Below, one piece after another: positions 1-64,000 of a DNA stretch of 64,000 nucleotides (positions are counted from its first letter, which is position 1; each line of letters opens with the position of its first letter). Position numbers and translations under genes: made by a program. Below the pieces are notes generated by a model that was not told where the DNA came from, made no database searches, and saw only the letters and a program-made list of their open reading frames with translations. The stretch is from a virus: the IMG/VR virus record IMGVR_UViG_3300042359_000646, positions 78,453 to 142,452 of that record. One strand, 5' to 3'.

Positions 1-156
1 TATCATGGTTACGTTCAGTGGCGCAAACAAACACGTAATATTCACATACCTAAACTTGGCTGTGGGCTTGGCGGTCTTGAGTGGGCTGACGTGAGGAAAA
101 TTGTCGAGCAGTTTGCTGATTGTATGCCCGAACACGAAATCTACCTTTATGAATAG
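1..156 (+). CDS. Macro-domain protein, C-terminal end (5' cut by window)
   Basis: Frame 1 is open from the window edge to a TAG at 154-156, giving the last 51 residues of a protein. The stretch IPKLGCGLGGLEW followed by a helix and a final EIYLYE strand is the C-terminal signature of macro domains (Appr-1''-P / ADP-ribose-binding fold): the GCGLGGL loop contacts the phosphates of ADP-ribose and W-x-x-V begins the last helix. Family members bind ADP-ribose or remove it from proteins, nucleic acids or small molecules. In a phage this could counter ADP-ribosylation or NAD-derived defence signalling; that role is inference. The next gene starts two bases after the stop, so the two are probably cotranscribed. 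The N-terminal half, with the catalytic Asn/Gly loop, lies outside the window, so activity cannot be judged. Confidence 0.75.
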   Translation, partial: YHGYVQWRKQTRNIHIPKLGCGLGGLEWADVRKIVEQFADCMPEHEIYLYE

Positions 157-158
157 CG

Positions 159-563
159 ATGCTAGGAAGTCTTCCTAATCCACAAGAATCTAGGATAATC
201 CCTATCCCAGATAAACTAAACAAACTTTATATAGATACCCACAACATTCTTCAGCAGTATAAAGATACAACTGCTCCACTACTTGCTAAAGAAATTATAA
301 GGATATCTACTAATTTAGATTTTGTTTTTGAGAATCTATCTATAGCAGATGAGGAGTCTAAAATTGAATACTGTATTAGGCTTTATGAATACTACTACAA
401 ACTACTTTCTTACTACGACTCACTATTTTTGTCTGATGAAGTTGAAAAACACTTAACTGTAGAGGCAGAAAAAGAAAGGCTGTTTACGATAGAACGACAA
501 GCTGAGCGTAAACTACGTGATGCCCTAGTAGAACAAGAAAAAATACTCTTAGGCTGGTTTTAG
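159..563 (+). CDS. Hypothetical helical protein, 134 aa
   Basis: This is an open frame of 134 residues starting two bases after the macro-domain gene stop. The sequence is almost all predicted helix: a central segment rich in Tyr and Asp/Glu, then a charged C-terminal stretch (about residues 95-130, with EKHLTVEAEKERLF and ERQAERKLRDALVEQEK) that looks like a coiled coil. There is no signal peptide or membrane segment. I do not recognise a family. Close spacing to the macro-domain gene suggests one transcript, followed by a new promoter for the next genes. It contains one copy of the CAGAAAAAG word at 466. Confidence 0.6.
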   Translation: MLGSLPNPQESRIIPIPDKLNKLYIDTHNILQQYKDTTAPLLAKEIIRISTNLDFVFENLSIADEESKIEYCIRLYEYYYKLLSYYDSLFLSDEVEKHLTVEAEKERLFTIERQAERKLRDALVEQEKILLGWF

Positions 564-566
564 TAG

Positions 567-595
567 TTGACAACATACTCTTTTTCTGTCATACT
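567..595 (+). promoter_or_regulatory. Sigma70-type promoter for the 622-2703 operon
   Basis: A perfect -35 hexamer TTGACA (567-572) is followed, after 17 bases, by CATACT (590-595), a 4/6 match to TATAAT. Transcription would start about 602, leaving a short leader with AGGAG (610-614) before the ATG at 622. The spacer contains one copy of the recurring CTTTTTCTG word (580-588). Confidence 0.6.
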
Positions 596-621
596 CCCAA
601 TAGTTACTCAGGAGCAATACA

Positions 622-903
622 ATGTCACGAACAAAAAAGCACAAAGACCTATTCTTCCTTCGCTTCTTGCACCGAATCATTAAAGCCATTGGTAGTCCAT
701 TCACACATCCTCGCGCATCTCGCTGGGCTAAAGTACGTCGTAGAGTCAGCAGACAGTATGGAGGCTCTAACTGGGGAGACAATCAACGTGTAGACACCAA
801 ATACAACTGGACACCATTCAAACGTGCAGCTAAGCGAAGCGACCGTCGAGAAGCGCTACAACAAGCACATCAACAACTTGAGGAATACGAGTATGAAAAT
901 TAA
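622..903 (+). CDS. Small basic hypothetical protein, 93 aa
   Basis: ATG at 622 is preceded by a good ribosome-binding site (AGGAG at 610-614). The first two thirds of the protein are strongly basic (SRTKKHKD, RRRVSR, KRAAKRSDRRE) with several Trp, and the C-terminus is acidic (QQLEEYEYEN). Such a charge pattern would suit nucleic-acid binding, but no family is recognised. It is the first gene of an operon driven by the promoter at 567-595 and its end overlaps the start of the next gene (893) by 11 bases. Confidence 0.6.
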   Translation: MSRTKKHKDLFFLRFLHRIIKAIGSPFTHPRASRWAKVRRRVSRQYGGSNWGDNQRVDTKYNWTPFKRAAKRSDRREALQQAHQQLEEYEYEN

Positions 904-1093
904 ATTACTCCCTTCGTGGGGATGCGCCGATATAATTGTCCTATCCATCTTTTCTGTTTATATTACTTTCGTATTCTTTACTATTGATTTTTGGGATTGG
1001 AAATGGAAGACTGATAAAGGCGAAAACTACTACACCATCATGCCGCCCACTTTTTCTGTCACTTTTGATTGGGATAGAATCTATGAAATTTAA
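893..1093 (+). CDS. Small membrane protein, 66 aa
   Basis: The start chosen is ATG 893 (MKIKLLPSWG), inside the end of the previous gene. An in-frame upstream ATG at 824 would only add residues that run through the neighbouring gene in another frame. One hydrophobic segment (about residues 12-31, IIVLSIFSVYITFVFFTIDF) can span a membrane; the remainder is polar and Trp/Tyr-rich and would face the periplasm or cytoplasm. It is translationally coupled to the genes before and after it (overlap of 11 bases on both sides). Function unknown. Confidence 0.55.
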   Translation: MKIKLLPSWGCADIIVLSIFSVYITFVFFTIDFWDWKWKTDKGENYYTIMPPTFSVTFDWDRIYEI

Positions 1094-1325
1094 ACTGCCA
1101 CCAAGATTCAAAATTTTCCACAATGTTTCAGAGGACTATTATCTCGTATATCAACGGTTTTACCTCTTTTGGTATATAGCAGAAAGAAGAGATGTTGGTT
1201 ATGATGCAATGGAAGTAATTCGTTACGCAACACTTGAAGAAGCTGAAACTTATATCAACCAATTGCTTGAGCATGAAAAACAATCTAAAATTCCCGATGA
1301 AATTAAATTAGTAAAAGAACTATGA
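1083..1325 (+). CDS. Hypothetical protein, 80 aa
   Basis: The chosen start, ATG 1083 (MKFKLPPRF), overlaps the previous gene by 11 bases. The open frame extends further upstream but only through the membrane-protein gene. The product is basic and aromatic at the N-terminus (YYLVYQRFYLFWYIAERRD), then has a pattern RYATLEEAETYINQLL that resembles the small phage domain in which a loop ATLEEA precedes a helix. It overlaps the RNA-ligase gene by four bases (ATGA), so coupling is likely. No family assigned. Confidence 0.55.
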   Translation: MKFKLPPRFKIFHNVSEDYYLVYQRFYLFWYIAERRDVGYDAMEVIRYATLEEAETYINQLLEHEKQSKIPDEIKLVKEL

Positions 1326-2458
1326 CTAACACCTCTATTGCTCCCGTCGAAATCGTTACAATCTCGCGTATTATCCCTATCTATAAAAATGGCGAAGAAG
1401 CCTCTGCTATCCAAGTTGTGAACTTCAACTTTGCCAATGGTGATGAATGCGGCTATAACGTCATTTCACAAAAAGGTATCTATCAAGTAGGTTCCAAGGC
1501 TGTTTACATTCAACCTGACTACTGCTTACCCGATTCTCCTCTGTTCGCCAGTTTTACGGCTCCTAATGGCGACCCCAACAAGTCTCGACTCGGCAAAAAC
1601 AATCGCATTAGAGCGCTCAAGTTTAATTTTAGCTTTGAAGGTAAAAGTGACCCAATCTATTCTGTAGGTATCTTGCTCAATACAAATGAGTTACCTATCG
1701 AGTTACTGACGGCTGAAGACCTCGCAGCAACACTAGGTATCGTTAAGTGGGAAGAGCCAGAGAGAGGCGCTACAGGGCTAACCAGAGGCACACTACCTTC
1801 TTTTCTGTATGCTACGGATGAAGTCAACTGCGCGAACCTCAAGTCCCACATTAATCGTGTTCTTGCAAGCGGAGCAGAAGTTGCGTACACTATCAAAATT
1901 GACGGTAGCTCGTTCACCGAGTTTTTCAAGAAGGACTCCGAAGGTAATTGGTACACTGGCGTTTGCTCTCGCTCGTTAGAAAAGAAAATTACTGACGACA
2001 CTGCCGATAGTTGGGTCAAGCTGGCTAAGTCTTCTGGTCTATACGAGAAAGGCATGGAATACTGCAAAAAGCACAACGTCGAATTGGCATTTCGTGGTGA
2101 AATCTACGGTCAAGGCTTGAAAGGTAGCGGTAACAAACTCAATCCTCATGCTCAATGCAAACAAGGGTTATATCTCTTTGGTGTGGATAACTTGGCAAGT
2201 GGCTTTGCAACTCGAATCAATTATAGTGAAGAGCATAATCTCGATGCTATTTGTGAAGAACTTGAACTTAATTATCTTTGCCCCGCAGATTTCCCAACAA
2301 CACCTAAAAACTACGACGAGCTAATTTCGCTTGCTGCTGATATTTTCAAAAAAGAGAAAGAAAGCGGTAGTGTGATTGAGGGTATTGTTGTTCGCACCGT
2401 TTACTCAAATGATTTGTCGGTCAAGGTCATGAATCCCTACTACGACAGTAAAAAATAA
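1322..2458 (+). CDS. RNA ligase (Rnl2/Rnl5-like, DRB0094-type architecture)
   Basis: A 378-residue ATP-dependent RNA ligase. Residues about 10-70 form an OB-like N-terminal domain (KGIYQVGSKAVYI is typical of this family). The nucleotidyltransferase domain carries motif I KIDGSS (K192, the lysine that would be adenylylated), motif III FRGEIYG (about 258-263), motif IIIa around YLFGVDN (about 284-290), motif IV EGIVVR (353-358) and motif V SVKV (366-369). The segment LPSFLYATDE before motif I matches the conserved FPSF..KTDE region. All catalytic motifs are present. Such enzymes reseal broken RNA; in phages they repair tRNAs cut by host anticodon nucleases. That role is plausible here because the window also carries phage tRNA genes. 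Start ATG overlaps the upstream stop (ATGA). Confidence 0.9.
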   Translation: MTNTSIAPVEIVTISRIIPIYKNGEEASAIQVVNFNFANGDECGYNVISQKGIYQVGSKAVYIQPDYCLPDSPLFASFTAPNGDPNKSRLGKNNRIRALKFNFSFEGKSDPIYSVGILLNTNELPIELLTAEDLAATLGIVKWEEPERGATGLTRGTLPSFLYATDEVNCANLKSHINRVLASGAEVAYTIKIDGSSFTEFFKKDSEGNWYTGVCSRSLEKKITDDTADSWVKLAKSSGLYEKGMEYCKKHNVELAFRGEIYGQGLKGSGNKLNPHAQCKQGLYLFGVDNLASGFATRINYSEEHNLDAICEELELNYLCPADFPTTPKNYDELISLAADIFKKEKESGSVIEGIVVRTVYSNDLSVKVMNPYYDSKK

Positions 2459-2460
2459 CT

Positions 2461-2703
2461 ATGGAACCTAACGTCGATACTTTGCAAGAGCTTAAAAACT
2501 TCCAGACCTATTGGAGAACCCGTAATCTGGAAGACCCTACCAAGCTCGAAGAAATTCTAGAACATCTTGTTACAATGACCATTTCTCAACAAGAAGGGAT
2601 TATTATGTTGAAAGAGTACGTTGAAAAACAGAAAGAACTTGAAAAGGAAAAGGAGGCAGACGATTACCATAAATATCAAATGGGATTGTCAGACTTCACT
2701 TAA
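2461..2703 (+). CDS. Hypothetical coiled-coil protein, 80 aa
   Basis: Starts two bases after the RNA ligase stop, as the last gene of this plus-strand operon. It is short, Glu/Lys-rich and helical; residues about 45-68 (KEYVEKQKELEKEKEAD) look like a coiled coil. Its stop overlaps the stop of the convergent adhesin gene (2700-3209) by four bases. No family recognised. Confidence 0.6.
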   Translation: MEPNVDTLQELKNFQTYWRTRNLEDPTKLEEILEHLVTMTISQQEGIIMLKEYVEKQKELEKEKEADDYHKYQMGLSDFT

Positions 2704-3209
2704 TAGTTTGTAACCGATTTCACATAAATCAAGTTGTTGATACAAGTAAACTCAATAATTGCGAAGTTGCTTGTAAATGCAAAGACGCTGTTGCTACCCC
2801 AGCGAAAGCGGGAGTCAAAGCCCGTAATCGTCCAGCTACCACTATTTCTATCCAACAATAAGCTACCAGCACCATTTCTCAGAGTTGTCTGTAGATTAAT
2901 GGTGCTGTTTTGTGTAAATACTACCCTAATTTGCTCGACGCTCGTAAAATCAGCTTCAGTGGTTGATGTGGTGGTTGTTACGCTAGTGGGTATATTTAGT
3001 TTGTTTGCAGTATTATTTGACCTAAACCATCGACCAGCACCAGCAGTCGGAGCAAATATCTGCCCTGAGACAGTTGCATCGGAAGCTGTGGCATCGTATA
3101 TTAGCCAAGACTTGAGTTCAATACAGACAACCGCAAAACCTTGTGGAAGTGCGCTGACATCGAGATTGAGAACTTCAGTAAGTGTATCGAAACTGATTGG
3201 ATGAGCCAT
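2700..3209 (-). CDS. Fibre-type virion protein with GRW module, 169 aa
   Basis: Residues about 1-65 match a module also found at 24002-24859 and, twice, in 39984-41594: a helix with repeated small residues, then W-L-I-Y-D-A, a Ser/Thr-rich loop and APTAGAGRWFR. This GRW(F) strand pattern is common near the N-terminus of phage fibre and spike proteins and probably anchors or caps the trimer. The rest is beta-rich, with Thr/Ser/Asn repeats and no Cys cluster. It stands alone on the minus strand between two plus-strand operons. A receptor-binding or appendage role is inferred from composition and from the shared module. Confidence 0.65.
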   Translation of the reverse strand: MAHPISFDTLTEVLNLDVSALPQGFAVVCIELKSWLIYDATASDATVSGQIFAPTAGAGRWFRSNNTANKLNIPTSVTTTTSTTEADFTSVEQIRVVFTQNSTINLQTTLRNGAGSLLLDRNSGSWTITGFDSRFRWGSNSVFAFTSNFAIIEFTCINNLIYVKSVTNY

Positions 3210-3226
3210 TTATTTATTTTAACATC

Positions 3227-3748
3227 ATGGAAAAAATCAACTTAGATTGGTATCAAAATCAAATAGCCTTACTAGATAAAGCTATAGAAAGCGCTAGACA
3301 ACAGAAACAATTAGTTACATCTCTGTATGTTACTAAAATGGAAAGTGAAGGCTGGGTTTACATTAATACCGAAAGGTGGGATTACGATGCTTCGTCAGGA
3401 CTTTCCCCTAGACTAATCAGTGCTGAATTGGCAGCTAAGATGGGAATTTATAAATTTGCCCCACTACAAGAATCTGAAGAAATTTCTAATTTTAGGAAAC
3501 TGGCAAAAACCGCAAAAGATTCTGGAGAAAAACCACCCACACCTAGCCAATCGATTTATGCAGAACTAGCAGCGAAGTCTGACCATGAAATGTCATGGAA
3601 AAGAAATGCAGAAGACAACTACTATGCGTGGTACAGAGAATCTCCTGAAATGCGAGGTCTTTATACTAAAGTGCTTGAAACCGAAGCATGGCTTAAAAGT
3701 AACGAGATACGTCTAGACTCGCTAGTAGAAAATTCTTACGAACCATAA
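3227..3748 (+). CDS. Hypothetical protein, 173 aa
   Basis: The start chosen is ATG 3227 (MEKINLDWYQNQIALLD); an earlier in-frame ATG at 3197 lies within the divergent gene. Residues about 1-35 form an amphipathic helix (coiled-coil-like), the middle has the aromatic stretch GWVYINTERWDYD, and the C-terminal third is again helical with many Trp/Tyr (RNAEDNYYAWYRESPEMRGL). No signal peptide or membrane segment. Its 3' end overlaps the convergent adhesin 3736-5508 by 13 bases. No family recognised. Confidence 0.6.
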   Translation: MEKINLDWYQNQIALLDKAIESARQQKQLVTSLYVTKMESEGWVYINTERWDYDASSGLSPRLISAELAAKMGIYKFAPLQESEEISNFRKLAKTAKDSGEKPPTPSQSIYAELAAKSDHEMSWKRNAEDNYYAWYRESPEMRGLYTKVLETEAWLKSNEIRLDSLVENSYEP

Positions 3749-5508
3749 AAAATATCGGGAATATAGTCTCCAGTGTAACGTGCAGATTTGGTAACTCGTA
3801 GCTGTGAAATTTCAATCCAACTTCTGCTACGGAATAATGAGGTGTTAAGGCTTGCTACTGAGCTATCTTGGCTATATAACCGCTTGATACTAAATTCCGA
3901 GCTTGACGAGGCTGCATTCATCACTTCGCTTGTTGTTGTAGTTGATTCGAGTTCGCCATTCAAGAATAGAGAACAGCTTGTGCCAGATTTAACAAAAGCT
4001 ACATCGACTGCTACGCTGTCAGGAATATCAGTTATACCATCGAGCGTGAAAGAGCCGAAGGCAATCCTGAGCTTGAGGTCATAGATGCCCCACGTAAATC
4101 CACCCTCAACATCGATAATCGCACCTCGCGTATTACCAGAAGGATTGAATATCTTGGCTTCAAGCGTCACATTGCCAGTTATTTCTAAGTTGCTATCGGT
4201 ATATCCTATATGAGAGTACTTGTTGAGCCTTCCTGACGCGATAAGAGGTTGAACTGTAACATTCGACGTAAAACTTCTTGTAAGGCTGTGCTGGGCAAAA
4301 TCCGTCTCACCCACATTGAATTTAAGTAGTAAGACTGTGTTCGCCGTTGCGGTATCTTTAGGCGGAACGTCATTGGCAGAAAAAGGGATGCTGGCGCTGG
4401 TGTTGATAGTAAGTTGGCGCAAATATCCTTGCCAACTTTGTGATGTCCATGAAGGTGTCCCAGTGGCATTTTTTAGACTACCAATACACAGTGGCTCGGT
4501 TGAGTTATTGTTGAAATTATTAACAGCCTTAAAATAAGCGCTCAAGACACCATCGATAAATATTTTGTAGACTCGCCCTATTCGATTAATGATGAGGCTA
4601 TGCTCCTTGATATCGTCTGGTAAGGCACAAGAAAGTGAAACGCCACCAAAGACAGCAAACAAGGTACTATCAGTCGCTACACCCACATAAAAGCCAATAC
4701 TGGAAGAGCGATGGCTACCCACGATACATCCATACTCGCCTACGCTCGTTTTGGCAGAAAAGAAGGAAATAGTAAAGTCAGTTTCATCAAAATCTAACGA
4801 GACAGCCTTGGTTGCTTCCAGTCTCCCAGTAGAGCCAAGAAGGAGGCGCGACTTACTGATGCTCGGAGTCCCTACAGTGGCTGTGATAGCCGAGATGCCA
4901 GCACCAGTATATGCAGTTGTTGAAGATGAGAATGCCAGATACAAAACTTCGTCTGAGGGAGCTTCCCAATTTATTTTTTCTGCATAAGCGACAGCCCCTG
5001 TCTTAGTGATGTTGTCAGAATAGTCTATATTCGCGTAAAGTTTATTGACATATTGCAATTCGAGAACTTGCTTGCCGAAGTAAGCTGTTAAAAGCGTAGC
5101 TAGACTGTATTGTTTAGGTAGCGCGAAGATATCAGTGAAATTCTTGATTATGTGACCATTTGGGACAAGTTCGATGAAATATTTCGTGTACTTGCCAGCA
5201 TTGAGAATTGTGAGCGTTGTGTTGGCTGTTAGAGTGATGCTGAGGTACTGAGTAACGGTAGCGAGGTCAAGTGAGTATGTGTCGGTCGAGATTGTAATCG
5301 AGGTCAGGGTGTAAGCGTCAATTTGGTTCTGAGGTATGTACTCGAAACCAGACGATACAGCGAGGCTATCAGACGAGCCTGTATGGATGCCCCAACACTT
5401 ACGGTCGAAGTTAATTAGGGGTGTATTTTCAGGTAAGATAGCAGTATCGAGAGCTGAAAGTTCGCTGTCGCTGTTTATCGTGTATCCGTTACGGGGAGGT
5501 CTTGACAT
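3736..5508 (-). CDS. LamG-domain adhesin / tail appendage protein, 590 aa
   Basis: A 590-residue beta-rich protein with two concanavalin A/LamG-like jelly-roll domains (about 200-385 and 395-590). Each shows the usual order: ETDFTISFF or NVTLEAKIF first strand, a YKIFIDGVLSAYF or CSLFLNGELES hairpin (F-x-D/N-G), then a closing LRQLTI or ISQLRVTKSARYT strand. The ending RVTKSARYTGDY is typical of phage LamG_3-type domains. The N-terminal 60 residues resemble the entry region of the other fibres in this window. These domains bind glycans or cell-surface protein. The gene is monocistronic and convergent with plus-strand accessory genes. It contains copies of the CAGAAAAG-type word at 4378 and 4755. 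Confidence 0.75.
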   Translation of the reverse strand: MSRPPRNGYTINSDSELSALDTAILPENTPLINFDRKCWGIHTGSSDSLAVSSGFEYIPQNQIDAYTLTSITISTDTYSLDLATVTQYLSITLTANTTLTILNAGKYTKYFIELVPNGHIIKNFTDIFALPKQYSLATLLTAYFGKQVLELQYVNKLYANIDYSDNITKTGAVAYAEKINWEAPSDEVLYLAFSSSTTAYTGAGISAITATVGTPSISKSRLLLGSTGRLEATKAVSLDFDETDFTISFFSAKTSVGEYGCIVGSHRSSSIGFYVGVATDSTLFAVFGGVSLSCALPDDIKEHSLIINRIGRVYKIFIDGVLSAYFKAVNNFNNNSTEPLCIGSLKNATGTPSWTSQSWQGYLRQLTINTSASIPFSANDVPPKDTATANTVLLLKFNVGETDFAQHSLTRSFTSNVTVQPLIASGRLNKYSHIGYTDSNLEITGNVTLEAKIFNPSGNTRGAIIDVEGGFTWGIYDLKLRIAFGSFTLDGITDIPDSVAVDVAFVKSGTSCSLFLNGELESTTTTSEVMNAASSSSEFSIKRLYSQDSSVASLNTSLFRSRSWIEISQLRVTKSARYTGDYIPDIFYGS

Positions 5509-5883
5509 TAGTTTATTGTACCAAATAAAAGATACGCACTAAGGAGGATGATTTTACTAAAAATGTATGTCAGAATGCGTTGGCGTAAGCAAAAAACAAC
5601 AGAGTTGATTTGAGTCTCAGTACGCGGAGACGTTCGATTTTGAGATTATGAAGCTGTTTAATATATCTCTAGGCTGATGGCAGAAAAAGAGAGTTACTTA
5701 TTCTTTCTACTTTCAATGTACTCCAAGGACATTTTATAAAAGATGATGTTTTTATGGTGGTTGGGTATGTTGTTATGAATATACATACGAATATTCTTTG
5801 TCTTGATTATTTTGAGACAGAAGAGGAAGCATGGAGAAGTATCTTAAGCTATAATCATTAAAACCTAGCAAAGAGCGACGATT
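5509..5883. other. Intergenic region with gene remnants
   Basis: About 375 bases between the divergently read adhesin and PhoH genes. An AAGGAGG (5541-5547) sits before a 16-codon frame at 5563-5613. A frame at 5754-5861 (+) encodes 35 residues ending CLDYFETEEEAWRSI, which reads like real protein, and the same frame is open upstream to about 5672 without a start codon. Another ATG at 5677 (MAEKESYLFF) closes after 20 codons. The picture fits a small gene broken by a frameshift, but no RBS supports any single start. The recurring CAGAAAAAG word is at 5681. Confidence 0.3.
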
Positions 5884-6588
5884 TTGGCTAAGCAAAGAAA
5901 TCAATCATCCACTGCTTTATTCGATATCTCAAAGCTACTCAAGGTAGAAGCAAAAACAACGAACCAACAGAAAGCGTTCGACCTCTGGGGAGAGAACTAC
6001 AATCTCGTACTCAGTGGTTTTCAGGGAACTGGGAAGACCTACCTCGCTCTGTATCTGGCGCTCAAGTCTTTCTTATTGAGAAAATACGAGAGGATTGTAA
6101 TTGTCCGTTCGATTGTTCCAACACGTAACATTGGCTTCCTGAAAGGCTCACAGGCAGAAAAAGAGGAGATTTTTGAACAGCCCTACAAATATCTTGTCAA
6201 CAAACTCTTACCATCAGTCCCTAACGCCTACGATGTGATGAAAAAAGAGAAAACTATCGAGTTCGTCAGTACTAGTTTCATTAGAGGTAATAATCTAGAT
6301 AATTGTATTGCAATTTTAGATGAATTTCAGAATATGTCGTACCACGAATTATCGTCAGTTTTAACGAGATTTGGGGATTCTGCAAGATTGATTCTAAGCG
6401 GAGATTTTTTTCAGAGCGACCTGAAATACTCAGATGAAAAAGATGGGGTTTTGCAGTTCTTGCGGGTAATTGATTTGATGGAGGAGGACTTCAAAAGAGT
6501 TGACTTTCAGATTCAGGATGTCGTTCGTAGCGGTCTAGTTCGTAGATTTTTAATGGCGGAGCATGAACTAAGGCAGCAGAGTAACTAA
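5884..6588 (+). CDS. phoH: PhoH-like ATPase
   Basis: A 234-residue P-loop protein of the PhoH family. Walker A is GFQGTGKT (45-52), Walker B is IAILDEFQN (D145, E146), and SGDFFQSDL (171-179) matches the conserved GDxxQ sensor region; VRSIVPTRNIGFLKG fits the family block after the first helix. PhoH proteins are RNA-associated ATPases/helicases (fused to a PIN nuclease in some bacteria), widespread in phages of marine and freshwater bacteria; their phage role is unsettled. The start is TTG at 5884, chosen because no ATG lies in frame upstream of the conserved region and the length fits. The RBS is weak. It contains the CAGAAAAAG word at 6155. Confidence 0.88.
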   Translation: MAKQRNQSSTALFDISKLLKVEAKTTNQQKAFDLWGENYNLVLSGFQGTGKTYLALYLALKSFLLRKYERIVIVRSIVPTRNIGFLKGSQAEKEEIFEQPYKYLVNKLLPSVPNAYDVMKKEKTIEFVSTSFIRGNNLDNCIAILDEFQNMSYHELSSVLTRFGDSARLILSGDFFQSDLKYSDEKDGVLQFLRVIDLMEEDFKRVDFQIQDVVRSGLVRRFLMAEHELRQQSN

Positions 6589-6657
6589 CCCACTCAAAAA
6601 CTTGCTTAGTTAGGGGGTTTTCATGTACACTAGCTTAACAACATCAAAATAACACCT

Positions 6658-6807
6658 ATGACTATGACCACTGAAGAACTAGAACAAATAAAAAGATGGG
6701 AAAAACACTGGATAAACTTTGAACGTGACTTCCGAATCCCTAAAACTGAAGACTTAGAAGTTATTGACCCGTTCAGAGGACTAAAAAGGCGTTACAAACG
6801 TTCTTAG
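6658..6807 (+). CDS. Small hypothetical protein, 49 aa
   Basis: A 49-codon frame, ATG 6658 to TAG 6807, beginning MTMTTEELEQIKRWEKHW and ending in a basic tail (RGLKRRYKRS). It is helical and charged, with a Trp pair. No clear Shine-Dalgarno precedes it. Its stop overlaps by four bases the stop of the convergent gene at 6804, the same packing seen elsewhere here. No family recognised; moderate support from codon texture and packing. Confidence 0.45.
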   Translation: MTMTTEELEQIKRWEKHWINFERDFRIPKTEDLEVIDPFRGLKRRYKRS

Positions 6808-7037
6808 TATTTCTTGCTATCTTCTGGTTGCGGAGTTGGTTCTTTAACAGGCTCGTCCTCGTCATCATCATCTTCATCCCAGAACACCTCGCTCATTTCC
6901 AGCAGTGAAAACAGTAAGCCAAGATGTTCCGAGACTAGTTCGCTATTCTTCTCGCTCAAATCTACTAAAGCTAGACCCTGAGCCTTTTCCGCGATTTTTA
7001 TTTGATTTTCGGTTAATTTCGTGAAATCTATATCCAT
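6804..7037 (-). CDS. Small acidic protein, 77 aa
   Basis: I chose the start at 7037 (MDIDFTKLTENQ). An earlier in-frame ATG at 7103 would overlap the start of the divergent gene at 7097. The product is helical for about 50 residues and ends in a run of acids (WDEDDDDEDEPVKEP) and a Pro-rich tail. Acidic tails of this kind occur in DNA mimics and in chaperone-like proteins, but nothing decides between them. A lone minus-strand gene between plus-strand genes. Confidence 0.5.
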   Translation of the reverse strand: MDIDFTKLTENQIKIAEKAQGLALVDLSEKNSELVSEHLGLLFSLLEMSEVFWDEDDDDEDEPVKEPTPQPEDSKKY

Positions 7038-7096
7038 TGAAATATTGTAGCGCTGAGCTAATAATGTTTTACTGATTGTATCACTTGGAGATTTAC

Positions 7097-7336
7097 ATGA
7101 CACTTACTATTTTTGGCTACAACAAGCGCACTGAACTTCACCCAAATAATTTTTCATCCCACGCACCTTTTCCCGATGTAATTTACGACTTCTTTGCAAG
7201 TACTGGTTTCAAACTTTTAAAAATCTCGTCTATTACTCAAGCTGGTGAATGTGGTTCAGGTTATTCGACCGCAACTTGGGGCTACTTCAGAAAAGAGGAG
7301 ATTGCTAAAATCCCCCCCTCTCGAATACATGGCTAA
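7097..7336 (+). CDS. Hypothetical protein, 79 aa
   Basis: Start at ATG 7097 (MTLTIFGYNKRTEL) with GGAG eight bases upstream; an ATG at 7076 lacks such a site. The protein has alternating strand and helix segments (FPDVIYDFFASTGFKLLKISS) and ends PSRIHG. Its stop overlaps the start of the next gene by eight bases. No family recognised. Confidence 0.5.
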   Translation: MTLTIFGYNKRTELHPNNFSSHAPFPDVIYDFFASTGFKLLKISSITQAGECGSGYSTATWGYFRKEEIAKIPPSRIHG

Positions 7337-7724
7337 CCCTCCTTTATTTTACGAAGATATAGACGAGTTCCAAGAAAATTTCGATGTCGATGAATTTGGC
7401 GGCGATAATTACTACCCTTGCGGAAGCGCAGAACCGAAACCAACTTTGCTTGCACTTTTCAATCCTTGTCGAGTACTTGAAGACCGTCTCTACGTCTTCT
7501 CTGGCGATAGTGCTTTAGGTAAATCTACATTCGCCCTTTCCTTAGCCTCTGACCCCGCAGAAATTTACGAGACTGATTCTGGTATACATCCTGACGCAGT
7601 GGAGCTAGAGTACGTCAAATATGTTGTGCTGGGCAATAAGTTTCCTAAGCTAAATGAGGCTGCTCAAGAGGTATTGCAGAATCTCAAGGGTCGTACTATT
7701 ATTTACGTGAAGTTTGAAAAATAA
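7329..7724 (+). CDS. Small P-loop protein, 131 aa
   Basis: The start is ATG 7329 (MANPPLFYED), overlapping the previous gene; an earlier in-frame ATG (7245) runs through that gene. Residues 59-67 are a textbook Walker A loop (GDSALGKST) after strand LYVFS and followed by helix FALSLAS. A second strand with acids (YETDSG, about 78-83) could supply metal-binding residues and a last strand is IIYVKF. At 131 residues it is too short for a helicase or a full kinase with lid. It could be a minimal nucleotide-binding protein or a P-loop kinase relative. The N-terminal 35 residues are acidic and disordered-looking. Confidence 0.6.
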   Translation: MANPPLFYEDIDEFQENFDVDEFGGDNYYPCGSAEPKPTLLALFNPCRVLEDRLYVFSGDSALGKSTFALSLASDPAEIYETDSGIHPDAVELEYVKYVVLGNKFPKLNEAAQEVLQNLKGRTIIYVKFEK

Positions 7725-7725
7725 T

Positions 7726-9123
7726 TTAGAAAAATTTCTTCAACTGAGGAAATTCTAAATTGAGCCAATTCCAAAAGCCAACATCGTCCCAGCTATAAAC
7801 TCTCTTGGGTAGTGGTTGGGACATTAAGTTGAAGGCACTTGCACCACTTTCAAGGTATATTCCGTTGCACAACCCTAAAATGCCTGAGCAAACTACGAAC
7901 GGGTTGGTATTACTTGCTATTGTTGTCGTGTAACTTTGCACAATATTTATATCTCCGCTATTCACTCTTAGTTTCAGTTGAGTAGCGGTTTTTTGTATCC
8001 AAATATGTTGCCACTGCCCCGTCACTGGACTCCAAGGCGTAGTTATGACCACTGACCCATTTATCGAAACTTCGAGGCTGTTAGCTGCGTTTTTGACTAA
8101 CTTGAATACACCATTTTTTTCTGTCAGCGTCGTCAGACGACCCGCGACAGGACTCGTAAAATAAACAAAAGTATTTAGTGTGAACTCATTAGGAAAAACT
8201 ACTCCTTCGTAAGAGATTGACGTACCCGCAGAAGCTATAAGGCACTCCGTACCAAATAATTTCTTTTCTGACTCATACTCAATTCCCGACATCGAAGCTA
8301 TTTTTGAATTGCTGCTCTGGTCACTCAGCCGCCCATTAAAATCTAAGTGTAGGAGGCTCGAATTATTACTTGGGGATACATATGACATTAAATCTACTGC
8401 AACGTCTGGAATCCTCAAAACGAGACTATTAGAATAAACGATAGAATTTGGCTTTAGCGTCGTGGGAATCGAAATATCCGCCTCGAACCAAATGTTGTTA
8501 CTTGCATCTGTAATTCTCGCAAGATTTATTGTGCTGTTGATAGTTGAGAGAGACTGCGTTTCGCCATACTCAAAAAATATCTCTCCAAGTACTCCAACTC
8601 CTTTTTCTGACCATTTGCTCGGTGTCAGTGCGATTGTGGTTTGTAAAGTGTTGCTGTTGTCGTAATACTTGGCGCTCAGTGCGCTGGGAAAAGTGTTTGT
8701 TCCTCTGAAAAGTAGATTGAGTATTGAATTGCTTAGCTTGGCTGTGCCGAAATCTAGTGTCAGCGTTACGCCTGTGCCAGAGTAGAGAATAAGTTCTGAG
8801 CCAGTTTCTATGGTGACATCAGAAAGTGCAGCATTAGCAACGATAATGCCGTCAGAGGTAGTAAGGCGGAGGAAAATGGGGTCTGCATAGTCGATTAGTC
8901 CCTCTCCGAAATTGATGTCAAGTTGATTTTGTACGGTGTTGCCTGTTACGTCCCAATAGCTTGCGTCTAAATTGAGCGCTGAGATGCCGAATAGGGTGTT
9001 GGTGATATTCGCTCCGCTTGTATCATGCAGAGTGGCTAGAATCGGCAAAGAAGCTGCTGCGATGGTCTGCCGCTTAATTACTTTTTCTGTGATGTCAACG
9101 CAAGTGCTGAAGAGTGTAGTCAT
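7726..9123 (-). CDS. LamG-domain tail appendage protein, 465 aa
   Basis: A 465-residue beta-rich protein. Residues about 1-245 are an immunoglobulin-like or fibre-shaft region full of Ser/Thr/Asn strands (TIETGSELILYSGTGVTLTLDFG). About 255-445 is a LamG-like jelly roll: LLHLDFNG, NEFTLNTFVYF, QWQHIWIQKTATQLKLRVNSG and a final GIYLESGASAFN. The C-terminus (YSWDDVGFWNWLNLEFPQLKKFF) is short and aromatic. Monocistronic, convergent with the P-loop gene; the stops are one base apart. Likely a virion surface protein that contacts the host envelope; function inferred from fold type only. Confidence 0.65.
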   Translation of the reverse strand: MTTLFSTCVDITEKVIKRQTIAAASLPILATLHDTSGANITNTLFGISALNLDASYWDVTGNTVQNQLDINFGEGLIDYADPIFLRLTTSDGIIVANAALSDVTIETGSELILYSGTGVTLTLDFGTAKLSNSILNLLFRGTNTFPSALSAKYYDNSNTLQTTIALTPSKWSEKGVGVLGEIFFEYGETQSLSTINSTINLARITDASNNIWFEADISIPTTLKPNSIVYSNSLVLRIPDVAVDLMSYVSPSNNSSLLHLDFNGRLSDQSSNSKIASMSGIEYESEKKLFGTECLIASAGTSISYEGVVFPNEFTLNTFVYFTSPVAGRLTTLTEKNGVFKLVKNAANSLEVSINGSVVITTPWSPVTGQWQHIWIQKTATQLKLRVNSGDINIVQSYTTTIASNTNPFVVCSGILGLCNGIYLESGASAFNLMSQPLPKRVYSWDDVGFWNWLNLEFPQLKKFF

Positions 9124-9197
9124 TGTTATATCTTACCATCGGAATATTGTAATGCGGGTGAGGTTGTGGTAATTTAGCTTTACTTAAGGAGGTAAAA

Positions 9198-9569
9198 GTG
9201 AGAAAATTATTACGTAATTGGATTGAAGGTCTATACGAAGCTACCGAATCTTGGGTAGAGCGAGAATCTCATTGCTTGACCTTAGAAGAACATAAAGAAG
9301 CATACCTATCCAATTTACCGAGTAGGATGGCAGAAAGATATGTAGCTAAAAACTACAATACTGTGCCTAGGCACGAAAAGTACTCTCTTCCAGAGTTTGA
9401 TTGTACTAAATGGTATGTAGTTCAAAAATCTACTGGTATTGTGTGTGAGCGTGGGTACAATTCAATACATGAAGCCTTACGTTCGGTGTCTAGCTATCAT
9501 GAGGAGTATTACTCTGAGTGGGTACGAGATAATTTACATAATATCGATATACCAAATCGAAGGTGGTAG
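9198..9569 (+). CDS. Hypothetical protein, 123 aa, GTG start
   Basis: Starts with GTG at 9198 after a near-perfect AAGGAGG (9186-9192), one of the strongest ribosome-binding sites in the window. The protein is rich in Trp, Tyr, Glu and Arg (NWIEGLYEATESWVERES, KWYVVQKSTGIVCERGYNSIHEAL). The middle segment KWYVVQKSTG..ERGY-x-S-x-x-EAL looks like the small domain in which a strand-turn-strand is followed by a helix, common in phage accessory proteins. No family assigned. Transcription probably ends before the module region beginning at 9579. Confidence 0.55.
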   Translation: MRKLLRNWIEGLYEATESWVERESHCLTLEEHKEAYLSNLPSRMAERYVAKNYNTVPRHEKYSLPEFDCTKWYVVQKSTGIVCERGYNSIHEALRSVSSYHEEYYSEWVRDNLHNIDIPNRRW

Positions 9570-9578
9570 TATCTCATG

Positions 9579-9599
9579 CGCCGATGGGCTGTGAAGAGG
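9579..9599 (+). repeat. 21-bp element upstream of module copy 1
   Basis: This word is identical at 20 of 21 positions to 43431-43451; the shared core is GGGCTGTGAAGAGG. Both copies lie about 260 bases upstream of the first gene of a two-gene module (9836 and 43699). It is too long and too similarly placed to be chance. It may be a leader RNA element, a protein-binding site, or simply the conserved edge of the duplicated block. Confidence 0.75.
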
Positions 9600-9748
9600 G
9601 GGGTCTTGAATGATGATGCTGATTAATCGTAATGTTTATATTTATAATGTCTGGACGGTACAGTAAAGGTTTATAGACAGCTAAAATAATTTCTTCTAGA
9701 CGTTTTTATGTGTACTTATAGCCTTAATCACTATAAAAGACCTTGTAA

Positions 9749-9775
9749 CTTATAAATTATATTTTTGTTTATAAG
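9749..9775. promoter_or_regulatory. Inverted repeat upstream of module copy 1
   Basis: CTTATAAA (9749-9756) and TTTATAAG (9768-9775) form a perfect 8-bp inverted repeat with an 11-base AT-rich spacer, ending 19 bases before the extended -10 element of the downstream promoter. This overlaps the expected -35 region, the usual position of an operator. The binding protein is unknown; the module's own first gene is a candidate. Confidence 0.5.
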
Positions 9776-9791
9776 CTAAGTAAAAATAGTA

Positions 9792-9800
9792 TGCTATAGT
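9792..9800 (+). promoter_or_regulatory. Extended -10 promoter of module copy 1
   Basis: TGC followed by TATAGT (9795-9800) is an extended -10 box. The surrounding word AAAAATAGTATGCTATAGTGG is nearly repeated at 43658 (AAAAATAGTGTGCTATTATA), upstream of module copy 2, and the TGTGCTATAGTGGG core also precedes the gene at 17776. There is no good -35, which extended -10 promoters do not need. Confidence 0.55.
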
Positions 9801-9835
9801 GGTTATAACGTTGAAAATATGGTATAACATTATAA

Positions 9836-10534
9836 ATGAGTATAGAGCCGAAATTAGTGAGTAACTTACAAATAGAAGTACGAAGAACTCCTCCAGACTT
9901 CGAGACTACCAGACGAATTATTTCAGAGCTTACTGGTGTTGATGAAGAGCCTAGCCTTACCAAAGTAACTCAAGTAGTAGAGCTACTATCGCAAAGCTTC
10001 TTGTCCGAGGTAGCTAAACTGATAGCTGCTAACGAAAATACCAGAGAAGGGAAAACAATCAAACCGAACAAACTTGCTTTGCTTTTGCGCCAAAATACTT
10101 ATCTACTAAACGATTTTGATGTTGTTGCAGATGAAGATGGCGAGAACCTAAAAATTCATTACAAAGGTAAGTCGGATACAGTAACAGTCTACAAAGCCTA
10201 CGACTATTTACGTCTTGAGTTGGCTAGATTTGTGGGGTATAGAGAATTTGACAACAGAACTATCTCTAGAGCCATCATGCAAGCTAAGAACTACCTTGAG
10301 TACGACAAAGACTTCATTGACTGCAATATTGCTGATGCTCTTGTAGTTGAAAAAGCCTACGCTCTTTTTTACTCTAGAGGGAATAGAAAAAACATCACTA
10401 TCCCTGAACTAAAAAGGACAATCGATTCTGTAGACCTTACTACAAAAGAGATTCAAGATATTCTTCTCAATGCTGGTTGGGAATATACAACATCAGGAAC
10501 CTGCCCCACTAAATTTTTTAAACCAAAACACTAA
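9836..10534 (+). CDS. Module gene A, copy 1: DNA-binding-like protein
   Basis: A 232-residue protein paired with the GIY-YIG gene that begins six bases later. A segment at about residues 74-105 (KTIKPNKLALLLRQNTYLL then DFDVV) aligns with the other copy (43699-44391: KKISETKLARFF..HLLVNFD). The C-terminal 50 residues (ITIPELKRTI, LTTKEIQDILLNAGW, TKFFKPKH) look like a winged-helix unit. That unit matches the C-terminus of copy-2 gene A and, unexpectedly, the C-terminus of the copy-2 GIY-YIG protein. It has no signal or membrane segment. A sequence-specific DNA-binding or regulatory role is inferred from the shared domain and operator-like DNA upstream. No named family recognised. Confidence 0.6.
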   Translation: MSIEPKLVSNLQIEVRRTPPDFETTRRIISELTGVDEEPSLTKVTQVVELLSQSFLSEVAKLIAANENTREGKTIKPNKLALLLRQNTYLLNDFDVVADEDGENLKIHYKGKSDTVTVYKAYDYLRLELARFVGYREFDNRTISRAIMQAKNYLEYDKDFIDCNIADALVVEKAYALFYSRGNRKNITIPELKRTIDSVDLTTKEIQDILLNAGWEYTTSGTCPTKFFKPKH

Positions 10535-10539
10535 AAAAC

Positions 10540-11079
10540 ATGGCACAAACATTTATCTACGCTATCCATTGCCCCAATAAGAATGAAATCAAAATTGGTT
10601 ATGCAACTAATCCGACTAGTAGACTTTCACAGCTTCAGGTTGGCACTACAGATAGACTTGACCTCTTAATAACATTTGCAGGTGGTCTTGCAGAGGAAAA
10701 AGAGATACACAAGGCTCTTGCCAAACATAAAATCTCTGGTGAATGGTTCAAATACTCTCCAGAAGTTTTCTCTGTCTTGATTGATGCAATGGCGAACCAA
10801 TTCCCTATTACTAGAACTACCGCCAATCCTAAAGTAGTAAGGCAACTTGAAAGGCGGCTGGCTCTAAGTTTAGAATATATTGATGAATTGCTTCAAGAAC
10901 GTCTAGAGCGTCTTAACACGATTAAAGAAGTGCAAGAGCTTATGAAAGAATCTTTTTCAGATTGTAGGCATCTAGTTTCAGGTATGTTGAATGTTCCTGA
11001 AGTGTTTAGTGAATTAACTGATTCTGAATTTGTGGCAGTTTTGCAAAAATATTCTGAATTAATCAACAGGGACAATTAA
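10540..11079 (+). CDS. Module gene B, copy 1: MUG113/T5orf172-type GIY-YIG protein
   Basis: The first 95 residues are a compact GIY-YIG-like domain of the MUG113/T5orf172 class: FIYAIHC (Y7), VKIG-type strand IKIGYAT (Y21), R28 in PTSRLSQLQVG, acids with H57 in EEKEIHKAL, and the closing GEWF (67-70). All positions expected of an active or DNA-binding GIY-YIG fold are present. The remaining half is helical (EYIDELLQERLERL). Such domains occur in phage and cyanobacterial proteins of poorly known role, often with Bro/KilA-type DNA-binding domains. It is nearly identical in its first 70 residues to 44393-44872. The partner gene A lies six bases upstream. Confidence 0.8.
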   Translation: MAQTFIYAIHCPNKNEIKIGYATNPTSRLSQLQVGTTDRLDLLITFAGGLAEEKEIHKALAKHKISGEWFKYSPEVFSVLIDAMANQFPITRTTANPKVVRQLERRLALSLEYIDELLQERLERLNTIKEVQELMKESFSDCRHLVSGMLNVPEVFSELTDSEFVAVLQKYSELINRDN

Positions 11080-11081
11080 CC

Positions 11082-11408
11082 ATGAACAACAAAGTACTTA
11101 CAAACTTCCGCGACCATCCCTCACTTCGCTACGACGACCCACAATCTCTCTTCAAAATCGACGACAAAGTATATCTCATCAGTGAAGGTGTTGTGCGCCA
11201 AATTATGCCTCGGCAAATGGTCAACACTAACATTGGGGAGCCTTATAAAGCGTTAACTAGGTTCTATTTTGTATTTGCAGATGACAGTCAAAAAACTTAC
11301 ATGGAATCGATTGATTTTGCCCCAAAACACGAAGAATCTCTAAGGCAATTGCTTGAAGAACCTCAAACCTTAATGGAGTCATTGGACAAAGTAGGATTAC
11401 TATGCTAA
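11082..11408 (+). CDS. Hypothetical protein, 108 aa
   Basis: Starts two bases after the GIY-YIG gene and probably shares its transcript. It has alternating strands and a helix: FKIDDKVYLISEGVVRQIM, then YFVFADDSQKTYMESIDF and a C-terminal helix with acidic residues. It ends overlapping the next gene by seven bases. It is soluble and no family is recognised. It has no counterpart after module copy 2, so it is probably not part of the module itself. Confidence 0.55.
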   Translation: MNNKVLTNFRDHPSLRYDDPQSLFKIDDKVYLISEGVVRQIMPRQMVNTNIGEPYKALTRFYFVFADDSQKTYMESIDFAPKHEESLRQLLEEPQTLMESLDKVGLLC

Positions 11409-11836
11409 CTACAATCCCACATACAACCACAGACTACACTTATTTTGATGCTGGAGGTGTTACTTTTGCTGTTCCTTATGAATCTACTACTTACGAGACT
11501 TACGTGGTCGGAGGAGTCTGTGATGGTGAACGTGTAGGTCAATGCAGAGAACATCTTCTACGCAATAAGAGAAGCGAACTCCTAGAATCTACAAGTACAG
11601 AACAGTCTTGTGTGATGCAAGGTTTTGTCTGGAATAAGATTGACAAGTTTCCTCAGATACCTTCGTCAGGGAAGCCCCACTGCGAACTCATTTACGAACA
11701 AAGTTGCACATTAAAATATGAAGGGGATGAGCCTGTATCTGCGAACTGTTTCTGGGATAAGCAAAACCTCACAAAATTAGGTAGATATTTGCAAATTAAG
11801 CAAATACTTGAAAAAGCAAGGAATAAACGAGCATGA
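11402..11836 (+). CDS. Cys-containing hypothetical protein, 144 aa
   Basis: ATG at 11402 overlaps the previous gene. The N-terminal half is beta-like (TYFDAGGVTFAVPYESTTYETYVVGG). Six Cys are spread along the chain (CDGERVGQC, SCVMQ, HCELIYEQSC, NCFWD), more than is usual for phage cytosolic proteins, but the spacing does not match a zinc ribbon I know. The C-terminus is basic (ARNKRA). Its end overlaps the next gene by four bases (ATGA). No family recognised. Confidence 0.55.
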   Translation: MLTTIPHTTTDYTYFDAGGVTFAVPYESTTYETYVVGGVCDGERVGQCREHLLRNKRSELLESTSTEQSCVMQGFVWNKIDKFPQIPSSGKPHCELIYEQSCTLKYEGDEPVSANCFWDKQNLTKLGRYLQIKQILEKARNKRA

Positions 11837-12060
11837 CCTACACAATTCGCATCACAAGCATCTCTAGACAACCCCAGACAGCACTAAGTCATTTAACCTT
11901 CGATAAGTCTTTACGTGGCTATATTGACCACACTGAAGACCCTATTCAATATATGGCAAATTTACTTAAAGATACTAATAATTCTCTGATTGTTGATTAT
12001 ATATCTACATTCCCTACAGCAGAAATTGGGGTAACTATTTACGATACTCATCCATCTTAA
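11833..12060 (+). CDS. Hypothetical protein, 75 aa
   Basis: Coupled to the previous gene by an ATGA overlap. It is a small soluble protein with a beta-rich N-terminus (TYTIRITSISRQPQ) and a helix near residues 40-50 (YMANLLKDTNNSLIVDY), ending in a strand EIGVTIYD. No motif recognised. A 59-base gap follows, before the tiny membrane-protein genes. Confidence 0.5.
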   Translation: MTYTIRITSISRQPQTALSHLTFDKSLRGYIDHTEDPIQYMANLLKDTNNSLIVDYISTFPTAEIGVTIYDTHPS

Positions 12061-12119
12061 GATAGATGCAGAAAAGAGGATTGGCGCTTAGTATTAGTTT
12101 GTTGTGATTCGAGGTACTG

Positions 12120-12236
12120 ATGGTCGATTTAGTCACTTTTCTTTTACTATCTCTTATTGCAGTTATTGCAATTTGTCTTATTTTGTTTTTTCTGTCTTTA
12201 ATTGTCGATGGTTTAGTAGAGAGGTTTATACGTTAA
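12120..12236 (+). CDS. Tiny membrane protein 1, 38 aa
   Basis: ATG 12120 to TAA 12236. Residues 5-28 (VTFLLLSLIAVIAICLILFF) are one long hydrophobic helix, followed by a short charged end (VERFIR). The stop and the next start overlap as TAATG, coupling it to the next small gene. Size and topology fit small phage membrane proteins such as holin-like, superinfection-exclusion or envelope-stress peptides; nothing picks one. It contains the TTTTTTCTG word. Confidence 0.55.
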   Translation: MVDLVTFLLLSLIAVIAICLILFFLSLIVDGLVERFIR

Positions 12237-12295
12237 TGACTTATTTCATTATTGGATTTATTATTGGCGCTCTTGTTGCCAAGCTTTATAACTAA
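12236..12295 (+). CDS. Tiny membrane peptide 2, 19 aa
   Basis: ATG at 12236 overlaps the previous stop (TAATG). The 19-residue product (TYFIIGFIIGALVAKLYN after Met) is a single hydrophobic helix with two glycine steps, like a minimal membrane peptide. Its own stop overlaps the start of the next small gene in the same way. Alone it would be negligible; the chain of three coupled frames, all hydrophobic, is what supports it. Confidence 0.45.
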   Translation: MTYFIIGFIIGALVAKLYN

Positions 12296-12387
12296 TGTTC
12301 CTACATCTAATTCTGCCATTAACATTGGCACTCAGTATTCCTACACTTTTTGCATACATTGCACTTAGATTATATTTTGGAGATTAA
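12295..12387 (+). CDS. Tiny membrane protein 3, 30 aa
   Basis: ATG at 12295 overlaps the previous stop. The product begins MFLHLILPLTLALSIPTLFA and ends YIALRLYFGD, so it is one hydrophobic helix with a Pro kink. The next gene starts one base after its stop, with a good GGAG inside this frame. This is the third member of the coupled set; function unknown. Confidence 0.5.
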   Translation: MFLHLILPLTLALSIPTLFAYIALRLYFGD

Positions 12388-12388
12388 C

Positions 12389-12868
12389 ATGACCACACAA
12401 CCACTTCTCGCCGTATCTAACGCCACTACCGAACTCTCGCCCGAAGAGAACGAGTTACTCCTTTCTGCAATCAACTTGAGCAGTCAAGAAAAGAGCGTCC
12501 AAGCCGAGTTGAAGGACGTGAAGATAAAAGTGACCGAACTGTTCACAAAACGCTTTGATACCGCAAAAACTGGCACAATCGCGAAGCTTGGTAAATCAAG
12601 CATTCAAGTCAAGCGCAAAGCTGGCAAAGTCGTGTTGACCGATGAGCTAATTCAACTGAGAGAAACTATCGATGATGCAATCACAGACCACATTGCATCC
12701 AACGAAGGTGAAATTCTAAAGCTGAAAGAGCAAATCGAAGCTTTGCAACAACAGATTCTAGCACTGAAAATCAGTGATGAAATCTTGATGATGGAGTTTG
12801 ACTTCAAACAACGTGTTGCTGCATTGCCTGAACCCGAAGCTGTATACGAAGTTGCGATTAAGGTGTAG
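12389..12868 (+). CDS. Coiled-coil hypothetical protein, 159 aa
   Basis: The chosen start is ATG 12389 (MTTQPLLAVSN) with GGAG at 12379-12382. Two long helices flank a short hairpin: about 15-60 (SPEENELLLSAIN, SQEKSVQAELKDVKIK), a basic strand turn (KSSIQVKRKAGKVVL, about 70-85), and a coiled coil at about 110-135 (EILKLKEQIEALQQQILAL). This helix-hairpin-helix shape resembles Gam-type and other DNA-end or single-strand-binding phage proteins, but the similarity is one of shape only. Confidence 0.55.
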   Translation: MTTQPLLAVSNATTELSPEENELLLSAINLSSQEKSVQAELKDVKIKVTELFTKRFDTAKTGTIAKLGKSSIQVKRKAGKVVLTDELIQLRETIDDAITDHIASNEGEILKLKEQIEALQQQILALKISDEILMMEFDFKQRVAALPEPEAVYEVAIKV

Positions 12869-12870
12869 CT

Positions 12871-13092
12871 ATGAAAGCCTATTGTTACGGCTCAGCTTTT
12901 AAGAAGGAGCGTGTAGCTACTACAGAGTGGTTTTTCGGGGTAATTGTTTCTAAAGACCCCTCATCTGCAAGAGTAGACGTTATTGCAACCGAACAATCCC
13001 AAATAATGCTTCGTTTGGGTTACTACCTAGCTAAGTTTGACTGTTTCGAGATTGACCCCGAAATTGCACCAATGAACCGTGAGGACGCATGA
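12871..13092 (+). CDS. Hypothetical protein, 73 aa
   Basis: Starts two bases after the coiled-coil gene. A small beta-rich protein (WFFGVIVSKDPSSARVDVIAT) that ends in an acidic stretch (FDCFEIDPEIAP). Its stop overlaps the next start (ATGA). No family recognised. Confidence 0.5.
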   Translation: MKAYCYGSAFKKERVATTEWFFGVIVSKDPSSARVDVIATEQSQIMLRLGYYLAKFDCFEIDPEIAPMNREDA

Positions 13093-13229
13093 TTTCATAT
13101 AAAATTGATTGGGTAGTTCTGAATAAGGTAGCTGTAAAACTAGAGGATAATGAGGACGGTAGTGGAACTATTATTTTTGATGATGGTAGTTCCGCAGCAA
13201 TATCTGAGTTGGAAAAATGTTATGAATAA
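13089..13229 (+). CDS. Hypothetical protein, 46 aa
   Basis: ATG 13089 overlaps the previous stop (ATGA) and TAA ends at 13229. The product is acidic and reads like a small beta-hairpin protein (KIDWVVLNKVAVKLED, GTIIFDDGSSAAISEL). The alternating strand pattern and the coupled start support it despite its size. It overlaps the next gene by eight bases. Confidence 0.5.
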   Translation: MISYKIDWVVLNKVAVKLEDNEDGSGTIIFDDGSSAAISELEKCYE

Positions 13230-13503
13230 ACGTGACCCCCGCATTAAGCATCGATTAGTTACAGTATTCCCAGTAAACTTTATTCGCGGAAAACATAAAT
13301 TCCGTGATGGAGTTGAGCGTAGCGTAGTCTGGGAAAAACCTTGGAAGCTAGGAGGAGTAATTTTTATTCCTTTATTTCAGTTCAAAGTTCAGCCTCGATT
13401 CACTATCAACGGTAAGAAGTTAAGTAATAACGAGAGTTTTTGTTATTTCACTGCCAGATTTATTTGGTGGCAAATTAATGCAACGTTTTGGTACAGTAAA
13501 TGA
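13222..13503 (+). CDS. Hypothetical basic protein, 93 aa
   Basis: The start chosen is ATG 13222 (MNKRDPRIKHRLV); the frame is open further upstream only through the previous gene. It is strongly basic and aromatic (FIRGKHKFRDGVER, EKPWKLGGVIFIPLFQFKVQP, FIWWQINATFWYSK). There is a hydrophobic run, but no long membrane helix. Its stop overlaps the next gene by four bases. No family recognised. Confidence 0.5.
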   Translation: MNKRDPRIKHRLVTVFPVNFIRGKHKFRDGVERSVVWEKPWKLGGVIFIPLFQFKVQPRFTINGKKLSNNESFCYFTARFIWWQINATFWYSK

Positions 13504-13787
13504 CTATGGAACCTAAAAACAGAATTTACGTTGTTGCAGTCTACGCTGAAATTAGAAATAGCGAGGACACGTACAACAATATCTACACAGTTCTGCTCGA
13601 TGAACCAGATGAAACCGAGCAAGATGCAATCAACATGGGTAGAATACTTTTCGTCGCTGATGTACTGAGAGACTCAAAACTTGATGTCATGGGTGAGACT
13701 GTGATAAGTAAAGATGACATTCGCATCTGCTACATCGGATGCAGAGAAATTACTGCTGAAGACCTTGACCCTAATAGTTACGGATAA
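13500..13787 (+). CDS. Hypothetical acidic protein, 95 aa
   Basis: ATGA overlap with the previous gene; an alternative start two codons later (13506) is possible. The protein is acidic, with a strand-rich first third (IYVVAVYAEIRN), a helix with DEPDETEQDAINMGRI, and a final strand DIRICYIGCREITAED. The layout suggests a small alpha/beta domain. No motif assigned. Confidence 0.5.
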   Translation: MTMEPKNRIYVVAVYAEIRNSEDTYNNIYTVLLDEPDETEQDAINMGRILFVADVLRDSKLDVMGETVISKDDIRICYIGCREITAEDLDPNSYG

Positions 13788-13791
13788 AAAC

Positions 13792-14250
13792 ATGACAATT
13801 ACAACACAATCTGAAATCGAAGCAATCATCTCACAACAAGACTTTCCAATCCGCCTTAAAGTCAGTGAATACGACTACATCGAGCTTCGTGCCAATGACC
13901 GAATCGGATTTATCTATCTACCTAACGAGGAAGATTATGTTAGAAAAGTTTGCAACTACTTGAAGACAGGTGAAAACCCTAACCCATACAAGCAACTTTA
14001 TTTAGTATCATTCCCAACCACAAAAGATGGACTTCACGACTTGCACTTCGAGAAAGCTTTCGGTAAGGGCGTACAGGTCAAGAGAATTTCTTTTTCTGTT
14101 GATGCTGACACCAGACTGAGTGACAAGTGGCATCCCTCTTTTATCGAAGAAGTTAACCGCACCTTAGAGACTTATTTTGAAAGTAAGCAAGATTTCGACG
14201 AAGCTAAGTTTGAAGAGCTTGTAGAAGGTATTTTCAAGGATTACGAGTAA
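13792..14250 (+). CDS. Hypothetical protein, 152 aa
   Basis: The start chosen is ATG 13792 (MTITTQSEIEAIISQQ), four bases after the previous stop. It is an alpha/beta protein with many acidic and aromatic residues. Strand-like segments are YDYIELRANDRIGFIYL and LYLVSFPTTKDGL, and the C-terminus is an acidic helix (DEAKFEELVEGIFKDYE). Last gene of the plus-strand run that begins at 9836; its end overlaps the convergent giant adhesin by ten bases. Confidence 0.55.
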   Translation: MTITTQSEIEAIISQQDFPIRLKVSEYDYIELRANDRIGFIYLPNEEDYVRKVCNYLKTGENPNPYKQLYLVSFPTTKDGLHDLHFEKAFGKGVQVKRISFSVDADTRLSDKWHPSFIEEVNRTLETYFESKQDFDEAKFEELVEGIFKDYE

Positions 14251-17200
14251 AGCGACCTCTCAGCCAGTCCAAGATACTCGTAGATGTTTGTCTCAATTGA
14301 CTGAATCTCAGCCGTAGTAAGCTGTCTGTTGTAAAGTAGACAGCCCAAGAAAAGTCCATTCACGTCACTTGCAATCGAATCGACTGTCAACGCGCTACTT
14401 GAACTAAATACCAATACCTGAGCGTCAGTGCTGTCTAGATTAGAGTCTAGCGGTGTTGACGCTTTTTTTTGCCGTACATCTGTAATTATCTGGGAAATGC
14501 TGGCTCCATCACTACTATAAAATTCTAACTGGTCTGTGTAGTTGCTTATCAGGACACTATAAGCCGCTAGAGCGTTAGCGTACCCATATAGTCCAGTGCT
14601 TATGAAGCTTTTCGGTGTAGTCCAGTTATCAGAAAAAAAGTACAGAAAAGAAGTTGATTCGTTCGGGCTTCCCACTAGCAAGTCATAGTTGGCATTAAAT
14701 GACAACGAGTATCCGAAATTAGTGGTCGCGCTTGTGATGGTTTTGATGACTGTCCAAGCGCCAGTTTCGTATTTCCAAATTTTTACCTCGTTAGCAAAGT
14801 TAGCGGTCGCCAAGTAATCGCCCTTTAGCGCAAAATCAAGCGTAGCGCCTGTAATTGTTTGCGTGAGCGTGTCTGAGTCGAAAACCCGAACATTTCCTGA
14901 GTTGTCTTGCGCCGCCCATCGCGACAAAGAAGAATTGCCCAGAATTTTTTTCCCGAAAAAGTTGAAGACGTTACTAGGGGTCGTATTGTAGATTCCAGCA
15001 GTAGAAGTGAACTTGTAAATGTTATTACTGCCTTGAACTGAAGCCAAAAGTGCCGTATTGTCATCCTTTACAAGTGCCGCCAGACCGAAGCCATCTATAT
15101 AAGGTACAGGACTAGTTTGACCTAAGTTGAGTGTAGATGTCCAAGTAGCTACGCCAGTCCGAGTGAAATGAAGTACGCGCCCTTCTCCTAAGTTGCTATT
15201 TTTAACACCAATACAAATCAAGTCGCCAGTGCTATTTATTTGAAGCGAGGCGTTAGCTAAAGCAGCAGCGTCACCTGAAGTCAGTGGCAAAGTTACCGCA
15301 GACCCGAACGCCCAAATACCAGAAATTCGTCGCACTACTTTGACTGTGTTCGCCAAATCGTCAATGTAAACAAGATTACTTTCATCCTCAGAAATTGCCA
15401 CTTTACTAAAGCGACCCGACTGCGTGGATACTTTTACAAAATCACCTTCATTAAACTGAAGTGCGCCTACCAACTGAGTGCCTGAGCCGCCATTGAAGGT
15501 GTAGCCTGAACTTGAGCCAACATATTTGCGATATGATTTAGCCGCCAACTCTCGATACACAAAAAACAAGGTACGAACACCGACCACCTGCGAAGCAAGA
15601 TTTATTTTCTGCCCTGAGCTTGCGATGTTGTATGTCTTGCCATATAAAAGCGAAGTTTCCAGTGTCGAACTAGTTGTTGCATTAGCTGTTGATGTGAGAT
15701 TAGGTATTGTGCCGCTAGTTACGCTTGATTTAGCAAAGTAGCCGTCAAGATATCCAGATATGTTTGTGATGCCGAAAGTACGTGACTCATTAAGACTCAC
15801 TTCATAATCTTGATAGTAAGTGCTGTTTGAAATTCTTATGGTAATTGGTGTTCGGGCTGGTCGTACTGCAAAATTACTTAAAACTAACTGGAAAGTTGCT
15901 GTCAGTGAATTGGGCGCTACAGATACAGTACTAACATTTAGAGTCGCTTCATTTGTTTGCCAGTCAGAATTATTGGGGATTAGTAAGCTTACGAAGTAGG
16001 TTGTGGAATCTGAGTACGAGCCAGTTTGGGTAATTGTGTATGTGGTGGTTGAATTAGGAGCGACAGAAGTTGCGCCAGCAACGGAAAAAATTCGCCTAGA
16101 AAAAATCCCCTGAAAATTTGAAGACGTTTTGTTCCTGAACTTAATTGGGTAAAATTGCTCGACCTTGGCTTGAGGCAGGAGCGTAGCGACTTGAGGAAAA
16201 TATTGGTCGAGGTTGGTCACGCTCTCCCAGACAGAAAAAGAAATTAGGCTGAAGTTTCCTGTAGGTGCTTGATATTTGCTTGAATTGAACCAGAACTTGT
16301 AGCTCGGTAGTTTGATTTGTAACGTTGTAGTAAGCTTTAGTACGCCGTTGAGCCACACTTTAACTGCATACTGGCTAAACTCTAGCCGAAGCACTTGAAC
16401 AGGCTCTGAGGGGTCAAAAGTGCCAATGTCTTGTAGATTGATGGTATTTGAGTTGAGTCTTCCAAATTTGAATAGGTTGTCCAGTTTCCTTACAAAAAAA
16501 CTAAGGTTGGGCGAGTCCCAGTAGCTTAGTAGCTCTACATTTGCACCGATGTTGGCAGAAAGAAATCGTAGCTCGACTGTAAAACTTGATGTGAGAAGTC
16601 GGGCGCTTTGTATGATAAGGGAATTGGGCGTTATTAGCTTCGTTTGTGTTTTATAGTCATTTGTGGTCGTGTCAGTCAATTTTGTAAAGTTGCCAATTTC
16701 GTCAGCATATTTTAGATAGCAGATTTGATTGTCGCTCGGCTCATAGTCAACCAAGGCGCTATCGAAAACCTCTGCACTTATTGATAAAAGCCAAGGAATT
16801 GCCACATTCTTGTAGCCAATATTTTTAACATCACCAGTGAAGTTGCCTATTTTAAAAGTGCCAGACTGAATCTTGTAGTTGAAGACGAGAGTAGCCGCCA
16901 ACTCATTTATCTTGATACTCAGCACATTTCCTTTTCTGACAACGCGCAGCAGTGACCATGTAAGCGTAGTAAAGGTTAGCCCAGTACTTATAGTCTCAAA
17001 CACTGCCGAAGCTATCTGACGCTTAATTACTAGCACATCAGAGATGATTGTAAAAGTAAATTCATCCGCTACAGTGAATAAAGTTTGATTTATAACTCCA
17101 GAGGGATAAAATTGCCCAAAAAAGGAAAAATCGTATTTGTTTGTAACGGATGAATAGCTTGTTGACGAAGTGGTATACGAAATCGTGCTGCTATCGTATA

Positions 17201-17282
17201 CGTCCAGAGGAGTAGGTAGATAGTTCTGCTCTGTTTCGGTAAGTTGAAGTGGTTCAGGAGAAAAGGTATGTCTAGGAAACAT
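14241..17282 (-). CDS. Large LamG / beta-propeller-like tail fibre protein, 1013 aa
   Basis: A 1013-residue beta-rich protein. About 30-165 and 195-365 are LamG-like jelly rolls (TFTIISDVLVIKRQ, LLRVVRKGNVLSIKINELAATL; SFTVELRFLSA, VLRLEFSQYAVKVWLNGVLKLTT). About 610-900 has repeats in which a strand about a state or signal (RVLHFTRTGVATW, NVRVFDSDTLTQTI, EVKIWKYETGAWTVI, YDLLVGSPNESTSFLYFF) is followed by a loop with Gly/Asn, as in FG-GAP or WD-like beta-propellers. The tail (LGCLLYNRQLTTAEIQSIETNIYEYLG cut in two by G-C) is the typical LamG end. Probably a long fibre that binds the cell surface. It follows and overlaps the 117-residue gene at 17282 by one base. Confidence 0.7.
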   Translation of the reverse strand: MFPRHTFSPEPLQLTETEQNYLPTPLDVYDSSTISYTTSSTSYSSVTNKYDFSFFGQFYPSGVINQTLFTVADEFTFTIISDVLVIKRQIASAVFETISTGLTFTTLTWSLLRVVRKGNVLSIKINELAATLVFNYKIQSGTFKIGNFTGDVKNIGYKNVAIPWLLSISAEVFDSALVDYEPSDNQICYLKYADEIGNFTKLTDTTTNDYKTQTKLITPNSLIIQSARLLTSSFTVELRFLSANIGANVELLSYWDSPNLSFFVRKLDNLFKFGRLNSNTINLQDIGTFDPSEPVQVLRLEFSQYAVKVWLNGVLKLTTTLQIKLPSYKFWFNSSKYQAPTGNFSLISFSVWESVTNLDQYFPQVATLLPQAKVEQFYPIKFRNKTSSNFQGIFSRRIFSVAGATSVAPNSTTTYTITQTGSYSDSTTYFVSLLIPNNSDWQTNEATLNVSTVSVAPNSLTATFQLVLSNFAVRPARTPITIRISNSTYYQDYEVSLNESRTFGITNISGYLDGYFAKSSVTSGTIPNLTSTANATTSSTLETSLLYGKTYNIASSGQKINLASQVVGVRTLFFVYRELAAKSYRKYVGSSSGYTFNGGSGTQLVGALQFNEGDFVKVSTQSGRFSKVAISEDESNLVYIDDLANTVKVVRRISGIWAFGSAVTLPLTSGDAAALANASLQINSTGDLICIGVKNSNLGEGRVLHFTRTGVATWTSTLNLGQTSPVPYIDGFGLAALVKDDNTALLASVQGSNNIYKFTSTAGIYNTTPSNVFNFFGKKILGNSSLSRWAAQDNSGNVRVFDSDTLTQTITGATLDFALKGDYLATANFANEVKIWKYETGAWTVIKTITSATTNFGYSLSFNANYDLLVGSPNESTSFLYFFSDNWTTPKSFISTGLYGYANALAAYSVLISNYTDQLEFYSSDGASISQIITDVRQKKASTPLDSNLDSTDAQVLVFSSSSALTVDSIASDVNGLFLGCLLYNRQLTTAEIQSIETNIYEYLGLAERSLYS

Positions 17283-17635
17283 TAGATAGTTACAATCTCA
17301 TTAACAAATCCATACGCAACAATAGCTCCAGTAGTTGCAGCCCAAGCTTTTATAACTACCGAACCTGTATAAACTAAGCCATTTATCACAGGCACAAGAC
17401 CTCTGCCAGCAGGAATTGTAAGAGGAATTAAATTAGTAGAGCCAGTTCCGCCAATTGCAAGAGTTACAAGCACATCATTCGCACTATTATTGCAAAATGC
17501 GACCCAACATTCGTGCAAATTTGTCGGATGACTCGTATGAATCGTGTTAGCCGAACCTGATGTAGTGGCGTTGATAGGAATACCAATTCCATTTGTGCTT
17601 CCACTTAAGATTATTTTCTGGAAAGAATCAGCCAT
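17282..17635 (-). CDS. Small virion-type protein, 117 aa
   Basis: A beta-rich protein of 117 residues with N-terminal MADSFQKIILSGSTNGIGI and repeated short strands (DVLVTLAIGGTG, LIPLTIPAGRGLVPVINGL, GSVVIKAWAATTGAIVAYGF). It is similar in texture to small phage collar, adaptor or fibre-associated proteins (jelly-roll type). Its stop overlaps the ATG of the downstream 1013-residue fibre gene, so the two are translationally coupled and may assemble together. Confidence 0.55.
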   Translation of the reverse strand: MADSFQKIILSGSTNGIGIPINATTSGSANTIHTSHPTNLHECWVAFCNNSANDVLVTLAIGGTGSTNLIPLTIPAGRGLVPVINGLVYTGSVVIKAWAATTGAIVAYGFVNEIVTI

Positions 17636-17735
17636 TTTTTATATTTACTCATCTATATGTAGATATCATACCGTAAAATACAAAGTCATCTATTAGTAAA
17701 AATATTTTATTAGGTGTGGGATTAGTATTTTTATG

Positions 17736-17744
17736 TGCTATAGT
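17736..17744 (+). promoter_or_regulatory. Extended -10 promoter before 17776
   Basis: TGC then TATAGT (17739-17744), with the same GGG directly after as at 9795-9803, placed 31 bases before the ATG at 17776. The match with the promoters of both two-gene modules suggests that one RNA polymerase form, or one regulator, reads all three. Confidence 0.5.
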
Positions 17745-17775
17745 GGGTACAAGTAAAAATTACCTACTAATTAAT

Positions 17776-18597
17776 ATGGAAACAGTAAGTCCTGTCATTG
17801 TCGAAGATATTGAGTTATATGTAAGTGCCGACGGGCAAGAATCAGGAATGTCCATCAGTGCATTAGCTCGGTTTATTGGTAAGACTGAAGCTAGTCTGCG
17901 TACAAGAATTTTGTCTAATATTGACAAGTCAGATGAAGACCGTGCAAAACCCCTACCAAAAACCTTAGAACCCTTTGCTGGTAAGGCTTTTAGCACCGTG
18001 CTTGCTGGAGTAAATGGTGCTAAGATTGTTCCTGCTAAAACTTGCGAAGCTCTTATTTTTTACTATGCTTTTGAGAAACAAGATTCTCAGGCGCTATTTG
18101 CATATAGAAAATTTGCACAAAAAGGTCTGCACCAGTGGATTAAAGAGGCAACTAACAGTATTGAAGATAGAAACGATTCTAGGTTGCTTGCTACTGTGCA
18201 AGAAATTCTCTCTGAAGTTCGCGGTCTTAAAGAAGTTTCAAAACGATACACCGCAATTCGTGAAAAGACTTCAACATACATGACTGGCACAGATGAGTTG
18301 TTAAATTTATTGGAAGACAATTCTGGTATGCTGCCCAGCGCCCATGATGGTTTATTTACAGATGGCAAGATGTCTCTTGAAGCTTGGTTATATTACAAAA
18401 AAGATGGTTTGACTCTTCCTCGACCACTATTCAGACGACTTGCAAGCATTGTTGCTGAAACATATCGCTCTTTGGTTAAAGATGACCCTGAAAAACGCCA
18501 TTGCATTGTCGCTGGCAAGAAAAAATATAATGTGTCTGTGTATTCTGAGATTCATTTTCCTATTTTGCAAGTTGCTTTAAATAAGGTTATGGCTTAG
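17776..18597 (+). CDS. Regulator-like protein of cyanobacterial type, 273 aa
   Basis: The start chosen is ATG 17776 (METVSPVIVEDIELYV), which sits properly after the promoter; a frame extension to 17716 would begin upstream of that promoter. Residues about 28-50 (SISALARFIGKTEASLRTRI) look like a helix-turn-helix. LICYYA-type segment EALIFYYAFEKQDSQALFAY and KFAQKGLHQWIKEATN resemble a family of proteins I associate with Nostoc-type genomes and their phages. The C-terminal half (LPRPLFRRLASIVAETYRSL) is helical. An antirepressor or transcription regulator is likely but not proven. Confidence 0.5.
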   Translation: METVSPVIVEDIELYVSADGQESGMSISALARFIGKTEASLRTRILSNIDKSDEDRAKPLPKTLEPFAGKAFSTVLAGVNGAKIVPAKTCEALIFYYAFEKQDSQALFAYRKFAQKGLHQWIKEATNSIEDRNDSRLLATVQEILSEVRGLKEVSKRYTAIREKTSTYMTGTDELLNLLEDNSGMLPSAHDGLFTDGKMSLEAWLYYKKDGLTLPRPLFRRLASIVAETYRSLVKDDPEKRHCIVAGKKKYNVSVYSEIHFPILQVALNKVMA

Positions 18598-18600
18598 ATT

Positions 18601-18876
18601 ATGAAAAATTCAGTAATTCTTGACATGTATTTAAAAAGTTGTTTAGGAGTTGTTGGTGAACGGAAAGATGTTTCTTGTGAAATTGTAAAATCGCCTGAAG
18701 CTATACGCCTTACTCGTAAAGTGCGTACTACTGATGGCAAGACCTACAACTTGCAAATAACTTATACTCCTGAAGAGTTTTCCACAAAACCAGACCGCAA
18801 AAAGATGCAAAGTAGCGTTGATATGAATGTTGGTAGATTACTCTACAAACTTATGAATCCGCAATCTGAATTTTAG
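18601..18876 (+). CDS. Hypothetical protein, 91 aa
   Basis: Begins three bases after the regulator-like gene and probably shares its transcript. It has a helix, then a hairpin of strands (AIRLTRKVRTTDGKTYNLQITYTP split by D-G), then a basic helical end. The 3' end overlaps the RuvC-like gene, read from the other strand, by 26 bases. No family recognised. Confidence 0.5.
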   Translation: MKNSVILDMYLKSCLGVVGERKDVSCEIVKSPEAIRLTRKVRTTDGKTYNLQITYTPEEFSTKPDRKKMQSSVDMNVGRLLYKLMNPQSEF

Positions 18877-19336
18877 TTTTGTAAATGTGACAAAGCGCCA
18901 CTGCCGTACTATCCGCGCAGTGGTTGTCTCTTAAAGGGAACTTACGTTCTGGAAATACTTTTTCAACTGCATCAATCACCTGCTGCTTATCTGCTCCACC
19001 CCCCGATGTAACTGCTTTTTTTACTTCGGTAGGCTTATAACAAAACTCAGCTAATTCATATTTATACGACAAATACCTAAGTACCCCAATTACTTGATTC
19101 AACTTTGCCCCAGTCGCGCCTTTCATTACAGGGTCTTCAAAAATGTAAGTGTTTGGTTTATATTGTTTAACTAGTTGCTTGAAATGTGTCGCTATTTCAC
19201 TAAGATTCTCAGAGATAGTTTTGCCAGTTGTGACAAAATTTTCAGCATACAATAACTTCAGATTTTCTTTTTCTGCCTCTATTACAGAAAATCCGAGATT
19301 GCGGTATCCTATGTCACAAGAAAGCAAAATGGTCAT
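18851..19336 (-). CDS. ruvC: RuvC-like Holliday junction resolvase
   Basis: A 161-residue RNase H-fold resolvase of RuvC type. The first strand SCDIGYRNLGFSVIE carries the first catalytic acid (D8), YIFEDPV the second (E67), and DNHCADSTAVAL the last pair (D137 and D142). The lysine/glycine-rich loop before the third strand (KKAVTSGGGADKQQV) fits the region used in junction recognition. Length is near the usual 160-175 residues. It would cut four-way junctions made by replication and recombination so that DNA can be packaged. It is a single-gene minus-strand unit between plus-strand genes. All four acids are present. Confidence 0.85.
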   Translation of the reverse strand: MTILLSCDIGYRNLGFSVIEAEKENLKLLYAENFVTTGKTISENLSEIATHFKQLVKQYKPNTYIFEDPVMKGATGAKLNQVIGVLRYLSYKYELAEFCYKPTEVKKAVTSGGGADKQQVIDAVEKVFPERKFPLRDNHCADSTAVALCHIYKTKIQIADS

Positions 19337-19370
19337 AATAGTAAAATATAAATAATAACAAGCCTAACAC

Positions 19371-20276
19371 ATGACACTATCGCTCGATTATATCGCAGAC
19401 AACGCACTTCCATGCCGCAGTTATCTTGACTTCACTAATGTTGCATATAGTAGCGTGAGTGGGTCAACTTTCACTCAGCTAAATTTAATTGGCAACACAG
19501 ATTACGACTTTATCTCTACAGGCGCACTAAACTTTCCGCAACGAGGTGTTGAAGGGATAACGTTTACTTCTACCCAGAAATTATCTCCTCGCGTCTCAGA
19601 CATCATTTCTGGCGCTTCTGGCTACTCTTTACTTGTCGTATCTAAAAATTCAGCTAATTCATTACTAAAAGTTGGCAAAACCAACCCAAATCTACCCAAA
19701 CTGCTCGAAATTGACTACACTACTACGAATTTTGCACAGAATTACTCACGACTCAACGTTTCTGACCGAGAATTGACTCTTGGCGACCTCGAAACTACTC
19801 AAGTCTGCCTACTTTCGCATGATGTTGTTACTGGAGTGACAAATACATCGATAAATTTAGCTGATTTTCAACAAAACACCAAACTTGATGCTGGATATAT
19901 GTTACCAAACTTGTCGTCATTTGTTTTAGGCGAAGGATTTGGCGGTGAGCTGCTTAATTTCTTGCTTTTTGTGCCAGCTATCGATAATGTGCATCTTTTG
20001 GAGCTTGGACGACGAGTATCGGACTATATTCCGCAATCAGAGCTAAAATTTGACAAGCTGCTGCTGACAACTGAGAGTGAACTAGAATTGGCGACCTCAC
20101 TTCTTTCTGCACCCCGAATCGTGTACAATCTGCCCCTAAAAATAAAAAACCTAGAGACAAATAGCGCTTTAGGTTTCGATAGTAATTTAATTGTGCTTGC
20201 AACTTATGTTTGGGATAATTTAGAAGATTCCCAGTGGAACAATTTATCTGAAAATCTTTGGAATAATCTTGGTTAA
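19371..20276 (+). CDS. LamG-like virion protein, 301 aa
   Basis: A 301-residue beta-rich protein with the same layout as the LamG fibres on the other strand: CRSYLDFTNVAYSSVSGS, QRGVEGITFTSTQKLSP (strand after FPQRG), and GGELLNFLLFVPAIDNVHLLELGRRV at the end of the domain. The C-terminal 80 residues carry a short repeat, Y-V-W-D-N-L, N-N-L-S-E-N-L-W-N-N-L-G. It stands alone on the plus strand. It is likely an appendage or decoration protein; exact role unknown. Confidence 0.5.
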   Translation: MTLSLDYIADNALPCRSYLDFTNVAYSSVSGSTFTQLNLIGNTDYDFISTGALNFPQRGVEGITFTSTQKLSPRVSDIISGASGYSLLVVSKNSANSLLKVGKTNPNLPKLLEIDYTTTNFAQNYSRLNVSDRELTLGDLETTQVCLLSHDVVTGVTNTSINLADFQQNTKLDAGYMLPNLSSFVLGEGFGGELLNFLLFVPAIDNVHLLELGRRVSDYIPQSELKFDKLLLTTESELELATSLLSAPRIVYNLPLKIKNLETNSALGFDSNLIVLATYVWDNLEDSQWNNLSENLWNNLG

Positions 20277-20279
20277 TTT

Positions 20280-21035
20280 TTAGTATATGAATCCGTTGTA
20301 ACGGCGCACTTTGAAATTAGCGAAAGGAGATTCAGCTTTATTATTATTACTTACAGTAGGAGGTAAACCATTAGTTTGATATGTTCCTGCTGGAGCATTT
20401 CTTAACTGCACCTTTCTACGTTTTTGTGAAAGAGTCCCAATTTGTTCTTGCCCAACACCTTGAGTAGTGCGATTAGCTAAAGGGTATGGTTGAGAATTGC
20501 CAGATTGAGTTTGTCCACTAGCGTTAGGGACAGTGATAGCTGTAGTATCAATAGTTTGTTGACTTGCAGGGGGAGGTGTTGTTATTACACCGTTCTGAGT
20601 AGGTTGTGGTCTTTGAACTGGCTGAGCCGCAGGTAACTGAGCTTGTGGTTTAGGCGCGTTTGGAGTAAATGGCTGATTGTTAATCGGTGTCTGGGTTACA
20701 TTTGTAGCTGAAGCATTTGTAGTAGCAGGTAAAAGAGCCTGATTACCAACTTGACCAGCTTTACGTGCTTGCCAAGCATTTCTTAGGCTTGCACCACCAT
20801 AACCAGCAGCTCCACCTAATGCTGCACCTCCAGCCACTTGACCAGCAAGATTGCCAATTGATTTGTCATCACTGCCAAGATAATTAATAGCACCAACACC
20901 TGCACCGATGCCAGCACCAATTTTAGCCGCACCACCAGAAGTAGATAATGCTTTGCCAGCTAATCCTGCCCAATCAAAAGGTGCAAAATTTGCATTTTTA
21001 TATTTAGTTGCTCTTGCGTATGCTGAAATTCTCAT
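20280..21035 (-). CDS. Glycine-zipper virion-type protein, 251 aa
   Basis: Residues about 25-95 are a chain of Gly/Ala steps (GAGIGAGVGAINYLG, GQVAGGAALGGAAGYGG), the glycine-zipper pattern of membrane-inserting or pore-lining helices. The remaining 150 residues are low-complexity Gln/Asn/Pro/Thr (TPINNQPFTPNAPKPQAQLP) with a basic end (RRKVQLRNAPAG). In phages such proteins are often injected with DNA or line a channel through the envelope. The gene is the last of a four-gene minus-strand run after the SGNH esterase. Confidence 0.5.
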   Translation of the reverse strand: MRISAYARATKYKNANFAPFDWAGLAGKALSTSGGAAKIGAGIGAGVGAINYLGSDDKSIGNLAGQVAGGAALGGAAGYGGASLRNAWQARKAGQVGNQALLPATTNASATNVTQTPINNQPFTPNAPKPQAQLPAAQPVQRPQPTQNGVITTPPPASQQTIDTTAITVPNASGQTQSGNSQPYPLANRTTQGVGQEQIGTLSQKRRKVQLRNAPAGTYQTNGLPPTVSNNNKAESPFANFKVRRYNGFIY

Positions 21036-21053
21036 GTTTTAGGCAGTAAATTG

Positions 21054-21494
21054 CTAAAGTAATGTATCTATTGTATCCTGTAGACTCAAAGAATCAAAAC
21101 CAGCAGCCACGTACATAGGCACTTTTACTGTTGGTTGCCAGTTAGGGTCAGGTTCAGTTTGTGCCATTAATGCACCTAAAGCTTGAGCAGTTTGAGGCGA
21201 CATCATACCACCAACAACAAGGGTGGTGATGTTATCCTGAATAAATCCAATATCTCCATTTTGAAGGGCAGGAATCAAGCCTTGCCTGTAGGTTAAGCTC
21301 TCGCTAATAGGGAGCTTTTCATTGTCAGGGATAAGTGTGAAAGCCTCTCTAATATCAATTAGTTTTGGCACGTCAAGCCTAGGTACTGTGTTAACAACTT
21401 CCACTTCAGTTGCTAACAGATAACTCCACAAATCATTGGGATTTGTGATGTTTAGGGCTTCAGATTGAGAAAGAATCCACTGTCGTTTGTTCAT
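21054..21494 (-). CDS. Hypothetical protein, 146 aa
   Basis: Between the SGNH esterase gene and the glycine-zipper gene. It is mainly helical and acidic with short linkers. KLIDIREAFTLIPDNEKLPI and ITTLVVGGMMSPQTAQALGAL are clear amphipathic segments, and the C-terminus includes DSLSLQDTIDTLL. No signal or motif recognised. Position suggests a virion or virion-assembly protein. Confidence 0.5.
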   Translation of the reverse strand: MNKRQWILSQSEALNITNPNDLWSYLLATEVEVVNTVPRLDVPKLIDIREAFTLIPDNEKLPISESLTYRQGLIPALQNGDIGFIQDNITTLVVGGMMSPQTAQALGALMAQTEPDPNWQPTVKVPMYVAAGFDSLSLQDTIDTLL

Positions 21495-21517
21495 TTATGT
21501 TGTTATTTCCATACTAT

Positions 21518-22810
21518 TTAATTTAAAAGAGAACTAACAATCCGCCCAGCCAAATTATAGTAGCCAGCAAGAGATAAATGGCTTTTATCTGTGCCAGACA
21601 GATACCAATTTTGAGATGTCATCTCCGAGGCGTTTGTCAATTCTGTAATATCTACCACGCTCATCCGAGGATTGTTTGAAACATAATCCTTGGATGCATT
21701 CCTGTAGTTTATTAATTTAGAATCATCAGGAGTACTCACTGGATGAGATGGGACGACTAACCAAAATAATTGCTCAATAGCCCACCCTTGAGAAAGCCAA
21801 ACTGCCTCAAATCGAGTTACTAAAGCATCCAAGTTGTCCGCAAAAGCTGAAGCGCTGCTCCCATCACTAATAGCTTTACTACCTACACTTGCAAGCACCT
21901 CATTGCGGTCGTTCAAACCACTACTGACCCAGATTACAACAATAGGAACTAAACCTTGAGCTTCTTGCAATCTTCTTGCTTCTTTAAAGCAAGTAATGAT
22001 AGTAGCATCTGGGGTTGACTGGAATCCCGCAGCCATACCTCTTAAAGATTGCCCCCCTACCCCATGCATAGTATGGACACTACAGCCCCTTATCCTATTA
22101 TTAATTTCAATGCGATTATACAAAGCAAAAACAGCGCCAGTAGAAGTAGCTTGACTTGGTAGCCACCATCTGCAAGATGTATTTCGATTCATAGTGCTAG
22201 TCGTTCGTCCTGACGGAATATCAATTACCCCATAAGCTAATGAATCAGAAGCTCCTACACAAGAAAAACTCGCAATAGCGCCTAAATTATAAAATGGCGA
22301 CTCCTCACTCCTAAATTGAGCGCCATTAATAGCCCCACCATTTGTAGCAAACAACCCAAAGCAGTAATGCCCCTTAAATGCGCCATTGATATCCCATGTA
22401 CCAGTTTTGTCCAAGACGATGCCATTACTACCCCTAAATGCGTTTACTCCAGAGGGGGGGATGTACGCATACTGCTGAGTACCCATAGGCAAAGCCCAAC
22501 TATCTGCAAAAAAGCTAGGCGCACCTGTTGTTTGTCCATTGATGTTATTGTTGCCGCCATTCAAAGAGCTATAAAAATAGCCCTGTCCAGTACCGTTCCC
22601 ATTGTTGTTGTTCGCGCTTATCCATCCTGTTGCGTACAACCCAAATTGATTTGAGAGCGCATCTTGAAAACCCTCATCCCATCCGTGTCCACCTAAAAGT
22701 TGATTGCTATCACCAATCATTAAAAAATCAATACGCCTATAAGCAGCTTGTTTTACAGCCCATTTTGTTGTTTGTTGCTCACTATCCCTCAATAATCTTT
22801 TAGCAAACAT
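21518..22810 (-). CDS. SGNH/GDSL hydrolase, virion-associated esterase
   Basis: A 430-residue SGNH hydrolase. The catalytic Ser is in DFLMIGDSNQ (GDSN block, S35), an oxyanion Gly/Asn region is represented by SSGLNDRNEV (Asn in the middle of the chain), and the catalytic Asp-His pair by DKSHLSLAGY near the C-terminus (about 412-421). A Gly/Asn-rich insertion follows GDSN (about 55-75, NNNNGNGTGQG). Such enzymes remove acetyl or other ester groups from polysaccharide; in a phage tail they strip capsule, sheath or lipopolysaccharide decorations during adsorption. The start ATG overlaps the stop of the upstream gene, so the two are coupled. Confidence 0.8.
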   Translation of the reverse strand: MFAKRLLRDSEQQTTKWAVKQAAYRRIDFLMIGDSNQLLGGHGWDEGFQDALSNQFGLYATGWISANNNNGNGTGQGYFYSSLNGGNNNINGQTTGAPSFFADSWALPMGTQQYAYIPPSGVNAFRGSNGIVLDKTGTWDINGAFKGHYCFGLFATNGGAINGAQFRSEESPFYNLGAIASFSCVGASDSLAYGVIDIPSGRTTSTMNRNTSCRWWLPSQATSTGAVFALYNRIEINNRIRGCSVHTMHGVGGQSLRGMAAGFQSTPDATIITCFKEARRLQEAQGLVPIVVIWVSSGLNDRNEVLASVGSKAISDGSSASAFADNLDALVTRFEAVWLSQGWAIEQLFWLVVPSHPVSTPDDSKLINYRNASKDYVSNNPRMSVVDITELTNASEMTSQNWYLSGTDKSHLSLAGYYNLAGRIVSSLLN

Positions 22811-23952
22811 CAGTACACCTCACAACTAGCTTTTGCTGTCATTGTTTCAGAGTTGGCAGCAGGGGTAAAAGCTGCATTACAGCGCAAGTAAAACCATAGG
22901 CTAGTAGCTTCTAGAGGAGTGATAAATTTGATGTTTTTGGCAACCGCAAACACCTTATCTCCAATCACAGTAATAATCAGTGGATACCCATCAGCAGGAG
23001 TAGCAGTATTAGGGAGTGTAGCTGTGAGCAGTGAATTATCAGATACTGATGCGCCCGTTACTTGGGTATCAGCTTCAGTTGTAAAAAAACGTACTGAAAG
23101 CGCCATATTTGTAGGGATAGCGGTGATATCAATAATCACTTGAAAATCATTTATAAATAATGATTCTCCAACAGCCCCTACATTAGCAAATACACCTCTA
23201 CCACCATAACTATCCCCTATTGAGTATTGTGCAAGACCAGAGGTGCGAGTGATTAGGGCTGATGTTAGTTCTTTTACTTTTGGGGTAAAAGGGGTAAGTG
23301 CTGATAGTTGTGCAGCAGGGAGGACTACAGGTACTGAACTAGCGGCTAAGGCTTGTCCTAGGGCTGGTGTCTTACTATCTATAGAAGTAAGAGAAGCATT
23401 TCCAGTTGTTTGATTCGCTGCTGTAGATACACCCGCAACGCTTACTTGTGAAGTATTTGCCGCCGCTCTTAAAGCTACTGTAGCTGTACCTGTGACGGCT
23501 GCAAGAGCGCTCAATCTAAATTTTGCGTGTCCTATAACTTCAATCTGCCAAATCCCCACAGACGCGCTTGGAATAGTAGCACTATTCGTACCTGTGACCA
23601 TATTTTTAAATACGGCATTCGTAGGAGTAACCCAATTAGTCCCATCGGTGGTGATTTGTGCTGATAGAGCGCCTGTATAAGTTCCAGTTACTTGAATCGT
23701 AACTGTACCTTTGCTATCAAGGTCTATAGATACAGTGGAGCCAGCCGTTGCAGCACCAGTGGGAACTAGATTTTGAGTGGTAATTGTACCTGTTGCAGTT
23801 GTATCAGCAACGCCACCAGAACCTATACCTAGCAGACTATTTAACGTATCTAGCCTATCTATTTGACTTTGCTCAAGCTTAGCCCCACGCTCAGAATCTA
23901 AATACGACTCTAGCCCAGCTTTCTCTGCCGTTAATTTATCTGTGAGCGACAT
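22810..23952 (-). CDS. Tail-fibre-type protein, 380 aa
   Basis: First gene of the minus-strand run with the SGNH esterase. The N-terminal 45 residues are helical (DKLTAEKAGLESYLDSERG, QSQIDRLDTLNSLLG) and could trimerise. Residues 65-190 are a beta sandwich with Thr/Gly strands (VSIDLDSKGTVTIQVTGTYTGALSAQ broken by D-S), TTDGTNWVTP and GIWQIEVIGHAKFRLSAL, a pattern common in phage fibre and baseplate proteins. The last 150 residues form a second beta domain. Stop overlaps the next ATG. Probable anchor of the esterase. Confidence 0.6.
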   Translation of the reverse strand: MSLTDKLTAEKAGLESYLDSERGAKLEQSQIDRLDTLNSLLGIGSGGVADTTATGTITTQNLVPTGAATAGSTVSIDLDSKGTVTIQVTGTYTGALSAQITTDGTNWVTPTNAVFKNMVTGTNSATIPSASVGIWQIEVIGHAKFRLSALAAVTGTATVALRAAANTSQVSVAGVSTAANQTTGNASLTSIDSKTPALGQALAASSVPVVLPAAQLSALTPFTPKVKELTSALITRTSGLAQYSIGDSYGGRGVFANVGAVGESLFINDFQVIIDITAIPTNMALSVRFFTTEADTQVTGASVSDNSLLTATLPNTATPADGYPLIITVIGDKVFAVAKNIKFITPLEATSLWFYLRCNAAFTPAANSETMTAKASCEVY

Positions 23953-24001
23953 CCGCTTACCAATTTATTAATTTTCTACTTCTATTGTATACTATTAAAA
24001 T

Positions 24002-24859
24002 ATGACAGTAAAAATTGGATATTCCATCAGCGATATTTCAGCAATCAAGTCACTCCCGACTGCTTTGCTTACAAATGGCTATGCGCGACTGTGTAGGTCT
24101 GTCAATGCGTGGTTTAGCTATAATTCCGCCTCTACGGCTACTGCTGATGATGTGTCGATATTATTGCCAGCTTCGGGTACAGGACGATGGTTCAAGCTCA
24201 AAGCTGACGTAGCTGCGACTGATGTACTTAATTTTAGCGAAGCAGTAGATGACCGAGTTGCTTCGCTTATACAAAATAGCTCGACAATTAGTGCTAGTTA
24301 TAATGACACTGCTAATACACTTACTTTTTCTGTGGTCGGCGCGAGTATTGGCGATACGCAGGTTAGTAGTCTTAGCCAAGCAAAAATAACAAATTTAACG
24401 AGCGACCTAGCAAGTAAACTTTCAGCAAATCAAAATATTACTGTGTCTGGGGATGCAACTGGAAGTGGGGCAACAAGCATTACTCTAACACTTACTAATT
24501 CTGGTGTAACCGCAGGAAGTTATACGAATGCAAATATCACTGTGGATGCTAAAGGAAGAGTGACAAGTGCTGCTAATGGCACTGAATCAATTCAAGATGA
24601 GATAGCTAATACTTTAGTTGCTGGTACAAATATTTCTTTAAACTACAATGACACCGCAGGTACTTTGACTATTAATTCTACTGCTGGAAGTTCTGGCACT
24701 AACGTAGAAATTAGAGATGAGGGTATAACATTGACTTCTGCGGCGACAAGTCTTAATTTTGTGGGTAATGGTGTAGTAGCCTCAAATACTGGAAGCGATG
24801 TGACTGTTACAATAGAAGGTAACAAAGCAGGACTTTACGAATTTTTTAACCTAATTTAA
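24002..24859 (+). CDS. Tail fibre protein with GRW module, 285 aa
   Basis: Residues about 1-65 are the shared fibre entry module, W-F-S-Y-N-S, a Ser/Thr loop, and LPASGTGRWFKLK. About 120-200 carries the repeat common in phage tail fibres: ITNLTSDLASKLS, a helix stretch, then TVSGDATGSG and SYTNANITVDAKGRVTSA, the collagen-like/beta-helical shaft signature. Starts an operon of five plus-strand genes. A TATACT box (23988-23993) lies just before the ATG, so a nearly leaderless transcript is possible. Contains the CTTTTTCTG word at 24325. Confidence 0.75.
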   Translation: MTVKIGYSISDISAIKSLPTALLTNGYARLCRSVNAWFSYNSASTATADDVSILLPASGTGRWFKLKADVAATDVLNFSEAVDDRVASLIQNSSTISASYNDTANTLTFSVVGASIGDTQVSSLSQAKITNLTSDLASKLSANQNITVSGDATGSGATSITLTLTNSGVTAGSYTNANITVDAKGRVTSAANGTESIQDEIANTLVAGTNISLNYNDTAGTLTINSTAGSSGTNVEIRDEGITLTSAATSLNFVGNGVVASNTGSDVTVTIEGNKAGLYEFFNLI

Positions 24860-24865
24860 ACACAA

Positions 24866-25246
24866 ATGGCAACATCACCAGCATATACAGCAATACCAAG
24901 GACAGAAAGAGCAACAATATCTGCGGCTAATACTAATCGGGATGGTACTGGCACTATTGTCAACTTATTTACTGCTGGAGCTAATGGTAGCAGGGTAGAG
25001 CGAATTACTATTTGTGCTACTGGAACAACTACGGCTGGAATGATTAGATTTTATTTATTTGATGGTACAAATACTGATTTATGGTTAGAGGTTAGTGTAA
25101 ATGCTATAACTCCTAGTGCCACAGTAGAATCATTTTATTCACAATTAGGTAGCCTTTCTTTTATTCTGTCAAATAGTAAAAGTATTAGAGTATCCACTAA
25201 TAATGCAGAAAGTTTTAGAATAATTGCTGAAGGAGGGGATTTTTAG
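24866..25246 (+). CDS. Small virion protein, 126 aa
   Basis: Second gene of the plus-strand fibre operon, six bases after the first. A single beta-rich domain: TGTIVNLFTAGANGSRVERITI, FYLFDGTNTDLWLEVSVNAIT, and SFRIIAEGGDF at the end. It is similar in shape to small jelly-roll proteins used as fibre caps or adaptors, as is the protein at 17282-17635. Its stop and the next GTG start overlap (TAGTG). Confidence 0.6.
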   Translation: MATSPAYTAIPRTERATISAANTNRDGTGTIVNLFTAGANGSRVERITICATGTTTAGMIRFYLFDGTNTDLWLEVSVNAITPSATVESFYSQLGSLSFILSNSKSIRVSTNNAESFRIIAEGGDF

Positions 25247-25995
25247 TGAATTTTGGTACTCATGGATTTCCTAGAGGATTAGGACTAAGTTCTGGATTAT
25301 TTGGTTTTGATTTGCCCTCTTATAAATTTCCAGAACCTTACTTTAATTTAGTAGAATTACTATTGCAAGGTGAGGGAGTTAATAATGGGACTGTAATTAC
25401 AGATAGTAGCAGTAGAAGTAGGTTTATTACAAGAATTGGTAATGTAGTAACTTCAACCGACCAAATCAAATATGGGACAAGTTCCCTGTTCTTTCCTGCA
25501 ACTGGCGGCACTAATTACTTAGAAACTCTCACGGATAGTGGACTTACATTTGGCTCTGGCGACCTCACTTTCGAGGTATGGGTGCGCTTTACAAGTATAG
25601 GTGTAACAACAGCCATTATGGGCAATGCTCAAGGCTTTTCATGGGGTGATGCTGGTATATTCTTGTGTGCCAGCGCTAATGAATTTAGATTTAGAAATTG
25701 GGTAACTTTAAATGGTGCATTTTTCTCAACGACAATCGCCTTGAATACTTGGTATCATGTCGCCGCAACCAAAGTCGGCACAACAGCTCGTATTTGGGTA
25801 AATGGAATTGAGGGAACTAGCGGAACAGTGGAGCTAAACAATATTGCTAATCCTAAATTCACTCTTGGCAGCGTAATTAGTGGGGCTGGTTTCTCTAGCC
25901 TGTTTCAGGGTTATATGAAGGGAGCTAGAGTGACAAAAGGTGTAGCTAGGTACACTACTAATTTCAACCCTGAAACAGATACTTATTTAAGATAA
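25246..25995 (+). CDS. LamG-domain protein, 249 aa, GTG start
   Basis: Starts with GTG 25246 in a TAGTG overlap. After a 35-residue hydrophobic/Gly entry segment (GTHGFPRGLGLSSGLFGFD), a single complete LamG_3-type domain fills the rest: VELLLQGEGVNNG, SLFFPATGGTNYLET, DLTFEVWVRF, TWYHVAATKVGTTARIWVNG, GYMKGARVTKGVARYTTNF and PETDTYL. These are the five landmark segments of the fold in canonical order. The stop overlaps the start of the FN3 gene (ATGA-type). Binds glycan or protein on the host surface. Confidence 0.8.
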   Translation: MNFGTHGFPRGLGLSSGLFGFDLPSYKFPEPYFNLVELLLQGEGVNNGTVITDSSSRSRFITRIGNVVTSTDQIKYGTSSLFFPATGGTNYLETLTDSGLTFGSGDLTFEVWVRFTSIGVTTAIMGNAQGFSWGDAGIFLCASANEFRFRNWVTLNGAFFSTTIALNTWYHVAATKVGTTARIWVNGIEGTSGTVELNNIANPKFTLGSVISGAGFSSLFQGYMKGARVTKGVARYTTNFNPETDTYLR

Positions 25996-28694
25996 TGACT
26001 GTAATCAAACCATCTACCACATATTACTACCGCACCAAAGCTGTCAATCTTGATGGTGAATCTGCCTACTCAAATATAGTCTCAGTAACTACTCCTGCAT
26101 CATCAAGTAACATCGGCGTTACTCCTCCATCACCATCTCAACCCATAATAGTAGCGACAAAAAAAGATAGTAACTCTATTAGAGTAGAACTACAAAAAAC
26201 TGCACCTAACGAGTACATAAAAGAGCTAAAACTTGACGTATCGGTAAACGCTGATTTTAGCGCACCACTTTATTCTAATTTGACATTCTTACTCGACACT
26301 AACGTAGTTGCGACAGAAAAAGAAACTCTTGCACTTACTATTGGCGGCTTAGCGGCTTCAACTCTATACTACTACCGCTTACGCTTCTCAAATGAAACTG
26401 GTTTATCGGCGTGGACTTCAGCTTCACTCTCAACAACGACAAATTTTCCTATCCCTGATGCTCTAGGAACAACCAGCCTGACGGCTATATCTGCAAAGCT
26501 TAACTGGGGCAAAGTAACTGGCGCGACCACCTATTTTGTAGATTTGGCAACCGACACTGCGTTTACTTCTTTAATACTAAACAACGTCAACGCTGGGGAT
26601 GTCGGTTTTCGCGATGTAGGGTCACTTACGGCTGAAAACCAATATTACTATCGTGTAAGGGCTTCAGATGGCACGACAACTTCATCTAGCAGCAATGTGG
26701 TTATTTTTACGACGCTTCGAGACGTAGAGACTTATGACGAACAATTTCAGAACCTCACAACTCCTAGTATTAGCAACATCAGTGATATTTACCTCACTTC
26801 TTTTTCTGTATCTTGGAACGCAGTGGCTTTGGCGGATAGCTATAGCGTCCAAATTTCAGCTACATCAGATTTCAGCAGCATCTTGCAAACTATTGCAACC
26901 AAGAATACGTCGGTCAGCTTTACGGGACTAACTACGGCAACTGTTTACTATGTGCGAGTACGGGCAATTTCTGTATGGCAAACGACTGCATATTCCGCTA
27001 CACAAGTTGTAACTACTCTTTCACTTAATACTTCTCTCAATCCCCCTCAACTGCTCACACCGACAACAATCACTTCTCGTAGTATCTTATTTCAATGGGT
27101 TCTACGCAGTTATGCAACTCGATATTTGTTTGAGTTAAGTACTTCATCCGTATTTGCTTCGGTTGCTTATTCTACTATCGTAGGGAATGTCGGGTCTTTG
27201 TTGTTGGATGAAGGCATTAGCCCTGCAACAATCTATTATTCACGTATTAGGGCGCTCAATTCTAGTCAGTCCTCAGATTACTCCAATGCAGTTACTACAA
27301 CAACTTCAGCAGCCCTTACAAGCATCACTGGAATCACTACAACTAGCATTACCGATACTTCGGCAGTTATTGGGTGGACTTTGAATGGCAGCTACACCAA
27401 TTATTTGCTGTCAGTATGGAAAACAGAGTCAAATGCTTACTTAGGGGTCAACTTCTACCGCAACAAGAGCCTCGGCAACACCAACACACATACAATTGAC
27501 CTATTCTTAGAGCCAAGTAGAAACTACAGCTACACAATCACTGGAAAAACAGCATCTGGCGACACAAAAACAACTGCAATACAGACATTTTCGACCAAAG
27601 CGGCTGCACCTATACTGCAACTAGCCAAAAACCTCCTAACTTGGACATACAATCTCAACAATCTTGAAGTTAGCACTGATTCTGACTTCAAGTTCTTGCT
27701 TAGAGGGTATCCAAGAAGCGTAGCAAACAATGGCAGCTTCAATATAGAGAATTTGCTCGATTCCAACAACAATTACTATATTCGCGGCAACTTTAACGGC
27801 GGCATTTACTCCAATGTGGTCAGTACATCAGCTTTGGCGGTCTACAAGGGCATCGTTGGCAAAACTTCCTTTTCTGCCATCTGGAAGCGCAGTGCTGGAG
27901 CTACTTCATACAGTGTCCAACTAAAAGTGCTAGATACTGGCAACTATGTGCCTGTAAGTGGCTTCACGTTCCCAAAAAATGTTGGTGACGTTAATAGCTA
28001 CACATTTGAATCTCTTTCTGCTGACACACAATATCAGGTAATTGTATATGACTCCAATTCAAATGTTTCTACTCCATACCTATTCAAAACTAATTTGTTT
28101 AGTGATACAGAAGAACCTAGTACTGCATCTCTTACGGTTCCTACAGTAACTCTTAGTGGAAGTGCTGATTTTGACCGAGCAAACGTAGTGTTAACTGGCT
28201 ATTCTAAGTATCTAGTCAATTTGGCGCGAGATAGTGCATTCACACTCGACAATACCTATTTTGAGAGCAGTTCCAATAATATCGAGCTTTTACTCAAACC
28301 TAATCGCACATATTATTTACGTGCTTATGGGTATAACGGTACTAATCGCACAGCTTCGCCATCAACTACACTTACCATCAATACACCAGCAGAGCTATAT
28401 ACAGCGTTAGCTATATCTTCAGCGCCAAGTATTACTAATGTCAATATACTTGATGAAAGTCAAGTTGAGATTACGTTCGCTCAAGTAAGTAATGCTACCG
28501 ATTATAAGTTGGAGATTAGTCGTGCAAGTACTTTCACAATTCTCGAAGAGCTTAGTGTTACTAGGTCTGCTGATAACAAATTCTTAATCTTCGGATTGAG
28601 TGGAACGACTGTATATTATGCTAGGTTGTATGCTTTCAATAGCACCAAAATCAGCGCTTACTCTGGAACCACAACAATCGATACTACCCCATAA
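25995..28694 (+). CDS. Fibronectin type III repeat fibre protein, 899 aa
   Basis: An 899-residue chain of about nine fibronectin type III domains. The repeat landmark is a W/Y strand, then Y-x-V-x-L/I-A-x-D/S-x-x-F, a turn and T-x-Y-Y-x-R-V/L-R-A (for example TAENQYYYRVRASDG, TATVYYVRVRAISVW, SPATIYYSRIRALN, GTTVYYARLYAFN). FN3 domains in phages act as spacers or glycan-binding units on tail proteins. The first 40 residues are only the C-terminal half of an FN3 domain (STTYYYRTKAVNLDGESAYS), so the gene begins mid-domain and may have been cut from a longer protein. It overlaps the LamG gene upstream. Confidence 0.8.
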   Translation: MTVIKPSTTYYYRTKAVNLDGESAYSNIVSVTTPASSSNIGVTPPSPSQPIIVATKKDSNSIRVELQKTAPNEYIKELKLDVSVNADFSAPLYSNLTFLLDTNVVATEKETLALTIGGLAASTLYYYRLRFSNETGLSAWTSASLSTTTNFPIPDALGTTSLTAISAKLNWGKVTGATTYFVDLATDTAFTSLILNNVNAGDVGFRDVGSLTAENQYYYRVRASDGTTTSSSSNVVIFTTLRDVETYDEQFQNLTTPSISNISDIYLTSFSVSWNAVALADSYSVQISATSDFSSILQTIATKNTSVSFTGLTTATVYYVRVRAISVWQTTAYSATQVVTTLSLNTSLNPPQLLTPTTITSRSILFQWVLRSYATRYLFELSTSSVFASVAYSTIVGNVGSLLLDEGISPATIYYSRIRALNSSQSSDYSNAVTTTTSAALTSITGITTTSITDTSAVIGWTLNGSYTNYLLSVWKTESNAYLGVNFYRNKSLGNTNTHTIDLFLEPSRNYSYTITGKTASGDTKTTAIQTFSTKAAAPILQLAKNLLTWTYNLNNLEVSTDSDFKFLLRGYPRSVANNGSFNIENLLDSNNNYYIRGNFNGGIYSNVVSTSALAVYKGIVGKTSFSAIWKRSAGATSYSVQLKVLDTGNYVPVSGFTFPKNVGDVNSYTFESLSADTQYQVIVYDSNSNVSTPYLFKTNLFSDTEEPSTASLTVPTVTLSGSADFDRANVVLTGYSKYLVNLARDSAFTLDNTYFESSSNNIELLLKPNRTYYLRAYGYNGTNRTASPSTTLTINTPAELYTALAISSAPSITNVNILDESQVEITFAQVSNATDYKLEISRASTFTILEELSVTRSADNKFLIFGLSGTTVYYARLYAFNSTKISAYSGTTTIDTTP

Positions 28695-28698
28695 AAAT

Positions 28699-28872
28699 AT
28701 GATGAAACACTTCACTCATTTCGCTAAGGCTCATTCGTCGGGCGCTAACTTTGCAAATATTTATCAAACAGGGCTACAAAATTTGATTAGTCCTGTTGTA
28801 GAAAAAGAAACTAAAAAATACGTCAGAAAAAAGAAGGAGCAAGCGGCAACTTCGTCAGATGAAAAAGAATAA
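28699..28872 (+). CDS. Small basic protein, 57 aa
   Basis: Two consecutive ATGs (28699 and 28702) start this frame, five bases after the FN3 gene; a longer frame runs back into that gene and is rejected. MMKHFTHFAKAHSSGANF is followed by a helix and a Lys-rich tail (KETKKYVRKKKEQAATSSDEKE). Size and charge would fit a DNA- or membrane-associated phage peptide. It is the last gene of the fibre operon, before the structured intergenic segment. No family recognised. Confidence 0.5.
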   Translation: MMKHFTHFAKAHSSGANFANIYQTGLQNLISPVVEKETKKYVRKKKEQAATSSDEKE

Positions 28873-29119
28873 AGAGGGCGCAGACTAGTTTCAGCTTCAG
28901 TGAGAGGCTTAGTCTGCTGTTTCGCTCCGAAGTTTGAGGACTGTTAGTAGCCTTTCAGAGCCTGTAGATATCAGGCAGTTTTGACTCTTAACTTTTGCGC
29001 CTCAGTTAAGAGTCCCGTGATGCCTACGGTTTTTGACAGGTTCAACCACCGACTCTAGAAATCAGTAATTTCGTAATGCCTACGAATCCCTCTAGGACTT
29101 TTTTAGTATAACATAACTA
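28873..29119. other. Structured intergenic segment with multiple hairpins
   Basis: This 247-base gap between convergent genes is packed with inverted repeats: GCAGACTA (28880-28887) with TAGTCTGC (28910-28917), CCTG with CAGG around 28961-28975, and GACTCTTAAC (28983-28992) with GTTAAGAGTC (29005-29014), a perfect 10-bp stem. Two short hairpins share the loop ATGCC: CCGTG / TACGG (about 29015-29029) and TTCGTA / TACGAA (about 29070-29086), with changed but still paired stem bases. The stems could be bidirectional terminators, but the density and repeated loop suggest a structured RNA. No group I intron core was found. Confidence 0.6.
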
Positions 29120-30679
29120 CTATGCTTGCGGCGCTCCCTCTTGAAGAGGATATTGCTCAGGTTGTCCTTCTGGTGGGGCAGGAGGCATCTGCATTTGCTG
29201 GATTTGAGCCTGTAGAGCCAATACTTCACTTTGTTTTTGTAATTCTTTTTGTATCTCAGCTTTAAGTGCATCTTCTTGTTTCTTGGCTTTTTCGTCTTCA
29301 TCGAGTGAAGGTAATCCAAGGTTCTTACGGATAAGGCTAAGTACCTCAACGTCATCGGCAGGAATGATGCCAGATGCAATAAGTGAAGTAATAGTGCTGA
29401 GACGACCATTAACTGTTGCTTGGTCTTCTTCGACATCGAATACAAACTCGCCCCAATCTTCGCTGAACCAACTTGAAGGGAAGTTGTCGTGTAATAAGCC
29501 ACGAATCATTTTGTGGATAATTTCGTGCTTGAGTGTGGTAGTTAGTGCGAAGATGGTTGAGTCAAAGGTCATCTTGAAATTTTGACCAAAGCCGTTATTA
29601 CCTAGATTTGTCGTTCCTGAGCCGCTATTAACGTCAAAGATGCCTGAAGGTATGGCAAAACTGGATTGAATGCCTCTATCGATGTATTCTAACGCTTTGA
29701 AGTGATTTTCGCTGGTGTTTTGTATTTGGATGCGGCTGAGTTCTACGTCGTTATCGGTGACGATGAATCCTCGCTTTTGAATGTCTTTTAGTTGGTGCGA
29801 AAGAGCAGCTTGTTTTGTTAGTTGGAGTGGCTTGCCCTTGTTGTCTTTTTTAACGTTACCTTGGGTGTCAACCATTGTGGTCGTACCGTTGTTGGGTGTT
29901 TTTGCCCAGAGTAGACCTTCGCTATCGTTTTTGATGCGGAGTGCTAGGTGTGTGAGTACTACTTTTTTTAATTTGTAGTACGAATTTGCGGCTGCACCGT
30001 CGCCTACACCCCAAATCGCGGTCTTATCAAAGGCTGCCCCGCTTGTGTTTGTGATATGCAAGAGCTTCTGATATGGAATTTTTACTTGCTTCCCATTTCC
30101 ATTATCGTAAAGTACCCACTCAATTTTCCCAGAACTTTTAGAGGATTTTCCGAAAGATATGATTTGCTCAGGATTTAAAACGTGAATATTACCTATACGC
30201 CATTGACCACGATACCCCCTTATTTTAGACGATTTAGTGAACTCAGCAAGACCTATCCCATAGAGAATAGCTGAGGTAAAAATCTGAAATATAATTTTTT
30301 TAAAGCTTTTTGGTAATGTTCTTAAATTTGAGTTTACAAATTCTTCTATCTCGCGCTTGCTGTGGGAGTATTCGCCAAATGAGCTTGTACATCTTAACGC
30401 TTTGAAACTTAAGCACTGTTTGGCTACGGGGTCGCGATTACCTAGCTCACTTAACTGTTTTATGCTGGGGCGCTCAGTTTCGTTTGGATGATTTATTTCG
30501 GCTTGTGCATCTGCCGTTAACGACTGAATTTCTACTGAGTACATCCCTTGTTGAAGTGCTGCCATAGGCGTAGGAGTCCCAGCAAACAACAAAGAATCGT
30601 CTAGGTCTTCTAATAGGCTTAACTGGGTTGCTTCCTCGAACATCGGCATAGGGATAATAAAAAGTTTTATTGATTGCAT
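29120..30679 (-). CDS. Portal protein (Mu gp29 / DUF935-like)
   Basis: A 519-residue portal-type protein. The central half shows the pattern of DUF935-like portals: LGNRDPVAKQCLSF, a helix ILYGIGLAEF, HVLNPEQIISFGK, LLHITNTSGAAFDKTAIWGVG, a linker, then IQIQNTSENHFKALEYIDR and IPSGIFDVNSG before helix-rich TLKHEIIHKMI. The C-terminal 90 residues are a coiled coil and a Gln/Pro-rich tail. The dodecameric ring would sit at one capsid vertex and pass DNA in and out. It is 30 kb from the capsid gene in this window, which is unusual. Starts at ATG 30679; later Met (30649) possible. Confidence 0.75.
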   Translation of the reverse strand: MQSIKLFIIPMPMFEEATQLSLLEDLDDSLLFAGTPTPMAALQQGMYSVEIQSLTADAQAEINHPNETERPSIKQLSELGNRDPVAKQCLSFKALRCTSSFGEYSHSKREIEEFVNSNLRTLPKSFKKIIFQIFTSAILYGIGLAEFTKSSKIRGYRGQWRIGNIHVLNPEQIISFGKSSKSSGKIEWVLYDNGNGKQVKIPYQKLLHITNTSGAAFDKTAIWGVGDGAAANSYYKLKKVVLTHLALRIKNDSEGLLWAKTPNNGTTTMVDTQGNVKKDNKGKPLQLTKQAALSHQLKDIQKRGFIVTDNDVELSRIQIQNTSENHFKALEYIDRGIQSSFAIPSGIFDVNSGSGTTNLGNNGFGQNFKMTFDSTIFALTTTLKHEIIHKMIRGLLHDNFPSSWFSEDWGEFVFDVEEDQATVNGRLSTITSLIASGIIPADDVEVLSLIRKNLGLPSLDEDEKAKKQEDALKAEIQKELQKQSEVLALQAQIQQMQMPPAPPEGQPEQYPLQEGAPQA

Positions 30680-30682
30680 TCA

Positions 30683-31528
30683 TTATAACTCACTCAGATG
30701 AGACAATTTTTCTGCATCGGTAGCTAAGCGCCATTCTGACCATTTCGGATTGTCAGATTTAACTCTGTAGAATACTGTCTTATAGGTAACTTCTTTAGTT
30801 TTTGAAGCTTTGTCAATAGATTTATAGTATTCTCCACATACTATTACAGGTACACTACAAGCTGCACTAATTTTCGCTTTAATTGCGTCAGGACAAGGTT
30901 TGCCAAAATTATGGTTATTTACCCCACTTTTAGCCACACTGATTTTTAATTTATGCTCTTCACTCAGTTTTTTGCCCTTTTGAGCAGCACTCATATTAGC
31001 TTTAGCTTCAGGTGTGTTATGGGAAATTTTAATACTGGCTCTATGTTCTTCGCTAATTTTTTTACCTTTTTGACTAGCGCTCATCTTTCTTTTAGTTTCT
31101 TCCGTTTTGGGTTTACCTTTTAGTGCAGTACTGAGTTTCATCCTAGTTTCAGGATTCACAACCGTACCTTTCTTGGTAACAGACATCTTCTTTTTAGTTT
31201 CCTCTGAATGTTTCAAACCCCAACACCCTTTACCACCCAATCTAATATTGTAGGTATCTTCACGTAGAATAAAATCTGCTGTAACTACCTTAGCTTCAGC
31301 ATCGTAGGCATTTTCGGGGCAATTGAATTCTGCTAAAGTTACTCTGGTAAAATTTTCTATGCCGTATTTTTCGATAGCTGGTTTCAAAGCATAACCACTT
31401 CCAAGATAATTCTTAGACCTTTTAGTGTTAGCTAATTTATGTACCCCAACATAAATTTTGCCATTGCAAACGTTCGTAGTTTGATATAAAATCCAAGTCT
31501 CAACCATTGCGTATACTCGTCCTTTCAT
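30683..31528 (-). CDS. GIY-YIG homing endonuclease with NUMOD repeats
   Basis: A 281-residue free-standing homing endonuclease. The N-terminal GIY-YIG domain shows WILYQTTNVCNGKIYVGVHK (two Tyr strands), then the loop with NYLGSG, RYGIEN-type IEKYGIENFT and a catalytic-region ENAYDAEAKVV. About 105-230 is a chain of NUMOD3-like units (SEETKKKMS, SEEHRASIKIS, SEEHKLKISVAKSG), and the end (SIDKASKTKEVTYKTVFYRVK) is NUMOD1-like, both DNA-binding. Such genes spread by cutting intronless or genic target sites. It lies directly upstream of the portal gene, on the same strand. A second ATG (31507) follows AAAGGA and could be the true start. Confidence 0.85.
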   Translation of the reverse strand: MKGRVYAMVETWILYQTTNVCNGKIYVGVHKLANTKRSKNYLGSGYALKPAIEKYGIENFTRVTLAEFNCPENAYDAEAKVVTADFILREDTYNIRLGGKGCWGLKHSEETKKKMSVTKKGTVVNPETRMKLSTALKGKPKTEETKRKMSASQKGKKISEEHRASIKISHNTPEAKANMSAAQKGKKLSEEHKLKISVAKSGVNNHNFGKPCPDAIKAKISAACSVPVIVCGEYYKSIDKASKTKEVTYKTVFYRVKSDNPKWSEWRLATDAEKLSHLSEL

Positions 31529-31567
31529 GTATAATAAATACAGTATAACATATAAAAAACATAAACA

Positions 31568-31720
31568 ATGAGCAATATCGATAAAAGTAAAAGATTTAAT
31601 GCGGTCATATCTGAAAAACGCATGGATAAGCTAAAAAATTACGCTGATTCGCGTGAGAAAAAAATGACATCTGTTTTTGAGGACTGGATTGACTCCTTAC
31701 CTGATACAGCAGTAAAATAA
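31568..31720 (+). CDS. Small ribbon-helix-helix-type protein, 50 aa
   Basis: A 50-codon frame starting ATG 31568. It reads KRFNAVISEKRMDKLKNYAD followed by SREKKMTSVFEDWIDSL, matching the ribbon-helix-helix plan: one short beta strand, a long helix, and a second helix. Such dimers bind DNA operators and often repress their own promoter. The region 31529-31567 is shared with the divergent homing-endonuclease gene and is very AT-rich, so control of both promoters is likely. Its TAA overlaps the next ATG as TAATG. Confidence 0.65.
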   Translation: MSNIDKSKRFNAVISEKRMDKLKNYADSREKKMTSVFEDWIDSLPDTAVK

Positions 31721-32466
31721 TGCCAGACTTCACATTCCCGAAAATTGATGGTTTTGAGTTCTTATCTCCAAGAAACAGTGTAGGCATACCTTTTGAGACA
31801 ATCTTTGCCGCAGAGGACAATTCGCTTCACCAGAAACTTAACGGCACGTATGATAAATTTTTTCCTTTGTATATCTTGACCAATATCCAAGGAGCATCGA
31901 CTAATTATCGACCCAGCATCAACCTTATCAGCGCCACAGGAACTGAAAAAAAACTAACAGGCTCACTAACCCCAATAGTCTATAAAGACAAAATCAATAG
32001 GCGAGAATACGGTCGCAAAGAACAGGTACATCCCACATTAGGTAATAAAGGGCTTATTCTGAATACAATCTATTACAGAGAGTTCCTAATACCTAAGCTC
32101 GACCCTCGATATTCCTTAATTATCGATAAAAAGTTCATCACCAACACAATTCAAAGACCAGCAGAGCAAGCTATAGACATCGGTAAAGCCACTTCTAGCG
32201 TCCTAGAGGCGTTTCCAAGAGGTAGTCTCGTCAAATACTCCAACTATTACTGGAGATGCCTTAAAGCCACTAAAGCCTACCCTACAGCTACCGATTCTGA
32301 CTGGCAGCAACTTCCTGAACGACAATCCATTTTCACTGCTGACATTTACTCAATTTTTGGCAGTGATGTGCAATATTTGCAAACTTACAGCGAAGACCGC
32401 AATTTTCGACCTGAACAACAAGATACCTCTTTGGTTACATATAATGTTTCTTGTTTTTATGGTTAG
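31720..32466 (+). CDS. Hypothetical virion-like protein, 248 aa
   Basis: ATG 31720 overlaps the RHH gene stop (TAATG). It is a beta-rich protein with many aromatic residues. About 187-220 (FPRGSLVKYSNYYWRCLK followed by AYPTATDSDWQQL) matches the small chitin-binding-like module in which a loop after G-D/S-L-V-x-Y and Y-W-R-C/A-x contacts carbohydrate. It does not resemble the LamG fibres. It may be a tail or collar protein, but the company of a regulator and tRNAs is odd. No firm family. Confidence 0.5.
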   Translation: MPDFTFPKIDGFEFLSPRNSVGIPFETIFAAEDNSLHQKLNGTYDKFFPLYILTNIQGASTNYRPSINLISATGTEKKLTGSLTPIVYKDKINRREYGRKEQVHPTLGNKGLILNTIYYREFLIPKLDPRYSLIIDKKFITNTIQRPAEQAIDIGKATSSVLEAFPRGSLVKYSNYYWRCLKATKAYPTATDSDWQQLPERQSIFTADIYSIFGSDVQYLQTYSEDRNFRPEQQDTSLVTYNVSCFYG

Positions 32467-32474
32467 ATAAAGAG

Positions 32475-32645
32475 ATGAAAAATAAATCATCTTGGACTTT
32501 GCCGCCAGAGTCTATCAATCCTTGGCAAGACCTGTTAGACACTGCAAATATGCTTAGAGACACTCCTACAACTGAAACTTTAGTGCTTCCAGCTTGTGTG
32601 GCTGCTAAACTAGAAAAACGTTGGAAAGAAGGACAAAAGAAATGA
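32475..32645 (+). CDS. Hypothetical protein, 56 aa
   Basis: The start chosen is ATG 32475 (MKNKSSWTLPPES); the frame extends to 32451 but only overlaps the gene before it. The product has a helix (WQDLLDTANMLRDTPTTETL) and a basic end (EKRWKEGQKK). Its TGA overlaps an 18-codon frame at 32642-32698 (ITWILAVWQLIKFVPWR after Met), which would be a very small membrane peptide; that frame is not annotated separately because its support is thin. The tRNA cluster follows. Confidence 0.45.
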   Translation: MKNKSSWTLPPESINPWQDLLDTANMLRDTPTTETLVLPACVAAKLEKRWKEGQKK

Positions 32646-32749
32646 TTACTTGGATTTTGGCTGTTTGGCAACTTATCAAATTTGTACCTTGGAGATAATA
32701 CCTCTTAAGATAGATATACATAAGTTTAGTTTGTGTTATATTAAAAATT

Positions 32750-32821
32750 GCAGAGATGAAGCAATAGCGGCTTGCCATCCTCATAAGTTGGACATCATTC
32801 AGTGCGAATCTGAACTCTGCC
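32750..32821 (+). tRNA. tRNA-Met (CAT)
   Basis: The cloverleaf is clear: D-stem AAGC/GCTT, anticodon loop CTCATAA with anticodon CAT (32782-32784), T-arm TTCAG-TGCGAAT-CTGAA with a fully paired five-base stem, and an acceptor stem GCAGAG pairing with CTCTGC. The anticodon stem has one T-T mismatch, and the acceptor has only six firm pairs. With CAT it could decode AUG or, if the first base is lysidine-modified, AUA. It leads a cluster with three further tRNA genes downstream. Confidence 0.7.
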
Positions 32822-32829
32822 TCCAATAC

Positions 32830-32903
32830 GCGGAACTAGCTCAATTTGGTAGAGCCAGCCCCTTCCAAGGGAAAGGTTAAGAGTTCAAGTCTCTCGTTTC
32901 GCT
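32830..32903 (+). tRNA. tRNA-Gly (TCC)
   Basis: Acceptor GCGGAAC pairs with GTTTCGC (one G-T pair), D-stem GCTC/GAGC, anticodon loop CTTCCAA with TCC (32864-32866), and T-arm AAGAG-TTCAAGT-CTCTC. The lower two pairs of the anticodon stem are mismatched (A-A and G-A), which is tolerated in some phage tRNAs but may lower function. It reads GGA, a common glycine codon in AT-rich phage genes. Confidence 0.75.
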
Positions 32904-32906
32904 TAA

Positions 32907-32979
32907 TCCTCTATAGCTCAGTTGGTAGAGCGTCGCGCTGTTAACGCGAATGTCCTTGGTTCGAGTCCAAGTGGAGGAG
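32907..32979 (+). tRNA. tRNA-Asn (GTT)
   Basis: A regular cloverleaf: acceptor TCCTCTA with TGGAGGA, D-stem GCTC/GAGC, anticodon stem TCGCG/CGCGA around the loop CTGTTAA with GTT (32939-32941), variable loop ATGTC, T-arm CTTGG-TTCGAGT-CCAAG. It begins three bases after tRNA-Gly, which suggests processing from one precursor transcript. Confidence 0.88.
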
Positions 32980-32982
32980 TCT

Positions 32983-33054
32983 GGGTTATTAGCTCAGTGG
33001 GAGAGCAGTGGTTTTGTAAACCAAAGGTCGTCAGTCCGAATCTGACTTTGGGCT
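32983..33054 (+). tRNA. tRNA-Thr-like (TGT) with broken acceptor stem
   Basis: D-stem GCTC/GAGC, anticodon loop TTTGTAA with TGT, anticodon stem with four of five pairs, and a T-arm GTCAG-TCCGAAT-CTGAC with all five pairs. The acceptor halves at the usual positions (GGGTTAT and TTTGGGC) pair at only about three positions. GGGTTA could instead pair with TAATCC (33055-33060), which would place seven extra bases after the T-arm. It may be a degenerate tRNA or a tRNA-like RNA. Its 3' end reaches the stop codon of the convergent gene. Confidence 0.45.
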
Positions 33055-34988
33055 TAATCCTTAATTTCAATGTTCTCCCTTACATCACCCACAAAGCCGC
33101 TTGGGAAGAGCGACGGCTGTTCCCCTAGCTCTGCTTGCTGTTCAGGGTTTGGCGCAAACACCAGAAGCGATTCCGAGTCATTTGCAGCAATAGGTCTGTA
33201 CCCAATATTGTAAGTACTAATTCCTCCAGCACCAAAGCTCCCTAATATCTGATTGTAGACGTTTATGTAAGCATTCTGGCTATTAAGTGCATTTGGCGGA
33301 TAGAAGCCCGACACAGCCGCAAAACCCGACTGAGGTATTGTAACTGAGCTATCGTAATATCTATCGCCAGAGGACGAATTACTGACAACTCTGCGAGGAT
33401 TGACTTGATAGTAGTAACAGCCATCGTGCGAAAATAGTGGCGGCATCGAGTATTTCAACACAAACTCAAAAATACCTTGCCTAACAGCCCAAAAGCCACT
33501 CTCAGGGTTAATAGGCGTACCCCAAGTAGTCATAGCTCTATTAGGTATATCGGTTTTTATAAGTGCGCCATAAGGATTTGCGCCATCAACAAATAGTGCA
33601 GATTTAAAAGTACCTCCAGTGGAGCTTAATCTATCGCCAAAATACGTGAACTGATTTTTAACTGTTGGGTAAACATCTAAAATTTTGCCATAAGTCCACC
33701 AATACTGATATCCCCATGAATAGCTGACACCCCTTTCACCTTGCGCGTACTTAATGTCATAAGGTTGCTCAATTTTTCCTTCTGCCATACCCATATCAAG
33801 TCGCAGCATATTTACACCTTCCTTAGAAGCCGCTAGTACTCCAAAAGGATTAGGTCGCAACACATTTGATTCTTGCTTATATTTGTGTAAACTGAATCTA
33901 GCTTCATCAGTCCCGTAGTCAGGGTCTTTTCGCTTAGATGCAAGCCGATAGTTGGTATTTCCGACGTAAGTGGCTTGGGAGTTGCAGGTTTCAGTGATTG
34001 TTTTTTGAGTCAGGTAATTAGCTGACATTTCAGGACGCAAACACAAATCAAGGGCATAGTTCGAGTTTCTTTTCTGCACAAGTACCGAAGTTTCGTCAAA
34101 AGCTTGTTGGTCAAATTGCACGGAGGCATTTCTACTGCGTTTCCTAAGTACTGACTGCCCTCTGCACCAAGTAAATGAATATGTTGGTGTAACACTGTAG
34201 GAAACAACCGTAACGCCTAATCTGGACTTACCATTACTGATTTGCTTATATCTGCTATCATCTCTTGGCGCAAACCCGTATACAGGAATTTTGTCGTCTG
34301 AGTCGATGGCTAAAGCGCCCCAAATACCTCCCCCCAAGTACTTAAGCGACTCCAGAGAGAAATTCTCCTTGAAACAGCTAGGAACTCCAGTATCATCAAG
34401 GTTAAGCTCATATACTGTCTTTTCTGTAACAACTATTCCATCATTAGCTGGTGATATGTCTGCATTGTCGATAGTAACCAAACGCCAGTCCACATCTTTT
34501 AAGCCATATTGCCTAGTAACAACAGATTTAACATAGGCAAGATGTACGCTCCAGCCTTCTCGGTTTTTAGAGTTGGCTGTAACAAACGCTTTTATCTGGG
34601 TCTGGTAGCTATCACAGAAAAAAGTGAAGATTGGTTCGTTAACGCCGTACAGGTCTTCATCGACGAAAACTGAGAAGTAGTTGATGAGGTCTTCTTCTGT
34701 CTCTGGGAACTTAACTGGCGCTGGCAGAGGGAATTGGGCTAGCACAGCGCTTCGCTCTAAGTTGGCTTGAGCTATACGCAACCGAGATGTGACGGTATCG
34801 ATGGAAAGTTGGTCGAGCCGTCTGACCGTGACTAATTTAAAAAGTGATTCTGTCGATTTTCTTTGTTGGGTTCGTTTTTGCGTTCTCGTTTCTACGACAG
34901 ATTGATTGGAAATTAGTAACCATTCATTCGTCTGATTTTCGCGAAGATAAATTTTTCCTGTAGAATCACGTTTGATAAATCTTCCCAT
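33054..34988 (-). CDS. Virion-type structural protein, 644 aa
   Basis: Last gene of the minus-strand fibre block, five bases after the 1644-residue gene. The N-terminus opens with a small beta unit (MGRFIKRDSTGKIYLRE, NEWLLISN), then a basic helix pair and LINYFSVFVDEDLYGVNEP. The remainder is Tyr/Trp-rich with mixed strands (GVSYSWGYQYWWTYG, DRYYDSSVTIPQSGFAAVSG). No LamG or FN3 repeat is visible. It may be a baseplate or tail-tip protein unique to this phage group. Translation probably ends just inside the tRNA cluster. No family assigned. Confidence 0.55.
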   Translation of the reverse strand: MGRFIKRDSTGKIYLRENQTNEWLLISNQSVVETRTQKRTQQRKSTESLFKLVTVRRLDQLSIDTVTSRLRIAQANLERSAVLAQFPLPAPVKFPETEEDLINYFSVFVDEDLYGVNEPIFTFFCDSYQTQIKAFVTANSKNREGWSVHLAYVKSVVTRQYGLKDVDWRLVTIDNADISPANDGIVVTEKTVYELNLDDTGVPSCFKENFSLESLKYLGGGIWGALAIDSDDKIPVYGFAPRDDSRYKQISNGKSRLGVTVVSYSVTPTYSFTWCRGQSVLRKRSRNASVQFDQQAFDETSVLVQKRNSNYALDLCLRPEMSANYLTQKTITETCNSQATYVGNTNYRLASKRKDPDYGTDEARFSLHKYKQESNVLRPNPFGVLAASKEGVNMLRLDMGMAEGKIEQPYDIKYAQGERGVSYSWGYQYWWTYGKILDVYPTVKNQFTYFGDRLSSTGGTFKSALFVDGANPYGALIKTDIPNRAMTTWGTPINPESGFWAVRQGIFEFVLKYSMPPLFSHDGCYYYQVNPRRVVSNSSSGDRYYDSSVTIPQSGFAAVSGFYPPNALNSQNAYINVYNQILGSFGAGGISTYNIGYRPIAANDSESLLVFAPNPEQQAELGEQPSLFPSGFVGDVRENIEIKD

Positions 34989-34993
34989 CTCAG

Positions 34994-37900
34994 TTAATTT
35001 TTTGCTAATGGTAAATTTGGCGGAGTAAAATCTGAATTATATCTAGTAGTGCCGTAGGTTATTCTAAATGATTGAATGTAACCTGAGAAATTCGTAATAG
35101 CTGCTCCTATATGTAAATCTGCATCCCAACTCATATCACTATTCTTAGTTTTGTCGCGAAGCTCACCATCAATATACAGCTTAGTGGATTTTGTACTAGC
35201 AGAATTAGTTAGAGCAACGTGAAACCACTTCCGCACCTCTAAATCTTCAGCTATAGCAGGTTGAGTGTAATTTGGGTTGCTCTTGTAGATGCGAAGTGTC
35301 GCCTCGTCATTGAATGCGAATATTTTTGGCGAGGTATTTCCCGATGAGAGAATGCCTTGCAAGATACTGTTCGACGAATATGAACCTGATAAAGAGGTCA
35401 CATCACCTACTATAGGCTCTGGTGCATACTCAACTGCATCTACTGCACTTCCAATCACCAAATTGTTACTACGAGTGAATAGTCCCGAAACAGCTTGAAT
35501 ACTTGTGTTAAAAGTACTTGACAATGAGGTGTAGACTTTATATCCAAGAGCATTAGCCATTTTTGACCACTCCGCAACAAACCCATTAGCTCCCTTAACT
35601 CTATTTTCTGCCACTTCTGGAGATTCAATCGCTGAATCACTAGTAACCGAAACGCTATTAACATCGCCAACCAATTTATTGTCAAATCCATCTACTTTCC
35701 TTGAAAAATCACTCGTATTTGATATATCAACAACATAATCAGTAGCTCCAACAATATCACTCCAACTAATATTGAATGAAGTCGGTGTTACATCGGACGC
35801 AGGGCTTGCAATAGGGGCAGAAAGAGAGAATGTGGTCAATGAGGACAAATAGATGTAGAACTCGATGCAATAGTCTTGGTTGGCGCTCAGAGGCTGCTGA
35901 AGCGTTGCCACAATGCTCGAACCCTGACCATTAAACCGCATAGACTTTAACAAGCCAGTAGGATACTCATCTCCGACTACATCGACATTATTTACTGCAA
36001 GTGTGACCTCATACTGGCTCTCGTCAACGATATTCGTTCCAGTGGGTTGAAGCAGCAGCAATGTTTGGTTGTAGTACGGGTCGGGTAAGTAGGCGGGAAC
36101 CACAGCAATCCTAGTAAGTGTGTTCGATGCTTGATTCAAAGTGCCAATTGCCGATGCGACCGTATTTGCCGCCACTGAGACTGAAAAAGTACCACTTGTG
36201 AGCGCCTGAATTTCAAACGAGTAGCTATTGTTGTTACTTGCCTTGAGAAGACCACCCACAATACAATTAGTCAGTGTCAGAGCCGCCAAACTGAAGGCTG
36301 GAGCATCTTTGTTGAGAGTAACTGTCGCATATAGCTTGTAGCTGTTATCGTTAGGCTGAGTAGTGGCAAAAACAATAGTGAAAGGACTATTCTCTACAAA
36401 AACGGCTGTATTGTTGGTAGTTGCGCTGAAATCCTTGTTTGGTAAGCTTGGCTCATTGTGAATTGCTATGTTGAAGTACACTTTCTGGTCAGTTACTTCG
36501 TTTTCCAATAATAGCGTTGCAACATAAGTGTTGTACTGAGTATTCACAACGTCAGCAGATTGCCCTAAAATCGTCACTACAGGCAAATTAGTAAGCGCGA
36601 TGATGCTATTGAAGGTCAGCGACAGTGTATTGCCATTGACAGCCTTATTTGACACGTAGTTGTCCGATACCAATGAAATGTAGTCGAGCAATTCTGTTAC
36701 ATCGAGGATATTTGTAACAAGTGGGTATGGGATTAGAGGTACATCGTGTTGGTAAGCTGTGTAGAGAGCTTTTCCAACTGTGAGGCGTAAGTTCGACAAA
36801 AAGTACGGTGCTTGAGTGACGCGATTTTTGTAGTAGCCAATTTTTAGGTCGCCACTAGAGATGTTGATAACATTACCTGACTGCACAAGCCCAATCCGCA
36901 CCCCATTACGATAAAACCGATAGACATTGCCCTTTTTCGTAATTGCAAAATGAGGGAATTTCTGCTGTAAGGTGTATGCTCCATTCTCGTATGCTGGATA
37001 AACTGGATTGTTACCTGAAAATACGTCTGTCTCAGCTAAAGTAACCCCAGAGAACAAGCTAGTAGGTAAGTCGATGCTTCGAGCCATGACTATGTTGCCA
37101 TTAACCGCTAGAACTGCAAAACCAAAACCAGACTTCTCGACAGAAAAGAGATGAGCTGTATTCTGAGGGCTAAAAGTGTTGCCGCGATAGTGAAATTCAA
37201 TAGTCCAATCCCCAGTAAGCACTAACGATGAACTTTGACCAATGGCTTCAAAATTATCATAAGTCAATCCAGACTGCTCTAATTGAGGCACTACCGCCAA
37301 AGAACTATCTGTACCTATAGGAAATACCGTAGAAGAAAATAACGTGTTGTTGGTGACTATTTCAGCTAGTTGATATTGGTTTGGTGAAACATCATTGATT
37401 GTGGTTGATAACTGAAAAGGTAGTTGCAAAATTGGGAAAGATTCAGCATAAATCCGTGCAAGCAAGTTACTTTTTGATGAGCTAATGTTAGAGTCCGTTA
37501 TACCAGCACCTTCTAGCGCCTGAACATACACCACACCTTGTTTTTCGGGAGTTATGTTGAATTGGTAAGTCTGCTTCAACTCGTCAATCAAATTTAGGTT
37601 GGACAAAACGCCATTTGAAACACCTATTTTGCTAATGTCGAACGTAGTGATAGCTGCATCCCAAGTAATTGTGCAACTGAAAGCTTCGTTAATGTAAGGG
37701 CTTGAACCGCTTGTTATGGTGGGTACAGGCGCATTTTTGTTGATGACATACGATTGACCTTCAAAGCTTAACTCACCTGTGTAATTCGATATAAGTGTTG
37801 AGATGCCTTTATATCTGACCGTTCTCCTATCTACAAAATTTAAGCCTAGTTTGCCATTACCAGTTCCAGTTGTGGCTGTAACAACGTACTCAAGCTCGTT

Positions 37901-39928
37901 ATTTTTGACAATGGTAGTCAGTGCCGCGCCAGCTACACCTTCTATCTGAGAAAGGCTAAAATCCGCAAGAACCAAGTTATCAACTGCTTGTGCAAGGTAA
38001 ACATACCACTGACAAGTGCTGGTGCTAATAGATGGGGTAGTGACGACAGTAACAATAGCCAAAATTCGTGCTTTGGGGTGAGTTAGCACGTTAGTTGTCA
38101 AAGGTAGAGGTTGTAGGCAGTGATTATAGAAATAGTCGTTAGGGACGGTCGAACTTACAAAGCGGTTGGCATTGGTGACGCGCAAACCCTTAACACCTAA
38201 AGTTCTTGTAGCCCCTCCACTAGATGATACCCAAGGCTGATACAGACTGCCAAATTTAAGTTCGAGTTTGTTTGTCTCTTGATACAGAGTGCCAGCGTAG
38301 GCAACCGTTTTTACATTAACTCCGTTGATATAGAAGTACAAAAAGCCGTCTTCCCTTGAAACAGCTAAATGAGTGTTAGGTTCGCCAAAAACCGATGCAA
38401 TTTTTACTGTGCTGGTAGTGATATTGGAGTTGATGGAGCCATTGTTGTAGAAAAGAATGTCTGTGCTAGGTAAAACGTAATCGGTCAAAGTACCGCCCCA
38501 TCGAGTTACTAAGTTGCCAGTTTCAGAGCTAAAAGTCTTCCAATTAATGCCATCTTCGCTGCAACTAAAGCTGAGATATGCCCCAAGCCTTCTGTGAATA
38601 TATTGTAAGTCAGAGTAAAAGCTAAAGTCAATGCTGGCAACTAGTTTGTTATTAGAGGTGAGCGACAGCAGATTAACCTTCTCAACACCATCTGTATCTG
38701 AAATATTGAGACTTAGCCATTCTTCTAAAGTTTTGTTCTGCAAAAGACCAGCATTATTCTCAAAAAGACCAAGATAAAGCTCCATAGTCCATCGGGAAGT
38801 AGATAAATTGGTCGTAATCTGCTCAGAGGTGTAAGTGGTGTTGCCTTCAAGTTCTAAGAAGCCGCTATTGAAGTTTGGTACTTTTTTGCGTAGCTCTGCA
38901 TTACTAAGTCGCTTGAAATTTGGTGCATAGTTATAGGCATCAAACTGTAGAGGGAAATTGAAGAGCGTAGCTGCGTAACTAGCATCAATCCTATTGGCTA
39001 CAGCGTTTTTTGGCAGTGGTAGGGTGTAATTGTAGAAAGAAGAGGAGTATCTTGAGACAGTTTTGGTGATTCTGAAGTTGGAGATGCCGCCACTAAAACT
39101 TGCATCAATCATATTGGTTGAGATAAAGCCAATCAGTGAGTCAGCAAGAAGTGGCGCTCCCAAAGAAAGCCTTGTTAGCGCAGTGTCAGCGTTGTCAGCA
39201 GCATTGAAAGTTAAGTTGTAGGAAAAAGTGTAGCTGTTTGTTTGTGTGAAATTGATGTAAGTTTTTAGTTGATTAGCTTCCCTGACAATTGCGACTGTGT
39301 AAAACTGATTGACGGCTATTGGTGAGGTGTTTATTTTGAAGGTCGCACCTTTAGAGTAGAAATAAAGGTCTGTGTTCAGTAAAAATAGTCCGTAGCCGTT
39401 CGTACTGTTGTTGGAGCTTGAAATACTTGGTGTTTGCCTGTAATCACCTGCATTGATTTGTATACAAGCCCCCATACCAAAAACAGTTTGAACTGGGTAA
39501 ATTGTGTCTACATAAAAAGACAAGTCAATAGTGAAATTATCCGTACCTAAACTAAACCCCTCAGAATATCCACTTAGTTGCACATCACAGTAGCTTGGCT
39601 TGACTAACGATTCACCTTGCCCTAGATTAAGTTCCGCAGCCCTACTGATACGATTTATTGCGTTTGGGATGCGTAGACATGAACTGACACCTGCAAGAGT
39701 CGGTATTCCTGTGGTTGGGTAATTTATTGCGGAATCGATGCTTGTTCCAGTGAAATTTTTGACATGGCGCTGAAAACGTGAATAATCGCGGCTAAATGGT
39801 AGACCTCGACTGTTATCGCTTGCGCTTCCTGAAATGAGCAAGATAACGTCATTGAAATATACGTCCTCGACCACAGAGTTCGTGGCATCAGCGCTTGCTA
39901 GGTATTTTGCTAGAGTCTTTCCTTCCAT
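34994..39928 (-). CDS. Giant LamG-repeat tail fibre protein, 1644 aa
   Basis: A 1644-residue fibre, the largest virion gene here after the tape measure. At least four LamG-type domains are recognisable by closing strands: ISNFRITKTVSRYSSSF (about 305), LGVKGLRVTNANRF (about 590), LSNLRLTVGKALYTAY (about 1070) and IQSFRITYGTTRYNSDF (near the end). Between them are Ig-like units in which VTLNKDAPAFSLAAL or NISKIG-type strands recur. The last LamG is interrupted by an FN3 pair (about 1390-1510). It probably forms a long side fibre that binds the cell surface. Confidence 0.75.
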   Translation of the reverse strand: MEGKTLAKYLASADATNSVVEDVYFNDVILLISGSASDNSRGLPFSRDYSRFQRHVKNFTGTSIDSAINYPTTGIPTLAGVSSCLRIPNAINRISRAAELNLGQGESLVKPSYCDVQLSGYSEGFSLGTDNFTIDLSFYVDTIYPVQTVFGMGACIQINAGDYRQTPSISSSNNSTNGYGLFLLNTDLYFYSKGATFKINTSPIAVNQFYTVAIVREANQLKTYINFTQTNSYTFSYNLTFNAADNADTALTRLSLGAPLLADSLIGFISTNMIDASFSGGISNFRITKTVSRYSSSFYNYTLPLPKNAVANRIDASYAATLFNFPLQFDAYNYAPNFKRLSNAELRKKVPNFNSGFLELEGNTTYTSEQITTNLSTSRWTMELYLGLFENNAGLLQNKTLEEWLSLNISDTDGVEKVNLLSLTSNNKLVASIDFSFYSDLQYIHRRLGAYLSFSCSEDGINWKTFSSETGNLVTRWGGTLTDYVLPSTDILFYNNGSINSNITTSTVKIASVFGEPNTHLAVSREDGFLYFYINGVNVKTVAYAGTLYQETNKLELKFGSLYQPWVSSSGGATRTLGVKGLRVTNANRFVSSTVPNDYFYNHCLQPLPLTTNVLTHPKARILAIVTVVTTPSISTSTCQWYVYLAQAVDNLVLADFSLSQIEGVAGAALTTIVKNNELEYVVTATTGTGNGKLGLNFVDRRTVRYKGISTLISNYTGELSFEGQSYVINKNAPVPTITSGSSPYINEAFSCTITWDAAITTFDISKIGVSNGVLSNLNLIDELKQTYQFNITPEKQGVVYVQALEGAGITDSNISSSKSNLLARIYAESFPILQLPFQLSTTINDVSPNQYQLAEIVTNNTLFSSTVFPIGTDSSLAVVPQLEQSGLTYDNFEAIGQSSSLVLTGDWTIEFHYRGNTFSPQNTAHLFSVEKSGFGFAVLAVNGNIVMARSIDLPTSLFSGVTLAETDVFSGNNPVYPAYENGAYTLQQKFPHFAITKKGNVYRFYRNGVRIGLVQSGNVINISSGDLKIGYYKNRVTQAPYFLSNLRLTVGKALYTAYQHDVPLIPYPLVTNILDVTELLDYISLVSDNYVSNKAVNGNTLSLTFNSIIALTNLPVVTILGQSADVVNTQYNTYVATLLLENEVTDQKVYFNIAIHNEPSLPNKDFSATTNNTAVFVENSPFTIVFATTQPNDNSYKLYATVTLNKDAPAFSLAALTLTNCIVGGLLKASNNNSYSFEIQALTSGTFSVSVAANTVASAIGTLNQASNTLTRIAVVPAYLPDPYYNQTLLLLQPTGTNIVDESQYEVTLAVNNVDVVGDEYPTGLLKSMRFNGQGSSIVATLQQPLSANQDYCIEFYIYLSSLTTFSLSAPIASPASDVTPTSFNISWSDIVGATDYVVDISNTSDFSRKVDGFDNKLVGDVNSVSVTSDSAIESPEVAENRVKGANGFVAEWSKMANALGYKVYTSLSSTFNTSIQAVSGLFTRSNNLVIGSAVDAVEYAPEPIVGDVTSLSGSYSSNSILQGILSSGNTSPKIFAFNDEATLRIYKSNPNYTQPAIAEDLEVRKWFHVALTNSASTKSTKLYIDGELRDKTKNSDMSWDADLHIGAAITNFSGYIQSFRITYGTTRYNSDFTPPNLPLAKN

Positions 39929-39983
39929 TACCTTCCTTTTATTCGCTTACGCTCATTTCTTTCTGTCTACGAACGCCAGTGAG

Positions 39984-41594
39984 CTACCCTGCATCAGTAG
40001 TAGCAATCTTACCACGCTTCTTTACCACTCCAACACTATCCTTACGGGCTGAAAAAAGTATGATGTCAGATTTGCCATTTCCCGACAAAACTGGAGTTGT
40101 CCCACTAGGAAATAGTATGCTGTTGTCAAAAGCTACCGCACCTGTATTCTGTACCAATTCAACAATGAGTGCTTTAGTTTGATTATTAGCAAGTGTAGCG
40201 GTAAAGTTAATGTTAGTGATGGTGTTGCTTATATCTGCAACTGGAGTTTTTAATATTAAGTAGTCGTAATCAGCATCAAGGTCAATTGTGTAGTTTGTCG
40301 GTGAGGATATTATCACGGTGTTGGTCTTTATTTGGTCGCCAAGAGCCGTTATCACTTCGTTAGATAGCTTTGCCAGTCCAACGCTTCCGTCGGGCAGTGC
40401 AGGATTAAAAACGACCCACCTCCCAGTTGCAGGATTGGTATTAGGAATCAGAACTGTGTCACCGTTGTCGGACGCAGTGGATGCAGCATCGTACTTGTAA
40501 GGTCTATTGACCGATTCAACCAAACGCACTTGACCAGATTTATATTGAACTGAGTTCAAGCTCTTGAGCGCCGCAATGTTGTCCACTGGCGCGTCCCAGA
40601 AAAGAAGGTCTTGTAGAAGCGCGTAATTGACCAGCTTGGGGTAGATACTGATGAAGGTCTTAGCCGAAATACCATCTAGAAGTTGAGACGTAGGCGACAC
40701 TTCTAGGACTACAGCCGAACCATCGGGGATGCCCTTGTTGAACGCAATATCAAGCGTGGGGTACTCTTGCACCACTCCAAGGTTGTCGATACCAGTTGTA
40801 TCCAAGGCGAAAGAGGTGAGGTTTAAGTATCCAATAATCTTGACACCAAAGACGAGCCGTATAGCTGGGTCAGAGGTGTATTCGCTTAGATTGAGACGTA
40901 AACCCGTCAAAGTACCGCCAGTGTCGTTCACAATCCAGTATTTGATAGGGACTGGAATGGAATTGATGTTTTCGAGTGGGGCAACAAGTAATGTGTCTTG
41001 GTCAGCGCTAATTACGTCAATTTCGGCTAACGCAGTGGTTTCGTATAGGCTTGCTTCTCTAGTTTTGAACCAGCGACCGCTATTGTGCGCTAACACGGTA
41101 ATATTGTCTACGGGAGATACTGAACCGCTAATAAATTCGTACACAAAACCCGACCCGTTGAGAAGTACCCTAAAGCCAGTTAATAGACCTGTGAGGGCGC
41201 TGATGTCTGCGGGGTTAGAATAGCTCGTCGGACTGTTTAAAGTGGCGTTAGCCGTGATTACTACGTTAGCTGGAGTGATTGGGGTTATGTAGTCTGCGGC
41301 AAAGTGATTAAAGCGGTAGATGATTCGAGAAGAGGTGTATGAGTTTGTAGTTGATACAGAGATGAGGGTTTCATGAATGTCTTCGTAGCTGAGTGTGTTA
41401 AAGTTGCTTGCGTCGATTGTTACACTACCGCTTGCGCTCACTGCGAGAGATTTTACGGGTGACGGGTTAGTATACCCAGCGCGATTTCGCCTAACTAAAA
41501 AAAAGTAGTACGTGTTTGCTGAGATGCTCCCACCAGATGTAGTAGTGATGGTTGGTACAGGTAGGGTTTTTGACGCTGCGTAGGTTGTCTTCAT
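39984..41594 (-). CDS. Fibre protein with FN3 start and two GRW modules, 536 aa
   Basis: Begins with a small FN3-like unit (TTSGGSISANTYYFFLVRRN). The GRW module appears twice: about 140-185 (TGFRVLLNGSGFVYEF ... HNSGRWFKT) and about 345-395 (LVESVNRPYKYDAAST ... NPATGRWVVF), matching those in 2700-3209 and 24002-24859. The C-terminal 120 residues are a small beta domain. Placed between the 181-residue gene and the giant LamG fibre on the same strand; likely a linker or adaptor between them. Its ATG lies at the end of the upstream gene. Confidence 0.65.
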   Translation of the reverse strand: MKTTYAASKTLPVPTITTTSGGSISANTYYFFLVRRNRAGYTNPSPVKSLAVSASGSVTIDASNFNTLSYEDIHETLISVSTTNSYTSSRIIYRFNHFAADYITPITPANVVITANATLNSPTSYSNPADISALTGLLTGFRVLLNGSGFVYEFISGSVSPVDNITVLAHNSGRWFKTREASLYETTALAEIDVISADQDTLLVAPLENINSIPVPIKYWIVNDTGGTLTGLRLNLSEYTSDPAIRLVFGVKIIGYLNLTSFALDTTGIDNLGVVQEYPTLDIAFNKGIPDGSAVVLEVSPTSQLLDGISAKTFISIYPKLVNYALLQDLLFWDAPVDNIAALKSLNSVQYKSGQVRLVESVNRPYKYDAASTASDNGDTVLIPNTNPATGRWVVFNPALPDGSVGLAKLSNEVITALGDQIKTNTVIISSPTNYTIDLDADYDYLILKTPVADISNTITNINFTATLANNQTKALIVELVQNTGAVAFDNSILFPSGTTPVLSGNGKSDIILFSARKDSVGVVKKRGKIATTDAG

Positions 41595-42139
41595 TAATTA
41601 ACCTCTTTTCTGCTCAGTCTGCTGGCGTATTTTTTAACAGTCTGAGGCATACCATCAGGATATAAGTCTGGTTTAGGTATAGGCTCTTCCATCATACCTC
41701 CATATCCCTTGTAAGGGTCGGTACGGAATCCAAGATATCCCGTAGGACTAGCTGCTCGGTCATCAGTTTTACGAATATCAGACCAACCAGTTTTAGGGAG
41801 TACGGCTGGTGCATCGTATTCGTTGTAGCTATGTCTAATAGGTCTACTTAAAGGGTCTTGTTTATCTAATCCTGATTGTCTAATAGCTCTTTTCCTACTT
41901 AATTTTTCTTCTAATTGCAGATTAACTTGGTTTAAGGTATTTTTTGGGATTGTATTTATAAGACCTTTATCAAAATCTTTTGTTAGATTGCCAGAGATAT
42001 TTCCTAATCCTGTTTCTAAAGTGGCAGGGTTTAGTCTCGATTTATCAGGTATCGCTATCTTTGTGCCTTGTAAATCGTACAATCGCTTCAGTTGTTTATT
42101 AGCTTGTCTAACGTACCCAAAGTCTGCGAAGTGTTGCAT
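41594..42139 (-). CDS. Hypothetical protein, 181 aa
   Basis: Positively charged and helical at first (RQANKQLKRLYDLQG, LQLEEKLSRKRAIRQSG), then disordered and Pro/Gly-rich (EEPIPKPDLYPDG), ending in basic residues (KKYASRLSRKEVN). It lies at the head of the large fibre block, four bases after a 69-residue gene. The composition suits a virion assembly or injected protein; no family recognised. Confidence 0.5.
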   Translation of the reverse strand: MQHFADFGYVRQANKQLKRLYDLQGTKIAIPDKSRLNPATLETGLGNISGNLTKDFDKGLINTIPKNTLNQVNLQLEEKLSRKRAIRQSGLDKQDPLSRPIRHSYNEYDAPAVLPKTGWSDIRKTDDRAASPTGYLGFRTDPYKGYGGMMEEPIPKPDLYPDGMPQTVKKYASRLSRKEVN

Positions 42140-42143
42140 AGTT

Positions 42144-42353
42144 TTATTTCATAACCGTTGTGTTTGTTACAGGCGTAGCTATATTGAAAGTGAACGTCTC
42201 ACTACCTTGTGTGAGTTTTACCCGATTTCCTTCTTGGACGACTCGCGGAACCACGTTTTGCAGCCCTTGCTTGATAGCGGCTAGCGCCTCGGTGTAGTTG
42301 ATGTCTTGAGTCATCTCATTATTATACCTTGTCTCAGATTTCTTTTCTGCCAA
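42144..42353 (-). CDS. Hypothetical protein, 69 aa
   Basis: First gene of the minus-strand fibre block. A helix (YTEALAAIKQGLQNVVPRVV) precedes a small beta unit (GNRVKLTQGSETFTFNIAT). An alternative start at MTQDINYTE (42317) would drop the basic first 12 residues. Its start region faces the plus-strand gene at 42396, so a divergent promoter lies in the 40 bases between. The CTTTTCTG word is at 42342, overlapping its first codons. No family recognised. Confidence 0.5.
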   Translation of the reverse strand: MAEKKSETRYNNEMTQDINYTEALAAIKQGLQNVVPRVVQEGNRVKLTQGSETFTFNIATPVTNTTVMK

Positions 42354-42395
42354 ACGAGCGACAGCGAGTTGTGTTATTATGTATATGCAACTATT

Positions 42396-42812
42396 ATGCC
42401 ACTATATATGCCACACAAAACAACTAGACCATATTACCTCCACGTAGAGATTAGTGAAGCTAACAAATCTGTCATTGTAAGGCTCGACCGTCCACAATTG
42501 ATGGAGTTCCATGCCCAACCTCGTACTGAACCCAACAAAGCTGAAATTGTCTTTTATCAGAAGATTTTTGGTACACCAGAGGAAATTGCAGCACTGTTTC
42601 CTTACTTCAACGAGTGGTTTCACGTTACAGCAGAAGAAATTCTGACTATAAAAGGTCTGGCTCACAAGACAGATATTGCTGATAACCCAATCTGGTGTTC
42701 AGTCGGGTTTAAAGAGTTACTGAAAAAAGACTCTAAAGACACGCTCGACAATCTCTTAGAATACTTGTGCTTGCTTGTTGAGCATCACTACGGTAAATTT
42801 CTCGGAATCTAA
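42396..42812 (+). CDS. Hypothetical protein, 138 aa
   Basis: The start chosen is ATG 42396 (MPLYMPHKTTRPYYLH) or 42408; the frame runs further upstream only through the divergent gene. It is an alpha/beta protein with basic and aromatic residues (YYLHVEISEANKSVIVRLDR), an acidic helix (EEIAALFPYFNEWFHVTAEEIL) and a final His-rich strand (VEHHYGKFLGI). No motif recognised. Confidence 0.5.
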   Translation: MPLYMPHKTTRPYYLHVEISEANKSVIVRLDRPQLMEFHAQPRTEPNKAEIVFYQKIFGTPEEIAALFPYFNEWFHVTAEEILTIKGLAHKTDIADNPIWCSVGFKELLKKDSKDTLDNLLEYLCLLVEHHYGKFLGI

Positions 42813-42837
42813 CAACCTAAACATACATCAATAAGTT

Positions 42838-43359
42838 ATGCCATTACCTTACAACTCTGGTCTAATGCTGAAAGTCACTTCCGATAGTGGCTCTCAGTTC
42901 TTTGCTGACTACTCTTTGAACTCCGATATTGAAAGATTCGGAAAAGAAGCTCTCGAACTAGGTTTGACTGGCGAAGCTATTTACGATTATGTGAAAGCTG
43001 AAACTTTTAAGATTGCACCTGCTGAATTTCCCACAACATTACCCAAAACAACCAATATGACCTACCCAATCTCTAAATTTGTTGAAGCAGCCGAAGCATT
43101 ACGTGAAGAATACGAAAATGCTGAAGTTACGTCGTCCGATACGTCGATTACAGTCTCTCGTACTGTTGTCTCTGAAGAAGGTGCTACATATACTTATGGC
43201 ATCGAGTTTACACCCCCTGATGCTGAATATGATGAGGAGCTTGTCGAATTGTACGTTGAGGACTTGTACGAGTCACTTTATGGTGAGGATGTCGAGTACG
43301 AAGATGAAGAAGGTGAAGATGATGAGGAGACTATTACTGAAGAAGAGTTTGCAGTGTAG
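42838..43359 (+). CDS. Hypothetical protein with acidic tail, 173 aa
   Basis: A soluble protein with one beta-rich domain (GLMLKVTSDSGSQFFADYS, SSDTSITVSRTVVSEEGATY) and a helix (KFVEAAEALREEYENAE). The last 40 residues are almost entirely acidic (DEELVELYVEDLYESL, EDEEGEDDEE), as in DNA-mimic or anti-defence proteins, but this is composition only. It ends the small operon before the module region. Name withheld. Confidence 0.5.
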   Translation: MPLPYNSGLMLKVTSDSGSQFFADYSLNSDIERFGKEALELGLTGEAIYDYVKAETFKIAPAEFPTTLPKTTNMTYPISKFVEAAEALREEYENAEVTSSDTSITVSRTVVSEEGATYTYGIEFTPPDAEYDEELVELYVEDLYESLYGEDVEYEDEEGEDDEETITEEEFAV

Positions 43360-43430
43360 TTAATCGCTAGTTTGTATGCTCGATGTGTAACCTCTGGTTG
43401 TAATGACTGGGGGTTTCTTGTATTCTCAGT

Positions 43431-43451
43431 CGCCGAAGGGCTGTGAAGAGG
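43431..43451 (+). repeat. 21-bp element upstream of module copy 2
   Basis: This matches 9579-9599 at 20 of 21 positions, differing at one base just before the GGGCTGTGAAGAGG core. It lies 268 bases upstream of module copy 2, compared with 257 bases for copy 1. The preceding sequence AACC...GGGTT with T-rich end (about 43390-43420) is a weak candidate terminator for the gene before it. Confidence 0.75.
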
Positions 43452-43536
43452 AGATTGTTCTAGGAGGAGGATTAGAAGTATTAGGAAGGGTACTTTTGCT
43501 ATTACTTTCTACGAGACTACGTTGTTTCAAGCCTCT

Positions 43537-43647
43537 AATAGTCTGCAAATATTTTTAGCAAATCACTAAAATAACCTAGCAGTAAAACGGTAAGTAATAA
43601 TTACAAGCCGAGAAACCCTGCAAATAGTCTGCATAGATAACCTAGCA
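43537..43647. repeat. Paired direct repeats upstream of module copy 2
   Basis: AATAGTCTGCA occurs at 43537-43547 and again at 43623-43633; ATAACCTAGCA occurs at 43571-43581 and 43637-43647. The order is the same each time, but the spacing differs (23 and 3 bases). The second pair ends about 20 bases before the extended -10 element, a position that suits an operator. Repeats of this kind are typical of binding sites for an oligomeric regulator. Confidence 0.6.
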
Positions 43648-43667
43648 AAAGTGATGCAAAAATAGTG

Positions 43668-43676
43668 TGCTATTAT
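43668..43676 (+). promoter_or_regulatory. Extended -10 promoter of module copy 2
   Basis: TGC with TATTAT (43671-43676) or the overlapping TATAAT (43674-43679) makes a strong AT-rich -10 with an extension, within a word almost the same as that upstream of copy 1. The gap to the ATG at 43699 is about 20 bases, so the leader is very short. Confidence 0.5.
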
Positions 43677-43698
43677 AATAAAAAGACTATTAAAGTAC

Positions 43699-44391
43699 AT
43701 GAAATCAGCAAACCCCGAAGACTTACTAAAATTAAAGCTAGCAGAACGACCGCTAGAGCCTTATGAGATTGCAGAGTTGTTTACCCCAGACAATTACAAA
43801 ATCAGTGCCTTGTTACTTGCAAAACAACACGCTCAGACTGTAGATATGCTTCAAGGACTTCAAAACACCCTCGATGAAGTTAACAAACAGCAAAAAGAAA
43901 CACAAAAGCTCTTGGTAGAGTTATCTACCGACAAGAAAATCTCTGAGACTAAGCTAGCTAGATTTTTTACTACTGCGCCCCACCTACTTGTTAACTTTGA
44001 CTACGATTTTGAAAAAAAGTCCATCACTTTTAAAGAATTGCCCCTAGAAGCTGACTCTGAAGAAATTGCATTTTTATCTCTGAGTCTTGAGGAATACTTT
44101 GGGACTAATCACATTCCTTTTTCTGTACTTCTCAGTGGTATCAAGCGTTACTTTGCAATCAAGAAAAAACAGAACTTCGCTATTCGAGATTTCCTAGAAG
44201 ATTACTGTGAAGAGACTTTAGCCAACACTAAAACTAAAAAGCGTACAAGAATCTATTTTAAGAACTTGAAAGCTGCTTGTGAAGACTGTCCAGAAATTAC
44301 TCCCAAAGTTATTAAGGATGTAATGCAAGATTTAGGCTACGAGCAAAAGACCGATGCTTCTAGAGTTATATTTTTTGAGAAAATTAAATAA
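43699..44391 (+). CDS. Module gene A, copy 2: DNA-binding-like protein
   Basis: A 230-residue protein paralogous to 9836-10534. Shared blocks are the region around residues 75-105 (STDKKISETKLARFF, HLLVNFDYDF) and the C-terminal winged-helix-like unit (ITPKVIKDVMQDLGYEQKT, VIFFEKIK). A coiled coil lies at about residues 50-72 (MLQGLQNTLDEVNKQQKET) that copy 1 lacks. The middle is basic (IKKKQNFAIRDFLEDY, TKTKKRTRIYFKNLK). It begins after the repeats and promoter above and is followed, one base later, by its GIY-YIG partner. Regulator role inferred; no named family. Confidence 0.6.
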   Translation: MKSANPEDLLKLKLAERPLEPYEIAELFTPDNYKISALLLAKQHAQTVDMLQGLQNTLDEVNKQQKETQKLLVELSTDKKISETKLARFFTTAPHLLVNFDYDFEKKSITFKELPLEADSEEIAFLSLSLEEYFGTNHIPFSVLLSGIKRYFAIKKKQNFAIRDFLEDYCEETLANTKTKKRTRIYFKNLKAACEDCPEITPKVIKDVMQDLGYEQKTDASRVIFFEKIK

Positions 44392-44392
44392 C

Positions 44393-44872
44393 ATGGCACA
44401 GACATTCATTTATGCTATTCACTGCCCTAATAAAAACGAGGTCAAGATTGGATATGCAACTGACCCATTAAAACGTTTGGCAACTTTGCAATGTGGGACT
44501 ACTGACCGACTGGACTTACTTTTTACTTTCAAAGGTGGTATTGAAGATGAGAAATTATTGCATCAAAGGTTGGCTGGCTCTAGAGTCTCTGGTGAGTGGT
44601 TTGTCTATAATGTTCATGTATTGCAAGAATTGCTTACTTACCAAGAAGAAGTTTTCCCTACCCCAATTGATTTTGTACCAGCCGAAATAGAGACTCAAGG
44701 TATTTTAAATGTTGCCTATAGTTTCAACAGATTATTCACTACGGCAGATGTCAAGAAAGCAATACCCAGCTTAAACTGGTCAAAAGAAGAAATTGCAGAG
44801 CTACTTTTAGGTAACGGTTACACACTGAAGACTTACCCTTCCAACCGAGTTAAATATTTTAAAAAACCATGA
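44393..44872 (+). CDS. Module gene B, copy 2: MUG113/T5orf172-type GIY-YIG protein
   Basis: The start chosen is ATG 44393 (MAQTFIYAIHCPNKNEVKIG), which matches copy 1 exactly at the first 16 residues; the frame extends upstream only through gene A. Landmarks: FIYAIHC, VKIGYAT, KRLATLQCG, EDEKLLHQRL and GEWF. After residue 110 it diverges from copy 1 and ends in a unit (FTTADVKKAI, WSKEEIAELLLGNGYTL, VKYFKKP) that matches the C-terminus of gene A copy 1. One base separates gene A and gene B. The exchange of this domain between partners is unusual. Confidence 0.8.
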   Translation: MAQTFIYAIHCPNKNEVKIGYATDPLKRLATLQCGTTDRLDLLFTFKGGIEDEKLLHQRLAGSRVSGEWFVYNVHVLQELLTYQEEVFPTPIDFVPAEIETQGILNVAYSFNRLFTTADVKKAIPSLNWSKEEIAELLLGNGYTLKTYPSNRVKYFKKP

Positions 44873-45036
44873 CACACAACTCAACACCTAACTACGATAA
44901 ATTAATGGCGCTGATTGCCGCTTCAGCGCCTGACCCAATCGAATATCACAAAAAAGTTTTAAACAGTCTACGCAATTACATTGACCGCCCCATAAAAGGG
45001 GATTTCGCAACTATGAAAAGACCTTGGGAAAACTAA
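44869..45036 (+). CDS. Small hypothetical protein, 55 aa
   Basis: ATG 44869 overlaps the GIY-YIG gene stop (ATGA) and TAA ends at 45036, with the next gene starting one base later. The product has a small Ala-rich helix (LMALIAASAPDPIEYHKK) and a basic end (RPIKGDFATMKRPWEN). The tight packing supports it. No family recognised. Confidence 0.5.
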   Translation: MTHNSTPNYDKLMALIAASAPDPIEYHKKVLNSLRNYIDRPIKGDFATMKRPWEN

Positions 45037-45037
45037 C

Positions 45038-45367
45038 ATGACTAGAATCACACCTCCATTATCAGAATGCACTCTCGAAGACTGTGGCGCTTACGAGCGT
45101 TTTCAAGTTAATCATGTGCAAGTTTGGCATCGCTACCTCAACGGTGGAAATATAATCTGGATTGCAGTGTTTGAAAACCTCGATGACTTCGATGAACACG
45201 TTATTGCAAGCTTTGGCAACTACCATCACTGGTACAGCATCAAAGATGGGCTTTGGTATACAAATCAAGCTTATATGCGAAAAGGTTTAAAACCGAGTGT
45301 AGAAGAATGGTATCAAGACTACCTAAAGTCCAGAGCCTCCGCTTTGAACCCATCTTCCGAAATTTAA
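45038..45367 (+). CDS. Hypothetical protein, 109 aa
   Basis: A Trp/Tyr/His-rich small protein (NHVQVWHRYLNGGNIIWIAV, GNYHHWYSIKDGLWYTN) with a strand-rich first half and a helical end (VEEWYQDYLKSRASAL). Its 3' 45 bases overlap, in the opposite direction, the end of the 894-residue tail gene, so both C-termini are coded by the same DNA. No family recognised. Confidence 0.5.
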   Translation: MTRITPPLSECTLEDCGAYERFQVNHVQVWHRYLNGGNIIWIAVFENLDDFDEHVIASFGNYHHWYSIKDGLWYTNQAYMRKGLKPSVEEWYQDYLKSRASALNPSSEI

Positions 45368-48007
45368 AGGAACATTGTCTAAACTATTTCCGATATTATT
45401 GGGAAGCCCAGTCACATTCACTGTAGTAACCAGTCCACCCTTGATAGTATTTAGCGCCGTAGCGGTCGTGCTGACCACTGTAAGTGCAACTGGTATCACT
45501 TCACCAAATGTGACGCTGACTGGCTGATTAAGCGCACCTCCGTTGATTATCTGCGTAGTGAACGTACTCGACTTAGCAGCCCACTTTTGCCCAAAGTATT
45601 GAAACACGCTATTTGGCTTTATTGCGTTCTGTGTCCACGTAAATGACGTACTCAAGCTTGCACCGTCGAACACATCTTTATGCAGCTTGAATGTTGCGCC
45701 CTTGATTGCTTCTTGTAAGTTCTGCGCCCCAGTAATTGTCACATCGCTCAATATGTTGCGGTCACGTACATTTGAGGTCAGATAAGTCAGCGAGTCTTTG
45801 AGTCCATTCTTATCCTGTGTTGGGTTGAGTTGATTAACTGGTTTGCGTACTGTAGCGCTAGGAGGTCGCCCCAAAGCTGTACTGAAGCTTGAACTCTGTA
45901 TGTTGCTCTTGAAGCTGGCATCGGCAACTGTGCGGATTGTTCCGTAGATTGAGTAGGAGTCGTCTTTGAAACTGGCATCATTAGCTGCGGTTGAATAGGA
46001 TGGTACTGCTGAACCATCTTTTTTCTGCTGTGTTGGAATCACCTTGTTGACATCAATACTTGGCGGTACACCTTGTCCTATTACCGCATCATCAGGCACA
46101 TTCATGTAACTAAATGGACGATAGTAAGTGCCGCTATATAAATCATTTTGGTTGATAGAACCTAACAAACCATTTAGGTCATTGAATGTTTCATAAATTC
46201 TATCAATGTTTTGCTTTGTTGTTTTGCTAGGACGAATCATGTAGCGAGTATGTTCGTAAACTTCTTCCCCAGTGGTCAAATAGATAGGGTTCTTGCCCCA
46301 GAGCGAAGCTGCTTGGTCATTATACTCAGGGTTGCCACTAACAGCCGCAGAAATCGAGTATCTCGACTTACTAACTATCATCAAGTTAGGAACCCAGTCA
46401 GGACTAGGGAAAAGTACTGCTACGGGGTCTTGAGTGCTGGGCGAGTTAGGTAGTTGAGCTTTGGGAATATACTCAACGTTCCAATCAACTTTGTCGCCAT
46501 CTTTGTAATATTTGCTAAACGGCTCGATAAAATAGTCTACGCGCTCAGTGATAGGGATTTTGCGGTATAGGAAGCTTTCAAGTTTGCATTTTGCTTTGTA
46601 GACAGAAAGATAATAATACTGAAGACTTATTGGGTCATTTGCAATCTGATTCCCAATTTGAAGCAGAAAAGTAAGGTTGATGTATGCCTGAATACTACCT
46701 TGAGTCCAGTTTGCCGCATCTTCATTGGCAAAACGCTTAATTGTCCATCCTTCAGTCTGTTCAGCTACCAATACTTGCGAATTAGACTTAAGGAGGTTCT
46801 GGTACTGCTCTGGCACTTCAATTTTGACGTAATTGCCCGACCTATCCAATACTTGAGGCTTAATGTCAAGTTCTAGAGGCTGATATACAAAATCAGTCTG
46901 CTTGATACTTGTTACGCGCCACACGATAGGTCTTGCAAAGATATTTTGCCCCACCATACCCATAGCTTGATTGGCAAGATTGCCTAACAAACCTTTCAGA
47001 GCATTTTGTTGAAGTGCAGGATTACTTTGCATCCTGTTAAGAATTGAAGTGTCAATATTGATTGGAGCCATCGGGTCAGTAACTAGCTCTAGCGCTGAGT
47101 GGCTGAAACCATAAGTGCCACTAATTTCCGACTGCGGTTGCCCGTATTTGTAAAGCGTAATCTTAAATTGCTTACTTAAACCACCGTTATCAACAAACAC
47201 ACTAAGGTCGCGAGGAACGAGGCTGCCATCACCTACTTCTACTGGAGGTAAGTGGGGATTGCTGTCACCTTCATAAAGTACATACTCATCATCGGTCACT
47301 TGGACGTAAGTATTTTGAAGTCCGTAGTTAGTACCACCATTCCAATTGAGAAGCGTGTTCTTGTAGCAAGGTGTCTCGTTGTCCGTCAAAGTAATTTCAG
47401 TAAGAGGCGTAGCCGTAATTGAGCGTCCAGAACCAAGTGCAACGTAATCGATGCCAGATTGTGAGTAAATAGCTACTTTGCCGTCAAGGATAGCGCGTTC
47501 GTCGAGAAAAGAGCGCAAGCTGAAGAAATCGGTGTTAGCTGGTCTATATGGAAGGTTGACAAAACCACTAAGCCCTGTGATTGGGCAGTTGATGCCAGTA
47601 AACAATGCGACCTGAGATAAAAGCGAAGCTAGACTAAATCGATAAAACTGTTCTCCGATAATTTGCGCCGAACGCCCATAAGCCAAGACAAATTTAGCTG
47701 TGTTAATTCCCTTTTCTGTAAAAAGCTTACTGACATGAGAATAGCTAAGCGAAACCTCGTACCGAACCGACGCATTCCCAATTTTTTGAACTTGGGGTGA
47801 TTCTTTGTAGCTGTAGTTGGTTAGATAGAAATTATAGTTACCAAAGGTTAAGTCACTTCCCAATGCTGGTATTTCATTCAGAGTTGCCACGTAAATGACG
47901 GCAGAAAGAGAGGGAGGTTGGTCAAGCTCCTGATTTAGCGTGTAAGTACCTACAACGGCTCTGAGAGGATTTTCGGCGCTATTGGATAGATTTGAGACTA
48001 AGGACAC
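45323..48007 (-). CDS. Tail-tip / tail-hub-like protein, 894 aa
   Basis: The last gene of the tail block, where the tail hub or tip protein is expected. The N-terminal 110 residues are a small beta unit (LRAVVGTYTLNQELDQPP, NYNFYLTNYSYKESPQVQ). Large segments are mixed strand and helix with Tyr/Gln/Asn (YYYLSVYKAKCKLESF, ERVDYFIEPFSKYYKDGD). The C-terminal 120 residues are beta-rich. It does not contain LamG repeats. A hub, tip or host-contact role is inferred from gene order: it follows the tape measure and three smaller tail proteins. It overlaps the 219-residue gene by ten bases. Confidence 0.55.
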   Translation of the reverse strand: MSLVSNLSNSAENPLRAVVGTYTLNQELDQPPSLSAVIYVATLNEIPALGSDLTFGNYNFYLTNYSYKESPQVQKIGNASVRYEVSLSYSHVSKLFTEKGINTAKFVLAYGRSAQIIGEQFYRFSLASLLSQVALFTGINCPITGLSGFVNLPYRPANTDFFSLRSFLDERAILDGKVAIYSQSGIDYVALGSGRSITATPLTEITLTDNETPCYKNTLLNWNGGTNYGLQNTYVQVTDDEYVLYEGDSNPHLPPVEVGDGSLVPRDLSVFVDNGGLSKQFKITLYKYGQPQSEISGTYGFSHSALELVTDPMAPINIDTSILNRMQSNPALQQNALKGLLGNLANQAMGMVGQNIFARPIVWRVTSIKQTDFVYQPLELDIKPQVLDRSGNYVKIEVPEQYQNLLKSNSQVLVAEQTEGWTIKRFANEDAANWTQGSIQAYINLTFLLQIGNQIANDPISLQYYYLSVYKAKCKLESFLYRKIPITERVDYFIEPFSKYYKDGDKVDWNVEYIPKAQLPNSPSTQDPVAVLFPSPDWVPNLMIVSKSRYSISAAVSGNPEYNDQAASLWGKNPIYLTTGEEVYEHTRYMIRPSKTTKQNIDRIYETFNDLNGLLGSINQNDLYSGTYYRPFSYMNVPDDAVIGQGVPPSIDVNKVIPTQQKKDGSAVPSYSTAANDASFKDDSYSIYGTIRTVADASFKSNIQSSSFSTALGRPPSATVRKPVNQLNPTQDKNGLKDSLTYLTSNVRDRNILSDVTITGAQNLQEAIKGATFKLHKDVFDGASLSTSFTWTQNAIKPNSVFQYFGQKWAAKSSTFTTQIINGGALNQPVSVTFGEVIPVALTVVSTTATALNTIKGGLVTTVNVTGLPNNIGNSLDNVPLNFGRWVQSGGSGL

Positions 48008-48657
48008 AATAATATATCCCCCTGCGAAGTGAAGAAACTATTTTTGCCAAACTTCAGGAACTTGTCGTATCGGTAAACTTGCCCGTAGTAACTGACGCTC
48101 TCAGTATCAGCCGCCGCCCCTACCAACCTGAGCAACTTCTTTTTCTGCACAAGCGAAGCGAAGCCTAGAAATGGCGAGAGTATGTCAAAATCAAGACGTA
48201 CTCTGATGGTCGTGCGGTCAGTGATTGAAAAGCCTTTGATGTCCAAAACTTTATATGCGGTCGTGTCTCGGTCTTTAAAAATAATTGCGTTCGGGAAGTA
48301 TACAGTCCAGTCTAAATCTGTGTGGCTGTTGAGGTCAGTGAAATGGAAATCGAGCGTAGCCGTCTTGGAAGTGGGGTAATCGCCAGTTGTCAAGTAGTAG
48401 CAAGCATTGAGGTCAGGTGTGGCAAAGCGAGAGCCTGAGTTATTGTATCCATCAGCACCAAGGGCTACAAAGTTGAAACCGACAAGAAAAGGTAACTTGA
48501 ATTTCTGGTCTAGCTTGATTACAGTCAGATAAGAGGCTTGTGCTGTATATGTGTCAAGATTTACAGTATTAGTAGATTCGCTTGTATATGGCGACACGGC
48601 TGCACCTCCAACCCAAGTTGGCAATCGTTTGGGCGTATCTTTAAGTAGTTTCCACAT
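47998..48657 (-). CDS. Distal-tail-type protein, 219 aa
   Basis: Third gene after the tape measure. A beta-rich protein of 219 residues, with strands such as SYLTVIKLDQKFKLPFLVGF, ATLDFHFTDLNSHTDLDWTV and TTIRVRLDFDILSPFLGF. Length and position fit a distal tail or baseplate ring protein of a long-tailed phage. The tail is basic (KKKLLRLVG) then Tyr-rich. It starts immediately after the 122-residue gene stop, with no gap. Confidence 0.5.
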   Translation of the reverse strand: MWKLLKDTPKRLPTWVGGAAVSPYTSESTNTVNLDTYTAQASYLTVIKLDQKFKLPFLVGFNFVALGADGYNNSGSRFATPDLNACYYLTTGDYPTSKTATLDFHFTDLNSHTDLDWTVYFPNAIIFKDRDTTAYKVLDIKGFSITDRTTIRVRLDFDILSPFLGFASLVQKKKLLRLVGAAADTESVSYYGQVYRYDKFLKFGKNSFFTSQGDILLCP

Positions 48658-49026
48658 CTAACTTATCGCAAATTCTGGACTATTTAACTCGACTCCTGTA
48701 AGAGTGTAATTACGATAGCATTGTTCGGAGCCTACCGTGTATATGCCACTATAGTCTACAGCTATAACTACCCAATTCTGTCCCCTAAATGGGAATGATT
48801 GAGAACCAAATTGTTGTAAAGAAGGTTTTTGAAAGGGAATACCAGCTACTTTAATTCCTTCAAAATTTATTGTTACTGTTTCATAAGTAACAGAGCCAGC
48901 CAACAAGGAAGAGTTGTTGAGCAGAAAGAAAGCATTCGCGTTCTGAGCATTAATTTTCCCAAAAGAAACTGCTCCCGATTTTAACGGAAAGCCAAAAAGC
49001 TTCTCTTGGGAATAACTAAGACCCAC
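48658..49026 (-). CDS. Small tail protein, 122 aa
   Basis: A beta-rich protein with the N-terminal pattern SYSQEKLFGFPLKSGAVSFG. This resembles the start of the preceding 135-residue protein (NVQQTKLYGIPVPSDKITAG): L-Y/F-G-I/F-P, a charged residue, then a strand. The two may be paralogues that form one ring. The strand TYETVTINFEGIKVAGIPF is typical of tail-tube-like folds. No named family. Confidence 0.5.
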   Translation of the reverse strand: MGLSYSQEKLFGFPLKSGAVSFGKINAQNANAFFLLNNSSLLAGSVTYETVTINFEGIKVAGIPFQKPSLQQFGSQSFPFRGQNWVVIAVDYSGIYTVGSEQCYRNYTLTGVELNSPEFAIS

Positions 49027-49031
49027 TAGGA

Positions 49032-49439
49032 TTACCCAATCTTAGAGCGATATTCGTTGGTAACGAAAGTAACAGGGAAGCTCTTGAGAGATTCATCACT
49101 TGCCCCAACTCGAATACCACCTTTTTCTTCAAAGGAGAAAGGATATAGGGTGTACTCACGGTAAGTTTGACCACCGACAAGACCAGTACCTGCTGTCAAG
49201 TTGACTTGGTTCAGCAACATAGCTTCAGAGTTGGCGTTTGCATCAGCTTTGATTTCTTGCACTTTGGTAAGGGAGATACCTCCAAAATCAAAAGTCCAAG
49301 TAACAGCAACTACCGATGCGCCGATAGAGAAGTCACCTAAGTTGGCGATGGTACTATCGATTGCCAGTTCCCCAGCCGTAATTTTGTCCGACGGCACTGG
49401 GATGCCGTAGAGCTTGGTTTGTTGGACGTTTAATGCCAT
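49032..49439 (-). CDS. Small tail protein, 135 aa
   Basis: First gene after the tape measure. The N-terminus (NVQQTKLYGIPVPSDKITAG) parallels that of the 122-residue protein downstream. Strands GASVVAVTWTFDFGGISLTK and YREYTLYPFSFEEKGGIRVG are clear. It may be a tail-tip ring protein. There is a weak GAAG 16 bases upstream of the ATG. Confidence 0.5.
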   Translation of the reverse strand: MALNVQQTKLYGIPVPSDKITAGELAIDSTIANLGDFSIGASVVAVTWTFDFGGISLTKVQEIKADANANSEAMLLNQVNLTAGTGLVGGQTYREYTLYPFSFEEKGGIRVGASDESLKSFPVTFVTNEYRSKIG

Positions 49440-49482
49440 AGTTGTTTTTCTTCACTATTTTCTCTAAGTATATCACTCTGGA

Positions 49483-52400
49483 TTAAGTGACATAACTCTT
49501 GGTCAAATCATTAAAGTCTCTACCGAACTTGGTAAATGCTTTCACAGCTATATCATTGAATTGTTTCGAGATATCGCCAAATCTACCAGCAGCGTCTCCA
49601 GTTAGTGTAGTTTTCACACCGTCAATCGTGACTTGGTTGTTGATTGTCAAGTTGAGGCTCTGTTGACCAGAAATTGAGCTAGTGGTCTGGGGCTTGTTAG
49701 GCGAAGCGTCACGAAAATCATTAGTAATCTTGCGAGTCTCTTTGTTTATCTGGTCTTGAAGTTGCTGTGCTTGCTGTTGAACAGAATCTCTAGTGCTGCC
49801 GCCAATAGTTTGCAGTTGTCTTTGAGTTGCCTCGAAGTCTGCCCCAAAGGGTGTACGGTTAGTGATATTTTGGATAGGCTGTTGAGTAGCAAAGCCAGTA
49901 CTTAGTGCTTTACTAACAAGGTCAATAGATACCAAGCCACCACTAGGGTTTCGTTGGGCAATATCGAGAATTTGACTCTGACCATTTAAGCCAATGTTGT
50001 TGATTTTGCTGAACGTATCTTGTCTTACAAAACTTTGCGTCTCCCTATTCAGAGCTAAGGAGCCAAGAGTCTGTTTCTGAGCATCAGCGATGTTTTTAGG
50101 GATGTCACCAATGAACTGATTTACACCACTAATGTCGCCAACTTGAATACCGCTACTTGGGTCAAGTTTAGAAACCAGTACCGATAACAACTTAGTCTGA
50201 GTCAACGCATTGACCAACATAGTCTCTTCAGTTTTTAGTTGTTGCTCCTGAACTTGAAGTGTGTTAAGTTCTTTCTCACCAGCACGACCAGCTTCATTCT
50301 TATCAGCTTGTGTTTTCTCGATAGTTGCAAGAATTTCGTTACGACCAATTAGCGCTTGAGCCGCAGGGTTATTTTGACCGAACAAACCAAGAACTGATGA
50401 ACTGAAACCTCGCGTAGCTTGATTGCTTTGGACTGTGGAAGCCTCCCTACGTCCTTGTAGGTCTAATCGAGCATTAGCTAGTGTTGCGACCTTCTCAAGC
50501 TTGTCAGAACCTTCTCTTGCGATGGCATTGAATCGTTCAAGTGAAGCATTGACACCTTCGAGAATAGTGCGTTGCTTTACATACTGAACATCACGGTCAT
50601 ATTCAATCTGAGCAGACTTAAGCTGTTTACTAAGGTCTTTCTCGGCTTTGTTCAAATCTGGGTCTGAGCGCCCTTGTTTTAAGGCATCTAGCTCTGCTGC
50701 TGCAACTCTGTCTCTGGTAGCTCTGAGAGTATTTACCTTAGCTGCTGACTTGGAAATGTCCTTGTTGGCATCTATCAGAATTTGATTGAGCTTGTCACCA
50801 AATTTGGAACCGATATTACTGAAGACCGCACCTAGCGAAGAGGCAGAAAAGAGGGATGAGGCAGTCGAACCCAGAGAATTGAATGCGTCGCCTACCCCTT
50901 TTGAGATATCTGCAAGTCGTTGTTGAGGTGCGAACGATGCATCAATGGCAGCTTCATTACGTGCAATAGTCTCGGCTAACGCGCCAATCTCTTGTTTGAG
51001 GCGATTAGCGACAACTGTGAACTTGAGGTCTTGTTCGGCTTGCTGGACAACTTTCTTGGCACTTTCGATGTCAATGTTACCAACGCGCTCTTTTAGTTGA
51101 CTAGAGCTTCCTGTGATACCGTCCCTAGACTCTGTAAGTTTTTTGATAGACTCAACTAGAGCTTTTTCATTTTCTTGAGTCTGTTTTATACTTGCTTGAA
51201 CTAAATCTCGCCCAGCTTCAGAGCCAGTACTGAATGCGACATTACCATTTACAAGATTTTGACCATTGACATTTTTAACAAGAGAGTTAAATTTTAAATC
51301 AACAATCGAGTTGGCTTTTTCATTTTCTTGAGTCTGTTTTATACTTGCTTGAACTAAATCTCGCCCAGCTTCAGAGCCAGTACTGAATGCGACATTACCA
51401 TTTACAAGATTTTTAACAAGAGAGTTAAATTTTAAATCAACAATCGAGTTGGCTTGTTCATTAACTTGACTAGAAGAAGCAAACGCCCCACCATAATTAG
51501 GGGTATTACTTATCTTTTGTAACTCTTCCTGAACCAACTTACTCCGCAACTCAGCCGCTTGCTCAGGTGTGATGGCAAAAAGGTTCTTGCTTCCTAAATT
51601 TTTACTCGTATCTAGGTCTTTTTGGCTAGCTGCTATTTTTTTGTTTTGTTCAGCTACTCTTTTATCTACATCCTCTTTACTAAACAGGTCTATTTTTTGC
51701 CCAACACCGAATTTGGATTGAGCATCTTTTTCAGATATATTACCTGCTTTGAGTACCGATTGCAATAATTGCGCTCTGTTTCCAACTTCAGCCTGAGCCG
51801 CTTTTAGGATATTGCTTTTAGTTATCTCTTCTTCTCGCGCCGATATAGCCAGAGACTCTTGCTTAACAGACAATTCCTTTTCTGCCGCAGCTAGCTTTGC
51901 TTGCGCCAACGAGACGGACAATGAGCCGAACTTACTTTCTTGGGCAAAATTGGATAAGATATTTTTCTGCACTTCCAAAAGACTCTGGTTGAAAGTGAGT
52001 AATTGTTTACGCTTGCCAAGCTCTTCAGTTATTTGTCCAGCATTTTTTACATTGAAGGCTTCTGCACTTAAATCTGCAATCTTGCTAAGTGTTTCAGCGT
52101 AATCTTTTGCATCAATGTTAGGCTTGTCAAGTCCGTTCTTTAATGTGGCAATATTTTTTCGTATTGCCTCTAGGTTACGCGAAGTAGCCTGACCAATAGC
52201 CTCACCACCAATTGCACCAATACCAGAAAGTACAGAAAAGAGCTTTGAGTAGGAGTTAGTTACTGCATTGTTATATCCAATAGCTTTTTCTGCTACAGCT
52301 TTGAATGTTTCGTCTACAGCTTTTTGGGCAGTTGGGTCTGCTGCTGCAAACTTAGCTATATCAGCATCTTCTGTGATTTTCTTTAAAGCTTCTACAGCAC

Positions 52401-55302
52401 CACTAGGGTCTATACTTGCCTGTATGGTGATGTTGCTAAGTGCGCCTTGTAGTTGAGGTAAAAGTTTCTCGTAATCCCTAATATCAATTTTAGATATGTC
52501 AATTTTATCTACTGTGAAAACCTTGTTTAAAGATTCTTTAAGTTGATTGAATTGTGCTTTTGTAGAGGTTGCGAATGCCTGACCAGTAGTGATAGCTAGA
52601 GGAATCTTACTATCAAAACTTTGGAGTCTTCTTAGTTGGTTTTCTAGTATTACACGCTTTTCTTGTGATTTGGTGTTATCGTCTAGTACTTTACCTTCCG
52701 CTACCAGACTTTCTCTTTGGGCTTCTAATCCTACTAAGACATCCCTAGACCCATACTGACCCTTATCTTTTTCAGACTTTATCGCAATATCAATATTGGC
52801 AACTCTGCTTTGAATCAAGTCTCTCTGTTTTTGGTACTTGTCTTTTACGATTTGTAAATCTTCTTCATTAAGAATGATTCCCAGTTCCAGTTTTTGTTGT
52901 ACACCTTTTTCTTCTAAAGTTTTACCGATAAATTTCTTGTTTTTAATATCTTGTTGGTCTAGGCTGATTAAAGATGTAGTTTTTTGTATGCCAAGTTGAA
53001 CTTTTTCTTGAGTTAAATTATTTTGTGTAGATGCACCAGATACAAAGTTGTAAGCTTGTTTCAAGTTGTCCAAGTACTCTACAAGTTGCTGAGTATCTTT
53101 ACTCATTCCTTGAATCTGTACTCCACTATCTGTCAAACTCTTAACAAAAGAGTCGAGTTCAGGTGCTTTTAATTCTTTTAGGTTCTCAGCAAGTTCTTTT
53201 ACTTCTGGAATACTAGAAGCATTAGTTATGGCATTTAAAGAAGTGACAAGCCCCTGACTGAGCGTAGCAACTACTGTAAAAGCACCACCGACAAGTGCAG
53301 TAGATGCGGCAAAACTAGCCAATTCTCTTGCAGCACCTCCAATTACGCCTCGAATAGGTGCAGTAGCATTGTAAAGTCTACCGATACTTCCTGTAGTTTT
53401 ATCGAAGCCTTCCTTAACGCCTCCAAAAAATCCTTTCGGTTCAGGTGCTATTTTTGAAACGGGTATTACAGGGTCTACTAACGCTTTTGCCCCACCTTTA
53501 GTAACTTCTTTACCTACATTGGAAATCTCTTCATTGACTTGTTGGACAATACCCTTGACCTTGGAGACAACTGCTTTGGCAATTCTCACAATTGCAGCTT
53601 CTATTTTTTGTGCGAGAGTTTCGTACTTTATATCGCCATCGTCAAGTTTGAGGGCTTGCTTGATTGTTTGACCTAAGCGACCAAGATTCTTGAACAGAAA
53701 AGAGAAAAATGCAAGTGGAGCGACCACACTGAATACGCTACCGATGAATCCAGAGACAGCTTGAAACTTATTGGCAATTCCGTCAAGCTGACCTGCAAAT
53801 GAGCCAAAACTGCTACTACTCTTAGTTGCAAGAACCCCTAGCAAAGTATTTGTATCTTGCAGATTCTTTTTAACAGATTCACCTACACCAGAGCCAAAAT
53901 CTTCGACCGCAGCTTGTGATTTGTTGAACGAAGACCTGAATGTACCCTCAAGTGTCTCGCCACGCTCCTTAGCGCTCTGCTTCAGCTTGTCCTGACCAGT
54001 ACTGCTACCTGCTTCATCAATAGTTTGTCGGAAGCTTTTACGATTCTCACCACCCGACTGTAATAATGCGTTAGCCGCTTTGACTGCTTCGCTCGAACTG
54101 AAGATTCTATTAAGAGCATCGCGACTTCCGCCAGTTGCTTTACCCAAACGCTCGATGATGCTAATCAGACCATCTTGCTTGAGCGCCCCAAAACCAAATT
54201 GAATTGGCTTACCAGCTTCATCTCTGAGAATACCTAAAGCTTCCTGCGCCTTTGAGCTATTATTAACAATCTCAGAAACAAGCGAACGAATCGCAGTGGA
54301 ACCTTCGCCAGCAGATAGACCTTGTGTAGTGACAAGAGCCAAAGCCGTAGCCATTTCCTCAAATGCAACACCAGCACCTACACCAGTTGACGCTAATTCA
54401 GCCGCTTCGCTGTTTAACTGATTGAGGGTGAGAATACCTACCTTAGTAGTCGCAAACAGTTGTGAAGCCCGTTTATCGGCATCTCTGAAGCTATCCCCTA
54501 AGTTCTTATTGGCAGAAAGAATCTTGACAATCCCTTGATTGGTTCCTTCAATATCAGCAAAACCAACTTCAGATAGGTTGATAGACGCGCTACCAACACT
54601 TTTTCGAGCTAGTTTGGAGGCAAAACCCGCAGAAGCAACGTCATATTGGGCATTGAGGGTTTGTGTAGAGTTTGTAGCAAAATTTGTCTCGCGCTGAAGT
54701 TCGCGCAACGCCTTGATACGAGCGCCAACCGCACTGAGAGCAGATTCCTCGCTAGTGGTTGTTATTGTGGCAAGACGAAATGCAGCACTCTCAACTTTGC
54801 TATACGCAGCAACCGCGCCGATAGACCACTTTTGATATGAACTGTTGTCGAAGATGATTTGACTGGCAGTACCGATGCGATTGAATACACCGTCAGTAGT
54901 CTTTTCAAGAATCTTGATGTTCGCACCAAACTCTTTTGTGCCAAGAATTGCTTCGCTGAAATCTAGACTCTTACTGATACCGACTAAGTTCTTGACAGAA
55001 GTATAAGCGCCATCTACAATGCTTTTTGCGCCTTGAATCTTGTTGAATGCACTGCTAATGTTGGCTACAGCAAACGTGGCATTTATAGCAATAGAACCGA
55101 GCGCACCAAGAGAAGCACCTAATTTAGCCGTCTGACTAATATTAGATGCCCAAGTACCCGACAATTTAGTGAGACTTTTATCAAGTTCAGCTACGTTGCC
55201 GAGCGTACCTCGAATATCCTCACCAATGTTTAGAGTGCCTTTATTGAGCGCATCTTTAATTGCTGACTGAGATGGGGATGTATCTATTGAGGGTGCTGCC
55301 AT
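49483..55302 (-). CDS. Tail tape measure protein, 1939 aa
   Basis: A 1939-residue tape measure, the longest gene in the window. Residues about 300-350 (STGVGAGVAFEEMATALALV and GLSAGEGSTAIRSLV) are the conserved core of the TP901 tape-measure family. Long coiled coils cover about 800-1300 and 1400-1800. Two hydrophobic stretches (about 515-535, IGSVFSVVAPLAFFSFLF; about 650-680) may enter the membrane during DNA ejection. At about 0.15 nm per residue, the tail would be near 290 nm. Two tandem repeats of about 50 residues lie near residues 1280-1385. It sits downstream of the chaperone pair. Likely needs the frameshifted chaperone for folding. Confidence 0.9.
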   Translation of the reverse strand: MAAPSIDTSPSQSAIKDALNKGTLNIGEDIRGTLGNVAELDKSLTKLSGTWASNISQTAKLGASLGALGSIAINATFAVANISSAFNKIQGAKSIVDGAYTSVKNLVGISKSLDFSEAILGTKEFGANIKILEKTTDGVFNRIGTASQIIFDNSSYQKWSIGAVAAYSKVESAAFRLATITTTSEESALSAVGARIKALRELQRETNFATNSTQTLNAQYDVASAGFASKLARKSVGSASINLSEVGFADIEGTNQGIVKILSANKNLGDSFRDADKRASQLFATTKVGILTLNQLNSEAAELASTGVGAGVAFEEMATALALVTTQGLSAGEGSTAIRSLVSEIVNNSSKAQEALGILRDEAGKPIQFGFGALKQDGLISIIERLGKATGGSRDALNRIFSSSEAVKAANALLQSGGENRKSFRQTIDEAGSSTGQDKLKQSAKERGETLEGTFRSSFNKSQAAVEDFGSGVGESVKKNLQDTNTLLGVLATKSSSSFGSFAGQLDGIANKFQAVSGFIGSVFSVVAPLAFFSFLFKNLGRLGQTIKQALKLDDGDIKYETLAQKIEAAIVRIAKAVVSKVKGIVQQVNEEISNVGKEVTKGGAKALVDPVIPVSKIAPEPKGFFGGVKEGFDKTTGSIGRLYNATAPIRGVIGGAARELASFAASTALVGGAFTVVATLSQGLVTSLNAITNASSIPEVKELAENLKELKAPELDSFVKSLTDSGVQIQGMSKDTQQLVEYLDNLKQAYNFVSGASTQNNLTQEKVQLGIQKTTSLISLDQQDIKNKKFIGKTLEEKGVQQKLELGIILNEEDLQIVKDKYQKQRDLIQSRVANIDIAIKSEKDKGQYGSRDVLVGLEAQRESLVAEGKVLDDNTKSQEKRVILENQLRRLQSFDSKIPLAITTGQAFATSTKAQFNQLKESLNKVFTVDKIDISKIDIRDYEKLLPQLQGALSNITIQASIDPSGAVEALKKITEDADIAKFAAADPTAQKAVDETFKAVAEKAIGYNNAVTNSYSKLFSVLSGIGAIGGEAIGQATSRNLEAIRKNIATLKNGLDKPNIDAKDYAETLSKIADLSAEAFNVKNAGQITEELGKRKQLLTFNQSLLEVQKNILSNFAQESKFGSLSVSLAQAKLAAAEKELSVKQESLAISAREEEITKSNILKAAQAEVGNRAQLLQSVLKAGNISEKDAQSKFGVGQKIDLFSKEDVDKRVAEQNKKIAASQKDLDTSKNLGSKNLFAITPEQAAELRSKLVQEELQKISNTPNYGGAFASSSQVNEQANSIVDLKFNSLVKNLVNGNVAFSTGSEAGRDLVQASIKQTQENEKANSIVDLKFNSLVKNVNGQNLVNGNVAFSTGSEAGRDLVQASIKQTQENEKALVESIKKLTESRDGITGSSSQLKERVGNIDIESAKKVVQQAEQDLKFTVVANRLKQEIGALAETIARNEAAIDASFAPQQRLADISKGVGDAFNSLGSTASSLFSASSLGAVFSNIGSKFGDKLNQILIDANKDISKSAAKVNTLRATRDRVAAAELDALKQGRSDPDLNKAEKDLSKQLKSAQIEYDRDVQYVKQRTILEGVNASLERFNAIAREGSDKLEKVATLANARLDLQGRREASTVQSNQATRGFSSSVLGLFGQNNPAAQALIGRNEILATIEKTQADKNEAGRAGEKELNTLQVQEQQLKTEETMLVNALTQTKLLSVLVSKLDPSSGIQVGDISGVNQFIGDIPKNIADAQKQTLGSLALNRETQSFVRQDTFSKINNIGLNGQSQILDIAQRNPSGGLVSIDLVSKALSTGFATQQPIQNITNRTPFGADFEATQRQLQTIGGSTRDSVQQQAQQLQDQINKETRKITNDFRDASPNKPQTTSSISGQQSLNLTINNQVTIDGVKTTLTGDAAGRFGDISKQFNDIAVKAFTKFGRDFNDLTKSYVT
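51163..51454. repeat. Tandem duplication inside the tape measure gene
   Basis: Two almost identical units lie side by side: 153 bases (about 51163-51315) and 138 bases (about 51316-51454), differing by a 15-base in-frame gap that removes five codons (VNGQN in the longer unit). The DNA identity elsewhere is nearly complete, so the duplication is recent. In protein it repeats NSIVDLKFNSLVKN through IKQTQENEK. Confidence 0.85.
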
Positions 55303-55357
55303 GTTGCCTTACACTTCTTTTCCACTAACGTAGTTGCCTCCAATCATTGTATCATCG

Positions 55358-55768
55358 CTAATTATTGAAGAAGTCGAAGCTGTATTTCTTGATGCCTCTC
55401 AGGGTTCGCTTGTCTAGATTTTCCCAAGGTATTTGCTTATTGCCTAAATTGTCCAACAACTCGTTGAACTTCTGGTTTTTTATTTCTTGCAGCTTGATAT
55501 CAGGAGAATACGAAGCTTCGCGTTTGAGGGCTAAAAGTGTCCGAATCTCCCAATAGTCAAGAGTGCGCCATAGCTCCAGAGCGTTCTCTGGATATGCAGA
55601 AAGAAGACAGTCAAGAATTACATCACTGACTTCAAATTCTACAGGGTCTTTGAACTGCGGGAAATTTAGTTCGGTAAGTCTTCGGTTGGTTTTGGTTTGT
55701 AGGTTTCGACTAGACTTTCGATTTCCTTCTCCCGTTCTAGAAGAAGTTTGCCCTGATTCAGTTTCCAC
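55358..55768 (-). CDS. Tail chaperone extension (GT-like, by -1 frameshift)
   Basis: This frame is open from 55768 (GTG) to 55358 and overlaps the end of the upstream gene by 103 bases. It lies in the -1 frame relative to that gene, exactly as in the lambda G/GT pair. No Shine-Dalgarno precedes the GTG, so the product is more likely a fusion with 55666-56187 made by ribosomal slippage than an independent protein. The second half is helical and Glu/Lys-rich (LDYWEIRTLLALKREASYS, LDNLGNKQIPWENLDKR). The shift could occur in the A/C-rich stretch CAAACCAAAACCAACCG (55683-55699). Confidence 0.65.
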   Translation of the reverse strand: METESGQTSSRTGEGNRKSSRNLQTKTNRRLTELNFPQFKDPVEFEVSDVILDCLLSAYPENALELWRTLDYWEIRTLLALKREASYSPDIKLQEIKNQKFNELLDNLGNKQIPWENLDKRTLRGIKKYSFDFFNN

Positions 55769-56187
55769 TGATGGTAATGGTTCTGAAGTTGTAGCTCGAA
55801 GGGCAAAAAATGTAGCTTGCTGACCTCTGGTTCTGTAGTACCTTCAACTTTGCGGGTCTTTTCGTCAATGGAGCCGTTGAATACTAAGCGAACGAGTTGC
55901 TCCCAGTTTTCTTTAAGGTCTTCGTAGTCTAAGTAGGATTCTTCCTTGCCTTGAATCGGTAACAGACCTAAATACTCTTTGATAAGTGCAACGATGTCAT
56001 CTTGAACAAATAACTCGGAAATGGCTCCGTTTACTTCAAGATACTTGCCTACTAACTCACCTTGAAGTTCAATCAAACGCTTTAGGTTGCTTTGCGGAGT
56101 ACGTCTTACGCGAACTTTTTCGCCGCTATCTAGAACGACCTCTAGGGTTTGGTAGGATGGTTTGTTTGATGTCGAGGAGCTTGCCAT
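55666..56187 (-). CDS. Tail assembly chaperone (G-like), 173 aa
   Basis: Placed between the tail-tube protein and the tape measure, where the tail chaperone is expected. A short beta start (YQTLEVVLDSGEKVRVRR) is followed by a mostly helical acidic chain (EDLKENWEQLVRLVFNG, LLLEREKEIESLVETY) and an ending PKPTEDLPN. The chaperone keeps the tape measure soluble and recruits tail-tube subunits. The overlap with the -1 frame downstream (103 bases) is the hallmark of this gene pair. It overlaps its upstream neighbour by 62 bases. Confidence 0.7.
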   Translation of the reverse strand: MASSSTSNKPSYQTLEVVLDSGEKVRVRRTPQSNLKRLIELQGELVGKYLEVNGAISELFVQDDIVALIKEYLGLLPIQGKEESYLDYEDLKENWEQLVRLVFNGSIDEKTRKVEGTTEPEVSKLHFLPFELQLQNHYHQWKLNQGKLLLEREKEIESLVETYKPKPTEDLPN

Positions 56188-56554
56188 AAAATTGTCCTAA
56201 TTGTGTTTTTTCGTTAAGAGTTGATTTGTTTTGCACCGACAGCTTTGGTTGAAAAGCGTAAAGTGCCTTGTAGCCGTAAGATTCGTTGCGTGGGTCTTCT
56301 TTCTGATGTATAGACCGAAGAAAGAAAGAGCATATCCTACCATCAAAAGCCATCACATAGAAAAACAAGTCAAATATGTAATCCAATATAAGTGGACTTT
56401 CGTGGTAACTAGCATAGCATATTTCTATTGTTGCTTTGTCTGAGTCAACAACAATATGGTAGGGCGCAGGGAACGTAAAAAAATCGCTATCCAAACTTCT
56501 GACAAAGAGGTTCGAGATAGCGAAATATTTAGTACCTTCACATTCGATACTCAT
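56126..56554 (-). CDS. Tail-region hypothetical protein, 142 aa
   Basis: Lies between the tail-tube gene and the chaperone, overlapping the chaperone by 62 bases. Its first 45 residues are strand-like (GTKYFAISNLFVRSLDSDFF, YHIVVDSDKATIEICYASYH). The centre is hydrophobic and aromatic (LDYIFDLFFYVMAFDG) and the end is basic (GKLLDIKQTILPNPRGRSR). The long overlap argues for real coupling or for a start later in the chaperone gene. Function unknown; its position suggests a tail assembly factor. Confidence 0.5.
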   Translation of the reverse strand: MSIECEGTKYFAISNLFVRSLDSDFFTFPAPYHIVVDSDKATIEICYASYHESPLILDYIFDLFFYVMAFDGRICSFFLRSIHQKEDPRNESYGYKALYAFQPKLSVQNKSTLNEKTQLGQFYGKLLDIKQTILPNPRGRSR

Positions 56555-56560
56555 TTAAGT

Positions 56561-57412
56561 TTATGCGCCAGTAGGAGCAGCTACACCAGCTTTGGTGCGG
56601 TAGTTGTTGAGGTCAATTTGATACTGACCGATGTTGCTGTAAGTCAGTGCTGAGTAGTCCAGACCATTAAAACCTTCAGTGCTACCGACAACCTGAGAAC
56701 CGTCAAGAGTTGCAGAAGAAATACTGAGAGTGGCTTTGGCATTTACTGTATTGTCAACAGGAGTTAGGCGAAGAACTGTTAACACACCATCAACTGCTCC
56801 ACCCTTTATGGTGACGTTGCCAGCTACGCCTGTGGTCGCTACTGTGCTGTCAAAGTCGATTTCGTTAGGGTTAGCTACGGCAGTGGATTTACGGACTGCT
56901 GTGACGCGAATCTTGGGGGTTACAGAGACGCTTGCAACTTTACTTTCGGTAAGGGCTTTGTCAATGTAGATTTTACGGGCTGCGTAGTCGATTTTGGTGA
57001 CGATAGTGTTTGCGGGAATACCAGTACCTGCGCTAGCTACAGTGATTGCATCGCCCGACTTCACACCGAGGTTTGTGCTGTTGTAGTTTTCATCGTAAGT
57101 GATTTCTTTCAAGCCAGAAGCAAGGTACACGTTATTGACTGCTACGTTGCTTTTTGCAGTCAAGGAACCAGTCGCAACTGCGGTAATGAAGTCACCAACA
57201 CGAACTTTATCGAATGCACCAGCAACTTCAGCTTTTAGTTTGGATTCGGTAGCGATAGGAATGACAGATGCGGTGATGTCAGCTTGTGCAACAGCGATAG
57301 TTACAGGAACGTACTCAGAGTCACCAATTGTTTTGATTGGGTTTGTGCTGAGGTCGAGGGTTGTAAGTACTGTAGGATTAGCTACTCCTAAAGCAATTTG
57401 AATGTTTGACAT
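56561..57412 (-). CDS. Major tail-tube-type protein, 283 aa
   Basis: A 283-residue protein with high Val/Thr/Ala content and regular strands (EYVPVTIAVAQADITASVIP, AGNVTIKGGAVDGVLTVLRL), fitting a tube subunit fold. Two segments follow the beta-barrel plan (KVRVGDFITAVATGSL, GDAITVASAGTGIPANTIVT), and the last 60 residues are helical. It lies directly before the chaperone pair and after the tail-terminator-like gene, as in lambda-type tails (V position). No clear SD precedes its ATG. Confidence 0.65.
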   Translation of the reverse strand: MSNIQIALGVANPTVLTTLDLSTNPIKTIGDSEYVPVTIAVAQADITASVIPIATESKLKAEVAGAFDKVRVGDFITAVATGSLTAKSNVAVNNVYLASGLKEITYDENYNSTNLGVKSGDAITVASAGTGIPANTIVTKIDYAARKIYIDKALTESKVASVSVTPKIRVTAVRKSTAVANPNEIDFDSTVATTGVAGNVTIKGGAVDGVLTVLRLTPVDNTVNAKATLSISSATLDGSQVVGSTEGFNGLDYSALTYSNIGQYQIDLNNYRTKAGVAAPTGA

Positions 57413-57463
57413 TTGTTTTGTGTGTTCTTAACGTTAAGATTTAGTTTAATTATATCAGGTCTA

Positions 57464-57946
57464 CTAATATGCAAATACAGCACAATTTATCTTGGCGTAA
57501 TCATAAATGAGGTCAGTGGTTGTGGCTGACTCATATTTGATAGTGATGCCTTGTTCCTTATCTATAGTGAAGGGAATGTTGTCGTCAACCTCGCTATTTT
57601 GAAGAATGCGCTTGATTTCTTTGGCTACGTGGAAAGTTAGCCCTGAAGCTGTGTCTTTGGCACTATAGGCTAAGACGTAAGCAATCGTAAGACTTACTAC
57701 ATCACCTGCACCGATTGGAAATAGTGAGGACTCCTCATTACGAAATATCTTCAGCAGTGGGTAGATATTCGTCCCTAGAGGCAGTTTGTTGGTGTTGTCT
57801 ACTGTGTAGCTGGAAATAGCTGATTTGCCGCCTAAAGGCGTACTGAACGTAATATTAACCTCATTTCTAATGTACGCCGCAATTGTCTGAAGGTCTACGT
57901 CAGGAAACTTAAAATCGATTGGGTAAGTGGGACGGTCTATGAACAT
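57464..57946 (-). CDS. Tail terminator / tail-completion-like protein, 160 aa
   Basis: Positioned between the connector-type gene and the tail tube protein, where a terminator (U-like) protein sits in lambda-like tails. A helix (DVDLQTIAAYIRNEVNITF) is followed by mixed strands (YPLLKIFRNEESSL, VVSLTIAYVLAYSAKD) and a second helix (HVAKEIKRILQNSE). Length 160 residues is usual. The name rests on gene order, not on a motif. Confidence 0.5.
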   Translation of the reverse strand: MFIDRPTYPIDFKFPDVDLQTIAAYIRNEVNITFSTPLGGKSAISSYTVDNTNKLPLGTNIYPLLKIFRNEESSLFPIGAGDVVSLTIAYVLAYSAKDTASGLTFHVAKEIKRILQNSEVDDNIPFTIDKEQGITIKYESATTTDLIYDYAKINCAVFAY

Positions 57947-57955
57947 GGATTCGCT

Positions 57956-58657
57956 CTACCAAAAACTGATTGTATCTTGATTGCGATAATTACCAGAAGG
58001 AGGAATGTACCGAGCGCGTCGAGTCTGCACTCCATCTAGGATAAAGTCACTATCGTTAGTACCAACAACATCATTGAAGTCATCAGCGCAGTAGAAACTT
58101 GGCTCGATGTTGAGATTCTTTTTAAAAATGTCTGTGTCGCTTGTGCCGTCATTGTTGAAGTCATAACCAATGAAGGCTTTGAGTTCTTCACCAGCCAGTA
58201 CGATGTTTTTGTTTTGTTGTTGCTGAGCGTTAGGGTCATTTTGAATAGCTTGAAGTGCTGCGTTTGCACCAGCTACGAAGATACCAGTACCCGCAAATAG
58301 CGATTGCAGCCTATCTAAGCCACGTTGCAGTGTTATTTGGCTAAATCCATCATTGTTAGCTTCACCGTCGGTCTGACGAGGAAATTTGAAGTCAATGATT
58401 TTGGCAATTGCAATATCTTCAGCAATCATTTTCAAGTAGTTGACTGTAGATGTCTCGGTAAGCTTAAGAGGGAACACATAAATCATTTGTAGATATGTGT
58501 CGATGTCACCTAACTCAACTTCGTCTACAAGCATCTCAACGGTGTCTACGTCAATCTCTTGGGTAGCGATACCAGTGATGCCAGATGTCTCGAAAGGCAC
58601 AACTTCGAGGCGACCTTTTAGCTTTTTTGTTAATGAGGAGATGTTTGCGTATTTCAT
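57956..58657 (-). CDS. Head-tail connector-like protein, 233 aa
   Basis: Helical N-terminus with AEDIAIAKIIDFKFPR, as in head-completion or connector proteins (gp6/gp36 type). The middle has DFNNDGTSDTD (about residues 170-180), which resembles a calcium-binding loop of the D-x-N-x-D-G-x-x-D kind. The C-terminal 30 residues are basic and end in FW. Ten bases separate it from the terminator-like gene downstream. It is probably part of the neck. Confidence 0.5.
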   Translation of the reverse strand: MKYANISSLTKKLKGRLEVVPFETSGITGIATQEIDVDTVEMLVDEVELGDIDTYLQMIYVFPLKLTETSTVNYLKMIAEDIAIAKIIDFKFPRQTDGEANNDGFSQITLQRGLDRLQSLFAGTGIFVAGANAALQAIQNDPNAQQQQNKNIVLAGEELKAFIGYDFNNDGTSDTDIFKKNLNIEPSFYCADDFNDVVGTNDSDFILDGVQTRRARYIPPSGNYRNQDTISFW

Positions 58658-58665
58658 AACTGCGT

Positions 58666-59193
58666 TTAGCCGTAGAGTAGTTTTCCGACATAGGGGAGAT
58701 AGCCTTGACGAATAGCAGACTTACCTTCGCGGAATGTATCAAGTTTGGCTCGATAGTTGGCTCTGGCGTTGGCACTCTCACGAATTTTATTCTTAGCTTC
58801 GACTTCTTGCTGTCGATGGATAGCTTCGTTGATTTGTTGGTCAGTCATTTCGGCTAGTTCATCGTCGGGAATGTCGTCGATGGAGTAGTAACGTTGACGA
58901 CCAGTTAAGTTTAGGAACTCGGCAACTCCGCTACGCTCCGAGGCAGAAAAAAGAAGTGAAGGCTTGTCTGAACTAAAAGAAGCTAGGTCGGTATCCATAA
59001 ATGCAAATGTCATGTTCTTGCCCATACCTGCTGAGATTACACCTTTGCGGCGCTTTACAACTGGTGCTGTAAAACCGCCACTTTTCTTGTTGGTCGCGCC
59101 CAGACGAGCTTGGGGCAATCGCTCTCCGAAGAGTGGCTTCATTGCCCCTTGTTTCATCTTGGGTAGGTTTGGCGCTTTAAGCTGATTTTCCAT
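58666..59193 (-). CDS. Neck-region hypothetical protein, 175 aa
   Basis: A Lys/Arg-rich protein with a disordered N-terminal half (KGAMKPLFGERLPQARLGATN style segments) and a helical C-terminal half (DDELAEMTDQQINEAIHRQQ, NKIRESANARANYRAKLD). Position between the capsid and tail genes suggests a head-completion protein that seals or joins the portal. Its start overlaps the end of the upstream gene by 17 bases. Confidence 0.5.
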   Translation of the reverse strand: MENQLKAPNLPKMKQGAMKPLFGERLPQARLGATNKKSGGFTAPVVKRRKGVISAGMGKNMTFAFMDTDLASFSSDKPSLLFSASERSGVAEFLNLTGRQRYYSIDDIPDDELAEMTDQQINEAIHRQQEVEAKNKIRESANARANYRAKLDTFREGKSAIRQGYLPYVGKLLYG

Positions 59194-59704
59194 TTGTGGT
59201 TTCTGCGGTGTAGCCGAATGTCTTGAGTCCTTCGTAGACTAGACCATGAGTAGGGTCGGGCAGTTCAAAGTCGATAACGGCAATGTCTTCCCATTTCTTG
59301 CCGCCCTTGAGTGGAGCGATGCGGTCTAGTTGTGCGTATGATTCAATTTTAGCATCTTTACGAGCTTCGGTGATTTTTTGGGTTGCTACTTTGCCGACGA
59401 ACTTGAGGGCTTCAATTTCGGAAGGTTCTGCGGAATTGATTTTCAGCTTTTTGACTGTGTGGATTGTGGTTGTGTTGTCGAAGGTCAGGTCGTTGCTAGG
59501 GATGAAGGAGATATCAGGATTGAGGTTGGTGGGAGTAACGGCTTGGAACTCACTAGCGTTGACCAGAACTGCGGTAGATTTAGTTCTGGCTTCTACAATG
59601 TCAATTTCTGTTTCACTGTAGATACCCTCTGGGACTACAAATCCCTCATAATTTATATATGCGGGAAAAATACGATATTGCTTTGGAGGTGTTTTGGGAA
59701 TCAT
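59177..59704 (-). CDS. Head-completion-type protein with HhH-like segment, 175 aa
   Basis: The start chosen is ATG 59704 (MIPKTPPKQYRIFPAY); an ATG at 59755 lies inside the end of the homing-endonuclease gene. The N-terminal half is a small beta unit (FVVPEGIYSETEIDIVE). The segment VATQKITEARKDAKIESYAQ then LDRIAPLKGGKKWEDI resembles a helix-hairpin-helix DNA-binding unit, often seen in phage connector proteins. Without the endonuclease insertion it would directly follow the capsid gene. Overlaps the next gene by 17 bases. Confidence 0.55.
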   Translation of the reverse strand: MIPKTPPKQYRIFPAYINYEGFVVPEGIYSETEIDIVEARTKSTAVLVNASEFQAVTPTNLNPDISFIPSNDLTFDNTTTIHTVKKLKINSAEPSEIEALKFVGKVATQKITEARKDAKIESYAQLDRIAPLKGGKKWEDIAVIDFELPDPTHGLVYEGLKTFGYTAETTNGKSA

Positions 59705-59726
59705 AGTTGTATAAGTGTAGATGTAT

Positions 59727-60971
59727 TTATGATAGCAGAGATTGTAAAGCTTCAAGTCTAGCTAAATGTGCTTCTTCGGGTGTGTTGAAACTGCCGACAC
59801 GCTTAGTTTTGTTGTTTACAGATATAACAGAGTAAAACTTGTTGTACTTAGGATACACTCCAACAGGTAATTCTCGCTCTTTTTTAGGTTTGTTAAAAAG
59901 TTCTGCAAAAGATTCATCACCATCATAATAATATTTTTCGGCTTTGATACGATGCTCTCTTGCTTCCTCTTCTGTACCAAAGTTACCTACAGAAAATGTT
60001 TTATTGTTGACTGTAATACAGGCTGTGTAAGTACCATGCCCATTTCTACTGACTCCAACGCCTTTACGCTTTTGGTTAGTTTTAGTTTTAGCTTTTGAAC
60101 GCGCAGCCTCTAATTCTTTCTTAAATTCATGTTGTCCATCCCAATATACTTTCTCAGCAAGACTTCTCACTAGACGCGCTTGCTCTTCAGTTTCGTACCT
60201 ACCGAGTTCTGTAGTTTTCCCATTGTAAAAAATACTTGCTGCCCAACTTCCACTTTCAACCAAACGTACTCCTAACCCATAGATTCTGGAGTTAGCTATA
60301 TACTTACCGTCTTTTTCTACTCCTCTTCTGTGGGTAAACAACTCATCTAATTCTGATTGTTTTTCCGCGATACCATCAATATACAATTCTTCGGCAACTT
60401 TTCGTACTTGTCTTGCTAATTCTTCTGTTCTATATTTACCAAGACAAACTTTTTTATTCGTTCCAATCTCAACCTTTATAACTACACCCCAACAATCATC
60501 CGCGTATTTTGTTACACCAGACCCACGAACTAATCTAGCTTTTGATAACTTTAAACGTGTCTCTTCTGAAACAGCCTTACCAAAATTAGGATTTTTCTCT
60601 CCTTTATTGTTTTCCGACATCTTCTTTCTTGTATTTTCCGATATAGGAATAATTTCAGAATCAGGATTTGTAATCTTCAATACGTTATAGCATAAAGACC
60701 AGTCCTCTACGCCATCTAAATAAGTTTGCTCTAATTGTCTAATTTCTTTTACTGTAGCGTTTTCCAAAAGTTCTACAATCTCAAAGAAGAAATTATCTTC
60801 TCCGTTTTTAGTGAAAGAAGCCTGTAGTTGCTTATTACCGTGTTTACCTCTTCTTAATCTTGATAAGTGAGTACTTTTTCTGTAATTGAGATTGTTGCTT
60901 GAACCAATGTAATATTTTCCATTGATTTTATTCGTGATTTTGTAAATTCCAGCCGATTTAGGGAAGTCCAT
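59727..60971 (-). CDS. GIY-YIG homing endonuclease with AP2-like repeats, 414 aa
   Basis: A 414-residue free-standing homing endonuclease. Residues 1-100 are a GIY-YIG domain (AGIYKITNKINGKYYIGSSN, two Tyr motifs, then RKSTHLSRLRRGKHGN and EDNFFFEIVELLE). A NUMOD3-like unit follows (SENTRKKMSENNKGEKNP, FGKAVSEETRLKLSKARL). The last 270 residues hold four AP2/ERF-like repeats, each with a G-V/G-V-x-K-x-x-x-x-Y/W strand, then G-x-Y/F-x-T-E-E-A-R. AP2 domains bind DNA and were carried by homing endonucleases before plants used them. Four in one protein is unusually many. It lies between the capsid and connector genes. Confidence 0.85.
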   Translation of the reverse strand: MDFPKSAGIYKITNKINGKYYIGSSNNLNYRKSTHLSRLRRGKHGNKQLQASFTKNGEDNFFFEIVELLENATVKEIRQLEQTYLDGVEDWSLCYNVLKITNPDSEIIPISENTRKKMSENNKGEKNPNFGKAVSEETRLKLSKARLVRGSGVTKYADDCWGVVIKVEIGTNKKVCLGKYRTEELARQVRKVAEELYIDGIAEKQSELDELFTHRRGVEKDGKYIANSRIYGLGVRLVESGSWAASIFYNGKTTELGRYETEEQARLVRSLAEKVYWDGQHEFKKELEAARSKAKTKTNQKRKGVGVSRNGHGTYTACITVNNKTFSVGNFGTEEEAREHRIKAEKYYYDGDESFAELFNKPKKERELPVGVYPKYNKFYSVISVNNKTKRVGSFNTPEEAHLARLEALQSLLS

Positions 60972-61070
60972 AATTTTGTAATAAGGATATTAAGGATAAA
61001 AGAAAAAAGTGGGAGGCAGTCCTTAAGCTGTTTTCGTATTGCAATTACTATCCCACATAACTATAATAAC

Positions 61071-61110
61071 AAAAATCTCTCCCTAAACAATATGTCTAAG
61101 GAGAGATTTA
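61071..61110 (-). terminator. Rho-independent terminator after the capsid gene
   Basis: AAATCTCTCC (61073-61082) and GGAGAGATTT (61100-61109) form a perfect 10-bp stem; read on the minus strand the stem is followed by TTTTTG (61071-61075 region). It lies 25 bases past the end of the major capsid gene, as expected for a terminator that limits capsid mRNA read-through into the endonuclease gene. Confidence 0.8.
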
Positions 61111-61133
61111 ATTTTAACTAATTAGTATTAGTA

Positions 61134-62381
61134 TTAGGAGATGACAGTTAAACCGTCAGCAGGGTTGAAAGTGGTAAATTCCGCAAGATTTACTGAACTT
61201 TCCAAGTTAGCCAATTTAGCAAATTTACGTGCGCTTCCAGTGCGACCAATAGTAGGAGCCGCAACCAACTGCATACTTGCAGTGTTGGTGATGGAAAGAG
61301 GTGGGTCGCCAGCTTTGGTGTACGTGTTGACGTAGATACCTGCTTTTCCTCCGTTCTCAAGAGTTCCGCCAAGAATACGATTAAACTGACCTTGACGACT
61401 TAGGAATACTACAGTACCTTCATCAAGTACACGAGTAGGAACTGACTTGCCTTCATTGTCTGTTAGTTCTACATAGTCGTCAACTAAGACGAACTTAGGT
61501 AAAAATCTGCGAGTTAGAACTTCATTAACTTGGTCAATAGAAGGAGTACCAGTAATAACGTTACCGATAACATTAGCTGCAACTACAGCTTCCTTAACCG
61601 ACTTACAACGAACCATATTCAAAAGAAGACGTTCGCTAATTGCAATTTCGTCAGCAGGGAACCCGTTAACCCACTTGTAGTTAGAGTGCATATCTACAAG
61701 GTCTTGTAAAGGGTCAGCAGTTTCGTGCTGAGTCCAGTCGCGCTTGAGAGAGTCAACAGTTTCAGTTCCGTTGTAATCCGTTTGATATACGGGCTGAGGG
61801 AACATATTTCTGCGAACAGGCTGAGCTTTTAACCAATTTAACGAAACGTTCAGACCTGTACGACGGTCGGTATACGCCATTTTACCAGTTTGTAGAGTCT
61901 GCCAAGCAAGATAGTCAATCAAATTGATGTGACCACGAACAAGAGAAGCTACCGAACCAAAAATGACCTTAGCCAATTCGTTGTCTTGACCTAACTGCAC
62001 TTTACCTTCAGAAACTTGAATATTCTGAATGGTGATGTTGCGTAACTTAGCGATTTCGCTAACTTCTTGCATACGCCACTGCGTATCTTCATCCCAGTGA
62101 TACGAAATCGCTGCTTTGAAGTTACGAGCTTGAATGCGAGAGAAGTCGCCTTTTTTCGCTTCAGGATAATCCTGACCAGTGGCAACTAACGATGCGATGG
62201 GGTCTGTGGTTGTCCCAAGATAAGCAAGCCAATCACGACCTGTCTTTTCAATCAAGGGAACATAAGTGTTGAGAACTTTGCTGCGTTCTTTGGTCTGACG
62301 AAGGGTATTGTTGATAACCAAGTCCGCCGCCTTAGCAGCGCGTGCTTCTTTTAAAAAGCTTTCAATAGGGGACATTGCCAT
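61134..62381 (-). CDS. Major capsid protein (lambda gpE / HK97-fold type)
   Basis: A 415-residue major capsid protein. The pattern fits the phage capsid E family: N-terminal extended helix (SPIESFLKEARAAKAADLVI), a central domain with NGFPADEIAISERLLLNMVR and VPTRVLDEGTVVFLSRQG, and an ending KAGDPPLSITNTASMQLVAAPT in two parts, TAGIYVNTYT-like segment AGIYVNTYTKAGDPP. There is a GGAG ribosome-binding site upstream of the ATG at 62381. The gene has its own downstream terminator (61071-61110), as expected for high expression. It is preceded by a decoration-type gene. Confidence 0.8.
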   Translation of the reverse strand: MAMSPIESFLKEARAAKAADLVINNTLRQTKERSKVLNTYVPLIEKTGRDWLAYLGTTTDPIASLVATGQDYPEAKKGDFSRIQARNFKAAISYHWDEDTQWRMQEVSEIAKLRNITIQNIQVSEGKVQLGQDNELAKVIFGSVASLVRGHINLIDYLAWQTLQTGKMAYTDRRTGLNVSLNWLKAQPVRRNMFPQPVYQTDYNGTETVDSLKRDWTQHETADPLQDLVDMHSNYKWVNGFPADEIAISERLLLNMVRCKSVKEAVVAANVIGNVITGTPSIDQVNEVLTRRFLPKFVLVDDYVELTDNEGKSVPTRVLDEGTVVFLSRQGQFNRILGGTLENGGKAGIYVNTYTKAGDPPLSITNTASMQLVAAPTIGRTGSARKFAKLANLESSVNLAEFTTFNPADGLTVIS

Positions 62382-62397
62382 TTTTTATATTTCTCCG

Positions 62398-63306
62398 TTA
62401 TTTGTTGAAGTATGGTTTAATGTGCAAGTGCAAACCAAACAAACGCTTCAATTGACGGTCAATGTAGGGCAGATTGTTTTGATAGATACCAGCAATTTCA
62501 CTGATAACTGCAAAATGGCGCACAGGCTCGTTGGTTAGGTCTACAGGGTCAGGATACAAACCGAGAACTTCTTCAACGTTAATACCGACAATAGAGTTGA
62601 TAGGCAGAGCTTGAGCAGCGTTAGCAGCCAAAGTCACCGAGCGAACACCAGTAGTAGCATTTTCAGCACCGATTGCAAGAATCGTACCTAGAGGAGTGAG
62701 GTTATCACCTAAGTAACCAGCTTCAGTAGTTTCGACAACAACTTGACCAGCAGCACCAGAAGTAGTGAAGTACACATCATAGCTATCATTTGCGTAGATA
62801 GTTGCTACAGCAGTAGAACCGACTTGAGCAAAAGTAATACCAGCAGTCAATAGTGCAGCAGCATTAGCAGTTGCAAAATCAGCAGCAGCACCAGCACCAG
62901 TCTGAGTAGCGCCTACAGTTGCCGAGTAAGTTACACCACCAATCTTGGCAGTAATAACATCACTAGTAGCAAAAGTGCCAACAAACTTGATTCGAGCAAA
63001 ACAATGCTTAGCGTACAGTACATCACCAACCTTGAATTGAGAACAAGGAGTCTTCAATGAGACGGTGGGAGAGTTAGTAGCGGTCGCAGCGTTTAAGCGA
63101 GTGCGAGGAAGAAAACGGGCAACTCTTTCGCCAGAAGTGCCAGTAGTAGCAATAAAGCTACCTTCGGGAACTGCGGCAATCCCTTCAGAGTTGAGTTGAA
63201 TATCGGCACTCTTAATTTCAACACCATCAATTGCAACTTTCTTAGCTGCGGCGTTGAAAATGATTGCCTTACCGTTACGGATATATTTTTCAGTTGTTAA
63301 ATACAT
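62398..63306 (-). CDS. Capsid decoration-type protein, 302 aa
   Basis: A beta-rich, Ala/Thr/Val-rich protein placed just upstream of the capsid gene, as decoration (gpD-like) proteins are. An N-terminal arm (YLTTEKYIRNGKAIIFNA) is followed by two Ala-rich strand units (FATSDVITAKIGGVTYSATV, AVATIYANDSYDVYF) that may be an inserted Ig-like domain. The C-terminus has the conserved-looking EVLGLYPDPVDLTNEPVRHF. A strong AAGGAG sits 13 bases before the ATG. Its identity as decoration protein is based on order and composition. Confidence 0.55.
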   Translation of the reverse strand: MYLTTEKYIRNGKAIIFNAAAKKVAIDGVEIKSADIQLNSEGIAAVPEGSFIATTGTSGERVARFLPRTRLNAATATNSPTVSLKTPCSQFKVGDVLYAKHCFARIKFVGTFATSDVITAKIGGVTYSATVGATQTGAGAAADFATANAAALLTAGITFAQVGSTAVATIYANDSYDVYFTTSGAAGQVVVETTEAGYLGDNLTPLGTILAIGAENATTGVRSVTLAANAAQALPINSIVGINVEEVLGLYPDPVDLTNEPVRHFAVISEIAGIYQNNLPYIDRQLKRLFGLHLHIKPYFNK

Positions 63307-63321
63307 TGTGTTTTTTGCTCC

Positions 63322-64000
63322 TTATAGTCCGAAATCCAGACCCATAGCAATCAAGTCGCCCTTAGCAGCTTCTTCAAGGCTAGATGAGAAATTAGCAGTT
63401 GCAACTTCTTCAGCACTAACAGAGAAGTCAGTGAACTGGGTTACATTTGCAACATTACGCAATAGAGAGTAAGCAAACTCCGACATATTGAGTTGTTCTT
63501 GCAAGTCACGCGCACCGTTAGTTTGAGCAATACCAGTAAATTGAGCTACTCGTTGGCGAGGGTCAGAGAAATTACCAATAAGAGCTTCCTTCATTGCAGG
63601 GGTGATAACACCGTCAACAACGTCTTGACTAATACGAGCGTTCAAGTCAGTTAAGGCTTGAGAAAGGTTAGCTTGGAACTGAGCCTGAGCAAAATTAGCA
63701 TGGAGAGCTTCATTTTCTGCGCGTACTCGTTGAATTTCATCGGCAACTGCACGATTAAAGTTAGCTTGAATTGCGGGATTATATGCCGCAGCGTAATTAG
63801 CAGCGTCTTCAGTCATAGGTTCTTCTGCGCCTCCTTCAGCGCCTTCATTTTCGTATTGTGCTTCTAGAGCTTGACGGTCAGCTTCTTCAACTCCGCTTGC
63901 AACTTCGATAATAGTTTGAATATCTTCGTCGTTAGCGTCAGGGAAGGCTCCAATCATTGCTTCGAGAATGTCAGCATCATCAACGATATTTTCACCGCTA
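63322..64000 (-). CDS. Scaffold or prohead-protease-fused protein, C-terminal part
   Basis: The frame is open to the right edge of the window (first visible codons after 63999 encode SGENIVDDADILEAMIG); an internal Met at 63957 need not be the start. The visible 225 residues are helical and acidic (EEADRQALEAQYENEGAEGG, DEIQRVRAENEALHANFAQA) with a coiled coil at about 110-140. This is the usual composition of a scaffolding domain, often fused to a protease upstream. It precedes the decoration and capsid genes. Ends in LIAMGLDFGL. Confidence 0.55.
   Translation of the reverse strand, partial: SGENIVDDADILEAMIGAFPDANDEDIQTIIEVASGVEEADRQALEAQYENEGAEGGAEEPMTEDAANYAAAYNPAIQANFNRAVADEIQRVRAENEALHANFAQAQFQANLSQALTDLNARISQDVVDGVITPAMKEALIGNFSDPRQRVAQFTGIAQTNGARDLQEQLNMSEFAYSLLRNVANVTQFTDFSVSAEEVATANFSSSLEEAAKGDLIAMGLDFGL

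Follow-up and report, generated by a model that had tools for sequence, protein, structure and literature searches.

Why should a phage genome carry, at separate places, the same tight pair of a highly variable, regulator-like gene (A) and a GIY-YIG nuclease gene (B)? We addressed this question in a 64-kb stretch of DNA (the window), which corresponds to bases 78453-142452 of an IMG/VR virus record of 142,452 bases (64 kb of 142 kb; the record is called G000 below). The window holds two such pairs on its plus strand, A1 (9836-10534, 232 aa) with B1 (10540-11079, 179 aa) and A2 (43699-44391, 230 aa) with B2 (44393-44872), exactly where a first-pass annotation of the sequence had placed them. 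That annotation took them for a duplicated module. However, a profile search of the record revealed two further A-B pairs upstream of the window (25163-26349 on the minus strand, and 44419-45670), and because G000 thus holds four pairs, and mosaic domains, the module is not a simple duplication.

Occurrence of A-B pairs in related phages

Protein and DNA comparisons at this locus relate the window to the Pseudanabaena phages PA-SR01 (MT234670) and Pam2 (ON014754). In the latter record several product names, such as neurexin and neurotoxin on proteins of structural gene blocks, are probably mis-annotations and not reliable. A cluster of three tRNA genes was detected with Rfam at 32830-33046 of the window. 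Profile searches for A covered G000, the genomes of PA-SR01 and Pam2, and additional IMG/VR contigs, several of which are fragments, and yielded 23 distinct loci with at least 11 alleles, distributed over five sites across related phages; the site labels (1-5) were assigned by flank matching, some of them from one flank only. An intact B was present at 10 of these 23 loci. Every one of the 10, from several phages, starts directly behind an A, which supports a repeated regulator-nuclease module. Such pairs thus turned up in other phages, but the bacterial genome contigs and plasmids that we scanned contained no A relative (the genome scan used short conserved peptides and may miss distant relatives). 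Among named phages, A was found in none beyond PA-SR01 and Pam2. We likewise found no paper on the A family or on A-B fusions; PA-SR01 ORF3 is mentioned in the literature solely as a T5orf172 protein.

A is a diverse family with a predicted winged helix

The strong divergence of gene A seen in the initial annotation was evident, with about 20% identity between A1 and A2. Kinship across the two copies differs between the genes: the GIY-YIG halves of B1 and B2 are related, whereas A1 and A2 are joined solely via other family members. Aligned together, the nine A proteins proved too divergent to serve for a scan of the collection. Groups I (which includes A1) and III are clear homologues (E about 1e-22), while the link between groups II (which includes A2) and III is weak (E about 1e-3). 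A1 itself has counterparts with 96-98% amino acid identity in PA-SR01 and Pam2, with a dN/dS of 0.02-0.03.

For A2, an N-terminal coiled coil, a middle domain and a C-terminal winged helix (wHTH) were predicted (AF2 model, mean pLDDT 75), and its C-terminus matched the DsrD winged-helix profile below threshold. Such sub-threshold winged-helix matches recurred among the A C-termini, to DsrD in four of nine members and to WH_MCM2 in two. The C-terminal domain of A1 (10328-10531, plus strand) is assigned as a wHTH by homology with A2 and B2, and G002 (L006) has a chimeric B, described below, with a domain of this type. No named Pfam family, KilA-N and BRO included, matched A above the cut-off. 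A Rep-type initiator was also considered for A; no family match was obtained, and PDB sequence and fold searches gave weak, winged-helix-like matches, none at E <= 0.001. Judged from its sequence, A is thus a fast-diversifying protein that ends in a winged-helix domain.

B is a conserved GIY-YIG protein that comes and goes

The first 88 residues of B constitute a single GIY-YIG family, 33-99% identical among its members, which in B1 is followed by a tail and in B2 corresponds to 44393-44656 (plus strand). The assignment to MUG113/T5orf172 made at first pass was upheld, as B1 and B2 matched MUG113 with E-values of 2e-10 and 5e-12 and exceeded the Pfam cut-offs for PF13455/PF10544 (22.3/20 bits) with 41.6/36.5 and 46.8/33.2 bits, respectively. 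The same annotation had called the two nuclease halves almost identical for 70 residues, which went too far: 37 of 45, 50 of 70 and 54 of 88 residues are identical. The C-terminal halves of B1 and B2 bear no relation to each other; the tail of B1 is helical-looking and unrelated to A, so that B1 is not chimeric. Arg28 and Glu53 are invariant in all 10 aligned B proteins and, by analogy with Odn and I-TevI, probably form the catalytic pair. Given its family and these retained residues, B is predicted to be a DNA-cutting GIY-YIG nuclease.

The distribution of B resembles that of a homing gene, namely polymorphic presence between conserved flanks together with degenerate remnants. At site 2 of G004 the gene is internally deleted (the one clear case), and site 3 of G006 shows a possible remnant consisting of an eight-codon start. 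This distribution bears on whether A and B form a toxin-antitoxin pair or a lysis/lysogeny switch, the latter having been suggested at first pass. A two-gene operon whose first gene is DNA-binding would suit either, but the pairing is not stable, as an intact B is missing from 13 of the 23 A loci and A4 occurs with several different B genes. Moreover, PADLOC defence-system models returned nothing beyond weak GIY-YIG matches, and PA-SR01, the closest isolate, is described as lytic (PMC10286775). We regard these two readings together as highly unlikely, the lysis/lysogeny role being unsupported by what was observed.

Other genes of these phages touch on the same theme. A second type of partner gene lies behind A at L021:27658-28128 (Pam2_81) and L049:7276-7728; the two products, 150-156 aa long and with 46% identity between them, share the MxQTF codon start of B and then diverge from it, representing another swappable module of site 1. 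Pam2_81 had no Pfam match, and the L049 protein had no match in PADLOC or NCBIfam. A separate small protein of 108 aa, which gives a weak GIY-YIG-like match, is encoded at L004:6066-6392, with similar ORFs in other records of the lineage, and its copy in G000 lies directly downstream of B5. Finally, the window encodes at 30683-31528 (minus strand) a GIY-YIG homing endonuclease of the conventional kind, which bears NUMOD3 motifs and has a relative upstream of site 1 at L016:555-1364.

Alleles of A are exchanged as cassettes at a fixed boundary element

Both pairs in the window are preceded by a 21-bp element that, as reported at first pass, agrees at 20 of 21 positions between the two copies (9579-9599 and 43431-43451; 257 and 268 bp upstream of A). 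These were the only two copies in the whole record, without other near matches and with an expectation of 0. The elements extend to TCATGCGCCGATGGGCTGTGAAGAGG at site 1 (9574-9599, plus strand) and TCAGTCGCCGAAGGGCTGTGAAGAGG at site 2 (43426-43451, plus strand), the latter located 3' of the terminator-like hairpin of the upstream gene (43389-43415), and have the core TCA-n2/3-GCCG-n1/3-GGCT. Exact matches to the relaxed core TCAn(2-3)GCCGn(1-3)GGCT, for which 0.15 matches are expected per random genome, occurred solely upstream of A (in G000, PA-SR01, Pam2, L006 and L016). Scanning the collection with a longer pattern retrieved further phage loci with A behind the element, plus three chance-like matches without A. 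At site 4 of two phages the element is present as a tandem duplicate, 34 bp apart (L004:4096-4145 and L069:1203-1252).

A map of the junctions showed that the homology switches at this element. For different alleles at the same site, conservation reached as far as the element (usually 80-100% over the final 30 bp), and the sequences beyond it were unrelated. When the same allele was compared between sites, the sequence was unrelated before the element and 63-83% identical over the first 30 bp behind it. The element is hence the fixed left (5') boundary of allele exchange; it may be just a shared stretch in which crossovers occur, or a cut site. Site 1, the A1 locus, lies between conserved neighbours (9198-9569 upstream and 11082-11408 downstream) and contains seven alleles in ten phage records (A1, A3, A6, A7, A9, A10 and A11). 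It is unlikely that the element is an operator of A, because all alleles share it while their leaders are allele-specific, and because the homology switches there. Two other roles were considered and rejected: as a structured RNA it offered only three predicted pairs, no covariation and no Rfam match, and as a reverse-strand promoter its scan match was at chance level. The extended -10 promoter with near-identical flanks proposed at first pass is borne out in so far as 15 of 16 bases agree, but a -35/-10 scan detected no forward promoter.

Behind the element, each allele brings its own leader. The leader of the A1 cassette, a putative operator/promoter region (9610-9835, plus strand), accompanies A1: its 225 bp are retained in PA-SR01 (82% identity) and in Pam2 (77%), where the copy lies at another site, and its inverted repeat ATTTATAATGT (9640-9650) / ACATTATAAAT (9827-9837) is kept in both phages. 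The A2 leader, likewise a putative operator (43452-43698, plus strand), moves with A2 to site 4 of G004, where its final 150 bp are 83% identical. Leaders were kept across sites for A2, A3 and A6 as well as, for its start, A7. The A2 leader contains AATAGTCT three times, which is above chance (4 of 300 shuffles), and above-chance repeats were also present in the leaders of A3 (GTACTAA, five times), A6 (TCTTTGTAA/AACTATGTA, three times) and A7 (CTTGTACA, three times). For A1, A4, A5 and A8 there was no excess over shuffled sequences, so the description of the upstream DNA as repeat-rich holds for A2 but not for A1. Since the upstream leader of A travels with A, self-regulation of A is plausible.

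Some B proteins carry the winged helix of another A allele

The C-terminus of B2 (44701-44872, plus strand) is not that of its neighbour A2 but corresponds to the wHTH of A7, the allele that PA-SR01 carries at site 2, with 98% identity over 55 aa and 92% over 172 bases. Three other B proteins have comparable C-termini, those of G002 resembling A1 (67-71%), of G004 site 4 resembling A5 (66%) and of G010 resembling A9/A2 (58-62%). In all four chimeras the partner A belongs to a different group than the captured domain, an observation that is weak alone (about 0.2 by chance if three equal groups are assumed). In a phylogenetic tree the four B domains fell in four separate places, and a single B clade was rejected (p-AU 1.5e-61); support was 99/99 for B2 with A7 and 98/94 for the site-4 B of G004 with A5 of G000 site 4. 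Two of the four domains thereby stand beside an allele that occupies the same site elsewhere (A7 at site 2 of PA-SR01, A5 at site 4 of G000). On this tree, B captured the wHTH of another A allele four times independently. Each of the four fusions keeps the reading frame, begins at one common domain border (A residue about 163-177) and comprises the whole winged helix through to the stop, and the AF2 model of B2 combined a GIY-YIG domain with an HHH-EE winged helix (mean pLDDT 86.8, pTM 0.51). The borrowed domain of B2 is under purifying selection, with a dN/dS of 0.04 relative to A7 (11 synonymous and 2 non-synonymous changes).

The fusion at site 2 has also outlasted at least one replacement of the preceding A, because this site contains A7 in PA-SR01, A2 followed by the GIY-YIG-A7 C-terminus fusion in G000, A3 in G005, and, in G004, A8 followed by a nuclease of which 20 residues are left and then by the A7 3' end.

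These fusions could be targeting-neutral by-products of recombination inside a resident A, with B being an ordinary free-standing homing endonuclease beside it. GIY-YIG genes do lie at exchange boundaries in other phages (PMC10448857), B shows the presence, absence and remnants of a homing gene, and at site 2 of G000 the A7 3' end sits in place and runs on into the flank that it also has in PA-SR01. The captured domain might be a scar that recombination left where the exchanged segment ends on its 3' side. In addition, roughly every second B protein ends in an unrelated tail and lacks a borrowed winged helix; targeting by captured domains therefore cannot explain all B. A scar of this kind fits poorly, however, with four of four fusions in frame at one domain border and with a complete winged helix, nor does it account for the purifying selection on the B2 copy. 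The captured domain at site 4 is, furthermore, no fresh scar, because it is far more diverged (70% DNA identity) than its flanks (92%). We hold this explanation to be rather doubtful.

Alternatively, A and B could be two regulators. B would then compete with A alleles for operators, acting as anti-repressor or co-regulator, and DNA cleavage would be secondary or absent. The operon-like order, the A-type DNA-binding domain in B and the double role of I-TevI-type GIY-YIG enzymes as repressors (PMC10448857) would agree with this idea. Yet Arg and Glu at the catalytic-pair positions are retained in all 10 B proteins, and the borrowed domain is never that of the partner A nor, as sampled, that of another A in the same near-complete genome, which makes such a role unlikely.

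A model for the role of B

We favor a reading, to which we give a roughly even chance, in which the DNA-binding protein A regulates itself, and B is a nuclease of the homing or interference type that the borrowed domain aims at the operators of rival alleles. An A allele moves between phages and sites as a cassette, composed of A and a leader with its own repeats, at the 5' boundary element, and A would most likely bind this leader via its C-terminal winged helix, thereby regulating itself. Chimeric B (B2 and its three relatives) bears the winged helix of a different allele and would therefore be expected at the leader of the donor allele, not at that of its partner; for B2, the predicted target is the triplicate CTTGTACA of the A7 leader. 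B would cut a rival genome there, and upon co-infection the rival locus would be either destroyed or replaced by the A-B cassette, as is the case for a homing endonuclease or ICP1 Odn. Such an aim is suggested by near-identity for B2 and less strongly for the other chimeras.

The takeover of a domain from a competing version of A suggests that B is directed at related viruses that still carry this version. Carriers of the donor alleles would then be the adversaries, and the exclusion function considered at first pass would be an attack on related phages. Of the records with a chimeric B, two are large, and neither of these, G000 (with B2) and G004 (with the site-4 B), contains an A of the target group of its chimera, as self-avoidance would predict, even though with two genomes this may be chance.

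A further and tentative extension, which we deem possible though improbable, is a gene drive that re-aims itself, whereby the nuclease of an incoming cassette fuses in frame to the severed DNA-binding domain of the resident A. If so, each replacement would arm B against the phages that keep the displaced allele, and successive replacements would drive the diversification of A and its operators. Whatever the role of B, the boundary element and the hypervariable site make cassette exchange traceable base by base, and the natural matched sets of domain, donor allele and leader DNA lend themselves to studying how nucleases are retargeted and how homing genes turn into weapons between co-infecting phages.

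Comparison with known systems

Recombination between regulator and nuclease domains has precedents in viruses. Iyer, Koonin and Aravind reportedly described in 2002 that viral regulator domains of the KilA-N/BRO/T5orf172 type and GIY-YIG domains are recombined together. The shuffling of regulator and GIY-YIG domains is as seen here, although A itself has no KilA-N/BRO match. Competition between phages has been linked to homing enzymes as well. The endonuclease gp210 of PhiPA3 is said to be encoded in an intron and to target a fixed site in the rival, without a captured DNA-binding domain. This intron homing endonuclease serves competition among co-infecting phages, and in this respect, a homing-type endonuclease in phage competition, it resembles the role proposed for B (PMC11620839).

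A survey of T5orf172 homing genes likewise found them at exchange boundaries and with shuffled DNA-binding domains (PMC10448857). Those islands mostly carry zinc-finger CapR, DUF723 or DUF4397 domains and adjoin essential structural genes. In the A-B cassettes, by contrast, the domains are A-type winged helices, the boundary is marked by a fixed element and the cargo is a hypervariable regulator.

The closest functional precedent is the origin-directed nuclease Odn (gp88) of ICP1, because of which the first-pass statement that no such phage system had been described was too strong. Odn joins a T5orf172 nuclease that retains its catalytic Arg and Glu to a satellite's RepA_N domain and cuts the iterons of that satellite; in the adversary, the DNA-binding domain and the site that it binds covary as a module (PMC8263062). 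Chimeric B similarly carries the DNA-binding domain of another's protein, presumably an adversary's. The same nuclease family and domain borrowing, along with the iteron-like repeats in some A leaders, might suggest that B acts as a nuclease against satellites of these phages, in which the A family or its targets would then be present too. We regard this as very unlikely, given that all A genes were found in phage-like records at defined sites of phage genomes and none in the bacterial contigs and plasmids scanned.

Returning to our favored model of B as a nuclease against rival phages, its likeness to Odn would lie in the way it works and not in a homologous architecture. In Odn, RepA_N is N-terminal and T5orf172 C-terminal; in B the order is reversed, with an A-family winged helix at the C-terminus. 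Odn targets a satellite's replication origin, while the domain in B comes from alternative phage alleles and sits beside a different A allele, with at least four captures and several sites per genome. Odn set the precedent that a phage nuclease can take over the DNA-binding domain of its adversary, and in the A-B cassettes the same trick has apparently evolved repeatedly within one phage lineage, against the alternative alleles of its own regulator.
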